Shown piece after piece: positions 1-64,000 of a stretch of DNA of 64,000 nucleotides. A model generated the notes under the pieces. It had not been told where the DNA came from. It ran no database searches and worked only from the letters and a program-made list of their open reading frames with translations. The position numbers and the translations under genes are program-made. The stretch comes from Flavobacteriaceae bacterium (GTDB lineage Bacteria > Bacteroidota > Bacteroidia > Flavobacteriales > Flavobacteriaceae). Location of the stretch: NCBI GenBank assembly GCA_029243385.1, contig JAQWSC010000004.1, forward strand, positions 124,001 through 188,000. Reading direction: 5' to 3'. Position 1 is the first letter of the stretch. Each line of letters begins with the position of its first letter.

Positions 1-375
1 CGTAGCTTCTAAAGTTTTGGATACCGAGCAATATTTCTCAAAAGATAATTTGGCTGCGCGTTGGGCTTTTTCTTCAGGAATGTCCCCATCTATAAAAACC
101 TGAACATGAATCCTATCAAACAAAGAGGGGACTTTCCCTTCTTGTCGATGTCCTTCCACTTCCATTCGTAAGGAACTAGGATCTAGTTTTTGTTTGTTGA
201 GAATAGCAACAATATCGATGCTGCTACAACCAGCGATTCCCATGAGTAAAAGCTCCATAGGGCTGGCGCCTTGCGGCTCAGAAGAGGCCGATTTGTTATC
301 CAAATGTATTTCGTGCCCTGTGTCGTTTGCAACGCTTACATGGAAATTATCAATTCGATTTAGTGTAACTTTCAT
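1..375 (-). CDS. OsmC/Ohr family protein (partial, 3' end outside window)
   Basis: This is the first 125 codons of an OsmC-like protein; the C-terminus lies beyond base 1. The reading frame starts at the ATG at 375. It shows the family layout: N-terminal strands, an ASPMELLLMG helix start, then GCSS with Cys50, and a second conserved cysteine, Cys116, in KYCSVSKT. In OsmC/Ohr enzymes two such cysteines reduce peroxides, so a thiol-peroxidase role is likely by family; the substrate is unknown. The gene begins only 12 bases after the metX stop on the same strand, so it is probably the last visible gene of the metK-metY-metX unit. Only the truncation is odd. Family assignment is secure, physiological role is inferred. 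Confidence 0.85.
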   Translation of the reverse strand, partial: MKVTLNRIDNFHVSVANDTGHEIHLDNKSASSEPQGASPMELLLMGIAGCSSIDIVAILNKQKLDPSSLRMEVEGHRQEGKVPSLFDRIHVQVFIDGDIPEEKAQRAAKLSFEKYCSVSKTLEAT

Positions 376-387
376 TGAATGTTGGAT

Positions 388-1356
388 TTAGGATTTGTTT
401 ATAGTAAACACTTCTTTAAGAAGTTGATTGAGTTGTTCAAACTCAATTAAGAAAGCATCGTGGCCGTGAATAGAGCGGATGCATTTGTAAAAAATATTCT
501 TTTTGAATTTAGACAATCTCAAATAAGTTTCTCTATTTTCTTCGTCTGTAAAAAACAAGTCTGTATCAATAGAAACTAGGTATATATTGGATTCGATTTT
601 CGCAACTACGGATTCAAAATCACCGTTTTGAGATATATCAATTGTTCTTAACAAATGATTCATCAATTTGTAGGCGCCAACTTGAAAACGTTGCTGTAAT
701 TTCTCTCCATGATGCAACAACCAGCTCTCAACATTGTAAATTTTCAACTCTTCATTGATTGATCGATCAAATCGAGATTTAAACGACCCAGGGGTTCGAT
801 AACACAACATGGCATGGAGTCTTGCGTCGTGGATGGGGCTGGATGAATTGTCAAGTATTTGGTCTTGCAAAAAAGCATTGGCAATTACCCAGTCCGATGA
901 TTTCCAATCGGTAGCAATTGGAATCAGATTCTTAATAAAAGAAGGGTATGCCGCTGCCAATTCCCAAGCCAAACCACCGCCAATAGAACCTCCAATAGCT
1001 GCATGCAAGGAAGCAATGTTGAGCATTTGAAGCCCTTGATGCACCATATGGGCCACGTCTGCTAAAATAAGATCTTGATAATCCTCAATCAACAAACCGT
1101 CATAGCCATTTCCCGGAATATTAAAAGAAATTACGGTATAGTGTAACGTGTCGATGAGTTTATTATCACCAACAATATCATTCCACCAACCATTTTCTCC
1201 CAATAAGGTAGAATTCCCGGTAAGTGCATGATTAACAAGCACTACCGGTGCATCTCCTATGGGAAGCCCAAAGGTTTCGTATGAAATTCGAACCGGAAAA
1301 TCAGTACCTTTTAATGTCTTAAAAGAAGCCAATTCTATGTACTTTAGGGCCTTCAT
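388..1356 (-). CDS. metX: Homoserine O-acetyltransferase-like alpha/beta hydrolase (MetX)
   Basis: The 322-residue protein is an alpha/beta-hydrolase of the homoserine acyltransferase family, which activates the homoserine hydroxyl for sulfhydrylation in methionine synthesis. The nucleophile elbow GGSIGG places the catalytic serine at residue 124; the HGHDAFL motif near residues 297-303 carries the catalytic histidine (probably His299), and the acid is probably in SIDTDLFF. It is shorter than the usual 350-380 residue MetX, mainly from short loops, as is common in Flavobacteria. The gene lies 26 bases downstream of metY, whose enzyme uses O-acetylhomoserine, which supports the assignment. Whether it uses acetyl-CoA or succinyl-CoA cannot be read from the sequence; acetyl is inferred from the neighbour. 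Confidence 0.85.
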   Translation of the reverse strand: MKALKYIELASFKTLKGTDFPVRISYETFGLPIGDAPVVLVNHALTGNSTLLGENGWWNDIVGDNKLIDTLHYTVISFNIPGNGYDGLLIEDYQDLILADVAHMVHQGLQMLNIASLHAAIGGSIGGGLAWELAAAYPSFIKNLIPIATDWKSSDWVIANAFLQDQILDNSSSPIHDARLHAMLCYRTPGSFKSRFDRSINEELKIYNVESWLLHHGEKLQQRFQVGAYKLMNHLLRTIDISQNGDFESVVAKIESNIYLVSIDTDLFFTDEENRETYLRLSKFKKNIFYKCIRSIHGHDAFLIEFEQLNQLLKEVFTINKS

Positions 1357-1382
1357 AAAAAGTGTATTTTAGAGCTTATCTA

Positions 1383-2657
1383 TTAAATTGTATCAAAAGA
1401 AGCTTGAAGATCTGCTTTCAAATCTTCGATGTTTTCAAGTCCTACCGACAATCGAATTAAGTCAGTACTAACCCCAGTGCTTTTTTGCTGCTCAGCGTTC
1501 AATTGTTGATGAGTAGTACTAGCTGGGTGAATGATAAGTGATTTGGAATCTCCAATGTTAGCAAGCAACGAAAACAACTTTGTTTCATCAGCGACTTTTT
1601 TGGCCGATTCAAAACCGCCTTTGAGACCAAAAGTTATAATTCCACTTTGGCCGTTTGGTAAGTAATGATCCGCCTGTTTTTTATAGCTACTTGAAGCCAG
1701 TCCAGGGTAATTTACCCAAGTTACTTGTTCATTATTTTCAAGCCATTGCGCTAATTCGAGCGCATTTTCACTATGTTTTTTCATACGAATATCCAAGGTT
1801 TCAAGTCCTTGAATAATTTGAAATGCATTGAGTGGACTTAAAGCTGCTCCATGATCGCGCAATCCTTCAATTCTTACTTTAGCAATAAAAGCTGCGGCTC
1901 CGAGTGCATCGTGATAAACAAGTCCGTGATATCCTGGAGAAGGCTCTGTAAATTCTGGGAATTTTCCGCTTGACCAGTCAAATGTACCTGCGTCAATAAT
2001 AACTCCTCCCATGGAAGTTCCATTTCCATTGATGTATTTTGTCAATGAATGAATAACAATGTTTGCTCCGTGCTTGATGGGATTCAACAACGATGGGGAA
2101 GCTACCGTATTATCAACCATAAAGGGCACTTTGGCAGCTTGTGCTTGTTTTGAAATCGCTTCCAAATCAAGTACGTCCAGTTTAGGATTTCCCAAAGATT
2201 CAGCAAAAAACAATCGGGTGTTATCTTGTACGGCTTCTGAAAAGTTAGCTGAATCAGAAGGGTCAACAAAAGTGGTAGTGATTCCCAATCGGGGTAACGT
2301 AACACTTAAAAGATTGTAGGTTCCTCCATACAAGCTACTGGAAGCAACAATATGATCTCCTGCTTTAAGAAGTACCAACAAGGCTGTTGAAATTGCACTG
2401 GTTCCTGATGCGGTAACCACAGATGCAATTCCTCCTTCAAGGGCAGCCAATCGTTGCTCTAGAATGTCGTTGGTTGGGTTGTTCAATCGCGTGTAAATGT
2501 ATCCAGGCTCTGCTAAAGCAAATAAATTTGCTGCATGCTCTGAATCATTAAAGACATAGGCAGTAGATTGGTAAATTGGAACCGATCGGGTTCCTTGGGT
2601 AAGGGCCGTGTCGTGTCCAGAATGAAGGGCTTTGGTTGCAAATTGTTGAGTACTCAT
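1383..2657 (-). CDS. metY: O-acetylhomoserine sulfhydrylase (MetY)
   Basis: This 424-residue PLP enzyme of the Cys/Met metabolism family makes homocysteine from O-acetylhomoserine and sulfide. It opens with ATKALHSGHD and QGTRSVPIYQSTAY, typical of the family. The PLP-binding lysine is Lys207 in HSLTKYINGNG, and the cofactor-phosphate region ASGTSAIS is at about residues 83-90. Length is normal for MetY and longer than the roughly 380-residue cystathionine synthases and lyases, which argues for direct sulfhydrylation. It sits 15 bases after metK and 26 bases before metX on one strand, consistent with co-transcription from the leader upstream of metK. Cysteine synthase side activity is possible. 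Confidence 0.93.
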   Translation of the reverse strand: MSTQQFATKALHSGHDTALTQGTRSVPIYQSTAYVFNDSEHAANLFALAEPGYIYTRLNNPTNDILEQRLAALEGGIASVVTASGTSAISTALLVLLKAGDHIVASSSLYGGTYNLLSVTLPRLGITTTFVDPSDSANFSEAVQDNTRLFFAESLGNPKLDVLDLEAISKQAQAAKVPFMVDNTVASPSLLNPIKHGANIVIHSLTKYINGNGTSMGGVIIDAGTFDWSSGKFPEFTEPSPGYHGLVYHDALGAAAFIAKVRIEGLRDHGAALSPLNAFQIIQGLETLDIRMKKHSENALELAQWLENNEQVTWVNYPGLASSSYKKQADHYLPNGQSGIITFGLKGGFESAKKVADETKLFSLLANIGDSKSLIIHPASTTHQQLNAEQQKSTGVSTDLIRLSVGLENIEDLKADLQASFDTI

Positions 2658-2672
2658 AAAACTAATTTTTAT

Positions 2673-3926
2673 TTAAATTGAAAAGGTTTTCTTAATTGTG
2701 TCGGTATAATCTAATTTTTCCCATGTAAAAAGTTCGACCTCTTTTTCTAGGGTCCCATTATAGGGAGATTCAAATATTTTTTTTACAGTTCTGGGTGTTC
2801 TTCCCATATGTCCGTATGCAGCTGTTTCGGCATACATCGGGTTTCTTAATTTAAGTCTAGATTCTATTGCATAAGGGCGCATGTCAAAAATAGTTGCCGT
2901 TAACTTTGCGATTTCTCCATCGGTCATTCCAACGTTTGAAGTTCCGTAAGTATCTACAAGTAATGAGGTTGGTGCGGCGACACCAATTGCATAACTCACC
3001 TGAACCAATACTTCGCTACATACTCCGGCTGCGACAAGGTTTTTTGCTATGTGACGCGCAGCATAGGCAGCACTTCGATCTACTTTACTTGGATCTTTTC
3101 CACTAAAAGCACCTCCACCATGAGCTCCTTTTCCTCCGTACGTGTCAACAATGATTTTACGACCTGTGAGTCCTGTGTCTCCATGAGGCCCTCCAATCAC
3201 AAACTTTCCAGTTGGGTTTATGTGATATTTGATTTGATCGTTAAAAAGCGCCTGAATATGTTCAGGAAAAGATGCTACTACTTTTGGAATCAAGATGTTT
3301 TTGATATCCTTTTTAATCTGTGATAGCATCGCCTCATCGGTATCAAACGGATCGTGTTGTGTAGAAACTACAATGGCATCTATACGTTGCGGCTTGTTGT
3401 CGTCGCTATACTCGATTGTAACTTGAGACTTTGCGTCGGGGCGTAAATAAGGAATTTCTGTGCCCGCTCTTCGCAAGTCAGCCAATACTTGTAAAATTTT
3501 GTGTGAAATGGCCAGTGCCAAAGGCATGTAATTTTCGGTTTCATTGGTCGCATAACCGAACATCATTCCTTGATCACCAGCGCCTTGTTCTTCCTCCGAC
3601 TCGCGATCAACGCCTTGATTGATTTCTTGCGATTGTTCGTGAATTAAAGAAATGACTCCACAGGAATCTCCCGAAAATTGATACGCTCCTTGGGTATATC
3701 CTATTTTGTTAATTGTATTTCTTGCTATCGACTGAACGTCGATATAGGTTTTACTTTTTACTTCCCCTGCCAATACTACTTGTCCGGTAGTAACTAGGGT
3801 TTCACAAGCAACTTTGCTTTTTGAGTCAAAGGCTAAAAAATGATCCAGCAAACTATCACTAATTTGATCCGCTACCTTATCAGGGTGTCCTTCGCTTACA
3901 GATTCTGATGTAAATAAATATGACAT
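2673..3926 (-). CDS. metK: S-adenosylmethionine synthetase (MetK)
   Basis: MetK joins ATP and methionine into SAM in the cytosol. The protein starts at the ATG at 3926 ([17 protein letters not shown]), giving 417 residues; a longer reading from 3983 would run through the regulatory leader and is rejected. The family motifs are present: GHPDK at residues 13-17, the signature [12 protein letters not shown] at 115-126, and the phosphate-binding GGGAFSGKD. It is the first gene of metK-metY-metX-osmC. The 110 bases before it carry a promoter, a SAM-II-like aptamer and an 11-base inverted repeat ending three bases before the start codon, so feedback control by SAM is likely. Confidence 0.97.
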
Positions 3927-3929
3927 TTT

Positions 3930-3985
3930 AATTGCTTTTAGAGAAGAAGATCTGACTTGAAAAAATAAATCTTGTAAAAGCAATT
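3930..3985 (-). promoter_or_regulatory. 11-base inverted repeat, probable expression platform of the metK leader
   Basis: AATTGCTTTTA at 3985-3975 (minus strand) is the exact reverse complement of TAAAAGCAATT at 3940-3930. The first arm starts directly after the aptamer's last pseudoknot base, and the second ends three bases before the metK ATG (3926-3924). Closing this hairpin would bury the translation start region. The aptamer itself contains a second AATTGCT (4000-3994), able to pair with the same start-proximal arm over seven bases. The mutually exclusive pairings suggest control at translation initiation; this is inference. Confidence 0.6.
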
Positions 3986-4037
3986 ACTGCTTTAGCAATT
4001 TTTTTACGAGGTTGCAATCAGTCAAATCTATCCTCAA
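3985..4037 (-). promoter_or_regulatory. SAM-II (SAM-alpha)-like riboswitch aptamer upstream of metK
   Basis: Read on the minus strand, the leader contains a GAGG arm (4035-4032), then GATTT, ACTG, A, TTGCA, the CCTC arm (4011-4008), an A-rich linker, and GCTAAAGCAGT. GAGG pairs with CCTC to close P1; ACTG in the loop (4022-4019) pairs with CAGT (3989-3986) to form the H-type pseudoknot. The order GATTT, TTGCA, GCTAAA matches my recollection of the SAM-II/metA motif, and the gene downstream is metK, a known SAM-II target. The match was made by eye, without a covariance model. SAM-II is best known from Alphaproteobacteria. Confidence 0.75.
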
Positions 4038-4045
4038 TTAGACCG

Positions 4046-4076
4046 CAAAGGTAAATACCGCAGTCAAATTCTACAA
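4046..4076 (-). promoter_or_regulatory. Bacteroidota-type promoter of the met operon
   Basis: TACCTTTG at 4053-4046 (minus strand) fits the -7 consensus TAnnTTTG, and TTG at 4076-4074 fits the -33 element with a 20-base spacer. Transcription would start near 4040, only a few bases before the first arm of the SAM-II-like aptamer. Confidence 0.7.
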
Positions 4077-4107
4077 GTAAAATATGTTTTTTTTATATCG
4101 ATGCTCT

Positions 4108-5136
4108 TTATCGGAAGCTAAACGCAATCCCTGCAGTGAAAGTATTGTACTCCTGCAGTGTGTAATCTGCAAATATTTTTAGAAACAACAAATTCAAACG
4201 TGTACCAATGGTAGCCCTAGCTCCGTTGGATTTAACTTTTGTAGTAATGGGATCTGTGAGCGTTCTAGAGTATGTGTTTAAACCTGACTGGTATTCAAGT
4301 TCGTAGGTTCCTAAAACATCAAACGAAGTGTTTCCCATTCCGTATCCAAGCCCAGCATAAAAATCGATAAAAAGCAAATTAATAGATGCAAGCGCTTGAA
4401 GAGTAAATGTGTTGGTACTAAACGAAATTTGTTGACCACTCCCTTCGATGGAGCTATTTTTTTGAAGGTCGTATTCTGTACTCATATTGGAATAGGCTCC
4501 CAAGACAGAAACGTCTAAAGGAAGTTTATCAATAGGACCTAAGTGTTGCAGAATGTTGTATTTAAATCCAAAACCAAAAAGAGAGGCTTTGACTCCTTGC
4601 GAATTTATTGTTGGCATATAACGAACTATCAAATCCGTTTCTATAGGGAGTCCTATAGCAACCTGAACCATGGGAGAAGGGATGGCATTGAGTGGTAAAT
4701 CGTCTCCAATTCCGCCTGGAGCCTGAACTTGAGCAGTGTAATCAATACCATCATTATCAGTAACTTTATATTTCAATGTTTCTGAAACATCAGGTCCAAC
4801 AACAGTTGGGATGGATGTGTTTCCTGAAACGGTTTCAACATTATTCAACTCCACAATAGAAAACATCTCGTCTCGGCTTGGGGCAAAGGAGAAATTTCCT
4901 GTAATAGAAATGTCAAACCCGAATTTTTTGTGTGTTTTCGCTGTATGATACCACCCGCCGTTAAGGGAATGACTCATTCCTTTTAAGGCTGGAGTCAAAT
5001 AACCCGTTACCAAAGCTCTTGAATCGTTCTCTGCAGCGAATAAAAGCGATTCAAAACCATCAGGGGTAGTGGTTTGTGAATGTATTGTTAAATGAGTTGT
5101 GAAAACTAGTAATATTGTAAGAATGAAATATTTCAT
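4108..5136 (-). CDS. Outer-membrane beta-barrel protein, DUF6588-like
   Basis: A 342-residue protein with an N-terminal signal peptide (about residues 1-20, ending near HSQT), many alternating hydrophobic strands, and a final phenylalanine-containing strand (GIAFSFR), as expected for a Bacteroidota outer-membrane barrel. The central region (LPIETDLIVRYMP, FGFGFKYN) resembles the DUF6588 family as I remember it; no biochemical function is known. It is the last gene of a minus-strand trio, 39 bases after the TonB-receptor-like gene, so the two may share a transcript. No substrate can be proposed. Confidence 0.7.
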   Translation of the reverse strand: MKYFILTILLVFTTHLTIHSQTTTPDGFESLLFAAENDSRALVTGYLTPALKGMSHSLNGGWYHTAKTHKKFGFDISITGNFSFAPSRDEMFSIVELNNVETVSGNTSIPTVVGPDVSETLKYKVTDNDGIDYTAQVQAPGGIGDDLPLNAIPSPMVQVAIGLPIETDLIVRYMPTINSQGVKASLFGFGFKYNILQHLGPIDKLPLDVSVLGAYSNMSTEYDLQKNSSIEGSGQQISFSTNTFTLQALASINLLFIDFYAGLGYGMGNTSFDVLGTYELEYQSGLNTYSRTLTDPITTKVKSNGARATIGTRLNLLFLKIFADYTLQEYNTFTAGIAFSFR

Positions 5137-5175
5137 GGGATAAGTTTAAAGGTCAAGAACAAAAATACATAAAAA

Positions 5176-7851
5176 CTATAAATTATATTTAATTGAGAAT
5201 AACAAATAGCGCGGCTGAACAACATATGAAGTGGTGAAATCATAAAAATTAGTAAACCCATCTCTATTTAACGTATGGTTATTCAATACGTTGGTAGCTT
5301 CAATAGAAATTTCCCACTTGCTTTTGGGTTTTTGATAATAAAGCACGATGTCTAAAAAGCTATATTCATTGAGTTTAGCTGACTGGTTTCTGTAGTGGTA
5401 ATATGAAAAGTCTGACGCCAAAACAAATCCCTTGCCAAAATCGGCATCAAATCGCGCAAAGGGACTGTCGGTGTAAAAAGTATTGACCTGATTGTTTTTC
5501 TGGTACTGATTTTGGATAAAATTGTATCCCAATTCAAGATTAGGGGCTGATCTAAAGTTGGACGCAATACTGACTTTGTAATTTTGGTTCAATCCCTTTG
5601 AAAGAATGTATTGATCATTTTCTACATTGTTTTTCTCAGAGTAACTCACTCGCAAACTCGCTTCTGTTTTGAAGTTAGAAAATCGTTTTTGAAACCGCCC
5701 AAAGGCAGTATAAACATGGTCTGCAAAACTAGAATTAATGGGACTTGTAACCCGATTGATTCCTTCATAATAGGAACTGTTTTTAACGATTTCCTCACGT
5801 TTGCTGTAGGAAAGTCGTCCCGTAATATTAGTAAAACTAAATGTGTTGAAATTGTAGTAATTTAGATTGTAATTGTGAAACAAAGACGCTTCCAACTCGC
5901 GATTTCCAGCATATAAAGAGCTGTAATTTTTAAACACATAGCCTTGCGCATACGAATTGATGTCACTAAACCGATTGATCATTCGATACGTGAATCGAAG
6001 CGTTTCCGACTTTTTAAATTGTAGTTTTACTCGAATATCTGGAAGCATTTTGTAGAAATTGTTTGAGTTCGAGGTTCCTAACTGTTTGTCGTTGGAGTTA
6101 AATTTATGATATGCAAAGCCTGGCTCTAGGGTGAAAATTCCAGAGATAAATCGAATGTGGGCTCCTAAGTAAATATCTGAAAAATCGTGTTCAACTTGAT
6201 TGTTAAAAAATGAAGCCTCCATTTCTGATATTGAATTGTCATCAAGAATTTGAAAAATTGAAGAGTCAAACTCTTGGCTGCCTTGGGTAGTTCCCAGTGT
6301 TAGATTCAGATTAACTCTTGGATTGAACACATAGAAATAATCCATTTTGGCTTCCCATTTGTTTGTGGAAACATCCCGAGATTGGTTGATGTTGTAATTT
6401 GTTTGGGACGCATCCAGAGGAAGAACACTTTCAAAGGGCCGGCGCATTCTTATGGCGTTGTAAAACGGATCTTCATTTTGAAACAAGTGTTGGGATTCAA
6501 AAGAAAATATATGTTTTTCGTTGGATGAAAAGTATGCTGATAAACTTTGATTTATAGAAGAAGGGGCTTGTCTTTTGTGAGTCACTATTTCTTCTATTTG
6601 TTGCGAGACCGAACTTTTGACAGAGTCCTCATTCTGATCTGCGTTTTTGATCAAGATATCGTATTCAACTTGAAGAAAGTCGTTGGGAGTGTAATTTCCA
6701 CTCAATTTATAAAGCTGCAAATCATTGTTTTGAAACACTTGACTCGAAACGGTTTCGGTGCGATCGTTTGCATTGTAATTTCGAATTTGAATATTTTCGA
6801 TTTCGGTTGCTGTTTTGGAAACAATAATAAAACCGCTTATATCAAAGTTTTTACTAAGATCGTAGCCAAAATTAAATGCGCCAAATTGAGTGTCTAACGA
6901 TTTTGCTCGATTGCTCTGTAACGAAGAAAAACGCAAATCATCTGACTTAATAGCAATTGAAGCACCGCTTTTTTGGTTCAAATTTCTAAATCCACCTGTA
7001 AAATTGTAATAATCTCTCCGAGTAAGGGGTGATTTGCCAAGGTTGTTTTTATTTCCAATGAAGTTAAAGCTCTTAGTTGGGTGGTAATAAAACAATTTTG
7101 GGTTCATTAAAAATCGATTATCAGGGCCTGCTCCTACTGAAACCTCTCCAAACCAAAAGTTTTTTTTGCCTTCTTTTAAACGGATATTTATGGCTAGATT
7201 ATCGTCGTTATCTACTACGTTGCTTAACTGAGATACTTCGCTAAAATTTCGAAGGACTTCAATTTTTGAAACAACATTGGAAGGAATGTTTTGTGTGGCT
7301 AATTTAGAATCACCATCAAAAAAATCTTTTCCTTCAAGCATTACTTTTTGGACGCGCTTACCTTCCACTTCTATTTGCCCTTCATCATTAACCTCAACAC
7401 CAGGCAAGTTTTTGAGTACATCCTCTAGCTTTTTTTCAGAACCTGTGTTGAACGAATCTGTGTCATACACAATGGTATCCCCTTTAATGGTAACGGGCAT
7501 TTGATAAGAAACTTCAACTTCGTCAAGGTTTTCAGCCATTTCGAAGAGCGTTATCTGATGCGAAACATCATTTTGTGGTGTTAACGAAAATGCTTTTGTC
7601 TTAAAGCCCAAATAGCTGATTTTGATTTGGTAGGGATTTGATTTTTTTAACCCCAATTTAAAAGTTCCCTCCTCATCAGTAATAGCAAATGATTCGAGTC
7701 CTTTCGTTTCTTTTTTAATTGCAACGACATTGGCTGCGGTAATTGGGTTGCCTATCGAATCTTTAACAACTCCCTGATAGCGCACATTCTGTCCCCACGT
7801 TGTCAATCCTATGAAAAAAAGCACTGTAGAAATCACTGTTTTTAATTGCAT
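5176..7851 (-). CDS. TonB-dependent receptor-like outer-membrane protein with carboxypeptidase-regulatory-like domain
   Basis: The 891-residue protein starts with a signal peptide (about 1-20), followed by a carboxypeptidase-regulatory-like beta-sandwich (about 22-110: VRYQGVVKDSIGNPITAANV), a plug-like segment with LPGVEVNDEGQIEVEGK, and a long outer-membrane beta-barrel ending in YLLFSIKYNL. This is the OMP-barrel/TonB-receptor type frequent in Flavobacteria. Its ATG at 7851 directly abuts the stop of the GLPGLI gene, so the two are translationally linked, a pairing seen often in this phylum. The substrate cannot be deduced; no SusD partner is nearby, which argues against a glycan-uptake locus. 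Confidence 0.85.
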   Translation of the reverse strand: MQLKTVISTVLFFIGLTTWGQNVRYQGVVKDSIGNPITAANVVAIKKETKGLESFAITDEEGTFKLGLKKSNPYQIKISYLGFKTKAFSLTPQNDVSHQITLFEMAENLDEVEVSYQMPVTIKGDTIVYDTDSFNTGSEKKLEDVLKNLPGVEVNDEGQIEVEGKRVQKVMLEGKDFFDGDSKLATQNIPSNVVSKIEVLRNFSEVSQLSNVVDNDDNLAINIRLKEGKKNFWFGEVSVGAGPDNRFLMNPKLFYYHPTKSFNFIGNKNNLGKSPLTRRDYYNFTGGFRNLNQKSGASIAIKSDDLRFSSLQSNRAKSLDTQFGAFNFGYDLSKNFDISGFIIVSKTATEIENIQIRNYNANDRTETVSSQVFQNNDLQLYKLSGNYTPNDFLQVEYDILIKNADQNEDSVKSSVSQQIEEIVTHKRQAPSSINQSLSAYFSSNEKHIFSFESQHLFQNEDPFYNAIRMRRPFESVLPLDASQTNYNINQSRDVSTNKWEAKMDYFYVFNPRVNLNLTLGTTQGSQEFDSSIFQILDDNSISEMEASFFNNQVEHDFSDIYLGAHIRFISGIFTLEPGFAYHKFNSNDKQLGTSNSNNFYKMLPDIRVKLQFKKSETLRFTYRMINRFSDINSYAQGYVFKNYSSLYAGNRELEASLFHNYNLNYYNFNTFSFTNITGRLSYSKREEIVKNSSYYEGINRVTSPINSSFADHVYTAFGRFQKRFSNFKTEASLRVSYSEKNNVENDQYILSKGLNQNYKVSIASNFRSAPNLELGYNFIQNQYQKNNQVNTFYTDSPFARFDADFGKGFVLASDFSYYHYRNQSAKLNEYSFLDIVLYYQKPKSKWEISIEATNVLNNHTLNRDGFTNFYDFTTSYVVQPRYLLFSIKYNL

Positions 7852-8697
7852 CTATCCTCTAATTTTTGTTCGATTCCCACTGTTTCTGCCCTTACCATTT
7901 TGAAATTGCTCTCGCATTTCTTTTGCTTTATTTGCTCGAATGGTATTGAATTCGTTTTGGCTAACCTTTTTGCCTTTTTGGGGAGCTTTTATTGCTATTT
8001 TATCTTTGGGATTTAAAACAACTTTGGTACATAAAATAGTAGTGTTGTCGTCACTTATTTCGAGAATCAAACCGGGAAGTCCTCCATACAAATTGGGACC
8101 CGAAGACACAGGAATATCCATCGTATACCATGCTGTGACAATTACTGATCGTAGGGAAACGCTTTCAGTAAATTTTTCGTTTTGATCGCTCCGCATCCAA
8201 CTTGTCGAACGATTTTTGACCTTACGGGTGTAAGTTGCTTTGTAACAAGTATATTGACCTATTTTCTTTGATTCAGCGCCCAATTGCCAGTTTCTTTTGT
8301 ACAAAGAATCTTGAATTAAAAATAATTTCCCAAACAATTCTCTTTTTCGAGTGTAAGTTTGTTTTGCTAAATCTTTAAACAACAATCCAGAACTATCCCC
8401 TCTATAAATATGAGCCTTAACTATAAAGCCCTTTGATCTAGGAGTATCTAGTCGCTCTAGCTCTTTGTATAGCGAAGAGGTGGAATCAAAAGTCAATTCA
8501 AATTCTTTTTCAAGTGATGACTTCATTCGCTGTTTAATTATTTCTTTGCGTTGTTGAGGAATATTACGATTATCTAAATTGATTTCAACAGATGTCTTAG
8601 AAGCGTAAAAAGCTTTCCCTTGAACACCTTGACCATAAAATTGACTGACAAAAAATAGCGGCAATAGAATAAAAGAATACGTAAAATTCACGTACAA
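7852..8697 (-). CDS. GLPGLI family protein
   Basis: A 281-residue exported protein with a signal peptide (about residues 1-22) and the family-defining motif GLPGLILEI at about residue 205. The region before the motif contains the typical SWMRSDQNEKF and TAWYTMDIPVSSGP segments, including the conserved W and Y residues. GLPGLI proteins are Bacteroidota-specific, of unknown function, and commonly lie beside a TonB-receptor-like barrel, as here: the stop codon is immediately followed by the receptor's ATG. The basic C-terminal tail (REQFQNGKGRNSGNRTKIRG) is variable in the family. A periplasmic accessory role to the barrel is inferred from gene order only. Confidence 0.85.
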   Translation of the reverse strand: MYVNFTYSFILLPLFFVSQFYGQGVQGKAFYASKTSVEINLDNRNIPQQRKEIIKQRMKSSLEKEFELTFDSTSSLYKELERLDTPRSKGFIVKAHIYRGDSSGLLFKDLAKQTYTRKRELFGKLFLIQDSLYKRNWQLGAESKKIGQYTCYKATYTRKVKNRSTSWMRSDQNEKFTESVSLRSVIVTAWYTMDIPVSSGPNLYGGLPGLILEISDDNTTILCTKVVLNPKDKIAIKAPQKGKKVSQNEFNTIRANKAKEMREQFQNGKGRNSGNRTKIRG

Positions 8698-8787
8698 AAA
8701 GTTTTGATTAAATTAGACTTTGTTTTACTAATTTGGTTTAATAATAAAATTAAAAAATAGTTTTACATTTTATTGTATTTTTAATGC

Positions 8788-9534
8788 ATGTTGATTCGCT
8801 CCTTTTTGATGATTTTCGTAACCGTTTTCGGTGTTGCTCAAACCTCTTTTGACAACAATGAAACAGTCTTTACGTCCAGCAACGTAGTAGCTATCAATTC
8901 TTTGGGAGAAATTTTTGAATTGAAAAACGAATCGCTAATTAAAGGTTCGTACCGCTACCACAATGTGTTGTTGGGGAAGATTTCTCAAATAGATGTTTCA
9001 AATCCCTTAAAAACATGGGTTTTTTATCAAGATTTTCAAACTACTGTTCAGCTTGACAACACCCTCAATCCGATTCAAAAAACCATCTTTACCGATGCTT
9101 ATGTGAGCCACATAGGGAATGCTTCATCAGATCGTTTGTGGCGTATCAACTCTGGTAGTAACCAGTTGGAGCTTTACACCATTCAAACCCAAAAAAGCAT
9201 TCCATTATATACTCCTTTTACAGAGCCCGTTGTTGGCTTTTCTTCATCACAAGAATTTTGTTGGGTGCAAACATCTTCGGCATTGTTTCTGTTTAACACC
9301 TATGGAAGTCTGCTCCAAAAAATACCATTTCAAGGAAAACATTTGCTTGCTTTTGACGGAAAAGTGCTTTTGGTAGAAAATGATAAGGGCTGGTATTCCT
9401 TCACTTATAAGAAAGACAAGGAGCTTCGTTTATTGGATTTTAAAAAATATTTACCCCAACGATTATTTCCATCAGGCAATTATTTTTATATTTACGAGGG
9501 AAATCAAGTGATTAAAACAAAACTACCAAACTAA
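8788..9534 (+). CDS. Conserved secreted protein of unknown function
   Basis: The 248-residue product begins with a hydrophobic signal peptide (LIRSFLMIFVTVFGVAQT). The remainder has evenly spaced short strands with aromatic and glycine turns (NVLLGKISQI, NPLKTWVFYQD, ELYTIQTQK, FSSSQEFCWVQ, SSALFLFNTYGSLLQKI), suggesting a small beta-propeller or WD-like fold in the periplasm. I do not recognise a named family. It is followed after five bases by the deoxynucleoside kinase gene and is probably co-transcribed with it; the link in function is unclear. It diverges from the GLPGLI operon across a 90-base AT-rich gap. Confidence 0.65.
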   Translation: MLIRSFLMIFVTVFGVAQTSFDNNETVFTSSNVVAINSLGEIFELKNESLIKGSYRYHNVLLGKISQIDVSNPLKTWVFYQDFQTTVQLDNTLNPIQKTIFTDAYVSHIGNASSDRLWRINSGSNQLELYTIQTQKSIPLYTPFTEPVVGFSSSQEFCWVQTSSALFLFNTYGSLLQKIPFQGKHLLAFDGKVLLVENDKGWYSFTYKKDKELRLLDFKKYLPQRLFPSGNYFYIYEGNQVIKTKLPN

Positions 9535-9539
9535 GAAGA

Positions 9540-10154
9540 ATGCATATAGCCATTGCCGGGAATATTGGAGCTGGAAAAACAACACTGACCAAACTTTTAT
9601 CAAAACACTATAAATTTGAAGCCCATTACGAAGATGTGGTCGAAAATCCTTACCTAGACGATTTTTACGGTCAAATGGAACGCTGGTCATTCAATTTGCA
9701 GGTCTATTTTTTAAACAGTCGATTTCGTCAAATTTTGGAAATTCACAATACCAAAAAACATGTCATACAAGATCGAACCATTTATGAAGATGCGCACATT
9801 TTTGCGCCCAATCTTCATGCAATGGGATTGATGACCCACCGGGATTTTCAGAATTACAGCTCTCTTTTTGAATTGATGGAATCGTTGGTGAAAGGGCCCG
9901 ATTTACTAATATATTTGCGCAGCAGTATTCCCAATTTGGTGGAACAAATTCACAAAAGAGGACGGGAATATGAAAACTCCATAAGCATTGATTACCTTAG
10001 CCGCTTGAACGAGCGATACGAAGCCTGGATTCAACAATACAGCAAAGGAAAACTACTCATTATTGACGTCAATGATTTAAACTTTGTGGACAACCCAGAA
10101 GACTTAGGGATTATTGTAGAACAAATCGACGGGCAATTGAACGGACTTTTTTAA
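9540..10154 (+). CDS. Deoxynucleoside kinase
   Basis: A 204-residue kinase that phosphorylates deoxynucleosides to monophosphates for salvage. The P-loop GNIGAGKTT lies at residues 7-15. The DR motif follows in QDRTIYEDAHIFA, where the E and D position the substrate, and the arginine-rich lid is HKRGREYE. ERWSFNLQVYFLNSRF matches the substrate-binding helix of the dNK/dGK/dCK family. Length is normal. Base preference (purine or pyrimidine) cannot be read by eye. The nucleoside transporter and thymidylate synthase lie 7-9 kb downstream, so salvage capacity is plausible. Confidence 0.92.
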   Translation: MHIAIAGNIGAGKTTLTKLLSKHYKFEAHYEDVVENPYLDDFYGQMERWSFNLQVYFLNSRFRQILEIHNTKKHVIQDRTIYEDAHIFAPNLHAMGLMTHRDFQNYSSLFELMESLVKGPDLLIYLRSSIPNLVEQIHKRGREYENSISIDYLSRLNERYEAWIQQYSKGKLLIIDVNDLNFVDNPEDLGIIVEQIDGQLNGLF

Positions 10155-10239
10155 CGATTAGCATACATGCTTATCGAAGTGCAAACCCTTACAAAAAAAA
10201 GGTTCAGAAAATTAAGATTTTAGTTTAAAAAAAAGGTGT

Positions 10240-10247
10240 TACCTTTG
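10240..10247 (+). promoter_or_regulatory. -7 promoter element (TACCTTTG)
   Basis: TACCTTTG matches TAnnTTTG. It lies in the 272-base gap before the lipoprotein gene at 10427; transcription would start near 10254, leaving a leader of about 170 bases. The -33 element is weak. Confidence 0.5.
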
Positions 10248-10282
10248 GATCACAAGAAAACCCACATCTTATATATGCAGGC

Positions 10283-10423
10283 ATGAAACCTAACCAACCA
10301 CCCATAACTTATGATTTCCCATCAGTTTTTGTTACTATTTTGTTCGGTTGCTTGTTAGTTACTCAAAACAATGCCAAGAGAAAAACACTTTATTCTATAT
10401 TTATATTAATCTCAAAAACCTAA
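10283..10423 (+). CDS. Possible 46-codon small open frame in the lipoprotein leader
   Basis: An ATG at 10283 opens a frame of 46 codons (MKPNQPPITYDFPSVFVTIL then a short hydrophobic segment with a cysteine and a charged tail), ending three bases before the next gene's ATG at 10427. It falls inside the predicted transcript from the promoter at 10240. No ribosome-binding feature is seen and no family is recognised. It may be a translated leader or a chance open frame. Confidence 0.2.
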   Translation: MKPNQPPITYDFPSVFVTILFGCLLVTQNNAKRKTLYSIFILISKT

Positions 10424-10426
10424 CTC

Positions 10427-10960
10427 ATGAAAAAAACCATGAAACCCCTTTTATTAGCTATTGCGTTATTTACAACACTTATTTCTTGTGATAAAATTGA
10501 GGAAGCCACCACCGTCAAAGTTGATGGTTCAGACGTAATAGACTTTACGGTGTCCCTAAGTCCTGGACAATCTATAGATGAAACTATAACCTACAATTTG
10601 TCAGACAATACGGAAATAAACGATTATTTAGACAAAGTCAAAAACGTTCAAATAATCGAGGCATATTACGTTTTAACCAGTTTTAGCAGTACGACTCAAA
10701 CCACAGGCAGTATTACGTTTACCCTAGACGACGACGCGTTTGGTCCGTTTGAGCACAACTTGATAGAAGATGTCAATAACGCTAAGAAAACTACTCTTGA
10801 TATTGGGAAGCTAAACGCTGCTTCTAGTGAACTTTTGAATAGCAAAAAATTATCAGTTTCTGTAAAAGGAAGCCACAGTATTCCTGCTTCAGGTTCCGCT
10901 TCAGAACAGCTGGGAATTACACTTTATCTTAAAATAAATATTTCAGCATCACCGCTATAG
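10427..10960 (+). CDS. Hypothetical lipoprotein
   Basis: A 177-residue protein with a lipoprotein signal: hydrophobic KPLLLAIALFTTLISC with the lipidated cysteine at residue 21, followed by DKIEE. The mature part is polar, rich in Ser, Thr and Asp, with regular beta-strand patterning (VDGSDVIDFTVSLSPGQS, AYYVLTSFSST) and no recognised domain, suggesting a small beta-sandwich displayed on the outer membrane or facing the periplasm. Translation could also start at Met5. It is a single-gene unit, with a long leader before it and a strong terminator at 10994 after it. The function is unknown. Confidence 0.7.
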   Translation: MKKTMKPLLLAIALFTTLISCDKIEEATTVKVDGSDVIDFTVSLSPGQSIDETITYNLSDNTEINDYLDKVKNVQIIEAYYVLTSFSSTTQTTGSITFTLDDDAFGPFEHNLIEDVNNAKKTTLDIGKLNAASSELLNSKKLSVSVKGSHSIPASGSASEQLGITLYLKINISASPL

Positions 10961-10993
10961 TTCTAGCGATAAATACAACATTTGATTTAAAAT

Positions 10994-11023
10994 AAAAAAG
11001 CCGCAGAAATGCGGCTTTTTTTT
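10994..11023. terminator. Bidirectional rho-independent terminator
   Basis: The GC-rich stem AAGCCGC / GCGGCTT with loop AGAAAT is flanked by an A run on the left and a T run on the right, so it can end both the lipoprotein transcript (plus) and the pyrophosphatase transcript (minus, stop at 11040). Confidence 0.92.
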
Positions 11024-11039
11024 ATTGTATATGGAGGTT

Positions 11040-13415
11040 TTACAACTCCGATGTAATAGCATCAATTTTGTCTTGAACCTCCTTTTCAGAGCCTTCAATA
11101 GTTTGTGTTGTAGTAACAACTTCACCATTTTCTTTAGTGATGGCGACTACAGTAGCCTCTACATTTTCCTGATCGTCAGCAGTCGCTGAAACTTCCACTC
11201 TTATTTCTTTAAACACTTCGGAGTGCGAGACAGTATCATGATCTGCATGTCCTCCTAAAATAGGAGCAATCACAAGACCAATCAAACAAGTAAGTTTGAT
11301 AAGGATGTTCATGGAAGGACCTGAAGTGTCTTTGAATGGATCACCAACAGTATCTCCAGTAACGGCTGCCTTGTGCGCATCAGAACCTTTGTATGTCATT
11401 TCACCGTTGATTTCAACACCGGCTTCAAACGATTTTTTGGCGTTGTCCCAAGCACCACCTGCATTGTTTTGGAAGATAGCCCACAAAACACCACTAACAG
11501 TAACTCCAGCCATATAACCTCCTAGCATTTCAGCAATGGCAATATTTTCCATACCAAATGCCATGGGTACAAAAGCAATGATTAACGGAAATCCAATAGT
11601 AAGCAATCCTGGCATTACCATTTCTTTTAGTGAGGCTTGCGTAGAAATCGCAACGCATTTATCATATTCGGGTTTTCCCGTTCCTTTCATAATTCCAGGA
11701 ATGTCTTTGAACTGACGACGAACTTCGTGAACCATTTCCATAGCGGCTTTCCCAACAGCATTCATTGCCAAAGCAGAGAATACAACAGGTACCATTCCAC
11801 CAACAAACAACATCGCCAAAACAGGAGCTTTGAAAATATTAATCCCATCGATTCCTGTAAAAGTAACGTAAGCAGCAAACAATGCCAATGAAGTTAAGGC
11901 TGCAGAAGCAATTGCAAATCCTTTTCCAGTGGCTGCTGTGGTGTTTCCAACAGAATCCAAAATATCCGTTCGCTCACGAACGATAGGTTCTTGTTCACTC
12001 ATTTCGGCAATCCCTCCTGCGTTGTCAGAAATAGGTCCGAAAGCGTCAATAGCCAACTGCATTGCAGTAGTTGCCATCATCGCTGACGCCGAAAGTGCTA
12101 CACCGTAAAATCCAGCAAAGGCATATGAAGCCCAAATAGCAGCAGCAAATAACAACACCGATGAAAACGTTGAAATCATCCCAGTTGCCAAACCAGCAAT
12201 AATATTGGTTCCTGCTCCAGTACTGGATTGTTGTACAATTTTAAGAGTGGGCGTTTTTCCCAATCCTGTATAATATTCTGTTACTGATGAAATGACTGCT
12301 CCAACTACCAAACCTACCAAGGTGGCATAAAATACGCGCATAGCAGAAATTTCAATCAATCCTTCTCCAAAGAACTCCATTTTCATGGTTTCTGGCAACA
12401 TCCAGTTACAAAGACCAAAACATGTTAAGGCAACCAAAATAATAGATGTCCAGTTTCCAACGTTCAAGGCTCCCATTACTTGGTCTTCCTTGGCATCGTT
12501 GTTTTTAATTTTTACTAAAGTTGTTCCAATAGCAGAAATAATAATCCCTGCCCCAGCAATAGCCATTGGCAACAAAATAGGTCCTATTCCTCCGAAGGCA
12601 TCTGAAATGTTTCCTCCCATATCTTCAATTACATAGTTACCAAGAACCATGGCTGCCAATACAGTAGCTACATAGGAACCGAACAAATCAGCACCCATTC
12701 CTGCAACATCTCCAACATTATCACCCACATTATCAGCAATAGTAGCTGGATTTCGGGGATCGTCTTCTGGAATACCTGCTTCTACTTTACCAACCAAATC
12801 GGCTCCCACATCAGCGGCTTTGGTATAAATACCACCCCCAACACGAGCAAACAAAGCAATGGACTCTGCACCCAAAGAAAAACCGGCTAGAGTTTCTAGC
12901 ACTATGGTCATGTCTAGAGTATTGGTCCAAACACCGCCCATAAAAATGTGATAAAAAATAATAAAGAATGCGGTTAGGCCCAAAACTGCTAAACCTGCAA
13001 CACCCAATCCCATAACGGTTCCTCCTCCAAAAGAGATTTTGAGCGCTTTGGGCAAGCTCGTTCTAGCAGCTTGGGTAGTTCGAACGTTTGTTTTTGTTGC
13101 TATTTTCATACCAATGTTTCCTGCAAAAGCAGAAAACGCGGCACCAAATGCAAATGCAATGACAATCAAATAACTTGTTGTTTCGACTACACTAGCAACA
13201 ACAGCCAGTAAAGCACTAACTACAACCACAAAAATGGTTAGCAATCGATATTCTGCCTTCAAAAAAGCTTGTGCTCCTTCGTAAATATGGTCTGAAATTT
13301 CTTTCATTTTCCCATCTCCAGCATCTTGCTTCATTACCCAAGATTGTTTGAAAAGCATGTAAGCTAAACCTAGTAATGCCATTGCTATTGGCATATAAAT
13401 CATCATTGATTCCAT
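11040..13415 (-). CDS. hppA: Membrane-bound ion-translocating pyrophosphatase (HppA)
   Basis: This 791-residue integral membrane enzyme hydrolyses pyrophosphate and pumps H+ and/or Na+ outward. The catalytic signature runs [19 protein letters not shown] into [19 protein letters not shown] at about residues 202-240. The motif [11 protein letters not shown] at 490-500 has Ala and Gly where potassium-independent enzymes have Lys and Thr (GNTTKATTKGF), so this is the K+-dependent class, which contains the Na+ and Na+/H+ pumps. The last 50 or so residues form an acidic soluble tail (from [11 protein letters not shown] on) beyond the usual membrane core. It is a single gene with its own promoter at 13449 and a shared terminator at 10994. 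Ion choice is not decidable by eye. Confidence 0.96.
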
Positions 13416-13441
13416 TTTTTTTATTTAATAATTTGCGATTG

Positions 13442-13449
13442 CAAAAGTA
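13442..13449 (-). promoter_or_regulatory. -7 promoter element for hppA (TACTTTTG)
   Basis: TACTTTTG on the minus strand (13449-13442) fits TAnnTTTG and lies 27 bases before the hppA ATG. No convincing -33 TTG was found. The 213-base gap up to pdhB otherwise shows nothing I can name. Confidence 0.55.
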
Positions 13450-13628
13450 TAAAAAAAATATACTAAAATCGCAGTATTCTGTTTAATTTATGCTTCTGTT
13501 TTTTGAATGTGTCTATTGAAAAAAATAGGCAGGCAATAAATCAGGAGATTGATAAAATACCCTATGCTTTTGAAAAAATTTTGAATACGATACTTGCAAA
13601 TTATAGTATGGTATAAAAAAGTATCTTT

Positions 13629-14600
13629 CTACAAAACTTTTTTAACAGCCTTAATCACATCGTTGCTGTTAGGCAACCACTCTTCCAATAATACAGGAGA
13701 ATAAGGAGCTGGAGTGTCGGCAGTATTGATTTTTTGGATGGGAGCATCTAAATAATCGAAAATTTGATTCTGTACTTGATACGTTATTTCAGTAGAAATA
13801 TTTCCGAAAGGCCATGATTCTTCTAAAATAACCAAACGATTGGTTTTTTTGACCGACTCGAAAATGGTGTTGACATCAAGGGGACGAATGGTTCTCAAAT
13901 CTATAATTTCACAGGAAACACCTTCTTTTTCTAGAGCATCGGCCGCTTTGAAGGCTTCCTTTACTATTTTTCCAAACGAAACAATCGTTACATCAGACCC
14001 TACGCGCTTTACTTCGGCAACACCTATCGGAAGAACATATTCTCCTTCTGGAACCTCGCCTTTGTCTCCATACATTTGTTCAGACTCCATAAAAATGACA
14101 GGGTCATCATCACGAATTGCTGCTTTGAGCAATCCTTTTGCATCGTATGGATTGGAAGGCACCACTACTTTTAAACCCGGACAATTGGCATACCAACTTT
14201 CAAAAGCTTGGGAATGGGTTGCCCCTAATTGACCCGCAGAAGCAGTTGGACCTCGAAAAACAATCGGACAAGGAAACTGTCCTCCCGACATTTGTCGGAT
14301 CTTGGCAGCATTGTTAATGATTTGATCGATACCTACTAACGCAAAATTAAAGGTCATAAATTCAATGATAGGCCGATTTCCAGTCATCGTAGAACCTACG
14401 CCAATTCCTGAAAACCCTAATTCAGATATAGGAGTGTCAATAACGCGCTTTTCGCCAAATTCATCTAACATGCCTTTGGAAGCTTTGTAAGCACCGTTGT
14501 ATTCTGCCACTTCCTCACCCATCAAATAAATGCTTGGGTCTTGTCGCATTTCTTCTGACATGGCTTCACAAATTGCTTCTCTAAATTGTACCGTTCTCAT
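13629..14600 (-). CDS. pdhB: Pyruvate dehydrogenase E1 component, beta subunit
   Basis: A 323-residue transketolase-like beta subunit of the E1 heterotetramer, which decarboxylates pyruvate with thiamine diphosphate. It starts at the ATG at 14600 (RTVQFREAICEAMSEEM); a longer frame to 14741 reads through the intergenic region and lacks family similarity. Landmarks include the cofactor-activating glutamate in GEEVAEYNGAYK, then DTPISELGFSG, EFMTFNFALVGIDQI and the C-terminal LEESWPFGNISTEI. The alpha subunit and E2 are not in the window, as is usual in Flavobacteria, where the genes are scattered. It could accept branched-chain 2-oxoacids, but the sequence resembles the pyruvate enzyme more. 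It is divergent from etfB across a 140-base gap. Confidence 0.93.
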   Translation of the reverse strand: MRTVQFREAICEAMSEEMRQDPSIYLMGEEVAEYNGAYKASKGMLDEFGEKRVIDTPISELGFSGIGVGSTMTGNRPIIEFMTFNFALVGIDQIINNAAKIRQMSGGQFPCPIVFRGPTASAGQLGATHSQAFESWYANCPGLKVVVPSNPYDAKGLLKAAIRDDDPVIFMESEQMYGDKGEVPEGEYVLPIGVAEVKRVGSDVTIVSFGKIVKEAFKAADALEKEGVSCEIIDLRTIRPLDVNTIFESVKKTNRLVILEESWPFGNISTEITYQVQNQIFDYLDAPIQKINTADTPAPYSPVLLEEWLPNSNDVIKAVKKVL

Positions 14601-14677
14601 AATTTGGCGTTCTTTTTTTGTTGCTGCAAAAATAGGGATAAATGATACACTACTGCAACGAAAAAAGTGAAAAAAAA

Positions 14678-14695
14678 TATTATGCATGCATAATA
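14678..14695. promoter_or_regulatory. 18-base perfect palindrome between pdhB and etfB
   Basis: TATTATGCATGCATAATA is identical to its reverse complement. It lies just upstream of the etfB -7 box, about 33-50 bases before the expected start, and in the divergent gap to pdhB. No T run follows, so it is a better candidate for an operator than for a terminator. The cognate regulator is unknown. Confidence 0.5.
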
Positions 14696-14713
14696 AATGT
14701 AATGAATATTGAT

Positions 14714-14721
14714 TAACTTTG
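14714..14721 (+). promoter_or_regulatory. -7 promoter element for etfBA (TAACTTTG)
   Basis: TAACTTTG fits TAnnTTTG and ends 19 bases before the etfB ATG, giving a leader of roughly 13 bases. The -33 region is poor in TTG and is occupied by the 18-base palindrome. Confidence 0.6.
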
Positions 14722-14740
14722 TTTTTTAAACATTTATACA

Positions 14741-15487
14741 ATGAAAATTTTAGTCTGTATTAGTCATGTTCCTGACACAACTTCAAAAATCAACTTTGTC
14801 GAAAACGATACGCAGTTCGATCAGCAAGGTGTTCAGTATGTTATTAACCCCAATGATGAGTTTGGTCTTACTAGAGCCATGTGGTTTAAAGAAAAACAAG
14901 GAGCATCTATTGACGTAATAAATGTAGGTTTAGCCCAAACAGAATCAACACTTCGGAAGTGCCTCGCCATTGGAGCTGACAGCGCAGTGCGAATTGATGC
15001 GGAACCTTTAGACGGTATTTTTGTTGCCAAACAAATTGCTGCTTACGTTCAAGAAAATCCCTACGACCTAATTATTGCAGGAAGGGAATCCATCGATTAT
15101 AATGGCGGAATGGTTCCTGGAATGATTGCTGGTATTTTAGGGCTAAATTTTGTAACCAATTGTACTCACCTATCCATTGACAATAATAAAGCAACTGCGG
15201 AGAGAGAAATTGACGGCGGTAAGGAAACTTTATCATGTCCGCTTCCACTTGTAATCGGAGGTCAAAAGGGACTTGTAGAAGAAAGCGATCTTCGAATACC
15301 TAATATGAGAGGAATCATGCAGGCTCGAAAAAAACCCCTTTCAGTGTTGCCCGCTTTTGAAGCTGCACCTGACACCAAAATTAACACATTTTACAAGCCC
15401 GCTGAAAAAGAGGCTGTAAAACTTGTTGATGCGAAAAATATTGACGAATTGATTGATTTGCTTCACAACGAAGCCAATGTATTGTAA
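14741..15487 (+). CDS. etfB: Electron transfer flavoprotein, beta subunit
   Basis: This 248-residue protein is the small ETF subunit (FixA/EtfB family), which carries AMP and pairs with EtfA to move electrons from acyl-CoA dehydrogenases to the quinone pool. Typical features are the N-terminal KILVCISHVPDTTSK, DEFGLTRAMWFKE, the AGRESIDYNGGMVPGMIAG nucleotide-binding loop, and the C-terminal recognition region with MQARKKPL. It has its own promoter and is followed after 15 bases by etfA, forming the standard two-gene operon. The division from pdhB suggests separate control of fatty-acid and pyruvate oxidation, which is inference. Confidence 0.95.
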   Translation: MKILVCISHVPDTTSKINFVENDTQFDQQGVQYVINPNDEFGLTRAMWFKEKQGASIDVINVGLAQTESTLRKCLAIGADSAVRIDAEPLDGIFVAKQIAAYVQENPYDLIIAGRESIDYNGGMVPGMIAGILGLNFVTNCTHLSIDNNKATAEREIDGGKETLSCPLPLVIGGQKGLVEESDLRIPNMRGIMQARKKPLSVLPAFEAAPDTKINTFYKPAEKEAVKLVDAKNIDELIDLLHNEANVL

Positions 15488-15502
15488 CAAAAAAACACCC
15501 AT

Positions 15503-16465
15503 ATGTCTATCTTAGTATATATCGAATCAAGCGAAGGAGCTATCAAAAAAACGGGGCATGAAGGAACTTCATACGCAAAAGCACTGGCCGAAAAAATGAA
15601 CTGCAAAGTAACCGCTCTGACCATCAATGTATCCGATACGGATTCATTGAAAGAGTACGGTGCTGATGCTGTTTTACAAGTAACAAACGCTGATCTAAAA
15701 CACTTTGAAGCAAGTGTTTACAGCAATATCATAGCACAAGCCGCCAAAGAAGTGAGTGCTTCAGTAGTAGTAATAAGCAGCAGTGCAGACAGCAAGTATA
15801 TGGCTCCATTGTTGGCCATTGAGCTCAATGCTGGATACGCCTCCAATGTTACTGATTTGCCTTCAAGCTTATCCCCTTTTAGGGTCAAAAGAACTGTATT
15901 TACTAACAAAGCTTTTTGTGACACAACCCTACAAACAGACGTTAAACTCTTGGGTCTTTCCAATAATTCTTTTGGTGTTCATAAAAACGTTGGAGAAGCT
16001 ATTACTACCTCTTTTGAACCCGTCTTAAAACCATCTTCTGTTCAGGTGGATTCCGTAGAAAAAGTAGTTGGCAAAGCAACAATAGCCGATGCAGACATTG
16101 TGGTTTCTGGTGGTCGTGGGCTAAAAGGCCCCGAAAACTGGGGACTAATCGAAGAACTGGCAGATGTATTGGGCGCGGCAACTGCGTGTTCAAAACCAGT
16201 TTCTGACCTAGGATGGAGACCACACAGTGAACATGTAGGGCAAACCGGAAAACCTGTTGCAACCAATTTATACATTGCCATTGGGATTTCAGGAGCCATT
16301 CAACATTTGGCAGGTATCAACGCCTCCAAAGTTAAAGTGGTTATTAACAACGATCCTGAAGCCCCTTTTTTTAAAGCCGCTGATTACGGTATTGTCGGCG
16401 ATGCCTTTGAAGTAATTCCTAAACTCATCGAAAAATTAAAAGCCTTCAAAGCACAAAGCGCATAA
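15503..16465 (+). CDS. etfA: Electron transfer flavoprotein, alpha subunit
   Basis: The 320-residue large ETF subunit carries FAD. The N-terminal domain (SILVYIESSEGAIKKTGHE) is followed by the FAD domain with SGGRGLKGPENWGLIEELAD at about residues 200-220, GRTG-like GQTGKPVATNLYIAIGISGAIQH and the final NNDPEAPFFKAADYGIVGD. These are the classic EtfA signatures. It forms the operon with etfB and the heterodimer acts in the cytosol beside the inner membrane. Length and motifs are normal. A 60-base gap separates it from the next gene; no terminator is visible, so read-through is possible. Confidence 0.96.
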   Translation: MSILVYIESSEGAIKKTGHEGTSYAKALAEKMNCKVTALTINVSDTDSLKEYGADAVLQVTNADLKHFEASVYSNIIAQAAKEVSASVVVISSSADSKYMAPLLAIELNAGYASNVTDLPSSLSPFRVKRTVFTNKAFCDTTLQTDVKLLGLSNNSFGVHKNVGEAITTSFEPVLKPSSVQVDSVEKVVGKATIADADIVVSGGRGLKGPENWGLIEELADVLGAATACSKPVSDLGWRPHSEHVGQTGKPVATNLYIAIGISGAIQHLAGINASKVKVVINNDPEAPFFKAADYGIVGDAFEVIPKLIEKLKAFKAQSA

Positions 16466-16525
16466 TTTGATTTTTTGTTTTACCTTAGAAGTTTGAAATA
16501 ACTCGCTAAAAAACATTATTTCGTA

Positions 16526-17131
16526 ATGAGCTTATTGCGTCTTACCATTAACAGAATTTCATACAGCCAAACTCAAAACGGGGCTTATTCCCTTATTTTG
16601 GATGAAGTAAAAGGCAATCGAAAGCTTCCTATAGTTATAGGAGGGTTTGAAGCACAAGCCATAGCCACGGAACTCGAAAAAGAAATCCGTCCACCTCGCC
16701 CTCTTACTCACGACTTGTTTAAATCTTTCGCCAGTCATTTTGATATTACTATAAAAAAGGTAATCATTCACAAGCTAGTGGAGGGTGTTTTTTATTCTAG
16801 CATAATTTGTGAGCGCGATAAAATTGAAGAAATTATTGATTCTCGAACATCGGATGCTGTTGCATTAGCCCTTCGATTTGATGCTCCCATATACACCTAT
16901 GAAAGCTTATTGGAAAAAGCAGGTATTGTATTAGACCCCAAAATAGCCGCAGAACTAAACCCTAGTGAAAACTCAAACAAGACCCCTCAAGACAAGAATA
17001 CGCCCACAAAAAATTTTGAGAATTTATCCAAAAGTGAATTGGAAAAATCAATAGCTGAAGCTATCAAAAAAGAAAACTATGAAATTGCCGCCAAACTAAG
17101 AGATGAAATTTCAAAAAGAAACAGCAAATAA
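16526..17131 (+). CDS. Bifunctional nuclease family protein (DUF151) with C-terminal UvrB/UvrC-type motif
   Basis: The first 135 or so residues form a DUF151/bifunctional-nuclease domain (LPIVIGGFEAQAIATELE, RPLTHDLFKS, SRTSDAVALALRF). After a low-complexity linker (NPSENSNKTPQDKNTPTKN) comes a roughly 35-residue UVR motif (KSELEKSIAEAIKKENYEIAAKLRDEI), the helical hairpin that UvrB and UvrC use to pair. The two-domain order is common in Bacteroidota. Plant BFN proteins cleave RNA and DNA, but the bacterial role is not settled. The gene ends three bases before the nucleoside transporter start, so the two are likely co-transcribed. Confidence 0.85.
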   Translation: MSLLRLTINRISYSQTQNGAYSLILDEVKGNRKLPIVIGGFEAQAIATELEKEIRPPRPLTHDLFKSFASHFDITIKKVIIHKLVEGVFYSSIICERDKIEEIIDSRTSDAVALALRFDAPIYTYESLLEKAGIVLDPKIAAELNPSENSNKTPQDKNTPTKNFENLSKSELEKSIAEAIKKENYEIAAKLRDEISKRNSK

Positions 17132-17134
17132 CGA

Positions 17135-18484
17135 ATGATTTTAAGCGCAATAATTCAACAAACCGATAGTATAATTCCAAGTGTCGGGTTTACAGTAGAG
17201 GGGTTAATTCGAGGAGGAATTGGAATGGTTTTTGTGATCGTGCTAGCATTTTTGTTTAGCTCCAACAGAAGGGCTATTTCCTGGAAAACAGTTGGGATTG
17301 GATTGGGAGTCCAACTTTTGTTAGCCTTTGGTATTCTTCGTGTGTCTTTTATTCAAAAAGCTTTTGAATGGGTTGGAAATATTTTTATAAGTATTTTAGA
17401 CTTTACCAACGCAGGGAGCACTTTCTTGTTTGGCGATCTAATGAATAGTGAAACCTATGGGTTTATTTTTGTGTTTCAAATATTACCCACTATTATTTTC
17501 TTTTCGGCATTAACTTCGCTTTTTTTCTATCTTGGAATTATTCAGTTTATAGTAAAAGTCTTAGCGCAATTCATGACTCGTATATTGAATATTTCAGGAG
17601 CTGAAAGCTTATCTGTTATTGGGAATATATTTTTAGGCCAAACAGAAGCCCCTTTGATGATTAAGGCCTATTTAGAAAAAATGAACCGTTCCGAAATATT
17701 ATTGGTAATGATTGGCGGAATGGCCACTGTAGCTGGTGGCGTATTGGCTGCTTATATAGGGTTTTTGGGCGGTGAAGATCCCGTTTTACGATTACAATTT
17801 GCAAAACATTTACTAGCTGCTTCCGTTATGGCAGCACCTGGTGCCATCGTTATTTCAAAAATTTTATATCCACAAAGCGAAGAAATAAACACAAATGTTA
17901 CCGTTTCAATAGACAAAATAGGATCGAACGTATTGGATGCCATCGCAAATGGTACTTCTGAAGGAATCAAGCTCGCTGCAAACATTGGAGCTATGCTGCT
18001 TGTTTTTGTAGCACTTATAGCCATGCTTAATGGGATATTTGATTGGATCGGAGAAGTCTCAACACTCAATGCTTGGATTGCTGAAAACTCGCCCTATGAG
18101 AACTTGTCTTTGGAAGCCATTTTAGGAACTATTTTTGCTCCTTTAATGTGGCTTATGGGAGTTCCTTCGGTAGATCTTTTACCCATGGGTCAATTGCTTG
18201 GAGTTAAACTAGCAGCAAGTGAATTTATCGGATATATTCAATTGGCTGAGCTAAAAAATCCCGCAAACGCGATCCATTTCACTTACGAAAAGTCGATCAT
18301 TATGGCTACATACATGCTTTGTGGATTTGCAAATTTTGCTTCCATTGGAATCCAAATTGGAGGAATTGGCTCACTAGCTCCAGGACAGCGAAAATTACTA
18401 TCAGAATTTGGTATGCGCGCACTAGTTGGTGGAACATTAGCCTCCATAATGTCAGCCGTTATTGCTGGAATGATCATCGGTTAA
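17135..18484 (+). CDS. Concentrative nucleoside transporter (NupC/CNT family)
   Basis: This 449-residue inner-membrane protein has about ten hydrophobic segments and the CNT family core: the gate domain with GQTEAPLMIKAYLEKM, then MATVAGGVLAAYIGFLGG, NGTSEGIKLAANIGAMLLVF and the C-terminal GFANFASIGIQIGGIGSLAPGQR. CNT carriers take up nucleosides with H+ or Na+. It abuts the DUF151 gene and precedes thyA, so uptake and dTMP synthesis are neighbours; the deoxynucleoside kinase at 9540 could act on imported substrate. With a K+-dependent, possibly Na+-pumping pyrophosphatase nearby, Na+ coupling is conceivable, but that is speculation. Confidence 0.92.
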   Translation: MILSAIIQQTDSIIPSVGFTVEGLIRGGIGMVFVIVLAFLFSSNRRAISWKTVGIGLGVQLLLAFGILRVSFIQKAFEWVGNIFISILDFTNAGSTFLFGDLMNSETYGFIFVFQILPTIIFFSALTSLFFYLGIIQFIVKVLAQFMTRILNISGAESLSVIGNIFLGQTEAPLMIKAYLEKMNRSEILLVMIGGMATVAGGVLAAYIGFLGGEDPVLRLQFAKHLLAASVMAAPGAIVISKILYPQSEEINTNVTVSIDKIGSNVLDAIANGTSEGIKLAANIGAMLLVFVALIAMLNGIFDWIGEVSTLNAWIAENSPYENLSLEAILGTIFAPLMWLMGVPSVDLLPMGQLLGVKLAASEFIGYIQLAELKNPANAIHFTYEKSIIMATYMLCGFANFASIGIQIGGIGSLAPGQRKLLSEFGMRALVGGTLASIMSAVIAGMIIG

Positions 18485-18575
18485 ATTTCGTTAATAAAGT
18501 ATTGAAAAATAGTTCCAAAGGATTCAATCTATACCATAGATTTCTTTATTTTAGTAAATCAATTATACAACGTTT

Positions 18576-19400
18576 ATGAAGCAATATTTGGACATGGTAA
18601 ACCATGTTTTAGAGCATGGAGTTGAAAAATCAGACCGAACAGGAACAGGAACAAAAAGTGTTTTTGGGTATCAAATGCGTTTTGATTTGCAAAAAGGGTT
18701 TCCAATGGTGACTACCAAAAAACTTCATTTAAAATCTATTATCCATGAGCTTCTCTGGTTTATAAACGGAGATACCAACATCCAGTATTTAACAGAAAAT
18801 GGTGTGCGAATATGGAACGAATGGGCAGACGAAAACGGTGATTTGGGTCCCGTTTACGGTCATCAATGGCGAAATTGGAACAGCGAAGAAATTGATCAAA
18901 TAAAAGAGATTATCGAAACGCTAAAAACCAATCCAGACAGTCGGCGGATGTTAGTATCGGCATGGAATCCGAGTGTGCTTCCAGATACTTCTGTTTCTTT
19001 TTCTGAAAATGTAAGTCAAGGAAAAGCAGCGCTTCCCCCATGTCATGCTTTTTTTCAGTTTTATGTAGCCAACGGAAAACTTTCATGTCAACTCTATCAA
19101 AGAAGTGCTGATATATTTTTAGGGGTTCCTTTCAACATTGCCTCCTACGCCCTATTTACGATGATGATGGCGCAAGTATGCGGTTACGAAGCAGGCGAAT
19201 TTATTCATACTTTTGGAGATGCTCATATTTATAGCAATCATATTGAGCAGGTGAATCTTCAACTTTCCAGAGAACCCAAAACGCTTCCATCAATAAAAAT
19301 CAATCCAAACGTCACTTCTTTGTTTGATTTTACATTTTCGGATTTTGAACTCATCGACTACGACCCACATCCCCATATAAAAGGAGCGGTAGCGGTTTGA
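18576..19400 (+). CDS. thyA: Thymidylate synthase
   Basis: The 274-residue ThyA methylates dUMP with methylene-tetrahydrofolate, giving dTMP and dihydrofolate. Seen in order: the phosphate-binding RTGTGTKS loop, [26 protein letters not shown], the catalytic cysteine in [28 protein letters not shown] and the C-terminal [11 protein letters not shown] small insertion ([15 protein letters not shown]) before the catalytic loop matches Bacteroidota versions. The downstream gene contains the dihydrofolate reductase that recycles its folate product, though with its own promoter 168 bases away. Assignment is certain. Confidence 0.98.
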
Positions 19401-19500
19401 TTTTTGATTTTTTCTAGGAACTTGTAAATTATTCTTCACTTAAAATCTTTTTTTAGTACTATCTATTTGGTATTACTAGGTCAATTCCACAAGCAACTCC

Positions 19501-19520
19501 AATTACCAAGCTTGGTAATT
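19501..19520. promoter_or_regulatory. 20-base perfect palindrome upstream of the DHFR fusion gene
   Basis: AATTACCAAGCTTGGTAATT equals its own reverse complement. It ends 17 bases before the -7 box TATCTTTG and covers the -33 region. It is not followed by a T run. It could be the binding site of a dimeric repressor; the protein is unknown. Confidence 0.5.
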
Positions 19521-19537
19521 TGAAGTAAATTAAATAG

Positions 19538-19545
19538 TATCTTTG
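19538..19545 (+). promoter_or_regulatory. -7 promoter element for the 2TM-DHFR gene (TATCTTTG)
   Basis: TATCTTTG matches the TAnnTTTG consensus and lies 23 bases before the ATG at 19569. A TTG at 19512-19514, inside the palindrome, is a possible -33 element with a longish 23-base spacer. Confidence 0.6.
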
Positions 19546-19568
19546 TATCGATATTTATAAGCCCGAAT

Positions 19569-20474
19569 ATGTTTTTTAAAAAAAAGCAACTATCTCAAAT
19601 CGACGACGAGCAAATAGCGCTTGTAGAAAATGCTCAACAACGCATTCGACAAAAAAAACGCCTTTATAATCATTTTGTTTTTTGGGTGTTCGCTTCTATA
19701 ATTTTGTGGTTTGTTAATGTGGTCGTGGGTGTTCGTGAAGACATTCTTATTTTGGACTACCCTTGGTTTGTTTCAATAATTGTTGTTTGGAGTTTACTAT
19801 TACTCTTTCACACTTTTCAAGTCTTTATAACCAAACGTTTTATGGGAAAAGAATGGGAAAAAGAACAACTAAAAAGACTCACTGCACTCCAACAAGTCAA
19901 AATCGAAAAAATAAAACGAGCCTTGGATAAAGAAGCGCAACTCATTGCAGATTCCCAATTCCAAAACGAACAAATCCAACCAAAACAATGCATTACAATT
20001 ATTGCTGCTGCGGCAACGAATAATGCATTGGGAAAAGACAACAATCTGATTTGGCATTTATCCAATGATTTGAAAAGATTCAAAAGGTTGACCAAAGGAC
20101 ACCATGTTATTATGGGGCGAAAAACCTTTGAATCCATGCCCAAAGCCCTTCCTAGCAGAGTCAATGTCGTAATTACTAGACAAAAAGATTACCAACCCGA
20201 AGGAGCCGTAATCGTTCATTCGCTAGACGAGGCCTTGGAAATTGCTAAAGACGATGAACAACCTTTTATCATCGGGGGTGGTGAAATATACACGCAAGCA
20301 TTAAATATTGCACACCGAATTGAACTCACTCGGGTTCATGCCGATTTTGAAGCGGACACCTTTTTTCCATCCATTGACGAATCGGTTTGGAAAGAAACTT
20401 TTAAGGAAGATCATTTCAAGGATGCAAGCCATGACTATGACTTTACCTTTATTCAATACGAAAAAAATAACTAG
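19569..20474 (+). CDS. 2TM-domain protein fused to dihydrofolate reductase
   Basis: The 301-residue frame joins two parts. Residues 1-100 form a 2TM-type domain: a charged N-terminus, helix 1 at about 36-55 (FVFWVFASIILWF), helix 2 at about 64-87 (YPWFVSIIVVWSLLLLF), then an amphipathic coiled stretch to 139. Residues 141-301 are a full DHFR of 161 residues (ITIIAAAATNNALGKDNNLI, WHLSNDLKRFK with the catalytic acid, GRKTFESMP, IIGGGEIY), which reduces dihydrofolate to tetrahydrofolate. There is no Met at the domain junction and no frame break; the only nearby ATG is out of frame. The enzyme would be tethered to the inner membrane, facing the cytosol. In relatives I recall the two being separate adjacent genes, so this looks like a gene fusion. 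Confidence 0.88.
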   Translation: MFFKKKQLSQIDDEQIALVENAQQRIRQKKRLYNHFVFWVFASIILWFVNVVVGVREDILILDYPWFVSIIVVWSLLLLFHTFQVFITKRFMGKEWEKEQLKRLTALQQVKIEKIKRALDKEAQLIADSQFQNEQIQPKQCITIIAAAATNNALGKDNNLIWHLSNDLKRFKRLTKGHHVIMGRKTFESMPKALPSRVNVVITRQKDYQPEGAVIVHSLDEALEIAKDDEQPFIIGGGEIYTQALNIAHRIELTRVHADFEADTFFPSIDESVWKETFKEDHFKDASHDYDFTFIQYEKNN

Positions 20475-20487
20475 TTAAACATATTTT

Positions 20488-21378
20488 ATGAATGCATTTG
20501 TTTTCCCGGGACAGGGAGCTCAGTTTATTGGAATGGGACACGACTTGTACCAACAATCGTCTCAGGCAAAAAAACTTTTTGAAACCGCCAACGCTATTTT
20601 AGGGTTTTCTATAACAGACATCATGTTTGAGGGTACTTCTGAAGACTTAAAACAGACTCGAGTTACACAGCCTGCAATATTTTTACATTCGGTAATTCTT
20701 CACGCCGTGATGAATCACACCGTACAGCCAAATTGTGTTGCTGGACATTCTTTGGGTGAATTTTCAGCTTTAGTAGCCAACGGCACACTTACTTTTGAAG
20801 ACGGATTGCGATTGGTTTCCAAAAGAGCTTTGGCGATGCAAAAAGCCTGTGAAAATACTCCAGGAACTATGGCTGCCGTTTTAGGGTTGGAAAATGGAAT
20901 TGTTGAAGAAGTCTGCAAAAATACTGAAGGTGTTGTCATAGCGGCTAATTACAATTGCCCCGGGCAACTGGTTATTTCAGGAGCTGTTCCAGCAGTTGAG
21001 AAAGCATGCGAAACTTTAAAAGAAAAAGGAGCTCGAAGAGCCTTGTTGTTACCCGTAGGCGGCGCATTTCATTCTCCGCTTATGGATGCTGCTAAAAAAG
21101 AATTGGCTGAAGCCATCAACAATACACAATTTAACACACCTCATTTTCCAATTTATCAAAATGTGACTACAACTGCCGTTTCAGACGCTAGTCAAATTCA
21201 ACAAAATTTAATTGACCAACTAACAGCACCCGTCAAATGGACGCAAAGCGTTGAGCAAATGATTGCCGATGGAGTTACACATTTTAAAGAAATAGGCCCT
21301 GGCAAAGTGCTTCAAGGGTTGATTAAAAAAATTCATCGTGAAGCAGAAACTTCTAGCGGCGAATTTCAAGAAAGCTAA
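20488..21378 (+). CDS. fabD: Malonyl-CoA:ACP transacylase (FabD)
   Basis: FabD moves malonyl from CoA to acyl carrier protein, supplying the elongation unit for fatty acid synthesis. The 296-residue protein has FPGQGAQFIGMG at the N-terminus, the catalytic serine Ser88 in GHSLGEFSALV, the malonate-binding QPAIFLHS region, and the catalytic histidine in VGGAFHSPLMDAA. The C-terminal GPGKVLQGLIKKI is also typical. It starts 13 bases after the DHFR fusion gene and may be co-transcribed. Its stop lies three bases from the convergent PqqB-like gene, with no terminator visible between them. Confidence 0.96.
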   Translation: MNAFVFPGQGAQFIGMGHDLYQQSSQAKKLFETANAILGFSITDIMFEGTSEDLKQTRVTQPAIFLHSVILHAVMNHTVQPNCVAGHSLGEFSALVANGTLTFEDGLRLVSKRALAMQKACENTPGTMAAVLGLENGIVEEVCKNTEGVVIAANYNCPGQLVISGAVPAVEKACETLKEKGARRALLLPVGGAFHSPLMDAAKKELAEAINNTQFNTPHFPIYQNVTTTAVSDASQIQQNLIDQLTAPVKWTQSVEQMIADGVTHFKEIGPGKVLQGLIKKIHREAETSSGEFQES

Positions 21379-21381
21379 TCG

Positions 21382-22329
21382 TTATAATTCAAAAATAGCT
21401 CCTTGTTGAGCCACTTGATAGCCCATCTTTTTTAACCTTTTTTTGGAAGGATGATTGTCTAACAACGCTGGATTGGAATGATTCAAGTGAATAAAAATAA
21501 TTTTAGAACGGATTGTTTCTGATTCGTTTCGAAACAACTCAAGAGTTTCTTCTATGAACGGATGTGGAACCTCGCTCATGGGTCTTGGTATTTCTCCTTC
21601 GCTGTAAAAGGTGGCATCAATAAAGGCATAATCCACTTTCTTTACTTCTTCAACGATATCTTTTTCCCACAAATGCCACTTGTCAATATCGGGAATAAAC
21701 AAGGCTTTTGTGTTTTTACCTTCTATTAAGTAGCCCACTGTTTCTGAAAATTCATCTCTATGAGGAACTAAAAATGGCGTGAGTTGCAATTGGCTGTTAA
21801 CAGCTACGGGAACTCGATTTTGCATGGAATTGAGTTGAATGTTTTGGAGAGCCACCAATTGACTCCAAGGACCATTTGATCGTAAGTATTGCGCCATTTT
21901 GGGCATGGCGTAAACAGGAATGTTTTTGGCTCCCAAAGCCTCTCTGCCCAAATACATTAAACCTGTATAGTGTCCTATGTGCGCATGTGTTAAAAAAATA
22001 CCGTCAACACTGCTTGATTCTGAACCCTGATTCAGCATACGAATTTGATCTGTAATATTAGGAGTAGCTTCGATCAAATATTTTGTATTATTTATTCGAT
22101 CTACTATCCCCAAACTTGTCACATACTTTTTGGGTTGCTTGCCTTGGTAATACAATTGGCAGCATGTTTTTTGACAACCAATGTGGGGGTATCCTCCGTC
22201 TTGCGAGATTCCTAGCACTTGAATGTATTGTGCAGGTGGGTCAATCGATAATACTGAAAAACTCAAAAATACTCCGCTAAAAAAAAGTACGGCTATAAAA
22301 AAAGCTCGGTATGTGTTCAAAAAACGCAA
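21382..22329 (-). CDS. Metallo-beta-lactamase fold hydrolase, PqqB-like
   Basis: The 315-residue protein has an N-terminal hydrophobic segment (about residues 8-29, likely a signal or anchor) and an MBL-fold domain with the metal-binding motif THAHIGHYTGL. The opening QVLGISQDGGYPHIGC and the CCQLYY cysteines match PqqB-type proteins, but no other pqq gene is present, so it should not be called a PQQ-synthesis enzyme. A periplasmic or membrane-attached hydrolase is more likely. It begins two bases after the mscS-type gene stop and is probably translated from the same message. Confidence 0.8.
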   Translation of the reverse strand: MRFLNTYRAFFIAVLFFSGVFLSFSVLSIDPPAQYIQVLGISQDGGYPHIGCQKTCCQLYYQGKQPKKYVTSLGIVDRINNTKYLIEATPNITDQIRMLNQGSESSSVDGIFLTHAHIGHYTGLMYLGREALGAKNIPVYAMPKMAQYLRSNGPWSQLVALQNIQLNSMQNRVPVAVNSQLQLTPFLVPHRDEFSETVGYLIEGKNTKALFIPDIDKWHLWEKDIVEEVKKVDYAFIDATFYSEGEIPRPMSEVPHPFIEETLELFRNESETIRSKIIFIHLNHSNPALLDNHPSKKRLKKMGYQVAQQGAIFEL

Positions 22330-22331
22330 AA

Positions 22332-23450
22332 CTAAGAAGTAGATTTTGATGCATCCTTTTCAACATAAATAGAGGTCGATGGGAAAGCAAAAGATGCCTT
22401 GTGCTTGCTTACAATTTCCATGATCTTATAATTAACATCTTGGCGAACATTAATAAGGTCGTCCCAACTGGGGCTGGCTACAAAATACATCACTAAAATA
22501 TCTAAAGAGCTGCTAGCAAATTCTTGAAAGCGAACGCGACCGTCTTGGTTGGTATCAGGATGTTCGTCAATCATTATTTGAATATCAGACACTATATTTT
22601 TGATTTGATCAATAGAAGAATCGTAGGTCAATCCAATAAAAAACCGAACACGACGCACAGGTCTTGCCCCCAAATTGTCCAACTCTGCATTGACCATATT
22701 TTTATTGGGAACAGTAACAATACTTTTATCAAAAGTTCGAACACGCGTGCTTCGAAATCCTACCTTTTCAACCACACCCGTAACACTTCCGGCAGTAATA
22801 GCATCTCCAACTGTAAATGGTCGGTCGAAAAAAATAGTAAACGAACCTAATAAATTTTCCAAGCTTTCCTTTGAAGCCATTGCAATGGCTATTCCTCCTA
22901 TTCCTAGACCTGCTGCCATTGCCGTAACATTGACTTCAAAAACACTGCTTAAAACTGTTAAAACAATCAAAACAATAAGAATTACTTTTAGCAAATCAAT
23001 AGCAAACGGAATCAACTGATCGTCCATTTTATTATCTGTTTGTAACGCTCTGTGCTTTAAAATCAACCCAACAAAATCAATAAAACGCAAGACGATCCAA
23101 AATATTGAAAATATCCAACAAACAGAAAATACTCTGGATACTAACATAAGAATACCAAACTCGTCGGCGGGAGCCAAATTCCAAGCTGAAGGTATTTGTA
23201 GATAGGTAGTCGCCAAGTACAGTATTCCCAACATAATGAAAAGCCCCAAAGGCTTCATCATTAGGCTGTCAAATTTTTCAACTCCAACTGCTTGTTCTTT
23301 TTTGCCAAAAAGACGATACAACAAGTGGCTGAGATATTTGGAAATAATTCGTTTAAAAAGAAATCCTAGGAGAAGGGTTCCTAAAAACAACAAATAACTT
23401 TTTGCTGTATTCTCAAAATAAATGCCGTCTAAAAATGCTTGTAAATTCAT
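22332..23450 (-). CDS. Mechanosensitive ion channel, MscS family
   Basis: The 372-residue inner-membrane protein has about four N-terminal hydrophobic helices, then the MscS pore helix and beta domain: GLGIGGIAIAMASKESLENLLGSFTIFFDRPFTVGD at about residues 186-221 is the family hallmark, followed by VEKVGFRSTRVRTFDKSIV. The cytoplasmic alpha/beta cage makes up the C-terminus. Such channels release solutes under hypo-osmotic shock. It has a -7 element TATCTTTG 22 bases upstream of its ATG and heads a two-gene unit with the PqqB-like hydrolase. It is a medium-sized MscS-like protein, not the minimal form. Confidence 0.93.
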   Translation of the reverse strand: MNLQAFLDGIYFENTAKSYLLFLGTLLLGFLFKRIISKYLSHLLYRLFGKKEQAVGVEKFDSLMMKPLGLFIMLGILYLATTYLQIPSAWNLAPADEFGILMLVSRVFSVCWIFSIFWIVLRFIDFVGLILKHRALQTDNKMDDQLIPFAIDLLKVILIVLIVLTVLSSVFEVNVTAMAAGLGIGGIAIAMASKESLENLLGSFTIFFDRPFTVGDAITAGSVTGVVEKVGFRSTRVRTFDKSIVTVPNKNMVNAELDNLGARPVRRVRFFIGLTYDSSIDQIKNIVSDIQIMIDEHPDTNQDGRVRFQEFASSSLDILVMYFVASPSWDDLINVRQDVNYKIMEIVSKHKASFAFPSTSIYVEKDASKSTS

Positions 23451-23472
23451 AACTGTTGATTCTTATTAATTG

Positions 23473-23480
23473 CAAAGATA
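23473..23480 (-). promoter_or_regulatory. -7 promoter element for the MscS-type gene (TATCTTTG)
   Basis: TATCTTTG on the minus strand (23480-23473) exactly fits TAnnTTTG and lies 22 bases before the ATG at 23450. A clear -33 TTG at normal spacing was not found. Confidence 0.55.
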
Positions 23481-23494
23481 AAAGAATATAACTA

Positions 23495-23680
23495 CTAGTT
23501 TTGCTCAATAGAAATAGCCTGAAAAGTAATCATCGAATATTGGTCAAATATTGTTGTTACTTCAATAGGATTGCAGCAGACTTCACAGTCCTCGATATAG
23601 GTCTGAGAGCCCACAGATGGGTCCAAAAGCATTGATATTTCCTCCCAACAGTACGGGCATTGAAAAAAATGTTCTTCCAT
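23495..23680 (-). CDS. CPXCG motif-containing small cysteine-rich protein
   Basis: A 61-residue protein with two cysteine pairs: CPYC at residues 8-11 and the CEVCC cluster at about 32-36 (EDCEVCCNPIEV). This is the conserved CPXCG family found in many proteobacteria and Bacteroidota, thought to bind zinc or another metal; no function is established. The second half (ITFQAISIE) forms a beta-strand as in relatives. It is six bases downstream of the ABC-F gene and probably shares its transcript. Confidence 0.85.
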   Translation of the reverse strand: MEEHFFQCPYCWEEISMLLDPSVGSQTYIEDCEVCCNPIEVTTIFDQYSMITFQAISIEQN

Positions 23681-23686
23681 TGATTT

Positions 23687-25594
23687 TTAGGATTGTTGAT
23701 CGAGTTCATCTTGTAATTTTTCCCAACGCTGCATGGAGTCTTTCAACTCTTCCTTTTTGGATTGATAGTTGTCAAAAAATGTGGCGTCAGAAACTGTTTC
23801 GTCATAATTTTCGGCCAAAGCAACATCCCATTGGGCGAGTTGTTTTTCAATAGCATTGATTTTAGATTCGGTATTGCTTATTTTATTTTGAATCGATCGC
23901 ATCTTTTTTTGGAGTTCGTTTTTAAGTCCATTGCTGGACTTATGAATTTTTTCTTTGGGATCTTTTTTTTCAGCTTCTCTTAATGAGTCCAAACTGCGTT
24001 GTTCCAAATAATAATTAATGTCTCCTAAATATTCTTTTAGCTTATGATTTCTAAACTCATACACTTTTTCGGATAAACCATCTAGAAAATCACGATCGTG
24101 AGAAACCAAAATTAAAGTCCCATCAAAATTCTGAAGGGCAGCTTTTAGTACATTTTTGGATTGAATATCCAAGTGGTTGGTAGGTTCATCCATCACCAAC
24201 ACATTGAAGGGTTGAAGCAGCAATTTACTCAATGCCAATCGATTACGCTCTCCACCCGATAGCACTTTAACTTTTTTATCAACATCATCGCCTCGAAACA
24301 AGAAAGAACCCAAAATATCCCGAACCCTTCTTCGATTGGTTTCATTAGCGGCGTCTATCATTGTATCAAGAACTGTTTTTTCACCCTCCAAGTACTCTGC
24401 TTGATTTTGTGCAAAATATCCAATTTGGACGTTGTGTCCCAACTGACATTCTCCTTGGTAATCAATTTCGTTTACCATAATTTTTGCAAGAGTAGATTTA
24501 CCCTGACCATTTTGACCTACAAACGAAATTTTTTGACCTCTTACAATTTGAATATTGACTTCATGCAACACCTTTTTATCGCCATAACTCTTGGAAAGGT
24601 TCTTGGTTTCGACGACAACTTTACCAGGCTGAATCGATACTGGAAAGGTGATTTTCATAGTTTCAGTCTCTTCGCTGTCAACCTCAATACGGTCTATTTT
24701 ATCGAGCTTCTTTATCAGCGACTGCGCCATAGATGCTTTGGAAGCCTTCGCACGAAATCGCTCAATCAGTCTTTCGGTTTGGGCAATCTCTTTTTCCTGG
24801 TTTTTTTGAGCGGAAAGTTGTTGGGTGATAATTTCTTTTCGAAGAAGTAAATATTGGGTATATGATTTGTTAAAGTCATAAATTCGCTGAGCTGTAATTT
24901 CAATGGTTCTGTTGGTAACCTGATTTAAAAACATCTTGTCATGAGAGACCATCATTAAGGCACCTTTGTAATTTTTCAGAAAATTTTCCAGCCAAATGAT
25001 CGATTCAATATCCAAATGGTTGGTAGGCTCATCCAAAAGCAGCAAATCGTTGTGTTGAAGCAAGAGTTTGGCTAATTCAATACGCATGCGCCACCCTCCA
25101 GAAAAGGTATCGGTAGGTTGATCAAAATCGGCGGGTTGAAATCCCAATCCTAATAAAATCTTTTCTGTTTCTCCAGGATATTGATATCCTCCCAACATTT
25201 CAAAGCGCTCTGATGTTTCAGAAACTGAAACCATTAAATCGTGGTACGATTGGCTTTCATAATCTGTTCGTGTCGCCAATTGATTGTTGATTTCTTCAAT
25301 TTCTTTTTCCAATGCTAAAAGTTCTTCAAAAGCAGTGTAGGCTTCTTCTCTAACCGTTCTGCCCTTTTCAAAATCAATATCTTGTCGTAAAAAACCAATT
25401 TTTATATCTTTTTCGGTGGCTATTTGACCACTGTCTTCTGAAATGTCTTTGGCAATTACCTTAAGGAGCGTAGATTTTCCTGCTCCGTTTTTTCCAATAA
25501 GTCCGACTCTATCTCCAGCTCCTATTCGAAACGAAATATTTCGAAACAAATAGGTTCCTCCAAATGAAAGTGACAATTCGTGAACATTGAGCAT
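23687..25594 (-). CDS. ABC-F family ATPase
   Basis: A 635-residue cytosolic protein with two ABC domains and no membrane segments. Walker A motifs are GKNGAGKSTLLK (about residue 36) and GQNGQGKSTLAK (about residue 350); signature motifs are FSGGWRMR and LSGGERNR; both Walker B sites are followed by DEPTNHLDI. The arginine-rich linker between domains (ERLIERFRAKASKASMAQSL) is the ABC-F crossover that reaches into the ribosome, and the C-terminus ends in a coiled coil. ABC-F proteins act on stalled or antibiotic-bound ribosomes. It is closest in layout to the Uup/YheS types; an antibiotic-resistance role is not indicated by context. Confidence 0.93.
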   Translation of the reverse strand: MLNVHELSLSFGGTYLFRNISFRIGAGDRVGLIGKNGAGKSTLLKVIAKDISEDSGQIATEKDIKIGFLRQDIDFEKGRTVREEAYTAFEELLALEKEIEEINNQLATRTDYESQSYHDLMVSVSETSERFEMLGGYQYPGETEKILLGLGFQPADFDQPTDTFSGGWRMRIELAKLLLQHNDLLLLDEPTNHLDIESIIWLENFLKNYKGALMMVSHDKMFLNQVTNRTIEITAQRIYDFNKSYTQYLLLRKEIITQQLSAQKNQEKEIAQTERLIERFRAKASKASMAQSLIKKLDKIDRIEVDSEETETMKITFPVSIQPGKVVVETKNLSKSYGDKKVLHEVNIQIVRGQKISFVGQNGQGKSTLAKIMVNEIDYQGECQLGHNVQIGYFAQNQAEYLEGEKTVLDTMIDAANETNRRRVRDILGSFLFRGDDVDKKVKVLSGGERNRLALSKLLLQPFNVLVMDEPTNHLDIQSKNVLKAALQNFDGTLILVSHDRDFLDGLSEKVYEFRNHKLKEYLGDINYYLEQRSLDSLREAEKKDPKEKIHKSSNGLKNELQKKMRSIQNKISNTESKINAIEKQLAQWDVALAENYDETVSDATFFDNYQSKKEELKDSMQRWEKLQDELDQQS

Positions 25595-25633
25595 AATTCT
25601 AAAGTCTGATTAGGTTCGTTAATCTTCAACACG

Positions 25634-25650
25634 TACTTTTGGCAAAAGTA
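25634..25650. promoter_or_regulatory. Symmetric divergent promoter between the ABC-F and DUF983 genes
   Basis: TACTTTTG-G-CAAAAGTA is a 17-base perfect inverted repeat around a central G. Each arm is a TAnnTTTG -7 box: 25634-25641 for the plus-strand DUF983 gene and 25650-25643 for the minus-strand ABC-F gene. Polymerase bound to one box would cover the other. Confidence 0.55.
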
Positions 25651-25671
25651 AATATTTTAAAATGATTTTGT

Positions 25672-26061
25672 GTGATAAGTAAAGGAGATAAAATATACAG
25701 TATTTTAAACGGGCTTTGTCCCAGATGCCATCAGCAAAAAATGTATCGGTTTTCGAACCCATTTGTTGTTTCTGACACTCTTAAGATGAACGAAAAATGC
25801 AACGATTGTGGTCTGAAATACAAAATGGAGCCTTCGTTCTTCTTTGGGGCTATGTATGTGAGTTATGCTGTTGGAGTTGCTATTGCCGTAGCTGTATTTG
25901 TGGTGTCTGTTTTGATTTTTAAAACTCGCCTAATTACTTCTTTCTACTGGATTTCAGGGACTCTTTTCGTAATACTACCTATTATTTTAAGGATTTCAAG
26001 AAATATTTGGATCAATTTTTTTGTGAGTTACGACAGCAACGCAGCGTCCAAAAACCGATGA
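25672..26061 (+). CDS. DUF983 family membrane protein
   Basis: The 129-residue protein has an N-terminal zinc-ribbon-like part (CPRCHQQKMY and CNDCGLKY, four cysteines in two CxxC pairs) and two transmembrane helices (about residues 60-84 and 90-110). This is DUF983, common in Bacteroidota and Alphaproteobacteria, without known function. The reading frame opens with GTG at 25672; an in-frame ATG is absent, and the ATG at 25662 runs into a stop after six codons. Its last 34 bases overlap tail-to-tail with the FAD oxidoreductase gene. Confidence 0.88.
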   Translation: MISKGDKIYSILNGLCPRCHQQKMYRFSNPFVVSDTLKMNEKCNDCGLKYKMEPSFFFGAMYVSYAVGVAIAVAVFVVSVLIFKTRLITSFYWISGTLFVILPIILRISRNIWINFFVSYDSNAASKNR

Positions 26062-27089
26062 ATATCAATTTCAGGAGCCAATGCCGTTTGGTTTTCGATA
26101 TTTTCAAATAACGATTGAGCTACAAAAGGCGCAATAAGCACTCCTCTACTTCCCAAGCCATTAAGGATAAAAAGTCTTTCATGTTTTGGATGCTGTCCTA
26201 CTAAGGGCTTTCGATCCACAACCGTAGGACGAACTCCAGCAACATGTGAAACAACCTTAAAGTCTGTTCTAATTAATTTTTGAAGCTTATCTAGCAAATC
26301 CTCTTTTGCTTTGGAAGACGGAATACTGTCTTTATCCACTGGGTTGTAGGTCGCACCCACTTTATAATAATCATCACCAAGCGGAATTACAAAAACACCC
26401 GCTTTAAGAATCACATCGACATTTAGGTTAGGAGCTTCTATGACCAACAACTCCCCTTTGTTGCCTTTGAGCGGTAAATACTTAAAGAAAGGATTTTTCT
26501 TTACACCGTAGCCTTCGCAAAAAACAATTTGTTTGCACCGAATCGATTGGTATTTTATGCAAACTTCTTCTTGAACAATATCTTCATAAACAAAGGAGGT
26601 TTCCATAAGAAGATTCTTGTTTTTTAAATCATATGCGTAAGCCAAAACCAGTTGATGTGTATCAATAGTTCCTGTCTGATTAACAACTCCAAAACCAAAA
26701 GGAGCATTGACGCTTGTGTTGGAACCATGAACAATGGCCGATTCTAAAAACGACTCTAAGCCTGGCTGATCAGAAGCCACCAACCAATTGTTTTGATCGG
26801 ACACGTTGTTGAGTTTTCTCCAAATAGACAACTGGGAATCGATTTGAATTTGAAGTTTGTCTTCTATTTCCCTGTACATTGGGATGGATTTGGTCATCAA
26901 TTCTGGACCTCTCCATGCTGCTGTAAATCGCTTCAAAACAGTGGGGTTATAGATTCCAGCTGCAACCTTTGAAGAATGCTGAGAACCGTCTTCAAAAACC
27001 ACAAAAGAACGATTGGATTTTTGAAGTTGTTCACAAAAAGCCACACCTGCCAAACCCAATCCTACTATAAGGTAGTCATAGTGTTTCAT
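26028..27089 (-). CDS. FAD-dependent oxidoreductase of the DAO family
   Basis: The 353-residue protein starts with the Rossmann dinucleotide motif GLGLAG at residues 10-15, has the VAAGIYNPTVLKRF segment after the first strand, and ends with the DAO-type GVRPTVVDRKPLVGQHP and LNGLGSRGVLIAPFVA. These place it with glycine oxidase/D-amino-acid oxidase-like flavoenzymes, including the MnmC C-terminal domain family; the methyltransferase domain of MnmC is missing. It lies 32 bases after gldN on the same strand, a likely read-through passenger of the gld operon. The substrate is unknown. Confidence 0.88.
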   Translation of the reverse strand: MKHYDYLIVGLGLAGVAFCEQLQKSNRSFVVFEDGSQHSSKVAAGIYNPTVLKRFTAAWRGPELMTKSIPMYREIEDKLQIQIDSQLSIWRKLNNVSDQNNWLVASDQPGLESFLESAIVHGSNTSVNAPFGFGVVNQTGTIDTHQLVLAYAYDLKNKNLLMETSFVYEDIVQEEVCIKYQSIRCKQIVFCEGYGVKKNPFFKYLPLKGNKGELLVIEAPNLNVDVILKAGVFVIPLGDDYYKVGATYNPVDKDSIPSSKAKEDLLDKLQKLIRTDFKVVSHVAGVRPTVVDRKPLVGQHPKHERLFILNGLGSRGVLIAPFVAQSLFENIENQTALAPEIDIHRFLDAALLS

Positions 27090-27121
27090 TTGTAAGTTTT
27101 AAAGTAAATAATGCTGTGGAG

Positions 27122-28051
27122 TTAATAATTCCACATGTCTTGCTCGAAATTGCGAATTTCTTCCTTAATTCGATTGGACTCCATCATTTGAAGAAAAGGA
27201 TCTTTAGGCAAATAGGTACTGATAGTTCGATCCTCGTGAACATTATCGACTTTGTATATATAAGAATTAAAACGACGAGCAATCAACAGTTGATCAAAGG
27301 TAATTCTCAAAGCATTATTTCGTTCATTAAATACCTTTTCTCTATGTAGAAGGGGGCGAATATCGGGATACCACAACCAAAAAAGAGGTGTGTTTGCAAT
27401 ATTTTCTTCGTTTAATTCCCGTTCTTCATCAGACAAATCAGGATCAACAGAAGCGTTGATATCTTTACCTACAGGTCGAATTCCTAACAAACGGTATTTC
27501 ATTTCGCCCATTCGCTTATCAAAATACCAAATACCCTTAATGTCGTAGGATCGGATATCTGCAGATTCCAGTTGTTTGACTGCAACTTGTCCATTGACAA
27601 CTTCTTTACTACTAATCTGGTTCTTTACTGAATCGATACTAATTTTGGTAGTAAAATTGTCATTGCTCGGGTCATAAATGCTCGCAATAGAATCGTTGAT
27701 GATTGCTTCTTTGATAATTCTCCAGAGAGACTTTCTTTCGTCTTTGTATAATGCATCATTGGTAGGATACAAAAGCGGAAAATTAATTCGCTCCGACAAA
27801 TCAATTCTTTCATAAACAATTTTACTCCAAAGAATGTCTCGGTCATCAATAAACCCATACTTCAAAAACTTATTGTTGTCGTTTTCGATTTGCTCGGGTG
27901 TTTTTTTACCAATCTCTGATGGGTCTTTGGCATTTAAAATATTCGACTGCGAAAAACCAACAAGACCTGTAAACAATACAACAAGAGTAAACAATGGAAT
28001 GATTGCCCTTGGTGAATTTGATGTGTATGTTACGTTGTTCGAAGTATTCAT
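27122..28051 (-). CDS. gldN: Gliding motility/T9SS protein GldN
   Basis: The 309-residue periplasmic protein has a signal peptide (hydrophobic IIPLFTLVVLFTGLVGFSQ) and the GldN core: KYGFIDDRDILWSKIVYERID, PTNDALYKDERKSLW, LGIRPVGKD, LFWLWYPDIRPLL. GldN (PorN) binds GldK in the outer-membrane-associated ring of the type IX secretion system. It follows gldM by four bases, closing the conserved order gldK-gldL-gldM-gldN. Length is normal for the family. Confidence 0.95.
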   Translation of the reverse strand: MNTSNNVTYTSNSPRAIIPLFTLVVLFTGLVGFSQSNILNAKDPSEIGKKTPEQIENDNNKFLKYGFIDDRDILWSKIVYERIDLSERINFPLLYPTNDALYKDERKSLWRIIKEAIINDSIASIYDPSNDNFTTKISIDSVKNQISSKEVVNGQVAVKQLESADIRSYDIKGIWYFDKRMGEMKYRLLGIRPVGKDINASVDPDLSDEERELNEENIANTPLFWLWYPDIRPLLHREKVFNERNNALRITFDQLLIARRFNSYIYKVDNVHEDRTISTYLPKDPFLQMMESNRIKEEIRNFEQDMWNY

Positions 28052-28055
28052 TATT

Positions 28056-29741
28056 TTAATTTATAAATAAAACAAAAGATCGGGCCTCATTTGGAAGCTT
28101 GTAATTTTTGCCTCCAATTTTAGTTACTGTTTTGATATTGGTAATCGAAACAGCGGTTCCTTTGGAAGAGTTTTTAATATCTGACAAAACTCTAGAATTG
28201 TTACTCATTCGATTTCCTTTAACTTTCTTAGAGGGAAGATTTCCAACCTTGACATCAAAACCGGTAACCAATACCTCCAAGTTATAATTGAACCATTCAG
28301 GAAATTTAGCCGAAACTGTCCCAGGACCTAAATAAGCTCTTGAAACTTTTTTGGAACCTGTATAAAAATCATTATTTACCTTTAGAGATGCTTCTGGAGG
28401 TGGTGGTGATTTCACCAAAAACTCCATCGCTGGAGGGCTAATCGTGTTGCCGTCTAGGGATCCTGAAACACTGATTTTTACTTTTTTACTTTTCGACTCA
28501 AAAGGAATGGAAATTTCAAATAAATTTCCTTTTTTGCTAACACTTCCTACATTCGATGAAACTCGAAGTGAGTTGCTTGGAGTTCCTGGAATAGAAACTG
28601 AAAGTGGGTTGGGCAATACTTTGTACAACACATTGTTGTTGACTGCAGAAATCACTGCCGTATTGGGCCTGTTGATAACTGAAAATTCTTGATTTACAGC
28701 AACTGACTGTAGTTGATTGTTTTTCAAAAACTTTAGTTCTCCTTCCAATTTATAGATGCCGGGCGAAGAAAACTTTTTGTTTAAGACTACTTTTCCGTTT
28801 TCCAATTTATACTCAGATGTTAAGAGCGGTTTTCCGTTTACAGTCAATTCTACCCTTTCGGCTTCAAAACTGGAATCTTTTTTACCCATTACAACCGCAG
28901 CATCAACTCTTTCTCCCGTGTAATAAGACGACTTGGTAGTCTCTAATAACGTTTGATAAGTGTTAAGTCCTCCTTCACGATCTGCGATGCTAGAGCGAAC
29001 AAGATTCAAAATCTTATTTTCAACATAACGAATATCGGATTGCATTTTTGAAATCTTAGCCAAAGAAGCAATCTTTGGGAATCCCTTATAATGGTATTCC
29101 AAAAAGGGCTGCTGTGCTCCATCTCTGTTGGTTACATTTTCGGTGTAATTAAATCGTGTGTTTACAAGCTTACGAATGGAAGAAAAATCGAAATCAACAT
29201 ATTCGTCTTTTTCATCTCTAGCGTTGTCTAAAGCGGTAAGACTATCAAGAAGTGAGACAATTTCAATAGGAAATTCTTGATATCGAGAAGTAAATTCCTC
29301 ACCTTTTTCGGTAGAACCTTGTGGAGTGAAGAACAGTTCGTCTAAATCCTGTGATTTATCCATAATCTGATAGTCTACAATGGTATCTTTTTCACCAGTA
29401 GCCTTATTGGTTCTCGAAAGTCTATAGGAGTTGTTTCCTTTTGAAATTAAATAATCTTTGATAGACTTTAAATAATCAAAATAATCATCTGCAACTACTT
29501 TTAACTTGGGAGTTATTGAAGAAGCAACCGCATAATAATTATTCGATTTATTTTGTTCAAATGATTTGTAATTTAAATCATTTGAACTCGAAAACTCCAC
29601 TACTGATTTTTCTAGATCAACATTCAAAACCCCTAGTGTTGCCAAAACCTCTTTCCCAATATTGAGAGCAAGCATGGCGATGAACACGAGGTACATCATG
29701 TTGATCATTTTCTGACGTGAATCTTGTTTACCTGCTGCCAT
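28056..29741 (-). CDS. gldM: Gliding motility/T9SS motor protein GldM
   Basis: A 561-residue protein with one N-terminal membrane helix (KMINMMYLVFIAMLALNIGKEVL) and a long periplasmic part made of a helical domain and several beta domains (VNGKPLLTSEYKLENGKV, the proline-rich KSPPPPEASLKVN before the last domain). GldM dimers span the periplasm from the GldL ring to the GldK/GldN ring and turn with the proton-motive force. The protein is somewhat longer than the roughly 515-residue reference forms. It starts four bases after gldL. Confidence 0.95.
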   Translation of the reverse strand: MAAGKQDSRQKMINMMYLVFIAMLALNIGKEVLATLGVLNVDLEKSVVEFSSSNDLNYKSFEQNKSNNYYAVASSITPKLKVVADDYFDYLKSIKDYLISKGNNSYRLSRTNKATGEKDTIVDYQIMDKSQDLDELFFTPQGSTEKGEEFTSRYQEFPIEIVSLLDSLTALDNARDEKDEYVDFDFSSIRKLVNTRFNYTENVTNRDGAQQPFLEYHYKGFPKIASLAKISKMQSDIRYVENKILNLVRSSIADREGGLNTYQTLLETTKSSYYTGERVDAAVVMGKKDSSFEAERVELTVNGKPLLTSEYKLENGKVVLNKKFSSPGIYKLEGELKFLKNNQLQSVAVNQEFSVINRPNTAVISAVNNNVLYKVLPNPLSVSIPGTPSNSLRVSSNVGSVSKKGNLFEISIPFESKSKKVKISVSGSLDGNTISPPAMEFLVKSPPPPEASLKVNNDFYTGSKKVSRAYLGPGTVSAKFPEWFNYNLEVLVTGFDVKVGNLPSKKVKGNRMSNNSRVLSDIKNSSKGTAVSITNIKTVTKIGGKNYKLPNEARSFVLFIN

Positions 29742-29745
29742 ACAA

Positions 29746-30351
29746 TTATTTGTTCATTGCTTGTAAAACTGCTGCGTATTTGGCGTTCAATTCCTCAACG
29801 CTTTCTTTCATTTTAGAAAGTTCTGCCTGAAGATCCTGAGAACTTGACTCCAATGCTTTGTTTGCTTCTGGTTGGCCTTTAAAGCTGCTATGTACATCTT
29901 TGTAAAGGTCTGAAACTTGCTGAAGTTTGGATGAAGCTTCTACCAAAGCCGAATTGTAAGCTTCGATGTTTTGAGAAATCTGGTCTGTAGCTTTAAGGTT
30001 TCCTGTGGAATCAGTTGCTTTTTTAACATTGGATGTTAGATCATTCAAGCCCGCTGTAGTTTCGACGAAGGCGGCTTTGAGTGCTTCTGTTTCCAAAGCA
30101 ATGTTGGCAATTGATCCACCATCTTGAGCTGGACTTGAAGCTTCGGCGGTTAGAAAATATCCTCGAACCCCAGCAACTAGGAAAATAATTGCTTCTGTTA
30201 TCAAACCAATCGTTAGCATGGCATTTCCTGAAATAAATTCAGAATTAAAATGAGTAATTTTCATTAAGGCACCAATAATTACTACTGACGCACCTACTCC
30301 AAAGAGCAATTCAATATATTTTTCTGGAATTGGAAATTTTTTTGCACTCAT
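29746..30351 (-). CDS. gldL: Gliding motility/T9SS motor protein GldL
   Basis: The 201-residue inner-membrane protein has two N-terminal helices (FGVGASVVIIGALMKITHF and TIGLITEAIIFLVAGVRGYF) and a C-terminal cytoplasmic coiled coil with heptads (LNDLTSNVKKATDST, LQAELSKMKESVEELNAKY). GldL is the stator ring around GldM in the T9SS/gliding motor, and the membrane helices carry the acidic residues needed for proton flow. It lies 22 bases after gldK and four bases before gldM. Confidence 0.94.
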   Translation of the reverse strand: MSAKKFPIPEKYIELLFGVGASVVIIGALMKITHFNSEFISGNAMLTIGLITEAIIFLVAGVRGYFLTAEASSPAQDGGSIANIALETEALKAAFVETTAGLNDLTSNVKKATDSTGNLKATDQISQNIEAYNSALVEASSKLQQVSDLYKDVHSSFKGQPEANKALESSSQDLQAELSKMKESVEELNAKYAAVLQAMNK

Positions 30352-30373
30352 ATTTGTCTCTAATTTAAATTAT

Positions 30374-31816
30374 CTAATTATTTATTTGATTTTCATCACT
30401 ACCCAAGTAATCTTGAACCGTTCTGAATCCTATATAACTTCTTGAAGAATCTGCGTATTCCAAATCACGGGAAGATACTCTTAAAAAATAAGCAACATCT
30501 TTCCATGATCCACCACGAACGACCTTTCGATTGTTCAATACTGATGATAAATTGGGGTTTATGGAAGAAACAAACTCGTAAGCTCCTTTGTCATAGGCAG
30601 ACTCTGTCCACTCTGCTACGTTTCCAGCCATATTGTACAACCCATAATCATTAGGTTCGTAGGACTCTGCCTCAACCGTGTATAGCGCCATATCAGCGGC
30701 ATAATCTCCTCGATTGGGTTTGAAATTAGCTAAAAAACAACCGCGATCGTTGACAATGTAAGGGCCTCCCCAGGGGTAGGTTGCTGACTGTAAACCTCCT
30801 CGTGCAGCATATTCCCACTCAGCCTCAGTGGGTAGTCTGAAATTGGATACCGAAGGTTTGTTTTTTCGTGAACGGTTATAATCATTTTTGTATTTGGTTC
30901 TCCAGTGGGCGAATGCCTTGGCCTGATGCCAAGAAACTCCAACTACTGGATAATCCGAAAACGCTCTGTGCCAAAAATAGTCATTGTGCATTGGCTCGTT
31001 ATAGCTGTATGAAAAATCTTTAATCCAAACAGTGGTATCGGGATATATCTTCAAAACCTCTTCTTTAAAAAACTTCTTTCGTGTGTTGTATTTCTTTGAT
31101 GAATCTCGAAACGAAGGTCTTAATAGCGCTTTTCTAAATTTTTCAGAATTGAACCAATGGTATCGATATTTTAAAACTTTGGTGTTGACGGTTCTTTGTC
31201 CATTGTACCACTGATCTTTGGGAAGAAAAAGACTGTCTTCCATAACCTGAGCATACGCCAAATCAGGATATTCTTCACGTTCCCAAATCAAATCTATGTC
31301 AAAATTTAATGAATAATTTTTATCATCACCATCATAACCCAATACATCCGATTCTTCTTGATAGAGTTGATAACCGCTTTTTTCTTCATCCGCAACATCG
31401 GTATTTTCAGGGTCGTATTTGGGATAAAATTGAATGATACTTTTATCGTCGTCAAGTTGTTCTTCGGTGGGAAACTCTCCAAAACCTAATTGTTCAATCG
31501 CTCGTTTGGCTAGCATATCACGAGCTATCGAGTCACGAACCCAGTTCACAAACTGTCTGTATTCTCCGTTGGTTATTTCTGTTTCATCCATGTAGAATGA
31601 ACGAACAGTAACCGTTTTTGGCGGTGCATTATGAATCTGAGCAATATCATCGTCAGCCATTCCCATGATATAGGAATTTCCCTTAATCAAAGTCATGCCA
31701 AGGGGTTTTTCTGGAAAAAACTTCTTTGCTTTAACTCCAATTAACTCTCCTTGATTCTTTCTGCTGCAACCAAAAATGACTACAATCGCTATGAGGGCAT
31801 ATATAATTTTCTTCAT
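30374..31816 (-). CDS. gldK: Gliding motility/T9SS lipoprotein GldK
   Basis: The 480-residue lipoprotein has its lipidation cysteine at residue 17 (VIFGC). The body is a formylglycine-generating-enzyme-like fold: SYIMGMADDD, DETEITNGEYRQFV, VGVSWHQAKAFAHWR, LPTEAEWEYAARGG, NMAGNVAEWTES and GGSWKD near the C-terminus, with large insertions in the middle. In GldK/PorK the fold is structural, not enzymatic; it forms the outer-membrane-associated ring with GldN. It is the first gene of the gldKLMN unit, and a TATATTTG promoter element lies in the 84-base gap upstream. Confidence 0.95.
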   Translation of the reverse strand: MKKIIYALIAIVVIFGCSRKNQGELIGVKAKKFFPEKPLGMTLIKGNSYIMGMADDDIAQIHNAPPKTVTVRSFYMDETEITNGEYRQFVNWVRDSIARDMLAKRAIEQLGFGEFPTEEQLDDDKSIIQFYPKYDPENTDVADEEKSGYQLYQEESDVLGYDGDDKNYSLNFDIDLIWEREEYPDLAYAQVMEDSLFLPKDQWYNGQRTVNTKVLKYRYHWFNSEKFRKALLRPSFRDSSKKYNTRKKFFKEEVLKIYPDTTVWIKDFSYSYNEPMHNDYFWHRAFSDYPVVGVSWHQAKAFAHWRTKYKNDYNRSRKNKPSVSNFRLPTEAEWEYAARGGLQSATYPWGGPYIVNDRGCFLANFKPNRGDYAADMALYTVEAESYEPNDYGLYNMAGNVAEWTESAYDKGAYEFVSSINPNLSSVLNNRKVVRGGSWKDVAYFLRVSSRDLEYADSSRSYIGFRTVQDYLGSDENQINN

Positions 31817-31885
31817 TGAGTAATAAATCTCAAAAACTTTTTTTCTTTTAAAAATTTTTTAAAAAACTACTTGCTATCCAAGCCA

Positions 31886-31893
31886 CAAATATA
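31886..31893 (-). promoter_or_regulatory. -7 promoter element for gldKLMN (TATATTTG)
   Basis: TATATTTG on the minus strand (31893-31886) fits TAnnTTTG and lies between the ureohydrolase-like stop (31901) and the gldK ATG (31816), leaving a leader of about 65 bases. The leader contains a long A/T-only tract near 31845-31865. Confidence 0.5.
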
Positions 31894-31900
31894 GTTGTTT

Positions 31901-33055
31901 TTATATTAAACTTCTTCGAAAAGATTTCCACCACCTTTCCGGTGTTATTTGATTGCATGCATCAAGGTAATCTTGATGAGTACAGGGTAATAACGTGTTT
32001 TCATCTTTTTTATTACTTGCTTTGCTTACTCTAGGGACTTCTACCCACCATCGGCCACTGATATTGCTTTTGTAAAACGTTAAATTTTCATTCTCCATTG
32101 GAACATGGTAGCAGTCACAGTCTGATTTTACAGAAAAAGGGTATTCATTCACTCGAAAGCGAACTCCCTCTGTAAAATACCATACTAATTGAGCTACCAA
32201 TGCATGAGAAAGTGGCTTGTTTGGGATTTCAAAGACTCCCAAAGAAGATATTCTATCACTAAGGCCCGCATATCGGGCAATGGCACACATTTGCAAAGCA
32301 TCAAAACCGTTGGGGTACGTTGACTTTGATCCTGTTTCGGATGATTTCATCGATTTTAGGTCAATACTCAACAGGTCTGTGTCTCTCAAAACAGGTTCTA
32401 CTTTAGAAATATCACTGACCAAATTTCCTAAACGATACGACTCGAAAAACAAACGATCCAACAAATCAAGCTCCTCTTGGGCGTTATAAAAGGTTTGATA
32501 TCCTAAATTACAAAAATTAAAAAGCCGATTGGGTGCTTCCATTATGATTTTTGACATATAAGACTTTGATGAAATAAGCTGTCCGGGTTCGCCAAAATCA
32601 AAGCGATTGTCAACAGAAGTAATATTGATATAAGAATCTAAATTACTGTAAGCACGGTACATAGGCAAGGTTACATCCTGGCTTCCGCCAATAAAAAAAG
32701 GTATAATGGAGTTTTTATAAGTAAAATCAACTAATTGCTGAACAGCAAAATAAGTGTCCTCAACAGACGCTCCGTTAGTAATGGTACCTAAATCGGCTAT
32801 AGTAACATCCCAATCTCCTGGATACAATCCGTAAAATTCCAATCGAAAAGCATCAAGGTCGAAAGTGTCGTGAAAATCGTAAAAGGAATTTCGTGTTTCC
32901 TCAATACCAATAATAGCTATTTTTACATCTTCTAACTCTGGAAATCCATTTTTTTGAGTGTGAATTCTCAAAGATCTTCCCAACACCTGTTCGGGCATCA
33001 AAAGCGTATGAGCTAGGACGCTGTCATCGACGGGCTGTAAAAAATCGAAATCCAT
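31901..33055 (-). CDS. Degenerate arginase/formimidoylglutamase-like protein
   Basis: The 384-residue protein has the ureohydrolase fold but lost most manganese ligands. The GG(D/G)H motif reads GGSQD (residues 123-127), so His becomes Gln. The DAHxD motif reads DNRFD (149-153), so His becomes Arg. The SxDxDxxDP motif reads SIDLKSMK (230-237), so the second Asp becomes Lys. A metal-dependent hydrolase activity is therefore unlikely. The gene overlaps topA by one base (TAATG) and sits directly before gldK, an order I recall from other Flavobacteriaceae, where it is usually named formimidoylglutamase. A structural or ligand-binding role, perhaps tied to the T9SS, is inference. Confidence 0.8.
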   Translation of the reverse strand: MDFDFLQPVDDSVLAHTLLMPEQVLGRSLRIHTQKNGFPELEDVKIAIIGIEETRNSFYDFHDTFDLDAFRLEFYGLYPGDWDVTIADLGTITNGASVEDTYFAVQQLVDFTYKNSIIPFFIGGSQDVTLPMYRAYSNLDSYINITSVDNRFDFGEPGQLISSKSYMSKIIMEAPNRLFNFCNLGYQTFYNAQEELDLLDRLFFESYRLGNLVSDISKVEPVLRDTDLLSIDLKSMKSSETGSKSTYPNGFDALQMCAIARYAGLSDRISSLGVFEIPNKPLSHALVAQLVWYFTEGVRFRVNEYPFSVKSDCDCYHVPMENENLTFYKSNISGRWWVEVPRVSKASNKKDENTLLPCTHQDYLDACNQITPERWWKSFRRSLI

Positions 33056-35538
33056 TATTTTTTCTTGGAGCTGGTTTTTCTTTTCTTTGGTTTGGGCTTC
33101 TTTTTTTCAATAAGAGCCTGAACTTTTTCAAGGGTTAGTTTGGTTGCATCGATATCCTTTGAAAGTTCAATTTTAAGTTTTCCCTTTATGATATTTGAAC
33201 GACCCCATCGCGCTTTTTCCACTCGAATTCCCTCGCTTTCCCAATTGTGAATTACTTTTTCGGCTTCTTTTCGTTTTTTATCTTCGATCAAAGTTTCAAT
33301 ATCCTCTTGAGACAAATGATCAAAATCATACTTTTTATTGACATTAATAAACATCCCATCCCATTTTATAAATGGTCCAAACCTTCCTTTGCCCTTGGTT
33401 ACTGGTTTGTCTTCGTAATGTGCAATGGGTGCATCGGCTTTTTGTTTTTCTTTTATCAGTTCAATCGCTTCTTCCAAAGTAGTTGATAATGGATTTTTAC
33501 CCTTTGGAAGAGAAACAAAAGCATCTCCATGTTTCACATAAGGACCGTATCTACCGTTGTTAACCATTACTGGTTTTTCTTCGAATTCTCCCAAATTAGC
33601 TGGAAGCTTAAACAAGTCCATTGCTTCTTCAAATGTGATGGTCGATAGTTGTTGTTCGGGAGTAAGGCTGGCAAAGAGTGGTTTTTCCTCATCGTCAACA
33701 GTTCCAATTTGAGCCATCGCTCCAAATCTTCCTAGTCGGACACTTAGCTGACGACCGCTGTTGGGATCGGTACCTAAAACACGTTCACCGATTTCTCGCT
33801 CAGCGTTTTGGGCAACATCTTCAACGATAGGGTGAAATGTAGTGTAAAAGTTTTTCATCATGCTTTTCCACTCGTCTGAACCATCAGCAATGTTATCAAA
33901 ATCGCGCTCTACTTTTGCAGTAAAATTGTAATCCAAAATAGAATCAAAATTAGTTACCAAGAAGTCAGTCACTAACATTCCGACATCAGTAGGAACCAGT
34001 TTTCCTTTGTCCGATCCAACTTTTTCTGAAAGTGTTTTGGTTTCAATAACATCTGACTTTAAAGTCAATTGTTGGTATTCCCTCTCAACGCCTTCAATAA
34101 CCCCTTTTTCAACGTATTTTCTATTGATAATCGTAGAAATAGTCGGTGCGTATGTTGAAGGTCTTCCGATACCCAATTCTTCCAATTTCTTAACCAATGA
34201 TGCTTCAGAATATCGGTATGGGGGTCGCGAAAATCGTTGAGTAGCAGCCATGTGTTTGTATGTGACCGTTTCCCCATTTTGCAAGGGAGGTAAAATACCA
34301 CTTTGTTCTTCTTCAGAGTCGTCTTGACCTTCTAGGTACACTTTTAAAAACCCGTCAAATTTAATGATTTCACCGCGTGCTGTAAAGACTTCTGAATGTG
34401 TGTTAGAGCCTACTTTTACCACCGTTCGTTCCAGTTGAGCATCGCTCATTTGTGAAGAAATGGCTCTTTTCCAAATCAATTCATACAGGCGATTTTGATC
34501 GTAATCGTTGGAGGCTGTCGAAACCTCAAAATTGGTGGGACGAATGGCTTCGTGAGCCTCTTGAGCTCCTTTGTTTTTTGATTTATAAACACGCGATTGT
34601 GCATACTGATTGCCATATTTTTTTTGAATAACCTTTTGCGCAGAGGCTTGTGCTTCCTTTGATAAGTTAACACTGTCCGTTCGCATATAGGTTATATGTC
34701 CTGCCTCATACAATCGTTGCGCATTTTGCATCGTTCTACTCACTGAAAATCCAAGTTTTCTTGAAGCTTCCTGTTGCAGTGTTGAGGTTGTAAACGGAGC
34801 GGCTGGTGATTTTTTTGCAGGTTTCTTTTCAAGCGATGAAATTTGAAAAATTGTGTCTTTATTTTTATCCAAAAAAGAATAGGCAAGTGCCTCTGTGTCA
34901 AAAGTATTGCCAAGGGTAGTTGAAAATTGCTTTCCCTCAGAACTGGAAAAAATAGCCGTTATTTTAAAGCTGGCTTTCGGAACAAACGAACGAATTTCTC
35001 GTTCACGCTCAACCAACAACCGAACCGAAACAGACTGTACTCGACCTGCTGACAGACCTCCCTTCACTTTTCTCCAAAGTATAGGAGAAATTTCATATCC
35101 TACCAATCGATCCAAAACCCTTCGAGCTTGCTGAGCATTTACCAAATTGTAATCAATACCTCTTGGATTTTCTATGGCTTTCAAAATAGCTGACTTGGTA
35201 ATTTCGTGGAAAACAATACGCTTGGTCTTGGCTTTATCCAATTTGAGCGTTTCCGCTAAGTGCCATGCAATGGCTTCTCCTTCTCGGTCCTCATCACTGG
35301 CTAACCAAACGGTTTCTGCTTTTTTAGAAAGGGATGTCAACTCTTTTACTACTGCCTTTTTATCGGATGAAACAATGTACTTTGGGGTAAAATCTCCCTC
35401 GACATTGACTCCCAATTCCTTGGCAGGAAGATCCGCAATATGTCCATAACTCGAAACGACTTTAAAGTCAGCTCCTAAATAATTTTCGATTGTTTTTGCC
35501 TTTGCAGGGGACTCGACAATTACTAAATTTTTGGACAT
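33055..35538 (-). CDS. topA: DNA topoisomerase I
   Basis: The 827-residue type IA topoisomerase relaxes negative supercoils. I start it at the ATG at 35538 (SKNLVIVESPAKAKTIE), since the family begins there; an upstream ATG at 35562 adds eight unlikely residues. Toprim is at about 1-130, with DEDREGEAIAWH supplying acidic metal ligands. The active-site tyrosine is in ITYMRTDSVNLS. C-terminal repeats (NNGRYGPYVKHGDAFVSLP, KGRFGPFIKWDG) replace the zinc fingers of the E. coli enzyme, and the protein ends in a lysine-rich tail. A promoter lies just upstream and the ureohydrolase-like gene overlaps its stop. Confidence 0.97.
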   Translation of the reverse strand: MSKNLVIVESPAKAKTIENYLGADFKVVSSYGHIADLPAKELGVNVEGDFTPKYIVSSDKKAVVKELTSLSKKAETVWLASDEDREGEAIAWHLAETLKLDKAKTKRIVFHEITKSAILKAIENPRGIDYNLVNAQQARRVLDRLVGYEISPILWRKVKGGLSAGRVQSVSVRLLVEREREIRSFVPKASFKITAIFSSSEGKQFSTTLGNTFDTEALAYSFLDKNKDTIFQISSLEKKPAKKSPAAPFTTSTLQQEASRKLGFSVSRTMQNAQRLYEAGHITYMRTDSVNLSKEAQASAQKVIQKKYGNQYAQSRVYKSKNKGAQEAHEAIRPTNFEVSTASNDYDQNRLYELIWKRAISSQMSDAQLERTVVKVGSNTHSEVFTARGEIIKFDGFLKVYLEGQDDSEEEQSGILPPLQNGETVTYKHMAATQRFSRPPYRYSEASLVKKLEELGIGRPSTYAPTISTIINRKYVEKGVIEGVEREYQQLTLKSDVIETKTLSEKVGSDKGKLVPTDVGMLVTDFLVTNFDSILDYNFTAKVERDFDNIADGSDEWKSMMKNFYTTFHPIVEDVAQNAEREIGERVLGTDPNSGRQLSVRLGRFGAMAQIGTVDDEEKPLFASLTPEQQLSTITFEEAMDLFKLPANLGEFEEKPVMVNNGRYGPYVKHGDAFVSLPKGKNPLSTTLEEAIELIKEKQKADAPIAHYEDKPVTKGKGRFGPFIKWDGMFINVNKKYDFDHLSQEDIETLIEDKKRKEAEKVIHNWESEGIRVEKARWGRSNIIKGKLKIELSKDIDATKLTLEKVQALIEKKKPKPKKRKTSSKKK

Positions 35539-35559
35539 AGGTGTTGGAATTTTAGGGGA

Positions 35560-35591
35560 CAAAAGTAGTAGATTTTTTTTTGTACTTCCAA
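35560..35591 (-). promoter_or_regulatory. Promoter of topA
   Basis: TACTTTTG at 35567-35560 (minus) fits the -7 consensus, and TTG at 35591-35589 is placed 21 bases upstream as a -33 element. The leader to the ATG at 35538 is short, about 15 bases. Confidence 0.65.
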
Positions 35592-35659
35592 ATTTACTCC
35601 AAATAAAGGTATTAAAACCTAGTTGATCACCTCTCTAAAATACGATTGATAAAAGTTAA

Positions 35660-36913
35660 TTATAAGACCAGTTTACTAATCAAGGAGATTTTGTTTTCGT
35701 CTTCATACTCGAATTGAAAAACACCTTCTTTGGCGATCAAAATCAAATGGCTGTCTAAAGGAATCACATCATAGGCCTCCATTTGCGTATGGGTTGAAAG
35801 TAATTGCAAACTTTTAGCATTGGATTTGTTATAGATTTTGAGTCCTGCGGTTCCGTCACATATAAAAAGAAGGTCTCCCTTTACTCCTAATCCATATGGG
35901 TTTTCCAATGTATAATTGGCTATAGGCATTGGGTTTTCTATATCGCTGACATCTAAAATATCCAAGCGACTATTGAGAGAAGGACCATCTCCCCATGGAT
36001 TGTTGCATAAATTACCTCCTCTAAGAGTTACATAAGCTGTGTTTTCATCTACCACAACTGGGTCACACATAGTTGCATGAGTAAACTCTGAAATATATTC
36101 TGGGTTTTGAGGAACAGAAACATCGTAAATATAAACCCCATCCCTACTCCCAACAAACAAATGGTTTGCTCTTAAAAACAATGTTTCGGCCGCCCAGGTA
36201 ACGTATTTGTCTGAGACTTTAAGGGGGTTTAAGGGCTCCGATATATTAAATACTTTTAGATTGCTTGCATCCAATGCGTAGAGGTAATGGCTCACAATTT
36301 TAAATCGTGCCAAAGAACCTCCTTGACCGGTTGATTCACTGCCTGCACTGTCTGCAACTGCACCTACGAAAATCAAATCGTCTTCGTAGTCTTTCTTTTT
36401 TCGAATTTCTTTGGAACGCATCCACCCCACTACAATGCTGTTACTATCTATGGAATCCCATTGTATTTCTTGGGGCAAATCGCCTGGCTCAGGGTATTCA
36501 ACAGTGTACGGAAATACTTCTTGTTCGCGCTGAAGAAGATCGACATTTGTTAGATCGGACAGATCAAAAACTAACAAATCTTTATAGCTATCGGCATACA
36601 AATAATTTCCTCGCATTTCCATGTCGTGATTTCCAGGAATGGCAAGGAAGGATAATTTTATGGGAGAAGCTGGCTGACTGTTGTCAAAAATATGGATTCC
36701 TCTTTTTTCGTCTCCAACTAATAACAGATTGTCCTTTACATAGATTTTGCCTGTAACCTGAATCTCTTGTGGTTCTTGAATAGCAACAGATGCCCGTACC
36801 TCATCCATTGTCATAACAATGGGCGAAAACAATTCATACACTTCAAAATCATCTTTATTGTCGGTTGAACATGCTATTAGAAAAAGAAACACAAGAGAGA
36901 GAAAACGATTCAT
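35660..36913 (-). CDS. LVIVD-repeat lipoprotein
   Basis: The 417-residue protein starts with a lipoprotein signal (SLVFLFLIAC, lipidated Cys15) and contains a string of LVIVD-type blades: KDNLLLVGDEKRGIHIFDNS, YLYADSYKDLLVFDLSDLTN, YLYALDASNLKVFNISEPLNP, HLFVGSRDGVYIYDVSVPQNP, DLLFICDGTAGLKIYNKS. Each blade is about 42 residues, and together they likely form a beta-propeller on the cell surface or in the periplasm. This family is frequent in marine bacteria and its function is unknown. It is transcribed alone; TATTTTTG at 36937-36930 is a candidate -7 box. Confidence 0.85.
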   Translation of the reverse strand: MNRFLSLVFLFLIACSTDNKDDFEVYELFSPIVMTMDEVRASVAIQEPQEIQVTGKIYVKDNLLLVGDEKRGIHIFDNSQPASPIKLSFLAIPGNHDMEMRGNYLYADSYKDLLVFDLSDLTNVDLLQREQEVFPYTVEYPEPGDLPQEIQWDSIDSNSIVVGWMRSKEIRKKKDYEDDLIFVGAVADSAGSESTGQGGSLARFKIVSHYLYALDASNLKVFNISEPLNPLKVSDKYVTWAAETLFLRANHLFVGSRDGVYIYDVSVPQNPEYISEFTHATMCDPVVVDENTAYVTLRGGNLCNNPWGDGPSLNSRLDILDVSDIENPMPIANYTLENPYGLGVKGDLLFICDGTAGLKIYNKSNAKSLQLLSTHTQMEAYDVIPLDSHLILIAKEGVFQFEYEDENKISLISKLVL

Positions 36914-36929
36914 ACTTTATAATTTTAAT

Positions 36930-36937
36930 CAAAAATA
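36930..36937 (-). promoter_or_regulatory. -7 promoter element for the LVIVD gene (TATTTTTG)
   Basis: TATTTTTG on the minus strand (36937-36930) fits TAnnTTTG and lies 16 bases before the ATG at 36913. No TTG at the usual -33 spacing was found. Confidence 0.45.
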
Positions 36938-36991
36938 ACAATAATTGTACCATAAAAACTGACAATATGTCATAGTATGATTGAAAATGAG

Positions 36992-36999
36992 TATCTTTG
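36992..36999 (+). promoter_or_regulatory. -7 promoter element for the miaB operon (TATCTTTG)
   Basis: TATCTTTG fits TAnnTTTG and ends 28 bases before the miaB ATG. It likely drives miaB and the closely spaced genes after it. The -33 element is not obvious. Confidence 0.6.
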
Positions 37000-37027
37000 T
37001 AAAAAAACAAACTTCAATTATTGCTGA

Positions 37028-38470
37028 ATGGAAAAAATGATTGACGAACAGCTACAAGGCACAACCCTTGCTTTGGATTCTAAAAAAGACCATAAGCGGA
37101 AACTGTATATTGAAAGTTATGGATGCCAGATGAATTTTTCAGATAGTGAAATTGTCGCTTCAATTCTTGCTAAAGAAGGATTCAACACAACGCAACTTTT
37201 GGAAGAAGCCGATTTGGTGCTAGTCAATACTTGTTCTATCCGAGATAAAGCCGAACAAACCGTTCGAAAACGTTTGGAAAAATTCAATGCAGTCAAAAAA
37301 ATAAACCCTACTATGAAAGTGGGAGTGCTTGGCTGTATGGCGGAGCGATTGAAGAGTAAATTTTTAGAAGAAGAAAAGATTGTTGACATGGTTGTTGGTC
37401 CTGATGCCTACAAAGATTTGCCCAATCTTCTTCAAGAAATTGACGAAGGACGAAATGCTGTGAATGTAATTCTTTCCAAAGAAGAAACGTACGGAGATAT
37501 TGCTCCTGTTCGTCTTCAAAGCAATGGAGTAAGTGCTTTTGTGTCAATCACAAGAGGCTGTGACAATATGTGTACTTTTTGTGTAGTTCCCTTCACACGA
37601 GGTCGTGAACGAAGTCGCGATCCAAAAAGTATTTTGGAAGAAGTCAATCAGTTGTGGGATCAAGGGTATAAGGAAATTACGCTATTGGGTCAAAACGTGG
37701 ACAGTTATTTGTGGTATGGCGGAGGGCTTAAAAAAGACTTTGTTCAAGCGAGCGAACTCCAACAAAAAACAGCTGTGAATTTTTCCCAGTTACTAGACTT
37801 GGTTGCGCAAGCACAACCCGGTATGCGTATTCGATTTTCTACATCCAACCCACAAGACATGACCCACGATGTTTTGTATACCATGCAGAATCATGACAAT
37901 ATTTGTAACTATATTCACCTGCCTGTTCAGTCTGGAAGTGATTGTGTTTTAAAGAAAATGAACCGTCTTCACACACGTCAAGAATATATAGAATTGATCG
38001 ATGCGATTCGTCAAATTATACCGGATTGCGGTATCTCTCAAGATATGATTGCAGGTTTTCCTGAAGAAACTGAGGAAGACCACAAAGACACACTCAGCCT
38101 CATGGAATATGTAAAATATGATTTTGGATTCATGTTTGCCTATTCAGAACGCCCCGGAACTCTTGCTGCTCGGAAATTCGAGGATAATATTCCTGAATCC
38201 TTGAAAAAGAAACGTCTTCAAGAAATTGTAAATCTTCAACAAAAACACTCGCTGTATCGCACTCAAAAGATGGTAGGCAAAGAAGTTGAGGTATTGATAG
38301 AAAAGACATCCAAAAAATCAGAAGCTCACTGGAGTGGAAGAAATCAACAAAACACAGTCGTTGTATTTCCAAAAGAAAATTACAACGTAGGAGATTTTGT
38401 TAACGTAAAAATAAATGAATGCACCTCAGCTACTCTGATTGGAGAAGCTGTTGGTTTGGTTAAAAAATAA
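37028..38470 (+). CDS. miaB: tRNA-2-methylthio-N6-dimethylallyladenosine synthase (MiaB)
   Basis: MiaB is a radical-SAM methylthiotransferase that converts i6A37 to ms2i6A37 in tRNAs reading UNN codons. The N-terminal UPF0004 domain holds three cluster cysteines, Cys33, Cys69 and Cys103. The radical-SAM motif CDNMCTFC has Cys178, Cys182 and Cys185. The C-terminal TRAM domain, with [13 protein letters not shown], binds RNA. Length (480) is typical. It is five bases ahead of the sigma-54-type activator and heads a compact group with lptE and secG. The YGCQMN start motif favours MiaB over MtaB or RimO. Confidence 0.96.
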
Positions 38471-38475
38471 GTAAA

Positions 38476-39747
38476 ATGGAGTCAGTGCAAACCATAAAAC
38501 AACGTTTTGGAATCATCGGTAATGATTCTTTTTTAAATCGAGCCATTGAAAAAGCAATGCGAGTTGCTCCTACCGATATTTCTGTACTCGCCATTGGAGA
38601 AAGTGGAGTAGGAAAAGAAAGTATTCCCAAAATCATTCATCAACTCTCACATAGAAAACATGCCAAATACATCGCTGTAAACTGTGGAGCCATTCCAGAG
38701 GGGACTATTGACTCAGAATTATTTGGTCATGAAAAAGGCGCTTTTACTGGAGCCACTTCAACCCGTAGCGGATATTTTGAAGTAGCTGATGGAGGAACAA
38801 TTTTTTTGGATGAAGTGGGAGAACTTCCGCTTACTACACAAGTTCGGCTCCTTCGTGTACTAGAAAATGGAGAATTTATCAAAGTAGGATCCTCCAGTGT
38901 TCAAAAAACAAACGTCAGAATCGTTGCCGCTACCAATCTAAATATGCAAGAGGCCATTCAAAAGGGAAAATTTCGAGAAGACTTATACTACCGATTAAGT
39001 ACCGTTGAAATTTTACTACCACCTCTTCGTGAACGCAAAGAAGATATTCACTTGTTGTTTCGAAAATTTGCCGCAGACTTTGCCCAAAAATATCGAATGC
39101 CTACCGTTCGATTGGATGAAAACGCACAAAGAATGCTTGAACAATACCGGTGGAGTGGAAATATTCGACAACTTCGAAATGTTGCGGAACAATTGTCCGT
39201 TCTTGAACAACAACGATCGATTGATGCGACTACCTTACGAGGGTATCTTCCAAATTTTAACGGAAATCTTCCTGCTATTGTTGGCGAGCAAAAAAAAGAC
39301 AGTGACTTTGCTTCGGAAAGAGAAATCCTTTACAAAGTGCTTTTTGACATGAAAAGCGATTTGAACGACCTTAAGAAATTGACATTGAAATTGATGGAAA
39401 ATGGCGATGTTGAGGGAGTGAAAGAACAAAACGAAAGCTTGATTCAAAAAATTTACGGTGAAAAAGAAGAGGATGAAAATATAGCAACCGAAGAAAGTCA
39501 AGAACTGCTAGAAATAAATCCCCCAACTGACATCATTCCGACTCAAGAAAATAAGCTTGTAGACAAATATCATTTTGCCGAAGAAATTCAAGAAGAAGAA
39601 ACCTTATCTTTACAAGACAAAGAATTGGAATTGATCATAAAGGCTTTGGAACGAAATCAAGGAAAAAGGAAAGCTGCAGCGTCTGAATTGGGCATTTCAG
39701 AGCGAACACTGTATCGAAAAATAAAACAACATAATCTTGAACTGTAA
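38476..39747 (+). CDS. Sigma-54-type transcriptional activator without receiver domain
   Basis: The 423-residue protein is an AAA+ bacterial enhancer-binding protein: Walker A GESGVGKE at residues 41-48, the sigma-54 contact loop GAFTGA at 88-93, Walker B in TIFLDEVGE, and the arginine-finger region RLSTVEILLPPLRER. The AAA+ module starts almost at residue 1, so no receiver, GAF or PAS sensor is present. A long acidic linker (about 265-390) leads to a Fis-type helix-turn-helix (KRKAAASELGISERTLYRKI) at the end. It needs RpoN, which is outside the window. Control must come by expression level or partner proteins. It lies in the miaB-lptE-secG-groE neighbourhood, upstream of a sigma-54-like site at groES. 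Confidence 0.93.
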   Translation: MESVQTIKQRFGIIGNDSFLNRAIEKAMRVAPTDISVLAIGESGVGKESIPKIIHQLSHRKHAKYIAVNCGAIPEGTIDSELFGHEKGAFTGATSTRSGYFEVADGGTIFLDEVGELPLTTQVRLLRVLENGEFIKVGSSSVQKTNVRIVAATNLNMQEAIQKGKFREDLYYRLSTVEILLPPLRERKEDIHLLFRKFAADFAQKYRMPTVRLDENAQRMLEQYRWSGNIRQLRNVAEQLSVLEQQRSIDATTLRGYLPNFNGNLPAIVGEQKKDSDFASEREILYKVLFDMKSDLNDLKKLTLKLMENGDVEGVKEQNESLIQKIYGEKEEDENIATEESQELLEINPPTDIIPTQENKLVDKYHFAEEIQEEETLSLQDKELELIIKALERNQGKRKAAASELGISERTLYRKIKQHNLEL

Positions 39748-39748
39748 T

Positions 39749-40267
39749 ATGAAAAAGTTTCGTCTCATTTTCGGCCTTCTGATAGGATTAACTGCTCAAG
39801 GTTGTGGTATATATTCGTTTACTGGAGCCTCTATTCCCGAAGGGACTGATACTTTTCAAGTTAATTATTTTCAAAATACTGCGGGAAATAACATCGGCTC
39901 TGTTTTTGAACCTGGCTTGGATAGAGACTTTACGCTTGCGCTTCAAAATCTTCTCATGAATCAAACAAACTTGCAATTAGTGAGCTCTAATGGCCATTTG
40001 ATTTATGAAGGAGAAATTACAGAATATAGGGTAAGCCCGATGACCGCTACTGCCAATCAAACAGCGGCACAAAATCGACTAACGATATCGGTTAATGTTC
40101 GTTATTTTAATACCAAAAATGATGATGATGATTTTGAAAAAAAATTCTCATTTTATTATGACTTCCCCGCAGCAACTCAAGTTAGCACCATTAAAAATGA
40201 AGCACATGAGGCTATTTTTGAAAGAATAACTCAAGATATTTTTAACGCATCTTTGGCAAAATGGTAA
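39749..40267 (+). CDS. lptE: LPS assembly lipoprotein LptE
   Basis: LptE plugs the LptD barrel and helps place lipopolysaccharide in the outer leaflet. The 172-residue protein starts at the ATG at 39749, one base after the activator's stop; a start 12 bases earlier is possible but lies inside that gene. The lipidated cysteine is Cys19 in LTAQGC. The mature domain has the LptE pattern GIYSFTGASIPEGTDTFQV, FTLALQNLLMNQTNLQLV, GEITEYRVSPM. It is the Bacteroidota-type LptE, weakly similar to the proteobacterial one. It overlaps by seven bases, or nearly touches, the next gene. Confidence 0.88.
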   Translation: MKKFRLIFGLLIGLTAQGCGIYSFTGASIPEGTDTFQVNYFQNTAGNNIGSVFEPGLDRDFTLALQNLLMNQTNLQLVSSNGHLIYEGEITEYRVSPMTATANQTAAQNRLTISVNVRYFNTKNDDDDFEKKFSFYYDFPAATQVSTIKNEAHEAIFERITQDIFNASLAKW

Positions 40268-40932
40268 CAATGAATCGATCGCAATTTACCAAGTTAACAT
40301 TAAATCCTGAAAGTGTATCGAAAGAGCAAACCCAATCGCTTGAATCAATTATTACAGAATTTCCATTTTTTCAGGCAGCTAAAGTATTGCAGCTAAAAGG
40401 CCTCAAAAATCAAAACAGTTTTCAATACAATCAAGCGTTAAAAAAGTGTGCAGCACATACTTCTGATAGAACAATTTTGTTTGATTTTATCACTCAAAAT
40501 CGCCCTCAAAAACCCGAAGAAAGCACAGCTGATTTTCAAGAAGGAACTCCTTTGGATTTTAATACAAACGAAGAGCATTCATTTTTAGAATGGCTTAGCA
40601 TAGCAACTCCAACGCCCATTCAGCGATCCAACGAAGAGCCCCAAAAAAAGATCATTTCCAATAGTGATTTAATTGATCAATTTATTGAGAATAACCCAAA
40701 AATAACTATCAAACCCGCCAAAGGTAAAAACGTTGATCTTGCAAAAAACCAAAAAATCGATCCTCAAGAGTTGATGACGGAAACATTGGCAAGAGTATAT
40801 TGGGAACAAAAAAAATATAAAAAAGCCATTCAAGCCTTCAAAATCTTGAGCTTGAAATATCCAGAAAAAAGTGGTTTCTTTGCAGACCAAATTAAAAAGC
40901 TTAAGAAAGCGCAAGCTTCAAAAAACAACTAA
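40261..40932 (+). CDS. TPR-like protein of unknown function between lptE and secG
   Basis: The 223-residue cytosolic protein has no signal peptide. The first part is helical (QTQSLESIITEFPFFQAAKV), the middle is a low-complexity Pro/Glu/Asn linker, and the end holds at least one tetratricopeptide-like helix pair (TLARVYWEQKKYKKAIQAFK, followed by LKYPEKSGFFADQIKKL). It could begin at the ATG at 40261, overlapping lptE by seven bases, or at 40270. The order lptE, this gene, secG recurs, as I recall, in Flavobacteriaceae genomes, hinting at an envelope- or secretion-related role. No function is known. Confidence 0.75.
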   Translation: MVTMNRSQFTKLTLNPESVSKEQTQSLESIITEFPFFQAAKVLQLKGLKNQNSFQYNQALKKCAAHTSDRTILFDFITQNRPQKPEESTADFQEGTPLDFNTNEEHSFLEWLSIATPTPIQRSNEEPQKKIISNSDLIDQFIENNPKITIKPAKGKNVDLAKNQKIDPQELMTETLARVYWEQKKYKKAIQAFKILSLKYPEKSGFFADQIKKLKKAQASKNN

Positions 40933-40933
40933 C

Positions 40934-41272
40934 ATGAGTACATTTTCAATTTTTCTAGCACTAATTATTGTAGTTTCTTTTCTACTAATCTTAGTTATTA
41001 TGGTTCAAAACCCAAAAGGGGGCGGACTATCTTCTTCATTTGGCGGAAGCACTCAACAACTTGGGGGCGTTCAAAAAACCACTGATTTTTTAGATAAAAG
41101 TACTTGGGTATTGGCTTCTTTGTTATTGGCATTGATTTTATTATCAAACATGACGATTTCCAACGGAAATTCTGCACCTGAATCGAGCTTGTTGGAAGGT
41201 GAAGTCATTGAAAATACCATTCCAGAAGAAGTGCCTGCTGAAATACCAGAGGTTCCTTCTACCGAAGAATAA
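40934..41272 (+). CDS. secG: Preprotein translocase subunit SecG
   Basis: The 112-residue SecG has two membrane helices (FSIFLALIIVVSFLLILVIMV and STWVLASLLLALILLSNM) joined by the conserved loop QNPKGGGLSSSFGGSTQQLGG. It assists SecYE during export. It begins at the ATG at 40934, one base after the previous stop; a longer frame exists but would overlap the TPR-like gene by 60 bases and adds a non-homologous segment. The acidic C-terminal tail (EVIENTIPEEVPAEIPEVPS) extends beyond proteobacterial SecG and is common in Bacteroidota. Confidence 0.93.
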   Translation: MSTFSIFLALIIVVSFLLILVIMVQNPKGGGLSSSFGGSTQQLGGVQKTTDFLDKSTWVLASLLLALILLSNMTISNGNSAPESSLLEGEVIENTIPEEVPAEIPEVPSTEE

Positions 41273-41301
41273 GCATTTACATACATTATCAAAAATGCCA
41301 A

Positions 41302-41330
41302 GATGTCAGTAAAATTTACTTTCTAACATC
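41302..41330. repeat. Imperfect inverted repeat upstream of groES
   Basis: GATGT (41302-41306) pairs with ACATC (41326-41330), and inside it AGTAAA-A-TTTACT forms a second symmetric unit. The arms are AT-rich and no T run follows, so it is a poor terminator. It is not a CIRCE element. It may be a regulatory site for the chaperonin operon. Confidence 0.35.
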
Positions 41331-41350
41331 AATCAGGCCCTAAATTTGAT

Positions 41351-41366
41351 TTGGCACGATTGATGA
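41351..41366 (+). promoter_or_regulatory. Possible sigma-54-like promoter of groESL
   Basis: TTGGCACG at 41351-41358 is a perfect -24 element, followed by ATTG and ATGA where the -12 box should read TTGC. The -24 half is good and the -12 half is weak. The site is 35 bases before the groES ATG, a suitable distance, and a sigma-54 activator gene lies 3 kb upstream. Confidence 0.35.
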
Positions 41367-41400
41367 CTAATCAATTTCGTTAATTTAAAATTTTATATTC

Positions 41401-41679
41401 ATGAGTACTGTTAATATCAAACCTCTTGCAGATCGTGTGGTACTATCCCCTGAAGCTGCAGAAACCAAGACTGCCTCTGGAATTATTATTCCAGATACTG
41501 CAAAAGAAAAACCACAAAAAGGAACTGTTGTTGCCGTAGGCCCAGGAACTAAGGAGAACCCTATTACACTCAAGGTAGGCGACTCAGTTCTTTACGGAAA
41601 ATATGCTGGAAACGAGTTAAAACTTGACGGTAACGATTACCTAATCATGCGAGAAAGTGATGTTCTCGCAATTGTATAA
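41401..41679 (+). CDS. groES: Co-chaperonin GroES
   Basis: The 92-residue GroES caps the GroEL folding chamber. The protein shows [27 protein letters not shown], whose second half is the mobile loop, the GTVVAVGPG segment, and the terminal [16 protein letters not shown]. It forms a heptamer in the cytosol. It is followed by groEL after 17 bases. The 128-base gap before it holds an inverted repeat and a sigma-54-like site, and no CIRCE element. Confidence 0.98.
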
Positions 41680-41684
41680 TTTAA

Positions 41685-43331
<1,647 letters not shown>

Positions 43332-43343
43332 TCATTTAAATTC

Positions 43344-43372
43344 AAAAGCTGCCCTAAAAGGCAGCTTTTTTT
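43344..43372 (+). terminator. Rho-independent terminator after groEL
   Basis: AAGCTGCC / GGCAGCTT with a CTAAAA loop forms a strong stem, followed by a run of seven T. The T run ends two bases before the ATG of the GAF-domain gene at 43375, so it also occupies that gene's ribosome-binding region. Confidence 0.92.
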
Positions 43373-43374
43373 AT

Positions 43375-43839
43375 ATGAAACGCTACGAACAACTAAGTAG
43401 TGAAATTGAACTGCTTGCCATCGATAAAAAAATATCGTTGGACAAAATGCTTACGACTGTTTGTGAACTGCTTCAAAGCAATATTGAACATTTCGATTGG
43501 GTGGGTTTTTATTTTCATGATACCCAACGCCCAGTACTGCATCTGAAAGCATTTGCTGGCGATCCCACCGAACATACAGAAATTCCGTTTGGAAAGGGAA
43601 TTTGCGGACAGGTAGCTCTTTCTAATAAACATTTTTTGGTAGAGGATGTTACTAAGCAAGACAACTACATTGCCTGTAGTTTAACCGTTAAATCGGAGTT
43701 AGTCGTTCCGCTTTTTGTTGACAACAAAAACATCGGGCAAATTGACATAGACTCTCACAAATTCAAAGCGTTTTCAAAAAAAGATGTTGCTTTTTTGGAG
43801 GAAATAAATCGCTATGTTTCCCAAAAAATAAAATCTTAA
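43375..43839 (+). CDS. GAF-domain protein, free methionine-(R)-sulfoxide reductase-like
   Basis: The 154-residue protein is a single GAF domain of the fRMsr family: DWVGFYF, PFGKGICGQVA, EDVTKQDNYIACS, SELVVPLFVDNKNIGQIDIDS. Cys77 and Cys101 correspond to the second and third cysteines (C94 and C118) of the E. coli enzyme. The position of the first cysteine (C84), which forms the disulfide during catalysis, is occupied by the PTEHTE segment. Catalysis may therefore use a different thiol or be lost. The start is immediately after the groEL terminator, so how it is expressed is unclear. Confidence 0.82.
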   Translation: MKRYEQLSSEIELLAIDKKISLDKMLTTVCELLQSNIEHFDWVGFYFHDTQRPVLHLKAFAGDPTEHTEIPFGKGICGQVALSNKHFLVEDVTKQDNYIACSLTVKSELVVPLFVDNKNIGQIDIDSHKFKAFSKKDVAFLEEINRYVSQKIKS

Positions 43840-43909
43840 AAAATACTCTCTTTTTCATCCTACTTTGCTCAAAAAATAATTACTTTTACAGTATAATCAA
43901 AAAGTAAGT

Positions 43910-45436
43910 ATGCAATCCAATATTCAAGCGCAATCAGCGCTTATTTCGGTTTTTAACAAAGACGGATTAGCCCCAATTGTTAAAAAACTTCACGCACTGA
44001 ATGTAACGTTATATTCAACGGGAGGAACTGAAACTTTCATCAAAGAACTAGGTATTCCTGTCGTAGCTGTAGAAGATATTACGTCCTATCCATCAATATT
44101 GGGAGGCCGTGTGAAAACACTTCATCCAAAAGTATTTGGAGGTATTTTAAATCGGCAATCCAATAAAAATGATCAGAAAGAATTAGCTCAATATGAAATT
44201 CCTCAAATTGATATTGTCATTGTGGATTTGTATCCGTTTGAAAAAACCGTTGCTTCCCTAGCATCGGAGCAAGATATTATAGAAAAAATTGACATTGGTG
44301 GTATTTCGTTAATTCGAGCTGCAGCGAAAAATTTTGCAGATGTATTATGCGTTTCATCGGTTGACGATTACCAAGCCTTTTTGTCGCTTTTGGAAGCAAA
44401 AAATGGAGAATCGAATCGAGAGGATCGAAAACATTTTGCAACAAAAGCATTTAATATTTCTTCGCATTACGACACGGCTATTTTCAATTATTTTAATGAG
44501 GATATTGTTGCGTATAAAGCCAGCGAAACACAAGGGAAAGAACTTCGCTACGGAGAAAATCCTCACCAAAAAGGTTTTTTCTTTGGGGCTTTTGACGATA
44601 TGTTTGAAAAATTACATGGAAAAGAATTGTCGTTCAACAACCTTTTGGATGTAGATGCGGCAGTTAATTTAATGAATGAATTTTTTGGAGAACGTCCTAC
44701 TTTTGCAATTCTCAAACACAATAATGCTTGTGGAGTTGCGACAAGAGATACGCTCCACCAAGCCTATGTTGATGCTTTGGCTGCAGACTCTGTTTCAGCA
44801 TTTGGAGGTATTTTAATAGCCAATCAAACTATTGATAAACAAACCGCAAGTGAAATTCATTCTTTGTTCTGTGAGGTTGTTATCGCTCCTGATTTTGACA
44901 CTGAGGCGCTTGAAATATTGAAAGGAAAGAAAAATAGGATTCTGCTCAAACAAAAAGAGATTGTACTTCCCAAAAAGCAAGTTCGATCATGCTTGAATGG
45001 ATTGTTGGTACAAGAAAAAGATTTGAAAACCGATCAATTGGATCACTTGACTTATGTCACCGATAAGAAACCAACAGATGCACAAATTCATGACTTATTG
45101 TTTGCCTCAAAATTGTGTAAACATACTAAGTCCAATACCATTATATTAGCAAAAAACGGTCAATTGTTGGCCTCAGGAACAGGGCAAACTTCTCGTGTTG
45201 ATGCCTTACGTCAAGCAATTGAAAAAGCGAAAACTTTTGGGTTTGACTTGGAGGGGGCTGCCATGGCCAGTGATGCGTTTTTCCCTTTTCCAGATTGCGT
45301 TGAAATTGCTGGTAATGCTGGTATTCAAACGGTTATACAACCTGGAGGATCTATCAAAGATCAACTCAGTATTGATTATTGCAACAATCATGATATTTCG
45401 ATGGTAATGACAGGAATACGCCATTTTAAACATTAA
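43910..45436 (+). CDS. purH: Bifunctional AICAR transformylase/IMP cyclohydrolase (PurH)
   Basis: PurH performs the last two steps of IMP synthesis: formylation of AICAR and ring closure. The 508-residue protein has an N-terminal MGS-like cyclohydrolase domain (ISVFNKDGLAPIVKKL, LYSTGGTETFI, GGRVKTLHPKVFGG) to about residue 190 and a C-terminal transformylase domain with LRYGENPHQKG, KHNNACGVA, SAFGGILIAN and AMASDAFFPFPD. The final MVMTGIRHFKH is typical. It begins the run before mreB, with a 35-base gap. The upstream gap shows TTACTTTTACA, a weak -7-like match. Confidence 0.97.
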   Translation: MQSNIQAQSALISVFNKDGLAPIVKKLHALNVTLYSTGGTETFIKELGIPVVAVEDITSYPSILGGRVKTLHPKVFGGILNRQSNKNDQKELAQYEIPQIDIVIVDLYPFEKTVASLASEQDIIEKIDIGGISLIRAAAKNFADVLCVSSVDDYQAFLSLLEAKNGESNREDRKHFATKAFNISSHYDTAIFNYFNEDIVAYKASETQGKELRYGENPHQKGFFFGAFDDMFEKLHGKELSFNNLLDVDAAVNLMNEFFGERPTFAILKHNNACGVATRDTLHQAYVDALAADSVSAFGGILIANQTIDKQTASEIHSLFCEVVIAPDFDTEALEILKGKKNRILLKQKEIVLPKKQVRSCLNGLLVQEKDLKTDQLDHLTYVTDKKPTDAQIHDLLFASKLCKHTKSNTIILAKNGQLLASGTGQTSRVDALRQAIEKAKTFGFDLEGAAMASDAFFPFPDCVEIAGNAGIQTVIQPGGSIKDQLSIDYCNNHDISMVMTGIRHFKH

Positions 45437-45471
45437 TTTATTACTTTTACACTTACTACAAATTTTACAGC

Positions 45472-46500
45472 ATGGGTTTTTTTGATTTTCTTACTGAAAA
45501 AATTGCGATTGACTTGGGTACGGCCAACACGCTAATCATACATAACGACAAGGTCGTAGTTGATAGTCCTTCCATAGTCGCTATCAACCGAACTACCAAC
45601 AAAATTATTGCCGTTGGTGAAGAGGCTAGCTTGATGCAAGGTAAAACGCATGAAAATATTCGAACAATTCGCCCATTGAAAGACGGTGTAATTGCTGATT
45701 TTAATGCTTCTGAACAAATGATTAGTTTGTTTATCCGAAACATTCCTTCCTTAAAAAAGCGTTTTTTTACTCCTTCACTACAAATGGTCATCTGCATTCC
45801 TTCAGGAATAACTGAAGTTGAAATGAGAGCTGTTCGCGAATCAGCTGAACGCGTAAATGGTAAAGAGGTGTATCTAATTCATGAACCTATGGCTGCTGCC
45901 ATTGGGATTGGAGTTGACATCATGCAACCCAAAGGAAACATGATAGTGGATATTGGTGGAGGTACTACCGAAATTGCCGTTATTGCTTTGTCTGGAATTG
46001 TTTGTGACAAATCGGTCAAAATTGCAGGAGATGTATTTACCAACGACATCGTTTACTATATGCGAACTCAGCACAATTTGTACATTGGAGAACGAACAGC
46101 AGAGCGCATTAAAATTTTAATTGGTTCTGCAACCGAGGAACTTGAAAGTCCTCCAGAAGAAATGTCGGTTCAAGGTAGAGACTTGTTAACTGGAAAACCC
46201 AAACAAGCCATGATTTCGTATCGAGAAGTTGCTAAGGCACTTGACAAATCTATTATTCGAATTGAAGACTCTGTAATGGAAACGCTTTCACAAACACCTC
46301 CTGAATTAGCCGCTGATATTTACAATACCGGTATTTACTTAGCTGGTGGCGGATCTATGTTAAGAGGACTCGATAAGCGTCTCTCGCAAAAAACAGACTT
46401 ACCCGTATTTATTGCTGAGGATCCACTTCGAGCTGTGGTAAGAGGTACTGGAATTGCGTTAAAAAACATCGAACGTTACAAAAACGTATTGGTCAAATAG
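45472..46500 (+). CDS. mreB: Rod shape-determining protein MreB
   Basis: MreB is the actin-like filament that guides lateral wall synthesis. The 342-residue protein has the actin-fold phosphate loops IDLGTANTLI and DIGGGTTEIAVI, the hydrophobic N-terminal segment that binds the membrane, and LAGGGSMLRGLDKRL in the adenosine loop. It is the first gene of mreB-mreC-mreD-mrdA-rodA, all on the plus strand and almost without gaps. A -7-like TTACTTTTACA precedes it in the purH-mreB gap; purH read-through is also possible. Confidence 0.97.
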   Translation: MGFFDFLTEKIAIDLGTANTLIIHNDKVVVDSPSIVAINRTTNKIIAVGEEASLMQGKTHENIRTIRPLKDGVIADFNASEQMISLFIRNIPSLKKRFFTPSLQMVICIPSGITEVEMRAVRESAERVNGKEVYLIHEPMAAAIGIGVDIMQPKGNMIVDIGGGTTEIAVIALSGIVCDKSVKIAGDVFTNDIVYYMRTQHNLYIGERTAERIKILIGSATEELESPPEEMSVQGRDLLTGKPKQAMISYREVAKALDKSIIRIEDSVMETLSQTPPELAADIYNTGIYLAGGGSMLRGLDKRLSQKTDLPVFIAEDPLRAVVRGTGIALKNIERYKNVLVK

Positions 46501-46513
46501 CTAATTTTTTAAA

Positions 46514-47332
46514 ATGCAACAAATCATTAACAGCATTTTGCGAAACAAAAATGTGCTGATTTTTTTGTTGCTATTTTCTTTTGGAGTCTTGTTAACAATC
46601 GCTAGCGACTCCTTCCGCAAAAGCACTGTATCCCTGATCAATCAACAAATTACAGGTGCTGTTTTTGAAACTAGCAATCAAATAAAAGCCTACTTTTCTT
46701 TGCAAAAAACCAACTCGTTACTTCTTAATGAAAATATTCATTTAAAAAACCAACTGGCATTACTACAAGAAAAGCATTCTGAAACGACTTATAATCCAAA
46801 AGATACTCTCTATTTTTATCGTCCTTCTCGAGTAATTTCCAATAGTTTTTCATTGAGAAACAACTATTTAATGTTGAACTCAGGAAAAAATCAAGGGATT
46901 CTTCCAGAAATGGGTGTTACCTCAGCAAAAGGAATCGTAGGAATTGTAAGCTACACTTCCAACGGATATGCGACAGTAATTTCATTATTGAATTCAAAAA
47001 CTAGAGTAAACGCAAGACTGCTCAATACCCATCATTTCGGAAGTTTGGAATGGGACGGTTTGGACCCCAGTATTGCAAAGCTTGTGGACGTCCCAATCAT
47101 AGCTCCTATTAAAGAAGGGGACACTATTGTTACTGGTGGAAATTCTTATATTTTTCCTGCAGGATTGCCTATTGGTTATGTCCACAAAATTCATGTTCCT
47201 GATATTCAAAACTACTACGAAATTGATGTAAAACTCTTTAATGACATGACCAACTTGAATGATGTGTATGTTATTGAAAATTTAGATCGTGATGAAGTTA
47301 TAACCCTTCAAAAAAAGAATCTCGATGAATAG
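46514..47332 (+). CDS. mreC: Rod shape-determining protein MreC
   Basis: The 272-residue MreC has one N-terminal membrane helix (VLIFLLLFSFGVLLTIAS), a coiled coil (LLLNENIHLKNQLALLQEKH) and two periplasmic beta-barrels with GVTSAKGIVGIVSYTS, SLLNSKTRVNARL and EGDTIVTGGNSYIFPAGLPIG, the MreC signature. It scaffolds the PBP2/RodA elongasome to MreB. It follows mreB by 13 bases and overlaps mreD by eight bases. Confidence 0.94.
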   Translation: MQQIINSILRNKNVLIFLLLFSFGVLLTIASDSFRKSTVSLINQQITGAVFETSNQIKAYFSLQKTNSLLLNENIHLKNQLALLQEKHSETTYNPKDTLYFYRPSRVISNSFSLRNNYLMLNSGKNQGILPEMGVTSAKGIVGIVSYTSNGYATVISLLNSKTRVNARLLNTHHFGSLEWDGLDPSIAKLVDVPIIAPIKEGDTIVTGGNSYIFPAGLPIGYVHKIHVPDIQNYYEIDVKLFNDMTNLNDVYVIENLDRDEVITLQKKNLDE

Positions 47333-47831
47333 TACTCTTTTTTCAATCGTCGTTAGGTTTTTCGTTCTGTTGTTCGTACAGATCCTCATATTTAATGAAA
47401 TTGATTTTTTAGGAGCCTATGACCCTTTGATTGCCATCTTATTTTTACTTCTATACCCTATAAATACAGAACAATTTAGCTTTTTGATTGTTGCATTTTT
47501 CTTTGGACTGAGTTTGGATATCTTTCTAATGTCGGGCGGGATTCATGCTTGTTCGTTCTTAGTTGCTGCGTTTGCCAGACCAGCAATCTTGAGATTTACA
47601 TTTGGCGTTAGTTACGACTATCACGACATCAATATTAGCAAATCTTCCATTCCACAACAACTCACTACAATCAGCTTGCTAGTACTTTGCCATCATATCA
47701 TTATGTATTCGCTTATAGCATTTTCTTGGAATCGTTTTTTATGGGTTATTGAAAGAACGCTTGTCAATGGAATATTTTCAGTTGTTCTTTGTTTTATGCT
47801 CTTTTATTTGATAAAAAAGGATGGGAAATGA
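47325..47831 (+). CDS. mreD: Rod shape-determining protein MreD
   Basis: The 168-residue protein is almost entirely hydrophobic, with about five membrane helices, and contains FNEIDFLGAYDPLIAILFLLLYP and FGLSLDIFLMSGGIHA, typical of MreD in Bacteroidota. It belongs to the elongasome membrane complex. It overlaps mreC by eight bases and ends within the ATGA that starts mrdA. The sequence is weakly conserved in general, so the assignment rests on topology and order as well. Confidence 0.9.
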   Translation: MNSTLFSIVVRFFVLLFVQILIFNEIDFLGAYDPLIAILFLLLYPINTEQFSFLIVAFFFGLSLDIFLMSGGIHACSFLVAAFARPAILRFTFGVSYDYHDINISKSSIPQQLTTISLLVLCHHIIMYSLIAFSWNRFLWVIERTLVNGIFSVVLCFMLFYLIKKDGK

Positions 47832-49690
47832 GAAACAAGTTGTTTGTATTTCTTATCGTTGTTATGGGTGTTATAATTATATCCCGACTTTTTTACCTAC
47901 AAATTATTGACACTCGTTTTGAAGATCTTTCAAAAAAAAATTCTGTGTTGGCATTGTATGAATATCCCGAACGCGGATATATTTTTGACAGGAACAAAAA
48001 ACTAATTGTTGCCAATCAGCCAACATACGATGTAATGGTCATCCCCAAAAATGTTTCAGAAATTGACACTTCCGAATTTTGTAAACTCCTAAAAATCAAT
48101 CAAAATAAGTTCAATACATTGCTTGAAAAAGCAACTTCATATTCGCCTCGATTACCCTCGGTATTTGTAGCTCAGATTTCCAAAATAGATTATGCCAAAC
48201 TGCAAGAAAAAATGTGGAAATTCAAAGGGTTTTACATCCAACGGAGATCGTTAAGAAAATACTATTACGAGTCTGCTTCCAATGTTTTAGGATACATTAG
48301 CGAAGTCAACGATAACGACATTAAAAAAGATCCTTATTATCAATCGGGAGAGTTGATTGGTCGCCAGGGGATTGAAAAATCTTACGAAAAAGAACTCAGG
48401 GGAAATCGAGGAATCAACTATTTTCAAAAAGATAATTTTAACCGAATTATAGGGTCTTACAAAGATGGAGTATTTGATGAAAAACCCAAACGTGCAAATG
48501 ATATTGTACTCACTCTTGATATAGAGTTACAACAATACGGAGAATCCCTAATGAATGGCAAACGCGGCGGAATTGTTGCTATTGAACCCGAAAGTGGCGA
48601 AGTATTGGCTTTGATAAGTACACCCGGGTATAACCCTTCTTTGTTGGTTGGCAGAAAACGTTCAGAAAATTTTACAAAACTTTACTACGACAGCATAAGC
48701 AAGCCCCTTTTTGATCGGGGGCTACAAGGACAATATCCACCAGGATCCCCTTTCAAGATTTTAAATGGATTGATTGCTCTTCAAGAAAATGTAATTACAG
48801 AAAGAACCTCTTTCACTTGTTACGAAGGTCATTATTACACGCGTAGCAGTTTTATGAAATGCCATTGTGATTGGGGAACAAAAAACGTATTGAATCGAAG
48901 TATTTACAATTCTTGCAATACGTATTTTGCCAATGCTTACAGACGAACTATAGAAAAATACCAAAGCCCCGAAGAAGGGTTAACTCAGTGGAGTAATCAT
49001 GTAAAAAGTTTTGGTCTGGGAAATTATTTAGGATATGATTTACCCGTAGGGAAAAAAGGCTATGTTCCTGATGCCTCGTTTTACAACCGTTGGTATCCAA
49101 ACAGAGCTTGGCAAGGTGTAACTACTATTTCTAACGGAATTGGTCAAGGAGAAGTTTTAACAACTCCAATTCAACTGGCCAATATGACAGCTGCCATTGC
49201 CAACCGAGGTTATTATTACAAGCCGCATTTTATAAAAGAAATACAAGCGAAATCCATTGATTCTATGTATTTAATTCCTAACCATACTACCATAGCTCCC
49301 AAACACTTTACTCCCATTATTCAAGGAATGAGTGATGTGATTCAAAAAGGAACTGCTCGAATTGCCAGAATCAAAGGAATTGATGTTTGTGGAAAAACAG
49401 GAACTGCCGAAAACTTTACAATAATCGATGAAAAACGACAGCAGTTGACCGATCATTCTATTTTTATAGCTTTTGCACCGAAAAAAAATCCTAAAATAGC
49501 CATCGCTGTGTTTGTCGAAAATGGATATTGGGGAAATCGTTGGGCAGCTCCCATTGCTAGTTTGCTAATAGAAAAGTATATTAACAAAGAAGTGTCACGC
49601 CCCTATTTAGAAAAAAGAATGTTGGAAGGAACTCTTGAGGAAGAGTACAACAAAATCATCAGCGGAAAACCTTTTACTATTAATGAATAA
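47828..49690 (+). CDS. mrdA: Penicillin-binding protein 2 (elongasome transpeptidase)
   Basis: PBP2 crosslinks peptidoglycan during elongation. I start it at the ATG at 47828, overlapping the mreD stop (ATGA) and giving 620 residues; a start 39 bases earlier adds mreD-overlapping residues. One N-terminal helix (KLFVFLIVVMGVIIISRLFY) is followed by the dimerisation domain (YPERGYIFDRNKKLI) and the transpeptidase: the SxxK motif reads SPFK in YPPGSPFKI, SxN is SCN in YNSCNTYFAN, and KTG is in CGKTGTAEN. The Pro in SPFK is usual for flavobacterial PBP2. rodA overlaps its end by eight bases. Confidence 0.95.
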   Translation: MRNKLFVFLIVVMGVIIISRLFYLQIIDTRFEDLSKKNSVLALYEYPERGYIFDRNKKLIVANQPTYDVMVIPKNVSEIDTSEFCKLLKINQNKFNTLLEKATSYSPRLPSVFVAQISKIDYAKLQEKMWKFKGFYIQRRSLRKYYYESASNVLGYISEVNDNDIKKDPYYQSGELIGRQGIEKSYEKELRGNRGINYFQKDNFNRIIGSYKDGVFDEKPKRANDIVLTLDIELQQYGESLMNGKRGGIVAIEPESGEVLALISTPGYNPSLLVGRKRSENFTKLYYDSISKPLFDRGLQGQYPPGSPFKILNGLIALQENVITERTSFTCYEGHYYTRSSFMKCHCDWGTKNVLNRSIYNSCNTYFANAYRRTIEKYQSPEEGLTQWSNHVKSFGLGNYLGYDLPVGKKGYVPDASFYNRWYPNRAWQGVTTISNGIGQGEVLTTPIQLANMTAAIANRGYYYKPHFIKEIQAKSIDSMYLIPNHTTIAPKHFTPIIQGMSDVIQKGTARIARIKGIDVCGKTGTAENFTIIDEKRQQLTDHSIFIAFAPKKNPKIAIAVFVENGYWGNRWAAPIASLLIEKYINKEVSRPYLEKRMLEGTLEEEYNKIISGKPFTINE

Positions 49691-50936
49691 TTCTGTCGTT
49701 TCAAAAATTGATTGGCCAACGGTACTTGTTTACTTGGTATTGTGTGGGCTTGGGTTGGGGAATATTTATTCCTCAACTGCCGCCTATACCGTGGATAACA
49801 TTTTCTCATTAGAAGCTGTTTTTGGAAAGCAATTGTTTTTTTTAGGTATCAGTATTTGCACATTTGCGTTTGTGATGTTCATTAATGTTAAATTTTTTGA
49901 GAGGTTTTCAAGCATATTCTATTTGATTTGCCTGGCTTCTTTAATAGGTCTTTTTGTTTTTGGAACCACTGTATCGGGAGCTACTTCATGGTATTCTATA
50001 GGCTCGTTTAGTCTGCAACCTGCCGAATTTGCGAAAGCAATTACCGCTTTGGCATTGGCAAAACTGTTGAGTGATATTCACACTTCATTAAAAAAGGTTA
50101 CAGATCAAATGTATGCCTTTCTTATTATATTACTTCCAGTGTTACTTATTATACCTCAGCCCGATCCTGGAAGCGCCCTAGTCTTTCTGGGATTGCTTAT
50201 GGTCTTGTACAGAGAAGGGCTTCCTTCTTTATACATGTGGACTTTGGTCATTATGGTTGTTGTGTTTTTATTGACTTTATACCTAACTCCTTTTATAGTG
50301 AGTCTTATCCTTACTACTCTTTTTCTGATTTTTATTTTTACCTATGGTAAAAAAGGAAAGATGATTTTTAAATCCATTATTATACTATTTAGTTGTATAA
50401 GCTTTGCATATTCTGTTAACTATATTTTTAATGAAGTTTTTGAACAGCGACATCGGGATAGAATCAATATTGTTTTGGGCAAAGCAACAGATACTAGAGG
50501 GATCGGATACAATACCAATCAATCCGAAATTGCCATAGGATCGGGGCGTTGGTTGGGAAAAGGTTTTTTGCAAGGAACACAAACCGAAGGAAACTTTGTA
50601 CCTGAACAACATACCGACTACATATTTAGCACAGTAGGTGAAGAATGGGGGTTTTCAGGAGGGGTTTTTGTTGTAGTGCTCTTTGTTTTTTTACTTCTAA
50701 GAATTTTGTTTATAAGCGAACGTCAAAAAAATGATTTTAGCAGGATTTATGGTTATGGAGTAGCCTCAATTTTGTTTGTTCACATCGGATTTAATCTAGG
50801 AATGGTTTTGGGCTTAATTCCAACGATCGGAATTCCACTCCCCTTTTTTAGCTATGGAGGATCTAGTTTATTGGGCTTTACGATACTGCTAGCCATTTTG
50901 ATCAAACTCGATTCCAATCGGGTCAATGAATGGTAA
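49683..50936 (+). CDS. rodA: Rod shape-determining protein RodA (SEDS glycosyltransferase)
   Basis: RodA polymerises lipid II with PBP2. The protein starts at the ATG at 49683 (NNSVVSKIDWPTVLVYL), overlapping mrdA by eight bases and giving 417 residues; an earlier ATG at 49635 is rejected. It has about ten membrane helices, the conserved FSLQPAEFAKAITALALAK, PQPDPGSALVFLGL (the aspartate is essential), HTDYIFSTVGEEWGF and PTIGIPLPFFSYGGSSLLG. It is the last gene of the shape operon. Its stop is one base from the convergent permease gene. Confidence 0.95.
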   Translation: MNNSVVSKIDWPTVLVYLVLCGLGLGNIYSSTAAYTVDNIFSLEAVFGKQLFFLGISICTFAFVMFINVKFFERFSSIFYLICLASLIGLFVFGTTVSGATSWYSIGSFSLQPAEFAKAITALALAKLLSDIHTSLKKVTDQMYAFLIILLPVLLIIPQPDPGSALVFLGLLMVLYREGLPSLYMWTLVIMVVVFLLTLYLTPFIVSLILTTLFLIFIFTYGKKGKMIFKSIIILFSCISFAYSVNYIFNEVFEQRHRDRINIVLGKATDTRGIGYNTNQSEIAIGSGRWLGKGFLQGTQTEGNFVPEQHTDYIFSTVGEEWGFSGGVFVVVLFVFLLLRILFISERQKNDFSRIYGYGVASILFVHIGFNLGMVLGLIPTIGIPLPFFSYGGSSLLGFTILLAILIKLDSNRVNEW

Positions 50937-50937
50937 T

Positions 50938-52044
50938 TTAGCTTCTTACATCAAGGGCATCTCGCAAAGCATTCCCCAACAACATAAAAGCCGTAACCAA
51001 ACTCATAATAGCCACACCTGGAACTACTGCTAAATAGGCTTTTCCAACTAGCATGTACGAATAGTGGTCTTTAATCATACCTCCCCAACTTGGAATAGGA
51101 GGCTGCGCACCAATTCCTAAAAAACTCAGTCCACTTTCTATGAGAATGGCCGCAGCAAAATTAGCTGCAGCAATTACTATAATTGGTCCCATTATATTGG
51201 GCAAAATATGTCGGAAAATGATACGAAACGAACCGTATCCTAAAACACGCGCTGCAGAAACGTATTGCATTTCCTTAACGCTAATCACTTGACCTCTTAC
51301 AATTCGAGCTACCTCAACCCACATAGTTAGCCCCACTGCTATAAACACTTGCCAAAATCCTTTTCCAAGAGTGAGTGATACCGCAATAACCAACAACAAT
51401 GTTGGAATGGACCAAGTAACATTTATAATCCACATAACAAACTTATCTATAACACCTCCATAGTATCCACCAACAGCACCAATAATGATACCAATAAACA
51501 AAGAGATGAATACAGCTACAAATCCAATTGACAGCGAAATTCTAGTTCCTATCAAAACACGACTTAACACATCGCGCCCTAGCGTATCGGTGCCCAATCG
51601 AAAACGAGTTGTGGTAATAAAATTTTCAATAAACTCTTTGTCTGAAGCCACTTCAGGGAATTGTGTTCTTAAAAATCGTTCCTTCAAGCCGCCTTCTGTA
51701 TCCGAATGGTAGTGCGTTATTTCTATAGCATAGTCAAATAATTGATAGTCTTGAATGGGATAGGAATTTACCGGAGTAGGATCTCCAAAAAAATAAATTT
51801 CAAATGCAGATATATCTTTTTTGCTTTGAGTGGGAATTGTTAGGACTTGAACTTCAAATCCAGGTGATTTCGAATGAATCGATAAATGCATTTTGTTGGC
51901 GTTTCGGGAATCGTCTGGAGCTAGTAGATAGGCAAAAGCTGCAACCAATCCACACAAAATGATAAACAACAAACTAAAAACGCCCCAAAAATGATTTTTA
52001 AATTTATGGAGCGCTCTAAAAGTTGTTGAATTGATTCCTTTCAT
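50938..52044 (-). CDS. ABC transporter permease, OppC/DppC type
   Basis: The 368-residue inner-membrane permease has one N-terminal helix (about residues 18-41), a periplasmic stretch to about residue 148, then the binding-protein-dependent transport domain beginning LGTDTLGRDVLSRVLIGTR and carrying the EAA-type loop (SAARVLGYGSFRIIFRHILPN) and FLGIGAQPPIPSWGGMI. The extracytoplasmic stretch is longer than in usual DppC. Oligopeptide uptake is the family role, but no ATPase, second permease or binding protein is nearby. It overlaps the processing protease gene by four bases, so the two are translated together. A role in secretion or proteolysis coupling is speculation. Confidence 0.88.
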   Translation of the reverse strand: MKGINSTTFRALHKFKNHFWGVFSLLFIILCGLVAAFAYLLAPDDSRNANKMHLSIHSKSPGFEVQVLTIPTQSKKDISAFEIYFFGDPTPVNSYPIQDYQLFDYAIEITHYHSDTEGGLKERFLRTQFPEVASDKEFIENFITTTRFRLGTDTLGRDVLSRVLIGTRISLSIGFVAVFISLFIGIIIGAVGGYYGGVIDKFVMWIINVTWSIPTLLLVIAVSLTLGKGFWQVFIAVGLTMWVEVARIVRGQVISVKEMQYVSAARVLGYGSFRIIFRHILPNIMGPIIVIAAANFAAAILIESGLSFLGIGAQPPIPSWGGMIKDHYSYMLVGKAYLAVVPGVAIMSLVTAFMLLGNALRDALDVRS

Positions 52045-54182
52045 TCAGTATCTGAGTTCGATGTTGCTAATGAATTTTTTGGAATATAGCGCAACTGCAA
52101 GTCCTGTAAAATTGAAACTGCTTCTTCAAGGTAAATATCTTTTGACAAGGTTGTTGTCCATCGATCCCTTTTTTCAAGAGCTTCTTCGTCATCGTTTATA
52201 GCAAGAAGATCATCAGAATTGGAACTGTATGACATGCGGTTGTTGTAGTTTTTTATTTGATCAAAACGTTCTACATAGCTTTTATCATCTTCAATTTCTT
52301 TTTGATAAGCTGAAAGGCTCAATGGGTATAAATTATCATCTTGTTGTTGACGAATCCATCGTGCATTTTCATCAATCAATTGCATATTTTTGTTATTGGC
52401 GACTCTCAATTTGCTTTGTTGAATAGCTTGTTCGTAGTTTAAATAGCGATCCCAAGTAGTATATGGAGTGGGCTCTATTTGATCCCAATCCAATGGATTG
52501 CTTTGATCTTTTTCCCCCAAATCGATATAGGAATAACGATCTGGAACCACGACATCACTTTTAACACCTTCGAGTTGTGTTGAACCTCCATTGATGCGAT
52601 AGTACTTATCTGTGGTAATTTTTAAAGCGCCTAAATTTCCCAAATCACTATTGGAAACAAAACGATTGAGGTCAACAATATTCTGAACGGTTCCTTTACC
52701 AAATGTTTGAGAACCTCCTAAAATAATAGCGCGCTTATAATCTTGAAGTGCCGCGGCCAGAATCTCAGAAGCCGAAGCAGATGTCTCGTTAACCAAAATA
52801 ACCAAAGGACCGTCCCACAAAATTGCGGGATCTCGGTCGTACAAAACCTCGTTTTTGTTTCGGGTGGTTTTTACTTGAACAATGGGTCCTTTTTCTATAA
52901 ACAACCCAGCCATATCTACAGCTGTTTGAAGGGATCCACCGCCATTATTTCGCAAGTCAATCACCAGGCCTTCTATATCTGATTTTTTTAATTTTTCAAT
53001 TTCTTTTTTAACATCGATAGCCGCATTACGTTCTCCATAGTCCTTAAAATCGATATAAAATTTTGGAAGATTAATCAACCCAAAGGTTTTACCTCCCTTT
53101 TCGATTATTATTGATTTGGCATAGGACTCTTCCAGTTCTACAACATCTCGAATAATGGAAACCACTTCAATGGTTCCGTCCACGCGTTTGAGGGTCAATC
53201 GCACCTCTGTTCCTTTGGGTCCTTTTATAAGTTTGATTGCATCATCCAATCGCATAGTGGTCACATCAACAGGCTCTGCTTCACCTTGAGCCACTTTGAT
53301 TATTTGATCACCCACCTCAACCTGTTTCCCGCGCCAAACAGGACCTCCAGAAATTATATCTACAATTTTAATCGCCTGATTGCGTTTCTGTAATCGAGCA
53401 CCAATACCTTCAAATTTACCTGACATGCTGGTATCAAAACGATCTTTGGCTTCTGGAGCAAAATAATATGTGTGCGGATCAAACTGTGAAACGAAAGCAT
53501 TGAGGTAAACAGAAAACCAATCTTCTTCTTGCAATTCATTGGTAAGATAGTCGAATACATTTTTTAAGTTCTCAAGGGTGGCTTCACGAGATTCAATTTC
53601 TATTTCGGCCTCGGTTTTGGGGACATATTCTGGATCTTCTTCTGTCTTTATTTTCTCTTCAGAGAGCTTCGTTTCATAAGCCAGCAGTGTAGAATATTTT
53701 AGTTGTTTTCGCCATTTATTTTTGCGTTCGGTTGTGTTTGAAGAAAAAACTTGATTGTTATAGTCAACATCCAATTGTTCGTCTACAGAAAAATCAAATG
53801 GCTTATCCAATAGTTGCTCGTAAAATTGCTGAACTTCTGCAATCCGTTTGAGAAAACGAGTATGAGTTGTCTTAAAAAAATCAATTTTCAAGCTTTTGAT
53901 TTGATCATCCAAAGCATATTTATATTGTTCAAATTCTTTGTAATCAGATGCTAAAAAAAAACGTTTTTGAGCGTCAATAGCTTCTATATAATCAAAAAAC
54001 ATTTGTTCTGATAAGTCATCATTAATTAATTTGGGTTCAAAATGTCCTCGATCAAGTACATAAGAAATCAATTCTATGAGCAACTTGTCTTTGTTAGGAT
54101 TGTTAAATTGATTGGAGTTAAAACTCCATGTAGCAACCAACACAGCCAAACAGGCAAGAAGAATTGAAGCGTTCTTTTTCAT
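52041..54182 (-). CDS. prc: Carboxy-terminal processing peptidase (Prc/Tsp)
   Basis: The 713-residue periplasmic S41 protease trims or degrades proteins from the C-terminus. It has a signal peptide (about 1-20), an N-terminal helical part, a PDZ domain at about 250-345 (KFEGIGARLQ, GGPVWRGKQVEVGDQIIKV), and the protease domain with LVIDLRNNGGGSL and a Ser-Lys dyad, Ser470 in TSASASE and Lys496 in FGKGTVQ. Then comes a C-terminal DUF3340-like tail. Size matches E. coli Prc rather than small CtpA. It is upstream of, and overlapping with, the permease gene. Confidence 0.94.
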   Translation of the reverse strand: MKKNASILLACLAVLVATWSFNSNQFNNPNKDKLLIELISYVLDRGHFEPKLINDDLSEQMFFDYIEAIDAQKRFFLASDYKEFEQYKYALDDQIKSLKIDFFKTTHTRFLKRIAEVQQFYEQLLDKPFDFSVDEQLDVDYNNQVFSSNTTERKNKWRKQLKYSTLLAYETKLSEEKIKTEEDPEYVPKTEAEIEIESREATLENLKNVFDYLTNELQEEDWFSVYLNAFVSQFDPHTYYFAPEAKDRFDTSMSGKFEGIGARLQKRNQAIKIVDIISGGPVWRGKQVEVGDQIIKVAQGEAEPVDVTTMRLDDAIKLIKGPKGTEVRLTLKRVDGTIEVVSIIRDVVELEESYAKSIIIEKGGKTFGLINLPKFYIDFKDYGERNAAIDVKKEIEKLKKSDIEGLVIDLRNNGGGSLQTAVDMAGLFIEKGPIVQVKTTRNKNEVLYDRDPAILWDGPLVILVNETSASASEILAAALQDYKRAIILGGSQTFGKGTVQNIVDLNRFVSNSDLGNLGALKITTDKYYRINGGSTQLEGVKSDVVVPDRYSYIDLGEKDQSNPLDWDQIEPTPYTTWDRYLNYEQAIQQSKLRVANNKNMQLIDENARWIRQQQDDNLYPLSLSAYQKEIEDDKSYVERFDQIKNYNNRMSYSSNSDDLLAINDDEEALEKRDRWTTTLSKDIYLEEAVSILQDLQLRYIPKNSLATSNSDTE

Positions 54183-54239
54183 TTTTTATTGAATTAGTAA
54201 GTGACAAAATTTGGATATCAAAGAGTCCAACTCGTTTGC

Positions 54240-54247
54240 TATCTTTG
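54240..54247 (+). promoter_or_regulatory. -7 promoter element before surE (TATCTTTG)
   Basis: TATCTTTG fits TAnnTTTG. It would give a leader of about 110 bases to the surE ATG at 54363. A second, weaker match (TTACTTTG) is nearer the gene. The -33 element is unclear for both. Confidence 0.4.
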
Positions 54248-54362
54248 TTTGGGTTATAAATAGAAGCCTAAGATACTCAAAAAAATAGTGAGTGTTTATG
54301 ACATTAACATTTTTTTTATCATTTACGATGCCAAGAATTTATTACTTTGTAAAAAAACAAAC

Positions 54363-55133
54363 ATGAGCAAAAGACCGTTAATATTAGTAACCAATGATGA
54401 TGGGATTACAGCTCCCGGTTTGAGAAAGCTAATTCAAGTAATGAACGAAATTGGAGATGTCGTTGTAGTAGCTCCAGACAGTCCGCAATCAGCTATGGGG
54501 CATGCAATCACAATCAATTCGATATTGAATTGCACCCCTATAAAAATCGATGAGGGGCCGCAAACTGAATATGCCTGTTCTGGAACTCCTGCAGATTGTG
54601 TAAAGCTAGGAGTTCATGAAATTTTAAAACAAAAACCTGATTTGTGCGTTTCTGGAATCAATCACGGCTCCAATTCATCCATTAATGTTATTTATTCGGG
54701 AACAATGAGCGCTGCCGTTGAAGCCGGAATTGAGGGCATACCTGCTATTGGTTTTTCTCTTTTAGACTATCAATGGAAAGCCAACTTTGATGCCGTTGCA
54801 GATTATGTAAAGCAAATTTCCCTTTCTGCACTTTCCAATGGAATTCCTGAAGGAGTTATCCTGAACGTTAATTTTCCTAAATTGCCTAAAAAAGAAATCA
54901 AAGGAATCAAAATTTGCCGTCAAGCCAAAGCGTACTGGATCGAAAAATTTGATAAGAGAGTCAATCCTTTAGGAAAAGAATATTACTGGCTTACAGGCGA
55001 ATTTATAAATGAAGATCGAGGTGAGGACACCGACGAATGGGCTCTAAAAAATGGATATATTTCTATTGTTCCCGTTCATTATGACCTTACTGCACACCAT
55101 GCCATACAACAACTAAATACGTGGGACTTTTGA
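54363..55133 (+). CDS. surE: 5'-nucleotidase SurE
   Basis: SurE removes phosphate from nucleoside monophosphates and other small phosphates. It starts at the ATG at 54363 (SKRPLILVTNDDGITAPG), giving 256 residues; an upstream frame from 54288 is not homologous. The metal ligands are Asp and Asp in TNDDGI, Ser in PDSPQSAMGHA and Asn in GINHGSNSS. SGTMSAAVEAGIEG and VPVHYDLTAHHA are further family marks. It is the first gene of a run with the small membrane protein, lpxB, the C40 peptidase and comEC. Confidence 0.96.
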   Translation: MSKRPLILVTNDDGITAPGLRKLIQVMNEIGDVVVVAPDSPQSAMGHAITINSILNCTPIKIDEGPQTEYACSGTPADCVKLGVHEILKQKPDLCVSGINHGSNSSINVIYSGTMSAAVEAGIEGIPAIGFSLLDYQWKANFDAVADYVKQISLSALSNGIPEGVILNVNFPKLPKKEIKGIKICRQAKAYWIEKFDKRVNPLGKEYYWLTGEFINEDRGEDTDEWALKNGYISIVPVHYDLTAHHAIQQLNTWDF

Positions 55134-55414
55134 AAATCAACCCATTAATTAACGGACTTGTTTTGGGGTTATTGACTCCTCTTTTGACTTTGGTTTTTAT
55201 TGTATGTTTTTTTACGGATATTTCATTAAAAAATTCACTGATTGATTTGTACCAAACCCGAAGCATAAACGGATTGATAAGCATTGCTGCTATTCCCAAT
55301 ATGTTGTTATTCTTTGTGTTTTTAAAACAAAATCGAGATACGATTGCCAAAGGAGTTTTAGCCGCAACCTTACTAATCGCTATGATTACCGTTCTAATAA
55401 AATCAAACGTATGA
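55121..55414 (+). CDS. Small membrane protein between surE and lpxB
   Basis: The 97-residue protein has three hydrophobic helices (INGLVLGLLTPLLTLVFIVCF; SINGLISIAAIPNMLLFFVFL; VLAATLLIAMITVLI). It opens with GTG at 55121, overlapping the surE end by 13 bases; a TTG at 55130 is an alternative. It overlaps lpxB by four bases. It is probably conserved in Flavobacteriaceae at this position and may relate to lipid A synthesis, but I do not recognise a named family. Confidence 0.7.
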   Translation: MGLLKINPLINGLVLGLLTPLLTLVFIVCFFTDISLKNSLIDLYQTRSINGLISIAAIPNMLLFFVFLKQNRDTIAKGVLAATLLIAMITVLIKSNV

Positions 55415-56529
55415 AGTATTACATCATAGCAGGAGAAGCATCGGGAGATCTTCATGGATCCAATTTGATTAAAGAAATCCATAAAAAAGACCCTCAAGCA
55501 TCCGTTCGAGCTTGGGGCGGTGATTTGATGGAAAAGGCAGGAGCACATTTGGTAAAACATTACCGAGACCTTGCTTTTATGGGATTTCTGGAAGTATTGC
55601 TCAACTTGGGAACTATTCTAAAAAATATCAAAAAATGTAAAAGTGATATTCTTGATTTTAAGCCAGATATCCTCATTTTTATCGATTATCCAGGATTCAA
55701 TATGCGAATTGCTCGTTGGGCAAAAGCTCAGGGGATTCGTACACATTATTATATAGCCCCTCAGGTATGGGCGTGGAAAGAAAATCGCGTGAAGGCAATC
55801 AAAAGAGATGTGGATAAAATGTCTGTCATTTTGCCTTTTGAAAAACAATTTTTTGAAGAAAAACACCAATTCCCAGTACATTTTGTAGGACACCCGCTCT
55901 TAGATGCTGTAGAAGCTTTTCAAGCGGGTTCGGAAGAAGACTTCAGGAACTCAAATGGGTTGGATCCCAAAAAACCCATTATTGCATTGCTGCCGGGAAG
56001 TCGAAAACAAGAAATTAGAAAAATGTTAACGGTCATGCTTCAATCAGCCAAAAAATTCAGTAATTATCAATTTGTTATTGCTGGAGCTCCAGGCCAAGAA
56101 GAAGCTTTTTACAAACCGTTTTTGTCAAATGACATCAATGTGTTTTGGGTATATAACCAAACGTATAAATTGTTGTCTTTTTCTTATGCTGCTTTAGTAA
56201 CAAGTGGAACCGCTACACTTGAAACGGCTCTTTTTGAAGTTCCTCAAGTAGTGTGCTACAAAGGCAACGGAGTCAGTTATCAAATCGCCAAACGCATTGT
56301 TAATCTGGACTATATCTCGCTGGTAAATTTGGTGCTTGAAAAAGAAGTAGTCACCGAATTGATCCAATCAGATTGTCATGCTAATCGAGTTACACAAGAA
56401 CTTGAAGCTATTTTACACAGCAAAAAAAGAAGCTTTGTGTTGTCTCAATACATACTTCTCAAAACCCAATTGGGAGGAAAAGGAGCCAGTCAACGAGTTG
56501 CAGAAGCTATTATAAACCAGCTGTCATGA
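55411..56529 (+). CDS. lpxB: Lipid-A-disaccharide synthase (LpxB)
   Basis: The 372-residue LpxB joins lipid X and UDP-diacylglucosamine into the lipid A disaccharide. It shows the family start YYIIAGEASGDLHGSNLI, then RAWGGDLMEKAGAH, APQVWAWKENRVKAI, GHPLLDAVE, LLPGSRKQEIRKML and SGTATLETALF. It acts peripherally on the inner membrane. It overlaps the preceding small membrane gene by four bases (ATGA) and the next gene by four bases, so all are translationally coupled. Length and motifs are normal. Confidence 0.96.
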   Translation: MKYYIIAGEASGDLHGSNLIKEIHKKDPQASVRAWGGDLMEKAGAHLVKHYRDLAFMGFLEVLLNLGTILKNIKKCKSDILDFKPDILIFIDYPGFNMRIARWAKAQGIRTHYYIAPQVWAWKENRVKAIKRDVDKMSVILPFEKQFFEEKHQFPVHFVGHPLLDAVEAFQAGSEEDFRNSNGLDPKKPIIALLPGSRKQEIRKMLTVMLQSAKKFSNYQFVIAGAPGQEEAFYKPFLSNDINVFWVYNQTYKLLSFSYAALVTSGTATLETALFEVPQVVCYKGNGVSYQIAKRIVNLDYISLVNLVLEKEVVTELIQSDCHANRVTQELEAILHSKKRSFVLSQYILLKTQLGGKGASQRVAEAIINQLS

Positions 56530-57011
56530 AACATTCAAAATGGATTTTATTAATAGTAATGTGTGTTTTGTTTGTAGGCTGTGGAGGTCAAAAAAAAGCA
56601 GCAATAAAATATCCAAAAAAAAGAGTTCCTGCTGAAAATACTGTAATCACTCATGCCAAAACTTATTTAGGAACTCCCTACCTGTACGGAGGAAATACTC
56701 GAAGTGGTATTGATTGTTCTGGACTGATTCATCAAGCGTTCAGCAAAAGCAAAATTTCTGTTCCCAGAACAGTCAATGATTTAAAAAAAACAGGTAGTAA
56801 AATAGCTATAAAAAAAGTGCGTCCTGGAGATGTTTTGTTTTTTAAAACCTCACGAAAACGCACAATTACACATGCTGGATTGGTCGTTAGAGTCCGTAAC
56901 AAAACTCCTGAATTTATTCATGCCTCCACATCGAGAGGCGTAATTATCTCTTCATTGTCGCAAGCTTATTGGAACAAAGTTTTTGTAGAAGCCCGAAGAT
57001 TAGTTCGATAG
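56526..57011 (+). CDS. C40 family (NlpC/P60) peptidase lipoprotein
   Basis: The 161-residue lipoprotein has a lipidation cysteine at residue 19 (LFVGC) and an NlpC/P60 domain. The catalytic cysteine is in GIDCSGLIHQAF, the histidine in ITHAGLVVRV and the third residue in EFIHAS. It hydrolyses peptidoglycan stem peptides in the periplasm. It is a minimal single-domain enzyme without a binding domain. The start codon overlaps lpxB by four bases; comEC follows after 39 bases. Confidence 0.93.
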   Translation: MKHSKWILLIVMCVLFVGCGGQKKAAIKYPKKRVPAENTVITHAKTYLGTPYLYGGNTRSGIDCSGLIHQAFSKSKISVPRTVNDLKKTGSKIAIKKVRPGDVLFFKTSRKRTITHAGLVVRVRNKTPEFIHASTSRGVIISSLSQAYWNKVFVEARRLVR

Positions 57012-57050
57012 GTCTTTTTTAAAAATTCATTTTTTTTATAATTTGGGGCC

Positions 57051-59065
57051 ATGAAGTTGCCCCAATTACTTTTGTTTAAAATTGTACTTTGCTACGTTTT
57101 AGGAATTCTTAGTTATCCTTTCTGGGGTATTTCATATCAAATCTTATGGGCTTGTAAGGTTGTTTTATTTGTAGGCTGTATTTTTTTCCTAAAAAGAAAA
57201 CGCCTGTTCTGGCTATGTATGTTCTCTTTCTTTTGGACTTTGGGTATTGGGATGCAATACGTAAACGACGATTCTCAAAAAAATGATTTTTATCAAAAAT
57301 ATCTGTCCACAGAGACATTTTATGTGGTAGAGGGAATTGTCGAAAAAGTTTTGAAGCCCACTTCTTTCAATTCACAATACGAACTTCAGCTTTATAAATT
57401 GAATCAACATTCGGCTGTTGGAAAAATAGTGCTATCCATTAAAAAGGATTCATTGGCAACAAACCTACAAGTGGATGATCGTTTGCGAGTTGTGGGGCAA
57501 ATTCAAAAAATAACTTCTTCTAAAAACCCGCATCAGTTTGATTACGCTGAGTATATGCAAAAACAAGGAATCATACACCAAATGTATATCCAAGAATCAC
57601 AAGCAAACACACTCCATAAAAACAACAAAACAGCGCGCGGAATAGCATACGGTTTTCGCGAATTTTTGATTTCAAAACTTGAAGATCAAGGCTTTCGAAG
57701 CGACAATGAATCCGTTATCAAAGCCCTTTTTTTGGGGGATCGAACCGATATATCAACCGAATTAAAAAGAGATTATGCCGATGCTGGAGCTGTGCATTTA
57801 TTGGCTATTTCAGGGTTGCACATTGGGGTATTGCTTTTGTTGTTAAACGGATTGTTTTTACCTCTTTTACAATGGAAACACGGACGACTAATACGATTGC
57901 TACTCGTCGTAATCTGTTTGTGGATTTTTGCTTTTATAACAGGACTTTCAGCCTCTGTAATGCGTTCCGTGACAATGTTTAGCGCTGTTGCTTTGGGCAT
58001 TGCATTAGAGAGAAGAATGTCACAATTTCAAACATTATTGATATCCCTTTTTGTACTGTTACTTATCAAACCCAATTTTATTTATGATGTTGGATTTCAA
58101 TTGAGTTATTTGGCCGTCTTTGGTATTTTATGGCTGATGCCAGTGGCCATGGAATTTTGGAAGCCTCGCTGGTGGATTTTGACGAAAATATGGCAATTGA
58201 CTGCCTTAGGAACGATTGCGCAGCTGTGTGTTTTACCCCTAAGCTTGTATTATTTCCATCAATTTCCAGTGCTTTTTCTTGTTGCAAATTTGGTCATTGT
58301 TCCATTTATGGGACTGCTGTTGGGAGGAGGAATTTTGGTAATTATATTAAGTACCGTGGAATTTACTGCTCCATTCATTGTGACTGGCTACAACTTCTTG
58401 ATATCTTGTATGAATGAATTGATTTACTGGATAGCAGATCAAGATGCGCTTATAATTCAAAACATTCCTTTTGGAGGCTTTGAACTGATTGTTATTTTTA
58501 TAGGAATATTGGGTTTGGGACTGTGGATTGAAAAACCCAAATATAAAAAAAATTATTCCTACCAATACTCGCTTCATGCGTTTTGGTGGGCGGCATTCAT
58601 TATCAAAAAAATCAGAAAGCGCAACAACACTCCTTTTGGATTTTTCATAAAAACCGACAAACAGTTATCGTCCAAAAAAAGGGGATTCAACTCAAACTCT
58701 ATAAAGGCACTGATTCGATTAAAAACAAGTATTCTCTTATTGAAAATTTCAAAAGGGAAGAACGTATTCGATACGTGGATACACTGCCTCTTCAAAATGT
58801 ATATTTGGCACCGAACTTACTCGTTGTTGACAAACAAAAGGTTTTTATACCCATTGGAAATCAACCTCCAAATATATTATTAACCGAAAGTCCTAATATT
58901 CACTTGGAAGAACTTATAGATAGTTTGAAGCCTCAAAAAATCATTGCTGACGGAAGCAATTATCCAACATTAGTAAGGCAATGGGAAAAAACATGCAAGC
59001 TAAAAAAGGTGTCGTTTCACAACACTTACACCGATGGAGCTATTGAGTTGATTGTGAAATTATAA
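57051..59065 (+). CDS. comEC: ComEC/Rec2 family DNA-uptake protein, frameshifted
   Basis: ComEC forms the inner-membrane channel for transforming DNA. The N-terminal part (hydrophobic helices, an OB-like domain from about residue 85) and the competence domain (AGAVHLLAISGLHIGVLLLLLNGL, SASVMRSVTMFS) are intact. After EKPKYKK (about residue 500) the first frame leaves the family and stops at 58883, while the -1 frame continues with a membrane helix (LFLPILASCVLVGGIHY) and a C-terminal domain to 59065. Adding one A to the A8 run at 58545-58552 restores a 671-residue protein. This may be a deletion, a sequencing error, or slippage. The beta-lactamase-like domain of longer ComEC is not seen, as in other Bacteroidota. 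Confidence 0.8.
58545..58552 (+). other. A8 homopolymer, probable frameshift or slippage site in comEC
   Basis: Eight consecutive A follow TAT. Upstream the coding frame is in phase with the comEC start; downstream the coding frame is one base back. One additional A would give a continuous frame of normal family length. Runs of this length are prone to sequencing error, replication slippage and transcriptional slippage. Confidence 0.7.
58583..59065 (+). CDS. C-terminal fragment of ComEC in the shifted frame
   Basis: The frame is open from 58547 and could start at TTG 58583. It encodes the end of a membrane helix followed by a soluble domain (QHSFWIFHKNRQTVIVQKKG, ERIRYVDTLPLQNVYLAP, VFIPIGNQPPNILLTESPN, LEELIDSLKPQKIIADGSN), which is the C-terminal domain of flavobacterial ComEC. 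It is not an independent gene as far as I can see. The overlapping first-frame tail to 58883 is lysine-rich and shows no domain. Confidence 0.7.
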   Translation: MVGGIHYQKNQKAQQHSFWIFHKNRQTVIVQKKGIQLKLYKGTDSIKNKYSLIENFKREERIRYVDTLPLQNVYLAPNLLVVDKQKVFIPIGNQPPNILLTESPNIHLEELIDSLKPQKIIADGSNYPTLVRQWEKTCKLKKVSFHNTYTDGAIELIVKL

Positions 59066-59076
59066 CACCAAAGGGA

Positions 59077-59625
59077 TTAGCTTTTGAATTGAGGAACAAA
59101 CGATTTACTGAAGGCATTAAAATCCTCTTGAGTAGTAAGTGATTTATACAATTCATCATAAAAAAGTTTCAAATACAATTCCAATTGTTGTGGTTTTTGA
59201 TAACCCACTAAAGGTGTAAGATACTGACCTGTATCATCGAAAAAGAGGATGGTAGGATAGCCCGAAACACCCAAGAATCGCGTAAACTCATGCGTTGCAT
59301 TCCGACCCTTTTTGGTAGCATCGTATCCAGGATTTTCAAATGTGTTTCCCTGAAAATTCACTTTCTCAGATCCTTCTGCGTTGAATTTGACCGCATAAAA
59401 ATGTTCATTGATAAAATTTGCTACGTCAGGGTTGCCAAAAGTTTTTTTATCTAATAATTTACACGGACCGCACCAATTGGTATACACATCAACAATGATT
59501 TCTTTGGGAACTTTTTTTTGAGCCTCAAAAGCTTCGTCGAGCGATATCCAATTGACAGTTTGTGATTGAAGATTCCAAAAACAAAGTGTTAAAAATCCGA
59601 AAAGAAAAGACTTATTCAATACCAT
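59077..59625 (-). CDS. Secreted thioredoxin-fold protein
   Basis: The 182-residue protein has a signal peptide (SFLFGFLTLCFWNLQSQ) and a thioredoxin-like domain with the redox motif CGPC in TNWCGPCKLLDKKTFG, cis-proline region SGYPTILFFDDTG, and a helical end. It belongs to the DUF255/thioredoxin_7-like group of periplasmic thiol proteins. It overlaps the start of the POT gene's end by 14 bases and is read after it. A role in reducing or forming disulfides in exported proteins is likely, the partners are unknown. Confidence 0.88.
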   Translation of the reverse strand: MVLNKSFLFGFLTLCFWNLQSQTVNWISLDEAFEAQKKVPKEIIVDVYTNWCGPCKLLDKKTFGNPDVANFINEHFYAVKFNAEGSEKVNFQGNTFENPGYDATKKGRNATHEFTRFLGVSGYPTILFFDDTGQYLTPLVGYQKPQQLELYLKLFYDELYKSLTTQEDFNAFSKSFVPQFKS

Positions 59626-61168
59626 GCATTTTTTTAATTAAAATTGATTTAATCAATAACATCAAAACTCCTGCCGAAATAGGAATGATTGTAAATAGCA
59701 AGAAAAATGTTGAAATTCCATACGATTCGGAAATGGTATCTATATAACTTCCTGTCAAACCTCCTAAGAGATTGGCAACAGCACTGCAAACAAACCAAAA
59801 TCCAAACATAAGTCCAACCAATTTAACAGGGGCTAGCTTGCTCACATAAGAAAGTCCAACTGGAGAAATACATAATTCACCGAGGGTGTGAAATAAATAA
59901 GCCATCACTAACCATAAAATACTTACACTTGCTTCTTGTGCCCCGAGTGGAATAGACCATGAACCAAAGGATAGAAAGGCAAACCCAATACCCAATAGCA
60001 TTAAACCAATTGCAAATTTAGCCGGGCCAGAGGGGTTGTAACTCGAGGACCAAATTTTTGAAAAAACTGGAGCAAATAATATGATAAATAATGAGTTAAG
60101 TACGGAAAACCACGATGCAGGAATTTCAGCTGCTTCAATGGCATACTCACGATTAATCATCCAAATAACAATAGCCCAAATTATTGCAAAACTGCTTCCT
60201 AAGAATAAGTTTGATAGCAAAAAGTTTCCCAACATCTTTTGAAAAAGATTGAACAAAACATACGTTAAAATGACCATTGGAACAAGAGTAATGATAGTGT
60301 TAACGATTTTAAAAGTATAGGAGGAAGTTCCCGTTAGGTTTCTTTCAGTGTAATCTTCAGCAAAAATTGTCATTGAACCTCCTGCCTGTTCAAATGCCCA
60401 CCAAAAAAAGATGGTAAATAATGAAAATACAACAATAACAAAAAGTCGATCACTTACCACATTTACCGGTAGATTGTCTTCTTTTTTATTAGAGATTTGG
60501 GACTCAATTTGTTTCTTTTGTTGTGGTGAAAGTCCTATGTTCCCAAAAATCTTTTGAGCAAACCAAAACTGTAACATCCCTAAAAACATAAATATTCCAG
60601 CAAGACCAAACCCAAGATGCCAACCTACTTTTTCACCGATATATCCACACAAAAGAATTCCTAGAAATGCCCCAGCGTTAATACCCATATAAAAAATAGT
60701 ATATCCTCCATCTTTTCTACTATCGCCATTTACGTATAGCTGACCCACTATTGAAGAAATATTCGGCTTAAAAAAACCGTTTCCAATAACTAAAAAGGAC
60801 AATCCCAAAAAGAAAAAAACACTTGAAAAAGTTTCTAAGGCCATTGAAGCGTGCCCTAAAGTCATAATCAAAGCTCCTAAAGCTGTTGCATTTCGATAAC
60901 CCATAAACCTATCGGCAATGAATCCTCCAAAAATAGGAGTAACATAAACTAACCCAGTGTACCAGCCGTACAAGACTAGTGCATCTGAACGCTCCCAACC
61001 CCAACCTTCGTTCATTATGGAAGATGTTAAAAACAAAACCAAAATAGCGCGCATCCCATAATAAGAAAAACGCTCCCACATTTCTGTGAAAAACAAAACA
61101 AAAAGACCTACTGGGTGGCCTACAATGGTACGTTGATTGAGTTCGGAACCTTGAAAAGTTTCAGACAT
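59612..61168 (-). CDS. Proton-dependent oligopeptide transporter (POT/PTR2 family)
   Basis: The 518-residue carrier has 12-14 membrane helices and POT signatures: FTEMWERFSYYGMRAILVLFL (ExxERFxYY), PIFGGFIADRFMGYRNA, and FYMGINAGAFLGILLCGY. It imports di- and tripeptides with protons. It lies 15 bases after the dipeptidyl peptidase gene, which makes dipeptides from proteins, so the pair forms a natural peptide-use unit. It then overlaps the thioredoxin-like gene. Assignment is secure; the exact peptide range is not. Confidence 0.95.
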   Translation of the reverse strand: MSETFQGSELNQRTIVGHPVGLFVLFFTEMWERFSYYGMRAILVLFLTSSIMNEGWGWERSDALVLYGWYTGLVYVTPIFGGFIADRFMGYRNATALGALIMTLGHASMALETFSSVFFFLGLSFLVIGNGFFKPNISSIVGQLYVNGDSRKDGGYTIFYMGINAGAFLGILLCGYIGEKVGWHLGFGLAGIFMFLGMLQFWFAQKIFGNIGLSPQQKKQIESQISNKKEDNLPVNVVSDRLFVIVVFSLFTIFFWWAFEQAGGSMTIFAEDYTERNLTGTSSYTFKIVNTIITLVPMVILTYVLFNLFQKMLGNFLLSNLFLGSSFAIIWAIVIWMINREYAIEAAEIPASWFSVLNSLFIILFAPVFSKIWSSSYNPSGPAKFAIGLMLLGIGFAFLSFGSWSIPLGAQEASVSILWLVMAYLFHTLGELCISPVGLSYVSKLAPVKLVGLMFGFWFVCSAVANLLGGLTGSYIDTISESYGISTFFLLFTIIPISAGVLMLLIKSILIKKMHGIE

Positions 61169-61183
61169 ATTTTCTTTATTTAG

Positions 61184-63346
61184 TTATAAGTTATCGTTTA
61201 TAAATTTCGTCATTTTTGTAAAAAGGTGCAAACGGGTGTTTCCGCCATAAATCCCATGGTTTCGATCGGGATAAATCATCCATTCAAAATCTTTATTGGC
61301 CTGAATAAGCCCTTCAACCATTCGCATGGTATTTTGAACATGTACATTATCATCTCCTGATCCATGAACCAATAGAAATTTTCCTTTTAACAGCTCTGGG
61401 TAATTCAAAGGCGAGTTATCGTCATATCCCGATGGATTTTCTTGGGGAGTTCGCATAAATCGCTCGGTGTATATGGTGTCGTAAAATCGCCAACTCGTGA
61501 CGGGAGCTACTGCAATAGCCATCGAGAACACTTCATTACCTTTTAACAAGCAGTTGGTGGCCATGTGACCTCCAAAACTCCAACCCCATATTCCGATTCT
61601 GTTTTTATCAACGTAAGACAGGTTGCCTACTTGCCTAGCCGCTTCAATTTGATCTTCTGTTTCTAATTTTACCAAGTTCAAATAGGTTGATTTTTTAAAT
61701 GCAGCTCCTTTATAACCCGTTCCTCTTCCGTCCACACAAACCACTATATATCCTTGTTGAGTCAGCATTTGGTGCCAGGTATTGTACGAGTCGAACCATT
61801 GATCTGCCACCTTCTGAGAGCCTGGCCCTGAATATTGAAACATCAATACAGGATACTTTTTGGAGGGATCAAAATCAGCAGGACGCAACATCCACATATT
61901 AAGCGATTCACCGTTGACACTAAGCGTCGAAAATTCTTTGGATTGCCAACAAAATTTTTGAGCAACCTCAGACAATAAACGATTGTCTTGAATGGTTAAT
62001 AATGGAGCTCCATCTGTTGCCGAATTCAATGAATAAATAGGCGGAGTAATCGCAGTCGAATAGGTGTTTATATATACCGAAAAATTGGCGCTAAATGCCG
62101 CATGATGTGTTCCTAGTGACTTCGAAAGCTGTCGCTTATCAGTTCCGTTAATTTTAATAGAGTATACATCTCTATAAATCGAACCGCACTCTACCGACTG
62201 ATAAAAAATACGATGGGAATTTGAATCATATCCATAATAATCCGTTACTTCCCAGGCTCCTTTTGTAATTTGATTGATTAATTTTCCTTGCTTCGAATAA
62301 TGATACAAATGATTAAAACCATCGCTTTCACTTGACCAAATAAAACTGTGATCCTTCAAAAAGGTAAGATTATCATGAACATCTACATAGACTTTGTCTG
62401 ATTCTTGAAGCACTTCCTTTACTGAGCCCTTTTGAACATTGACATACAACAGCCTTAAATCGTTTTGATGTCTATTCAGTGTTTGCACGCTGAGAAGATT
62501 TGCGTCATTTGTAAATTGCACTCTTGGAATATAATAGGCATTTTCGAGTGAAATGATTTTGGTGTGTTCTTGGGATAAATCATACACATGAAGACTCACA
62601 ACGGAATTATCCTCTCCTGCCTTAGGATATCGAAAAACTTGTTGGGTTTGATACAATTGATCGCCGTACAAATCCATAGAAAAAACAGGCACATCTGATT
62701 CATCAAAACGTAAAAATGCAAGATGGGTTCCTTTAGAGTTCCAATGAAATGCCCGAACAAACGAAAACTCTTCCTCATAAACCCAATCCGTAATACCGTT
62801 AATGATATAATTGTTACCATCGGAGGTAACTTGGGTAAGGGCCCCAGATTGAAGGTCTTTGATAAACAAATTTCGATTGTGTACATAGGCAACTTTCGAT
62901 CCATCAGGGGAAAATTTGGGCTCTTGAATAAGGTCTTGAGAAACAGAAGTCACTGTTTTTGCAGCAATATCATACACATAATAAATCGCTTTTTTGGAGC
63001 GTCTATAAATTGGTATTCGCTGGGTTTCCAATAGTACTTTTGACTCATCATCGCTAAAATCATACGCTGAAAACCATGAAATTTCATCCAAATCCAAAGA
63101 GTTTACAATTGTATTTGTTTTTTGAAGGTTCTGATACGAGTATTGATCCAATGAAGTAGAACGCGAATTTCTATCATAATTAAGAACCGTATAATGGTGC
63201 CCGTCATTCATAGAATGAATTTGATCCAAACGCTCTATCCTAAATGTGCTATCATAAAGATTTTGAAGGGATATTTTTTGTTGTGAAAAGCAGGTAACTC
63301 CAATCATTAGAACTAGAGTGAAAAATGAGCTTTTGCGTCTTAGCAT
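61184..63346 (-). CDS. Dipeptidyl peptidase IV family protease (S9B)
   Basis: The 720-residue protein has a signal peptide (SSFFTLVLMIGVTCFSQQ), a DPP IV beta-propeller (about 40-480) and a C-terminal alpha/beta-hydrolase. The catalytic serine is in GIWGWSFGGHMA, aspartate in HGSGDDNVH and histidine in DRNHGIYG. The propeller motif WVYEEEF gives the two glutamates that hold the substrate N-terminus, so it should release X-Pro or X-Ala dipeptides. It sits in the periplasm or outer membrane. It is followed by the POT gene after 15 bases. Confidence 0.95.
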   Translation of the reverse strand: MLRRKSSFFTLVLMIGVTCFSQQKISLQNLYDSTFRIERLDQIHSMNDGHHYTVLNYDRNSRSTSLDQYSYQNLQKTNTIVNSLDLDEISWFSAYDFSDDESKVLLETQRIPIYRRSKKAIYYVYDIAAKTVTSVSQDLIQEPKFSPDGSKVAYVHNRNLFIKDLQSGALTQVTSDGNNYIINGITDWVYEEEFSFVRAFHWNSKGTHLAFLRFDESDVPVFSMDLYGDQLYQTQQVFRYPKAGEDNSVVSLHVYDLSQEHTKIISLENAYYIPRVQFTNDANLLSVQTLNRHQNDLRLLYVNVQKGSVKEVLQESDKVYVDVHDNLTFLKDHSFIWSSESDGFNHLYHYSKQGKLINQITKGAWEVTDYYGYDSNSHRIFYQSVECGSIYRDVYSIKINGTDKRQLSKSLGTHHAAFSANFSVYINTYSTAITPPIYSLNSATDGAPLLTIQDNRLLSEVAQKFCWQSKEFSTLSVNGESLNMWMLRPADFDPSKKYPVLMFQYSGPGSQKVADQWFDSYNTWHQMLTQQGYIVVCVDGRGTGYKGAAFKKSTYLNLVKLETEDQIEAARQVGNLSYVDKNRIGIWGWSFGGHMATNCLLKGNEVFSMAIAVAPVTSWRFYDTIYTERFMRTPQENPSGYDDNSPLNYPELLKGKFLLVHGSGDDNVHVQNTMRMVEGLIQANKDFEWMIYPDRNHGIYGGNTRLHLFTKMTKFINDNL

Positions 63347-63503
63347 GCTATGGGGTTTTTGATAATTTCGTAAAAATAATAGAATAATATGTGATTTACC
63401 TAATGTTTTAACATTAAATAATGAGTTATTTATAATATTTCATCAAAATATATACGATTCAGAAAGTCAAAACTAGAATGTATGAGGTGCACGATAGAAT
63501 CTT

Positions 63504-63511
63504 TATCTTTG
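63504..63511 (+). promoter_or_regulatory. -7 promoter element at the start of the HMG-CoA reductase gene (TATCTTTG)
   Basis: TATCTTTG fits TAnnTTTG and ends four bases before the ATG at 63516. If used, transcription would begin at or very near the start codon, giving a leaderless or nearly leaderless message. Confidence 0.45.
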
Positions 63512-63515
63512 TAAA

Positions 63516-64000
63516 ATGAAAGAAAAAGAAAATCAATCCAATAAATGGGTTAAAGGGTTTTCAAAGTTGTCCAAAGATGAAAAAATTGATTGGGTAACCA
63601 CTCGTTATTTTCACTCGCCCGACAGTGCTAAAAAATTATTGGAAGATTATTGGAATAAAGATAGTCAGCTTCAATTATTACACGATGAGTTTATTGAAAA
63701 TGCTGTTTCTAATTTTTACCTTCCTTTGGGTGTAGCACCCAATTTTATTATCAATCAACAGGCATATACCATTCCTATGGCCACAGAAGAAAGCTCTGTT
63801 TTGGCTGCTGCTGGAAAGTCGGCAAAGTTTTGGGCAAGTCGCGGAGGGTTTTCCACCAAAATCATAGGAACCGAAAAAATTGGACATGTACATTTTATGT
63901 TTGCCGGAGAAGCGCATAAAATTTCTGATTTTATTGAAAATATTAAACCTGTTTTGCATTCTGACACAGACTCAATTACCACCAACATGCGTGCACGCGG
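63516..64000 (+). CDS. Hydroxymethylglutaryl-CoA reductase, class II type (partial, 3' end outside window)
   Basis: The visible 161 residues are the N-terminal part of a bacterial HMG-CoA reductase, which interconverts HMG-CoA and mevalonate for isoprenoid synthesis. They show KGFSKLSKDEKIDWV, the ENAVSNFYLPLGVAPNFIIN segment, and IPMATEESSVLAAAGKSAKFW with the catalytic-site glutamate, followed by SRGGF. The start is the only upstream ATG in frame and fits family length. Because there is no N-terminal membrane domain, it is the soluble class II form; in Flavobacteria it serves mevalonate synthesis. The dipeptidyl peptidase gene is divergent across 169 bases. Confidence 0.92.
   Translation, partial: MKEKENQSNKWVKGFSKLSKDEKIDWVTTRYFHSPDSAKKLLEDYWNKDSQLQLLHDEFIENAVSNFYLPLGVAPNFIINQQAYTIPMATEESSVLAAAGKSAKFWASRGGFSTKIIGTEKIGHVHFMFAGEAHKISDFIENIKPVLHSDTDSITTNMRAR

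Follow-up and report, generated by a model that had tools for sequence, protein, structure and literature searches.

Dihydrofolate reductase (DHFR or FolA) is a well-known drug target and is usually regarded as a freely soluble housekeeping enzyme. In protozoa and plants, it forms part of a bifunctional protein (DHFR-TS) in which it is fused to thymidylate synthase. In a Flavobacteriaceae bacterium, we examined a DHFR that is also joined to a partner protein. In contrast to DHFR-TS, the partner here is a membrane domain, and thyA (thymidylate synthase) is a separate neighbouring gene. Like the soluble bacterial enzyme, this protein has a complete DHFR domain whose closest structures are DHFRs, but the domain lacks its own Met1 and is preceded, in the same chain, by a 2TM domain and a helical linker. 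The location of thyA beside folA is also seen in other Bacteroidota: of 23 loci that lie outside the family, 9 have a thyA that ends 2-22 nt ahead of the DHFR domain match. However, none of those 23 loci has a 2TM match close to DHFR. Our literature searches found no description of a 2TM-DHFR fusion protein, although the domain architectures in InterPro or UniProt may catalogue it, and the matching passages of PMC9976891 and PMC11237479 have no bearing on such a fusion.

The window that we analysed is a stretch of 64,000 nucleotides, and the features of interest are listed in Table 1. The fused frame begins with ATG and runs for 301 codons with no internal stop. Its product matches 2TM (69.9 bits, against a cut-off of 24.8) and DHFR_1 (206.2 bits, against a cut-off of 25) from Pfam, and the latter match covers positions 2-159 of the 159 positions in the model. 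These are the only Pfam domains found in the chain, and a thymidylate synthase domain is absent. The fusion also matches many DHFR models from NCBIfam, each below its own cut-off (among the 25 of 31 matches listed). The solved sequences closest to its DHFR part are DHFRs, such as 8uvz (E = 6.4e-45), which is the DHFR of B. subtilis according to the title of the entry. W162 and D167 are invariant across 24 fused proteins and are aligned with the same residues in 8uvz; we take these to correspond to Trp22 and Asp27 of E. coli DHFR (the active-site tryptophan and the catalytic acid).

Table 1. Features of the 2TM-DHFR locus, in window coordinates.
Feature	Coordinates	Strand	Evidence
thyA (thymidylate synthase), upstream neighbour	18576..19400	+	Pfam PF00303, NCBIfam equivalog models
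2TM::DHFR fusion gene, 301 aa	19569..20474	+	open frame, Pfam, relatives
2TM domain (PF13239), residues 20-104	19626..19880	+	Pfam, AlphaFold, conserved residues
Helix 94-133, following helix 2 and predicted to be cytoplasmic	19848..19967	+	AlphaFold, comparison with 2TM paralogues
Junction, residues 134-141	19968..19991	+	pLDDT, alignment
Complete DHFR domain (PF00186), residues 142-299	19992..20465	+	Pfam, PDB sequence match, Foldseek
Acyltransferase gene (fabD-like by our reading), downstream neighbour	20488..21378	+	Pfam PF00698

Within the window's genus, dN/dS between the window's genome (G000) and G043 was 0.090 for the 2TM part, 0.043 for the linker (which has few sites), and 0.078 for DHFR. 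These values are low in each segment, so all parts of the fusion have been under purifying selection in this genus, and together with the domain scores they exclude a chance origin of the fusion. The initial annotation had described a genuine 2TM-linker-DHFR fusion with membrane helices at residues 36-87 and DHFR at residues 141-301. With one frame and both domains far above their cut-offs, we agree, and these limits are correct within a few residues. We also ruled out an error in sequencing or assembly, as the frame layout is identical in G043 (87% identity over residues 1-301), the fusion is present in 122 further genomes, and altogether 124 of 293 genomes from the family encode both domains in-frame.

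These counts are from a survey of 299 genomes of the window's family, of which six had no DHFR match and were dropped. We collected the DNA around DHFR from all of the remaining 293 genomes and classified them by whether the 2TM match was in the same frame as DHFR (fused), directly upstream of it (adjacent), or neither (anchor-less). We found 124 fused, 116 adjacent, and 53 anchor-less genomes. As originally supposed, many relatives do have separate neighbouring genes for 2TM and DHFR. However, the fusion is not unusual, as had been thought: among the three states, it is the one found most often in this sample, and it is certainly not unique to the window. Among 54 loci from titled records, 26 are fused, 3 are adjacent, and 25 have no 2TM match; the fused loci include Bizionia, Winogradskyella, Lacinutrix, Gaetbulibacter, Confluentibacter, and Aestuariibaculum. 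We also searched 296 genomes from the order and 295 from the class, the family itself included, and no fusion from outside the family was among the matches listed, which are the stronger ones. We also note that two species from one genus differ in their state: G042 is fused and G263 is adjacent (loci L093 and L215).

In the 53 anchor-less genomes, DHFR evidently works without 2TM beside it: 17 of these genomes have a 2TM match elsewhere (above the cut-off in 16 of them), and 36 have no 2TM match at all. Except for G269 (3.6 Mb), all of these 36 have a genome of 1.1-2.7 Mb, which means that small genomes often lack the partner. The window's own genome retains the 2TM partner despite its size of 1.69 Mb. 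We used a crude hydrophobicity scan to look for an overlooked 2TM at the 53 anchor-less loci, and no upstream frame with two helices was found at any of them. At one of these loci (G186), DHFR is preceded by just one hydrophobic stretch.

We predicted the structure of the whole fusion with AlphaFold from 24 aligned fused proteins (mean pLDDT 78, pTM 0.52). The model has helices at residues 13-53, 66-88, and 94-133. Confidence is weak at 130-137 (pLDDT under 50), and a normal DHFR fold follows, with block means of 83-93 from residue 171 to residue 300. Given the pTM of 0.52, the placement of the 2TM and DHFR domains relative to each other is not defined. If the 2TM part is modelled alone, then helix 13-53 is followed by a continuous helix from 66 to 135, which leaves the kink at 89-93 uncertain. 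Foldseek with the whole fusion gave 8f09 (E = 5e-21, TM-score by target 0.90), and the 50 matches listed were all DHFR structures. The 2TM part has no significant relative among solved structures by Foldseek (best E = 1.8).

The 2TM part has two predicted helices, a short loop between them, and a positive-inside pattern of charges. Across 238 sequences, there are on average 6.15 lysines and arginines before helix 1, 0.89 in the loop, and 6.69 after helix 2. Because the positive charge is on the outer flanks, with little of it in the loop, both termini are predicted to be cytoplasmic, and so is the DHFR. An inner-membrane anchor for DHFR, as the initial annotation had it, is thus predicted from the charge pattern, with the enzyme on the cytoplasmic side.

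At the junction, Cys141 occupies the position of Met1 in free DHFRs, so the usual start codon is indeed missing. Just two of the 124 fused genes (those of G149 and G276) retain a methionine at this position. We looked for a conserved internal start among the 124 fused genes and did not find one. An internal start that yields a soluble DHFR had been raised as something that might overturn the idea of a membrane anchor, and we see no conserved signal of this kind.

To compare the folA-linked 2TM part to other 2TM proteins, we searched for it in 148 genomes of the order with a profile. There were 18 matches of at least 118 bits, and by their coordinates all 18 are at DHFR loci; the next best match had 57 bits. 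The profile was built from folA-linked sequences and favours that class, but the gap between 118 and 57 bits is still wide. All of the strong matches are in the window's family, in 18 of the 21 family genomes that were searched. By profile score, the folA-linked 2TM is a subfamily of its own, which in the genomes searched occurs only beside or within DHFR. Its conserved residues are H35, N50, W66, W74, H81, W96, and E97. Some of these are common to 2TM paralogues (conservation of 0.88 for W74, 0.82 for H81, 0.62 for H35, and 0.53 for N50; also W96 and E97), whereas Q28, K29, L32, F36, Q100, L104, and Q108 distinguish the folA class. In helix 94-133, which follows the second membrane helix, Q100, L104, Q108, and I112 are conserved in the folA-linked class. 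Fused and separate copies conserve the residues of the folA class to about the same degree. This is the best hint that the separate 2TM protein has the same role as the domain in the fusion.

We also noticed that in a number of Flavobacteriaceae, a 2TM-positive protein of about 450 amino acids is followed by up to four short tandem 2TM genes. Such arrays were seen at L393, L395, L397, L400, and similar loci, and they include many of the 2TM genes of anchor-less genomes. By our reading, the protein of about 450 amino acids is putatively kinase-like.

Where 2TM and DHFR are encoded separately, their genes are very close together. In 104 of the 116 adjacent pairs, the gap from the stop codon of 2TM to the start of DHFR is 20 nt or less, and 60 pairs overlap, 52 of them by 4 nt. 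(The start codons of these DHFR genes were chosen by a script and comprise 102 ATG, 7 GTG, and 7 TTG.) Tiny gaps or 4-nt overlaps are an arrangement that is typical of translational coupling. Among loci with enough upstream sequence (57 of the 293 have too little), we also counted those in which thyA ends no more than 1 kb upstream: these were 82 of the 122 fused, 10 of the 64 adjacent, and 21 of the 50 anchor-less loci. The 2TM-folA pair therefore persists in places where thyA is not nearby, which speaks against thyA being the reason for the pair. Hence the original suggestion that the anchor localises dTMP synthesis together with thyA looks weak.

How often the state has changed can be estimated from trees. 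In a joint tree of 238 rows (two of 240 were left out because their 2TM matches were short, and rows lacking 2TM are not included), there is a fused clade with 114 members, which holds no separate pair, and there are seven further fused lineages, for a total of 8 changes. A more careful tree was built for a subset of 52 of these rows, comprising 13 fused rows from the main clade, all 9 other fused rows, and 30 adjacent rows. It also gave 8 changes, of which at least 5 are forced by well-supported (starred) branches, and of 200 bootstrap trees, 0% had just one change. A single fused clade was rejected (p-AU = 4.36e-07), as this constraint costs 226 log units.

A tree of DHFR alone gave 10 changes between fused and not fused, with weak support in places; in this tree, L128 (G367) was labelled as an outgroup although it is a member of the same family. 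Some anchor-less DHFRs are nested among the fused ones. G079, whose DHFR has a plain methionine start at the usual position, is beside fused rows (SH-aLRT 89), G092 and G294 are beside a fused row (SH-aLRT 92), and six anchor-less rows are grouped with 117 fused rows. The anchor therefore seems to have been dropped again in some lineages. The number of changes alone cannot separate fusion from fission. But the outgroup loci lack 2TM at this position, and the fused genes of G149 and G276 keep a methionine at the old start, so we favour fusion over fission.

The window's genome (1.69 Mb in 15 contigs, 99% complete) has one match to DHFR and one match to 2TM, and both are the fusion. There is no match to ThyX in this genome. 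Since the genome has a single DHFR and no match to ThyX, and the window has a single thyA, the tethered DHFR should cover the regeneration of tetrahydrofolate for the whole cell. We tested 80 of the 124 fused genomes for a second DHFR, and 79 of them have none; the exception is G109, with a weak partial match of 31.7 bits. So, judging from gene content, the tethered DHFR should be active.

On balance, we favour the explanation that DHFR is kept on the cytoplasmic side of the inner membrane by a dedicated 2TM partner, through a covalent link where the two are fused. A 2TM subfamily dedicated to DHFR would keep the enzyme at this face, with both termini of the fusion in the cytoplasm, and helix 94-133 and the weakly predicted stretch beyond it would hold DHFR off the bilayer. 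The separate 2TM proteins would bind DHFR, and fusion would make an existing complex permanent. Our best guess is that the benefit, and the most likely one, would be to concentrate or regulate DHFR at the membrane near putative partners. Several points count against this explanation: DHFR works without 2TM beside it in the 53 anchor-less genomes, the 2TM part has no solved relative, proteolysis at the junction could still release soluble DHFR, genes that overlap or nearly touch can fuse by accident, and the anchor-less DHFRs that are nested among fused ones count against a strict need for the anchor. A more tentative possibility is that in Flavobacteriaceae the folA-specific 2TM acts as a dedicated subunit of DHFR that both tethers and regulates it at the membrane, probably as an oligomeric sensor of a membrane or metabolic signal, and that it was independently fused several times. 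The main rival, which we consider rather unlikely, is that the fusion was neutral. The 2TM protein would have a job unrelated to folate and be co-transcribed with folA, the loss of a stop codon would have joined them, and the linker would spare DHFR. The overlaps and tiny gaps do make joining easy, 10 of the 116 pairs are separated by just one in-frame stop, anchor-less DHFRs nest among fused ones, and DHFR is generally taken to tolerate an N-terminal fusion. If the two were unrelated, though, we would not expect the folA class of 2TM to be found only at DHFR (all 18 strong matches), or the pair to persist without a nearby thyA. Neutrality is also at odds with the lack of separate pairs within the 114-member fused clade (in the tree that omits rows without 2TM) and with the dN/dS of the linker in the window's genus, albeit from few sites.

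It is improbable, in our view, that 2TM is the active element, that is, an oligomeric membrane protein that acts as a sensor, channel, or carrier of a ligand (related to folate or not) and thereby regulates or feeds DHFR. Such a role would be consistent with the near-invariant H35, N50, W66, W74, and H81 in or next to the helices, which go beyond the needs of an anchor, and with the arrays of related 2TM genes beside a larger 2TM-positive protein. But several of these residues are common to paralogues and hence have no specific link to folate, the 2TM part resembles no solved fold, and a pair of helices would have to oligomerise to make a pore. We regard it as highly improbable that soluble DHFR alone matters, made from an internal start or by cleavage of a precursor, with the fused frame being incidental. 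An in-frame ATG does lie between codons -12 and +3 relative to the DHFR start in 17 of 124 fused genes (42 of 124 if GTG and TTG are counted too), the old-start methionine is kept in G149 and G276, and in the window there is an in-frame ATG at Met92, a conserved residue (0.81). However, 10 of the 18 ATGs near the DHFR start are at +2, inside the first strand of the enzyme, nearly all of the fused genes have lost the methionine at the DHFR start itself, and the closest in-frame start codon ahead of DHFR in the window is a TTG at codon 119.

If DHFR is indeed held by a dedicated 2TM partner, then folate reduction in these bacteria would be located, and perhaps controlled, at the membrane, and this would be the first function for a 2TM subfamily. 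The putative membrane partner has been kept by most of the sampled genomes of one family and has repeatedly been fused to DHFR, which suggests an unstudied association of a membrane protein with this essential enzyme. Because fused, adjacent, and absent states are mixed within one family, the idea could be tested between close relatives.

As for the neighbouring genes in the window, 168 nt separate thyA from the fusion and 13 nt separate the fusion from the acyltransferase gene. A TAnnTTTG box at 19538-19545, which presumably resembles the -7 element of Bacteroidetes promoters, is 23 nt ahead of the ATG of the fusion. The longer motif TTTG-N15-24-TAnnTTTG, which we take to be the Bacteroidetes-type promoter, was found upstream of 2 of 117 fused genes and in 5 of 1170 random stretches (these are small counts). 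In some relatives, the interval between thyA and the fusion is occupied by a small gene, or two of them, with a TonB C-terminal domain (L034:3200-3844; L036:2428-3297 and 3319-3912; 34-44 bits).
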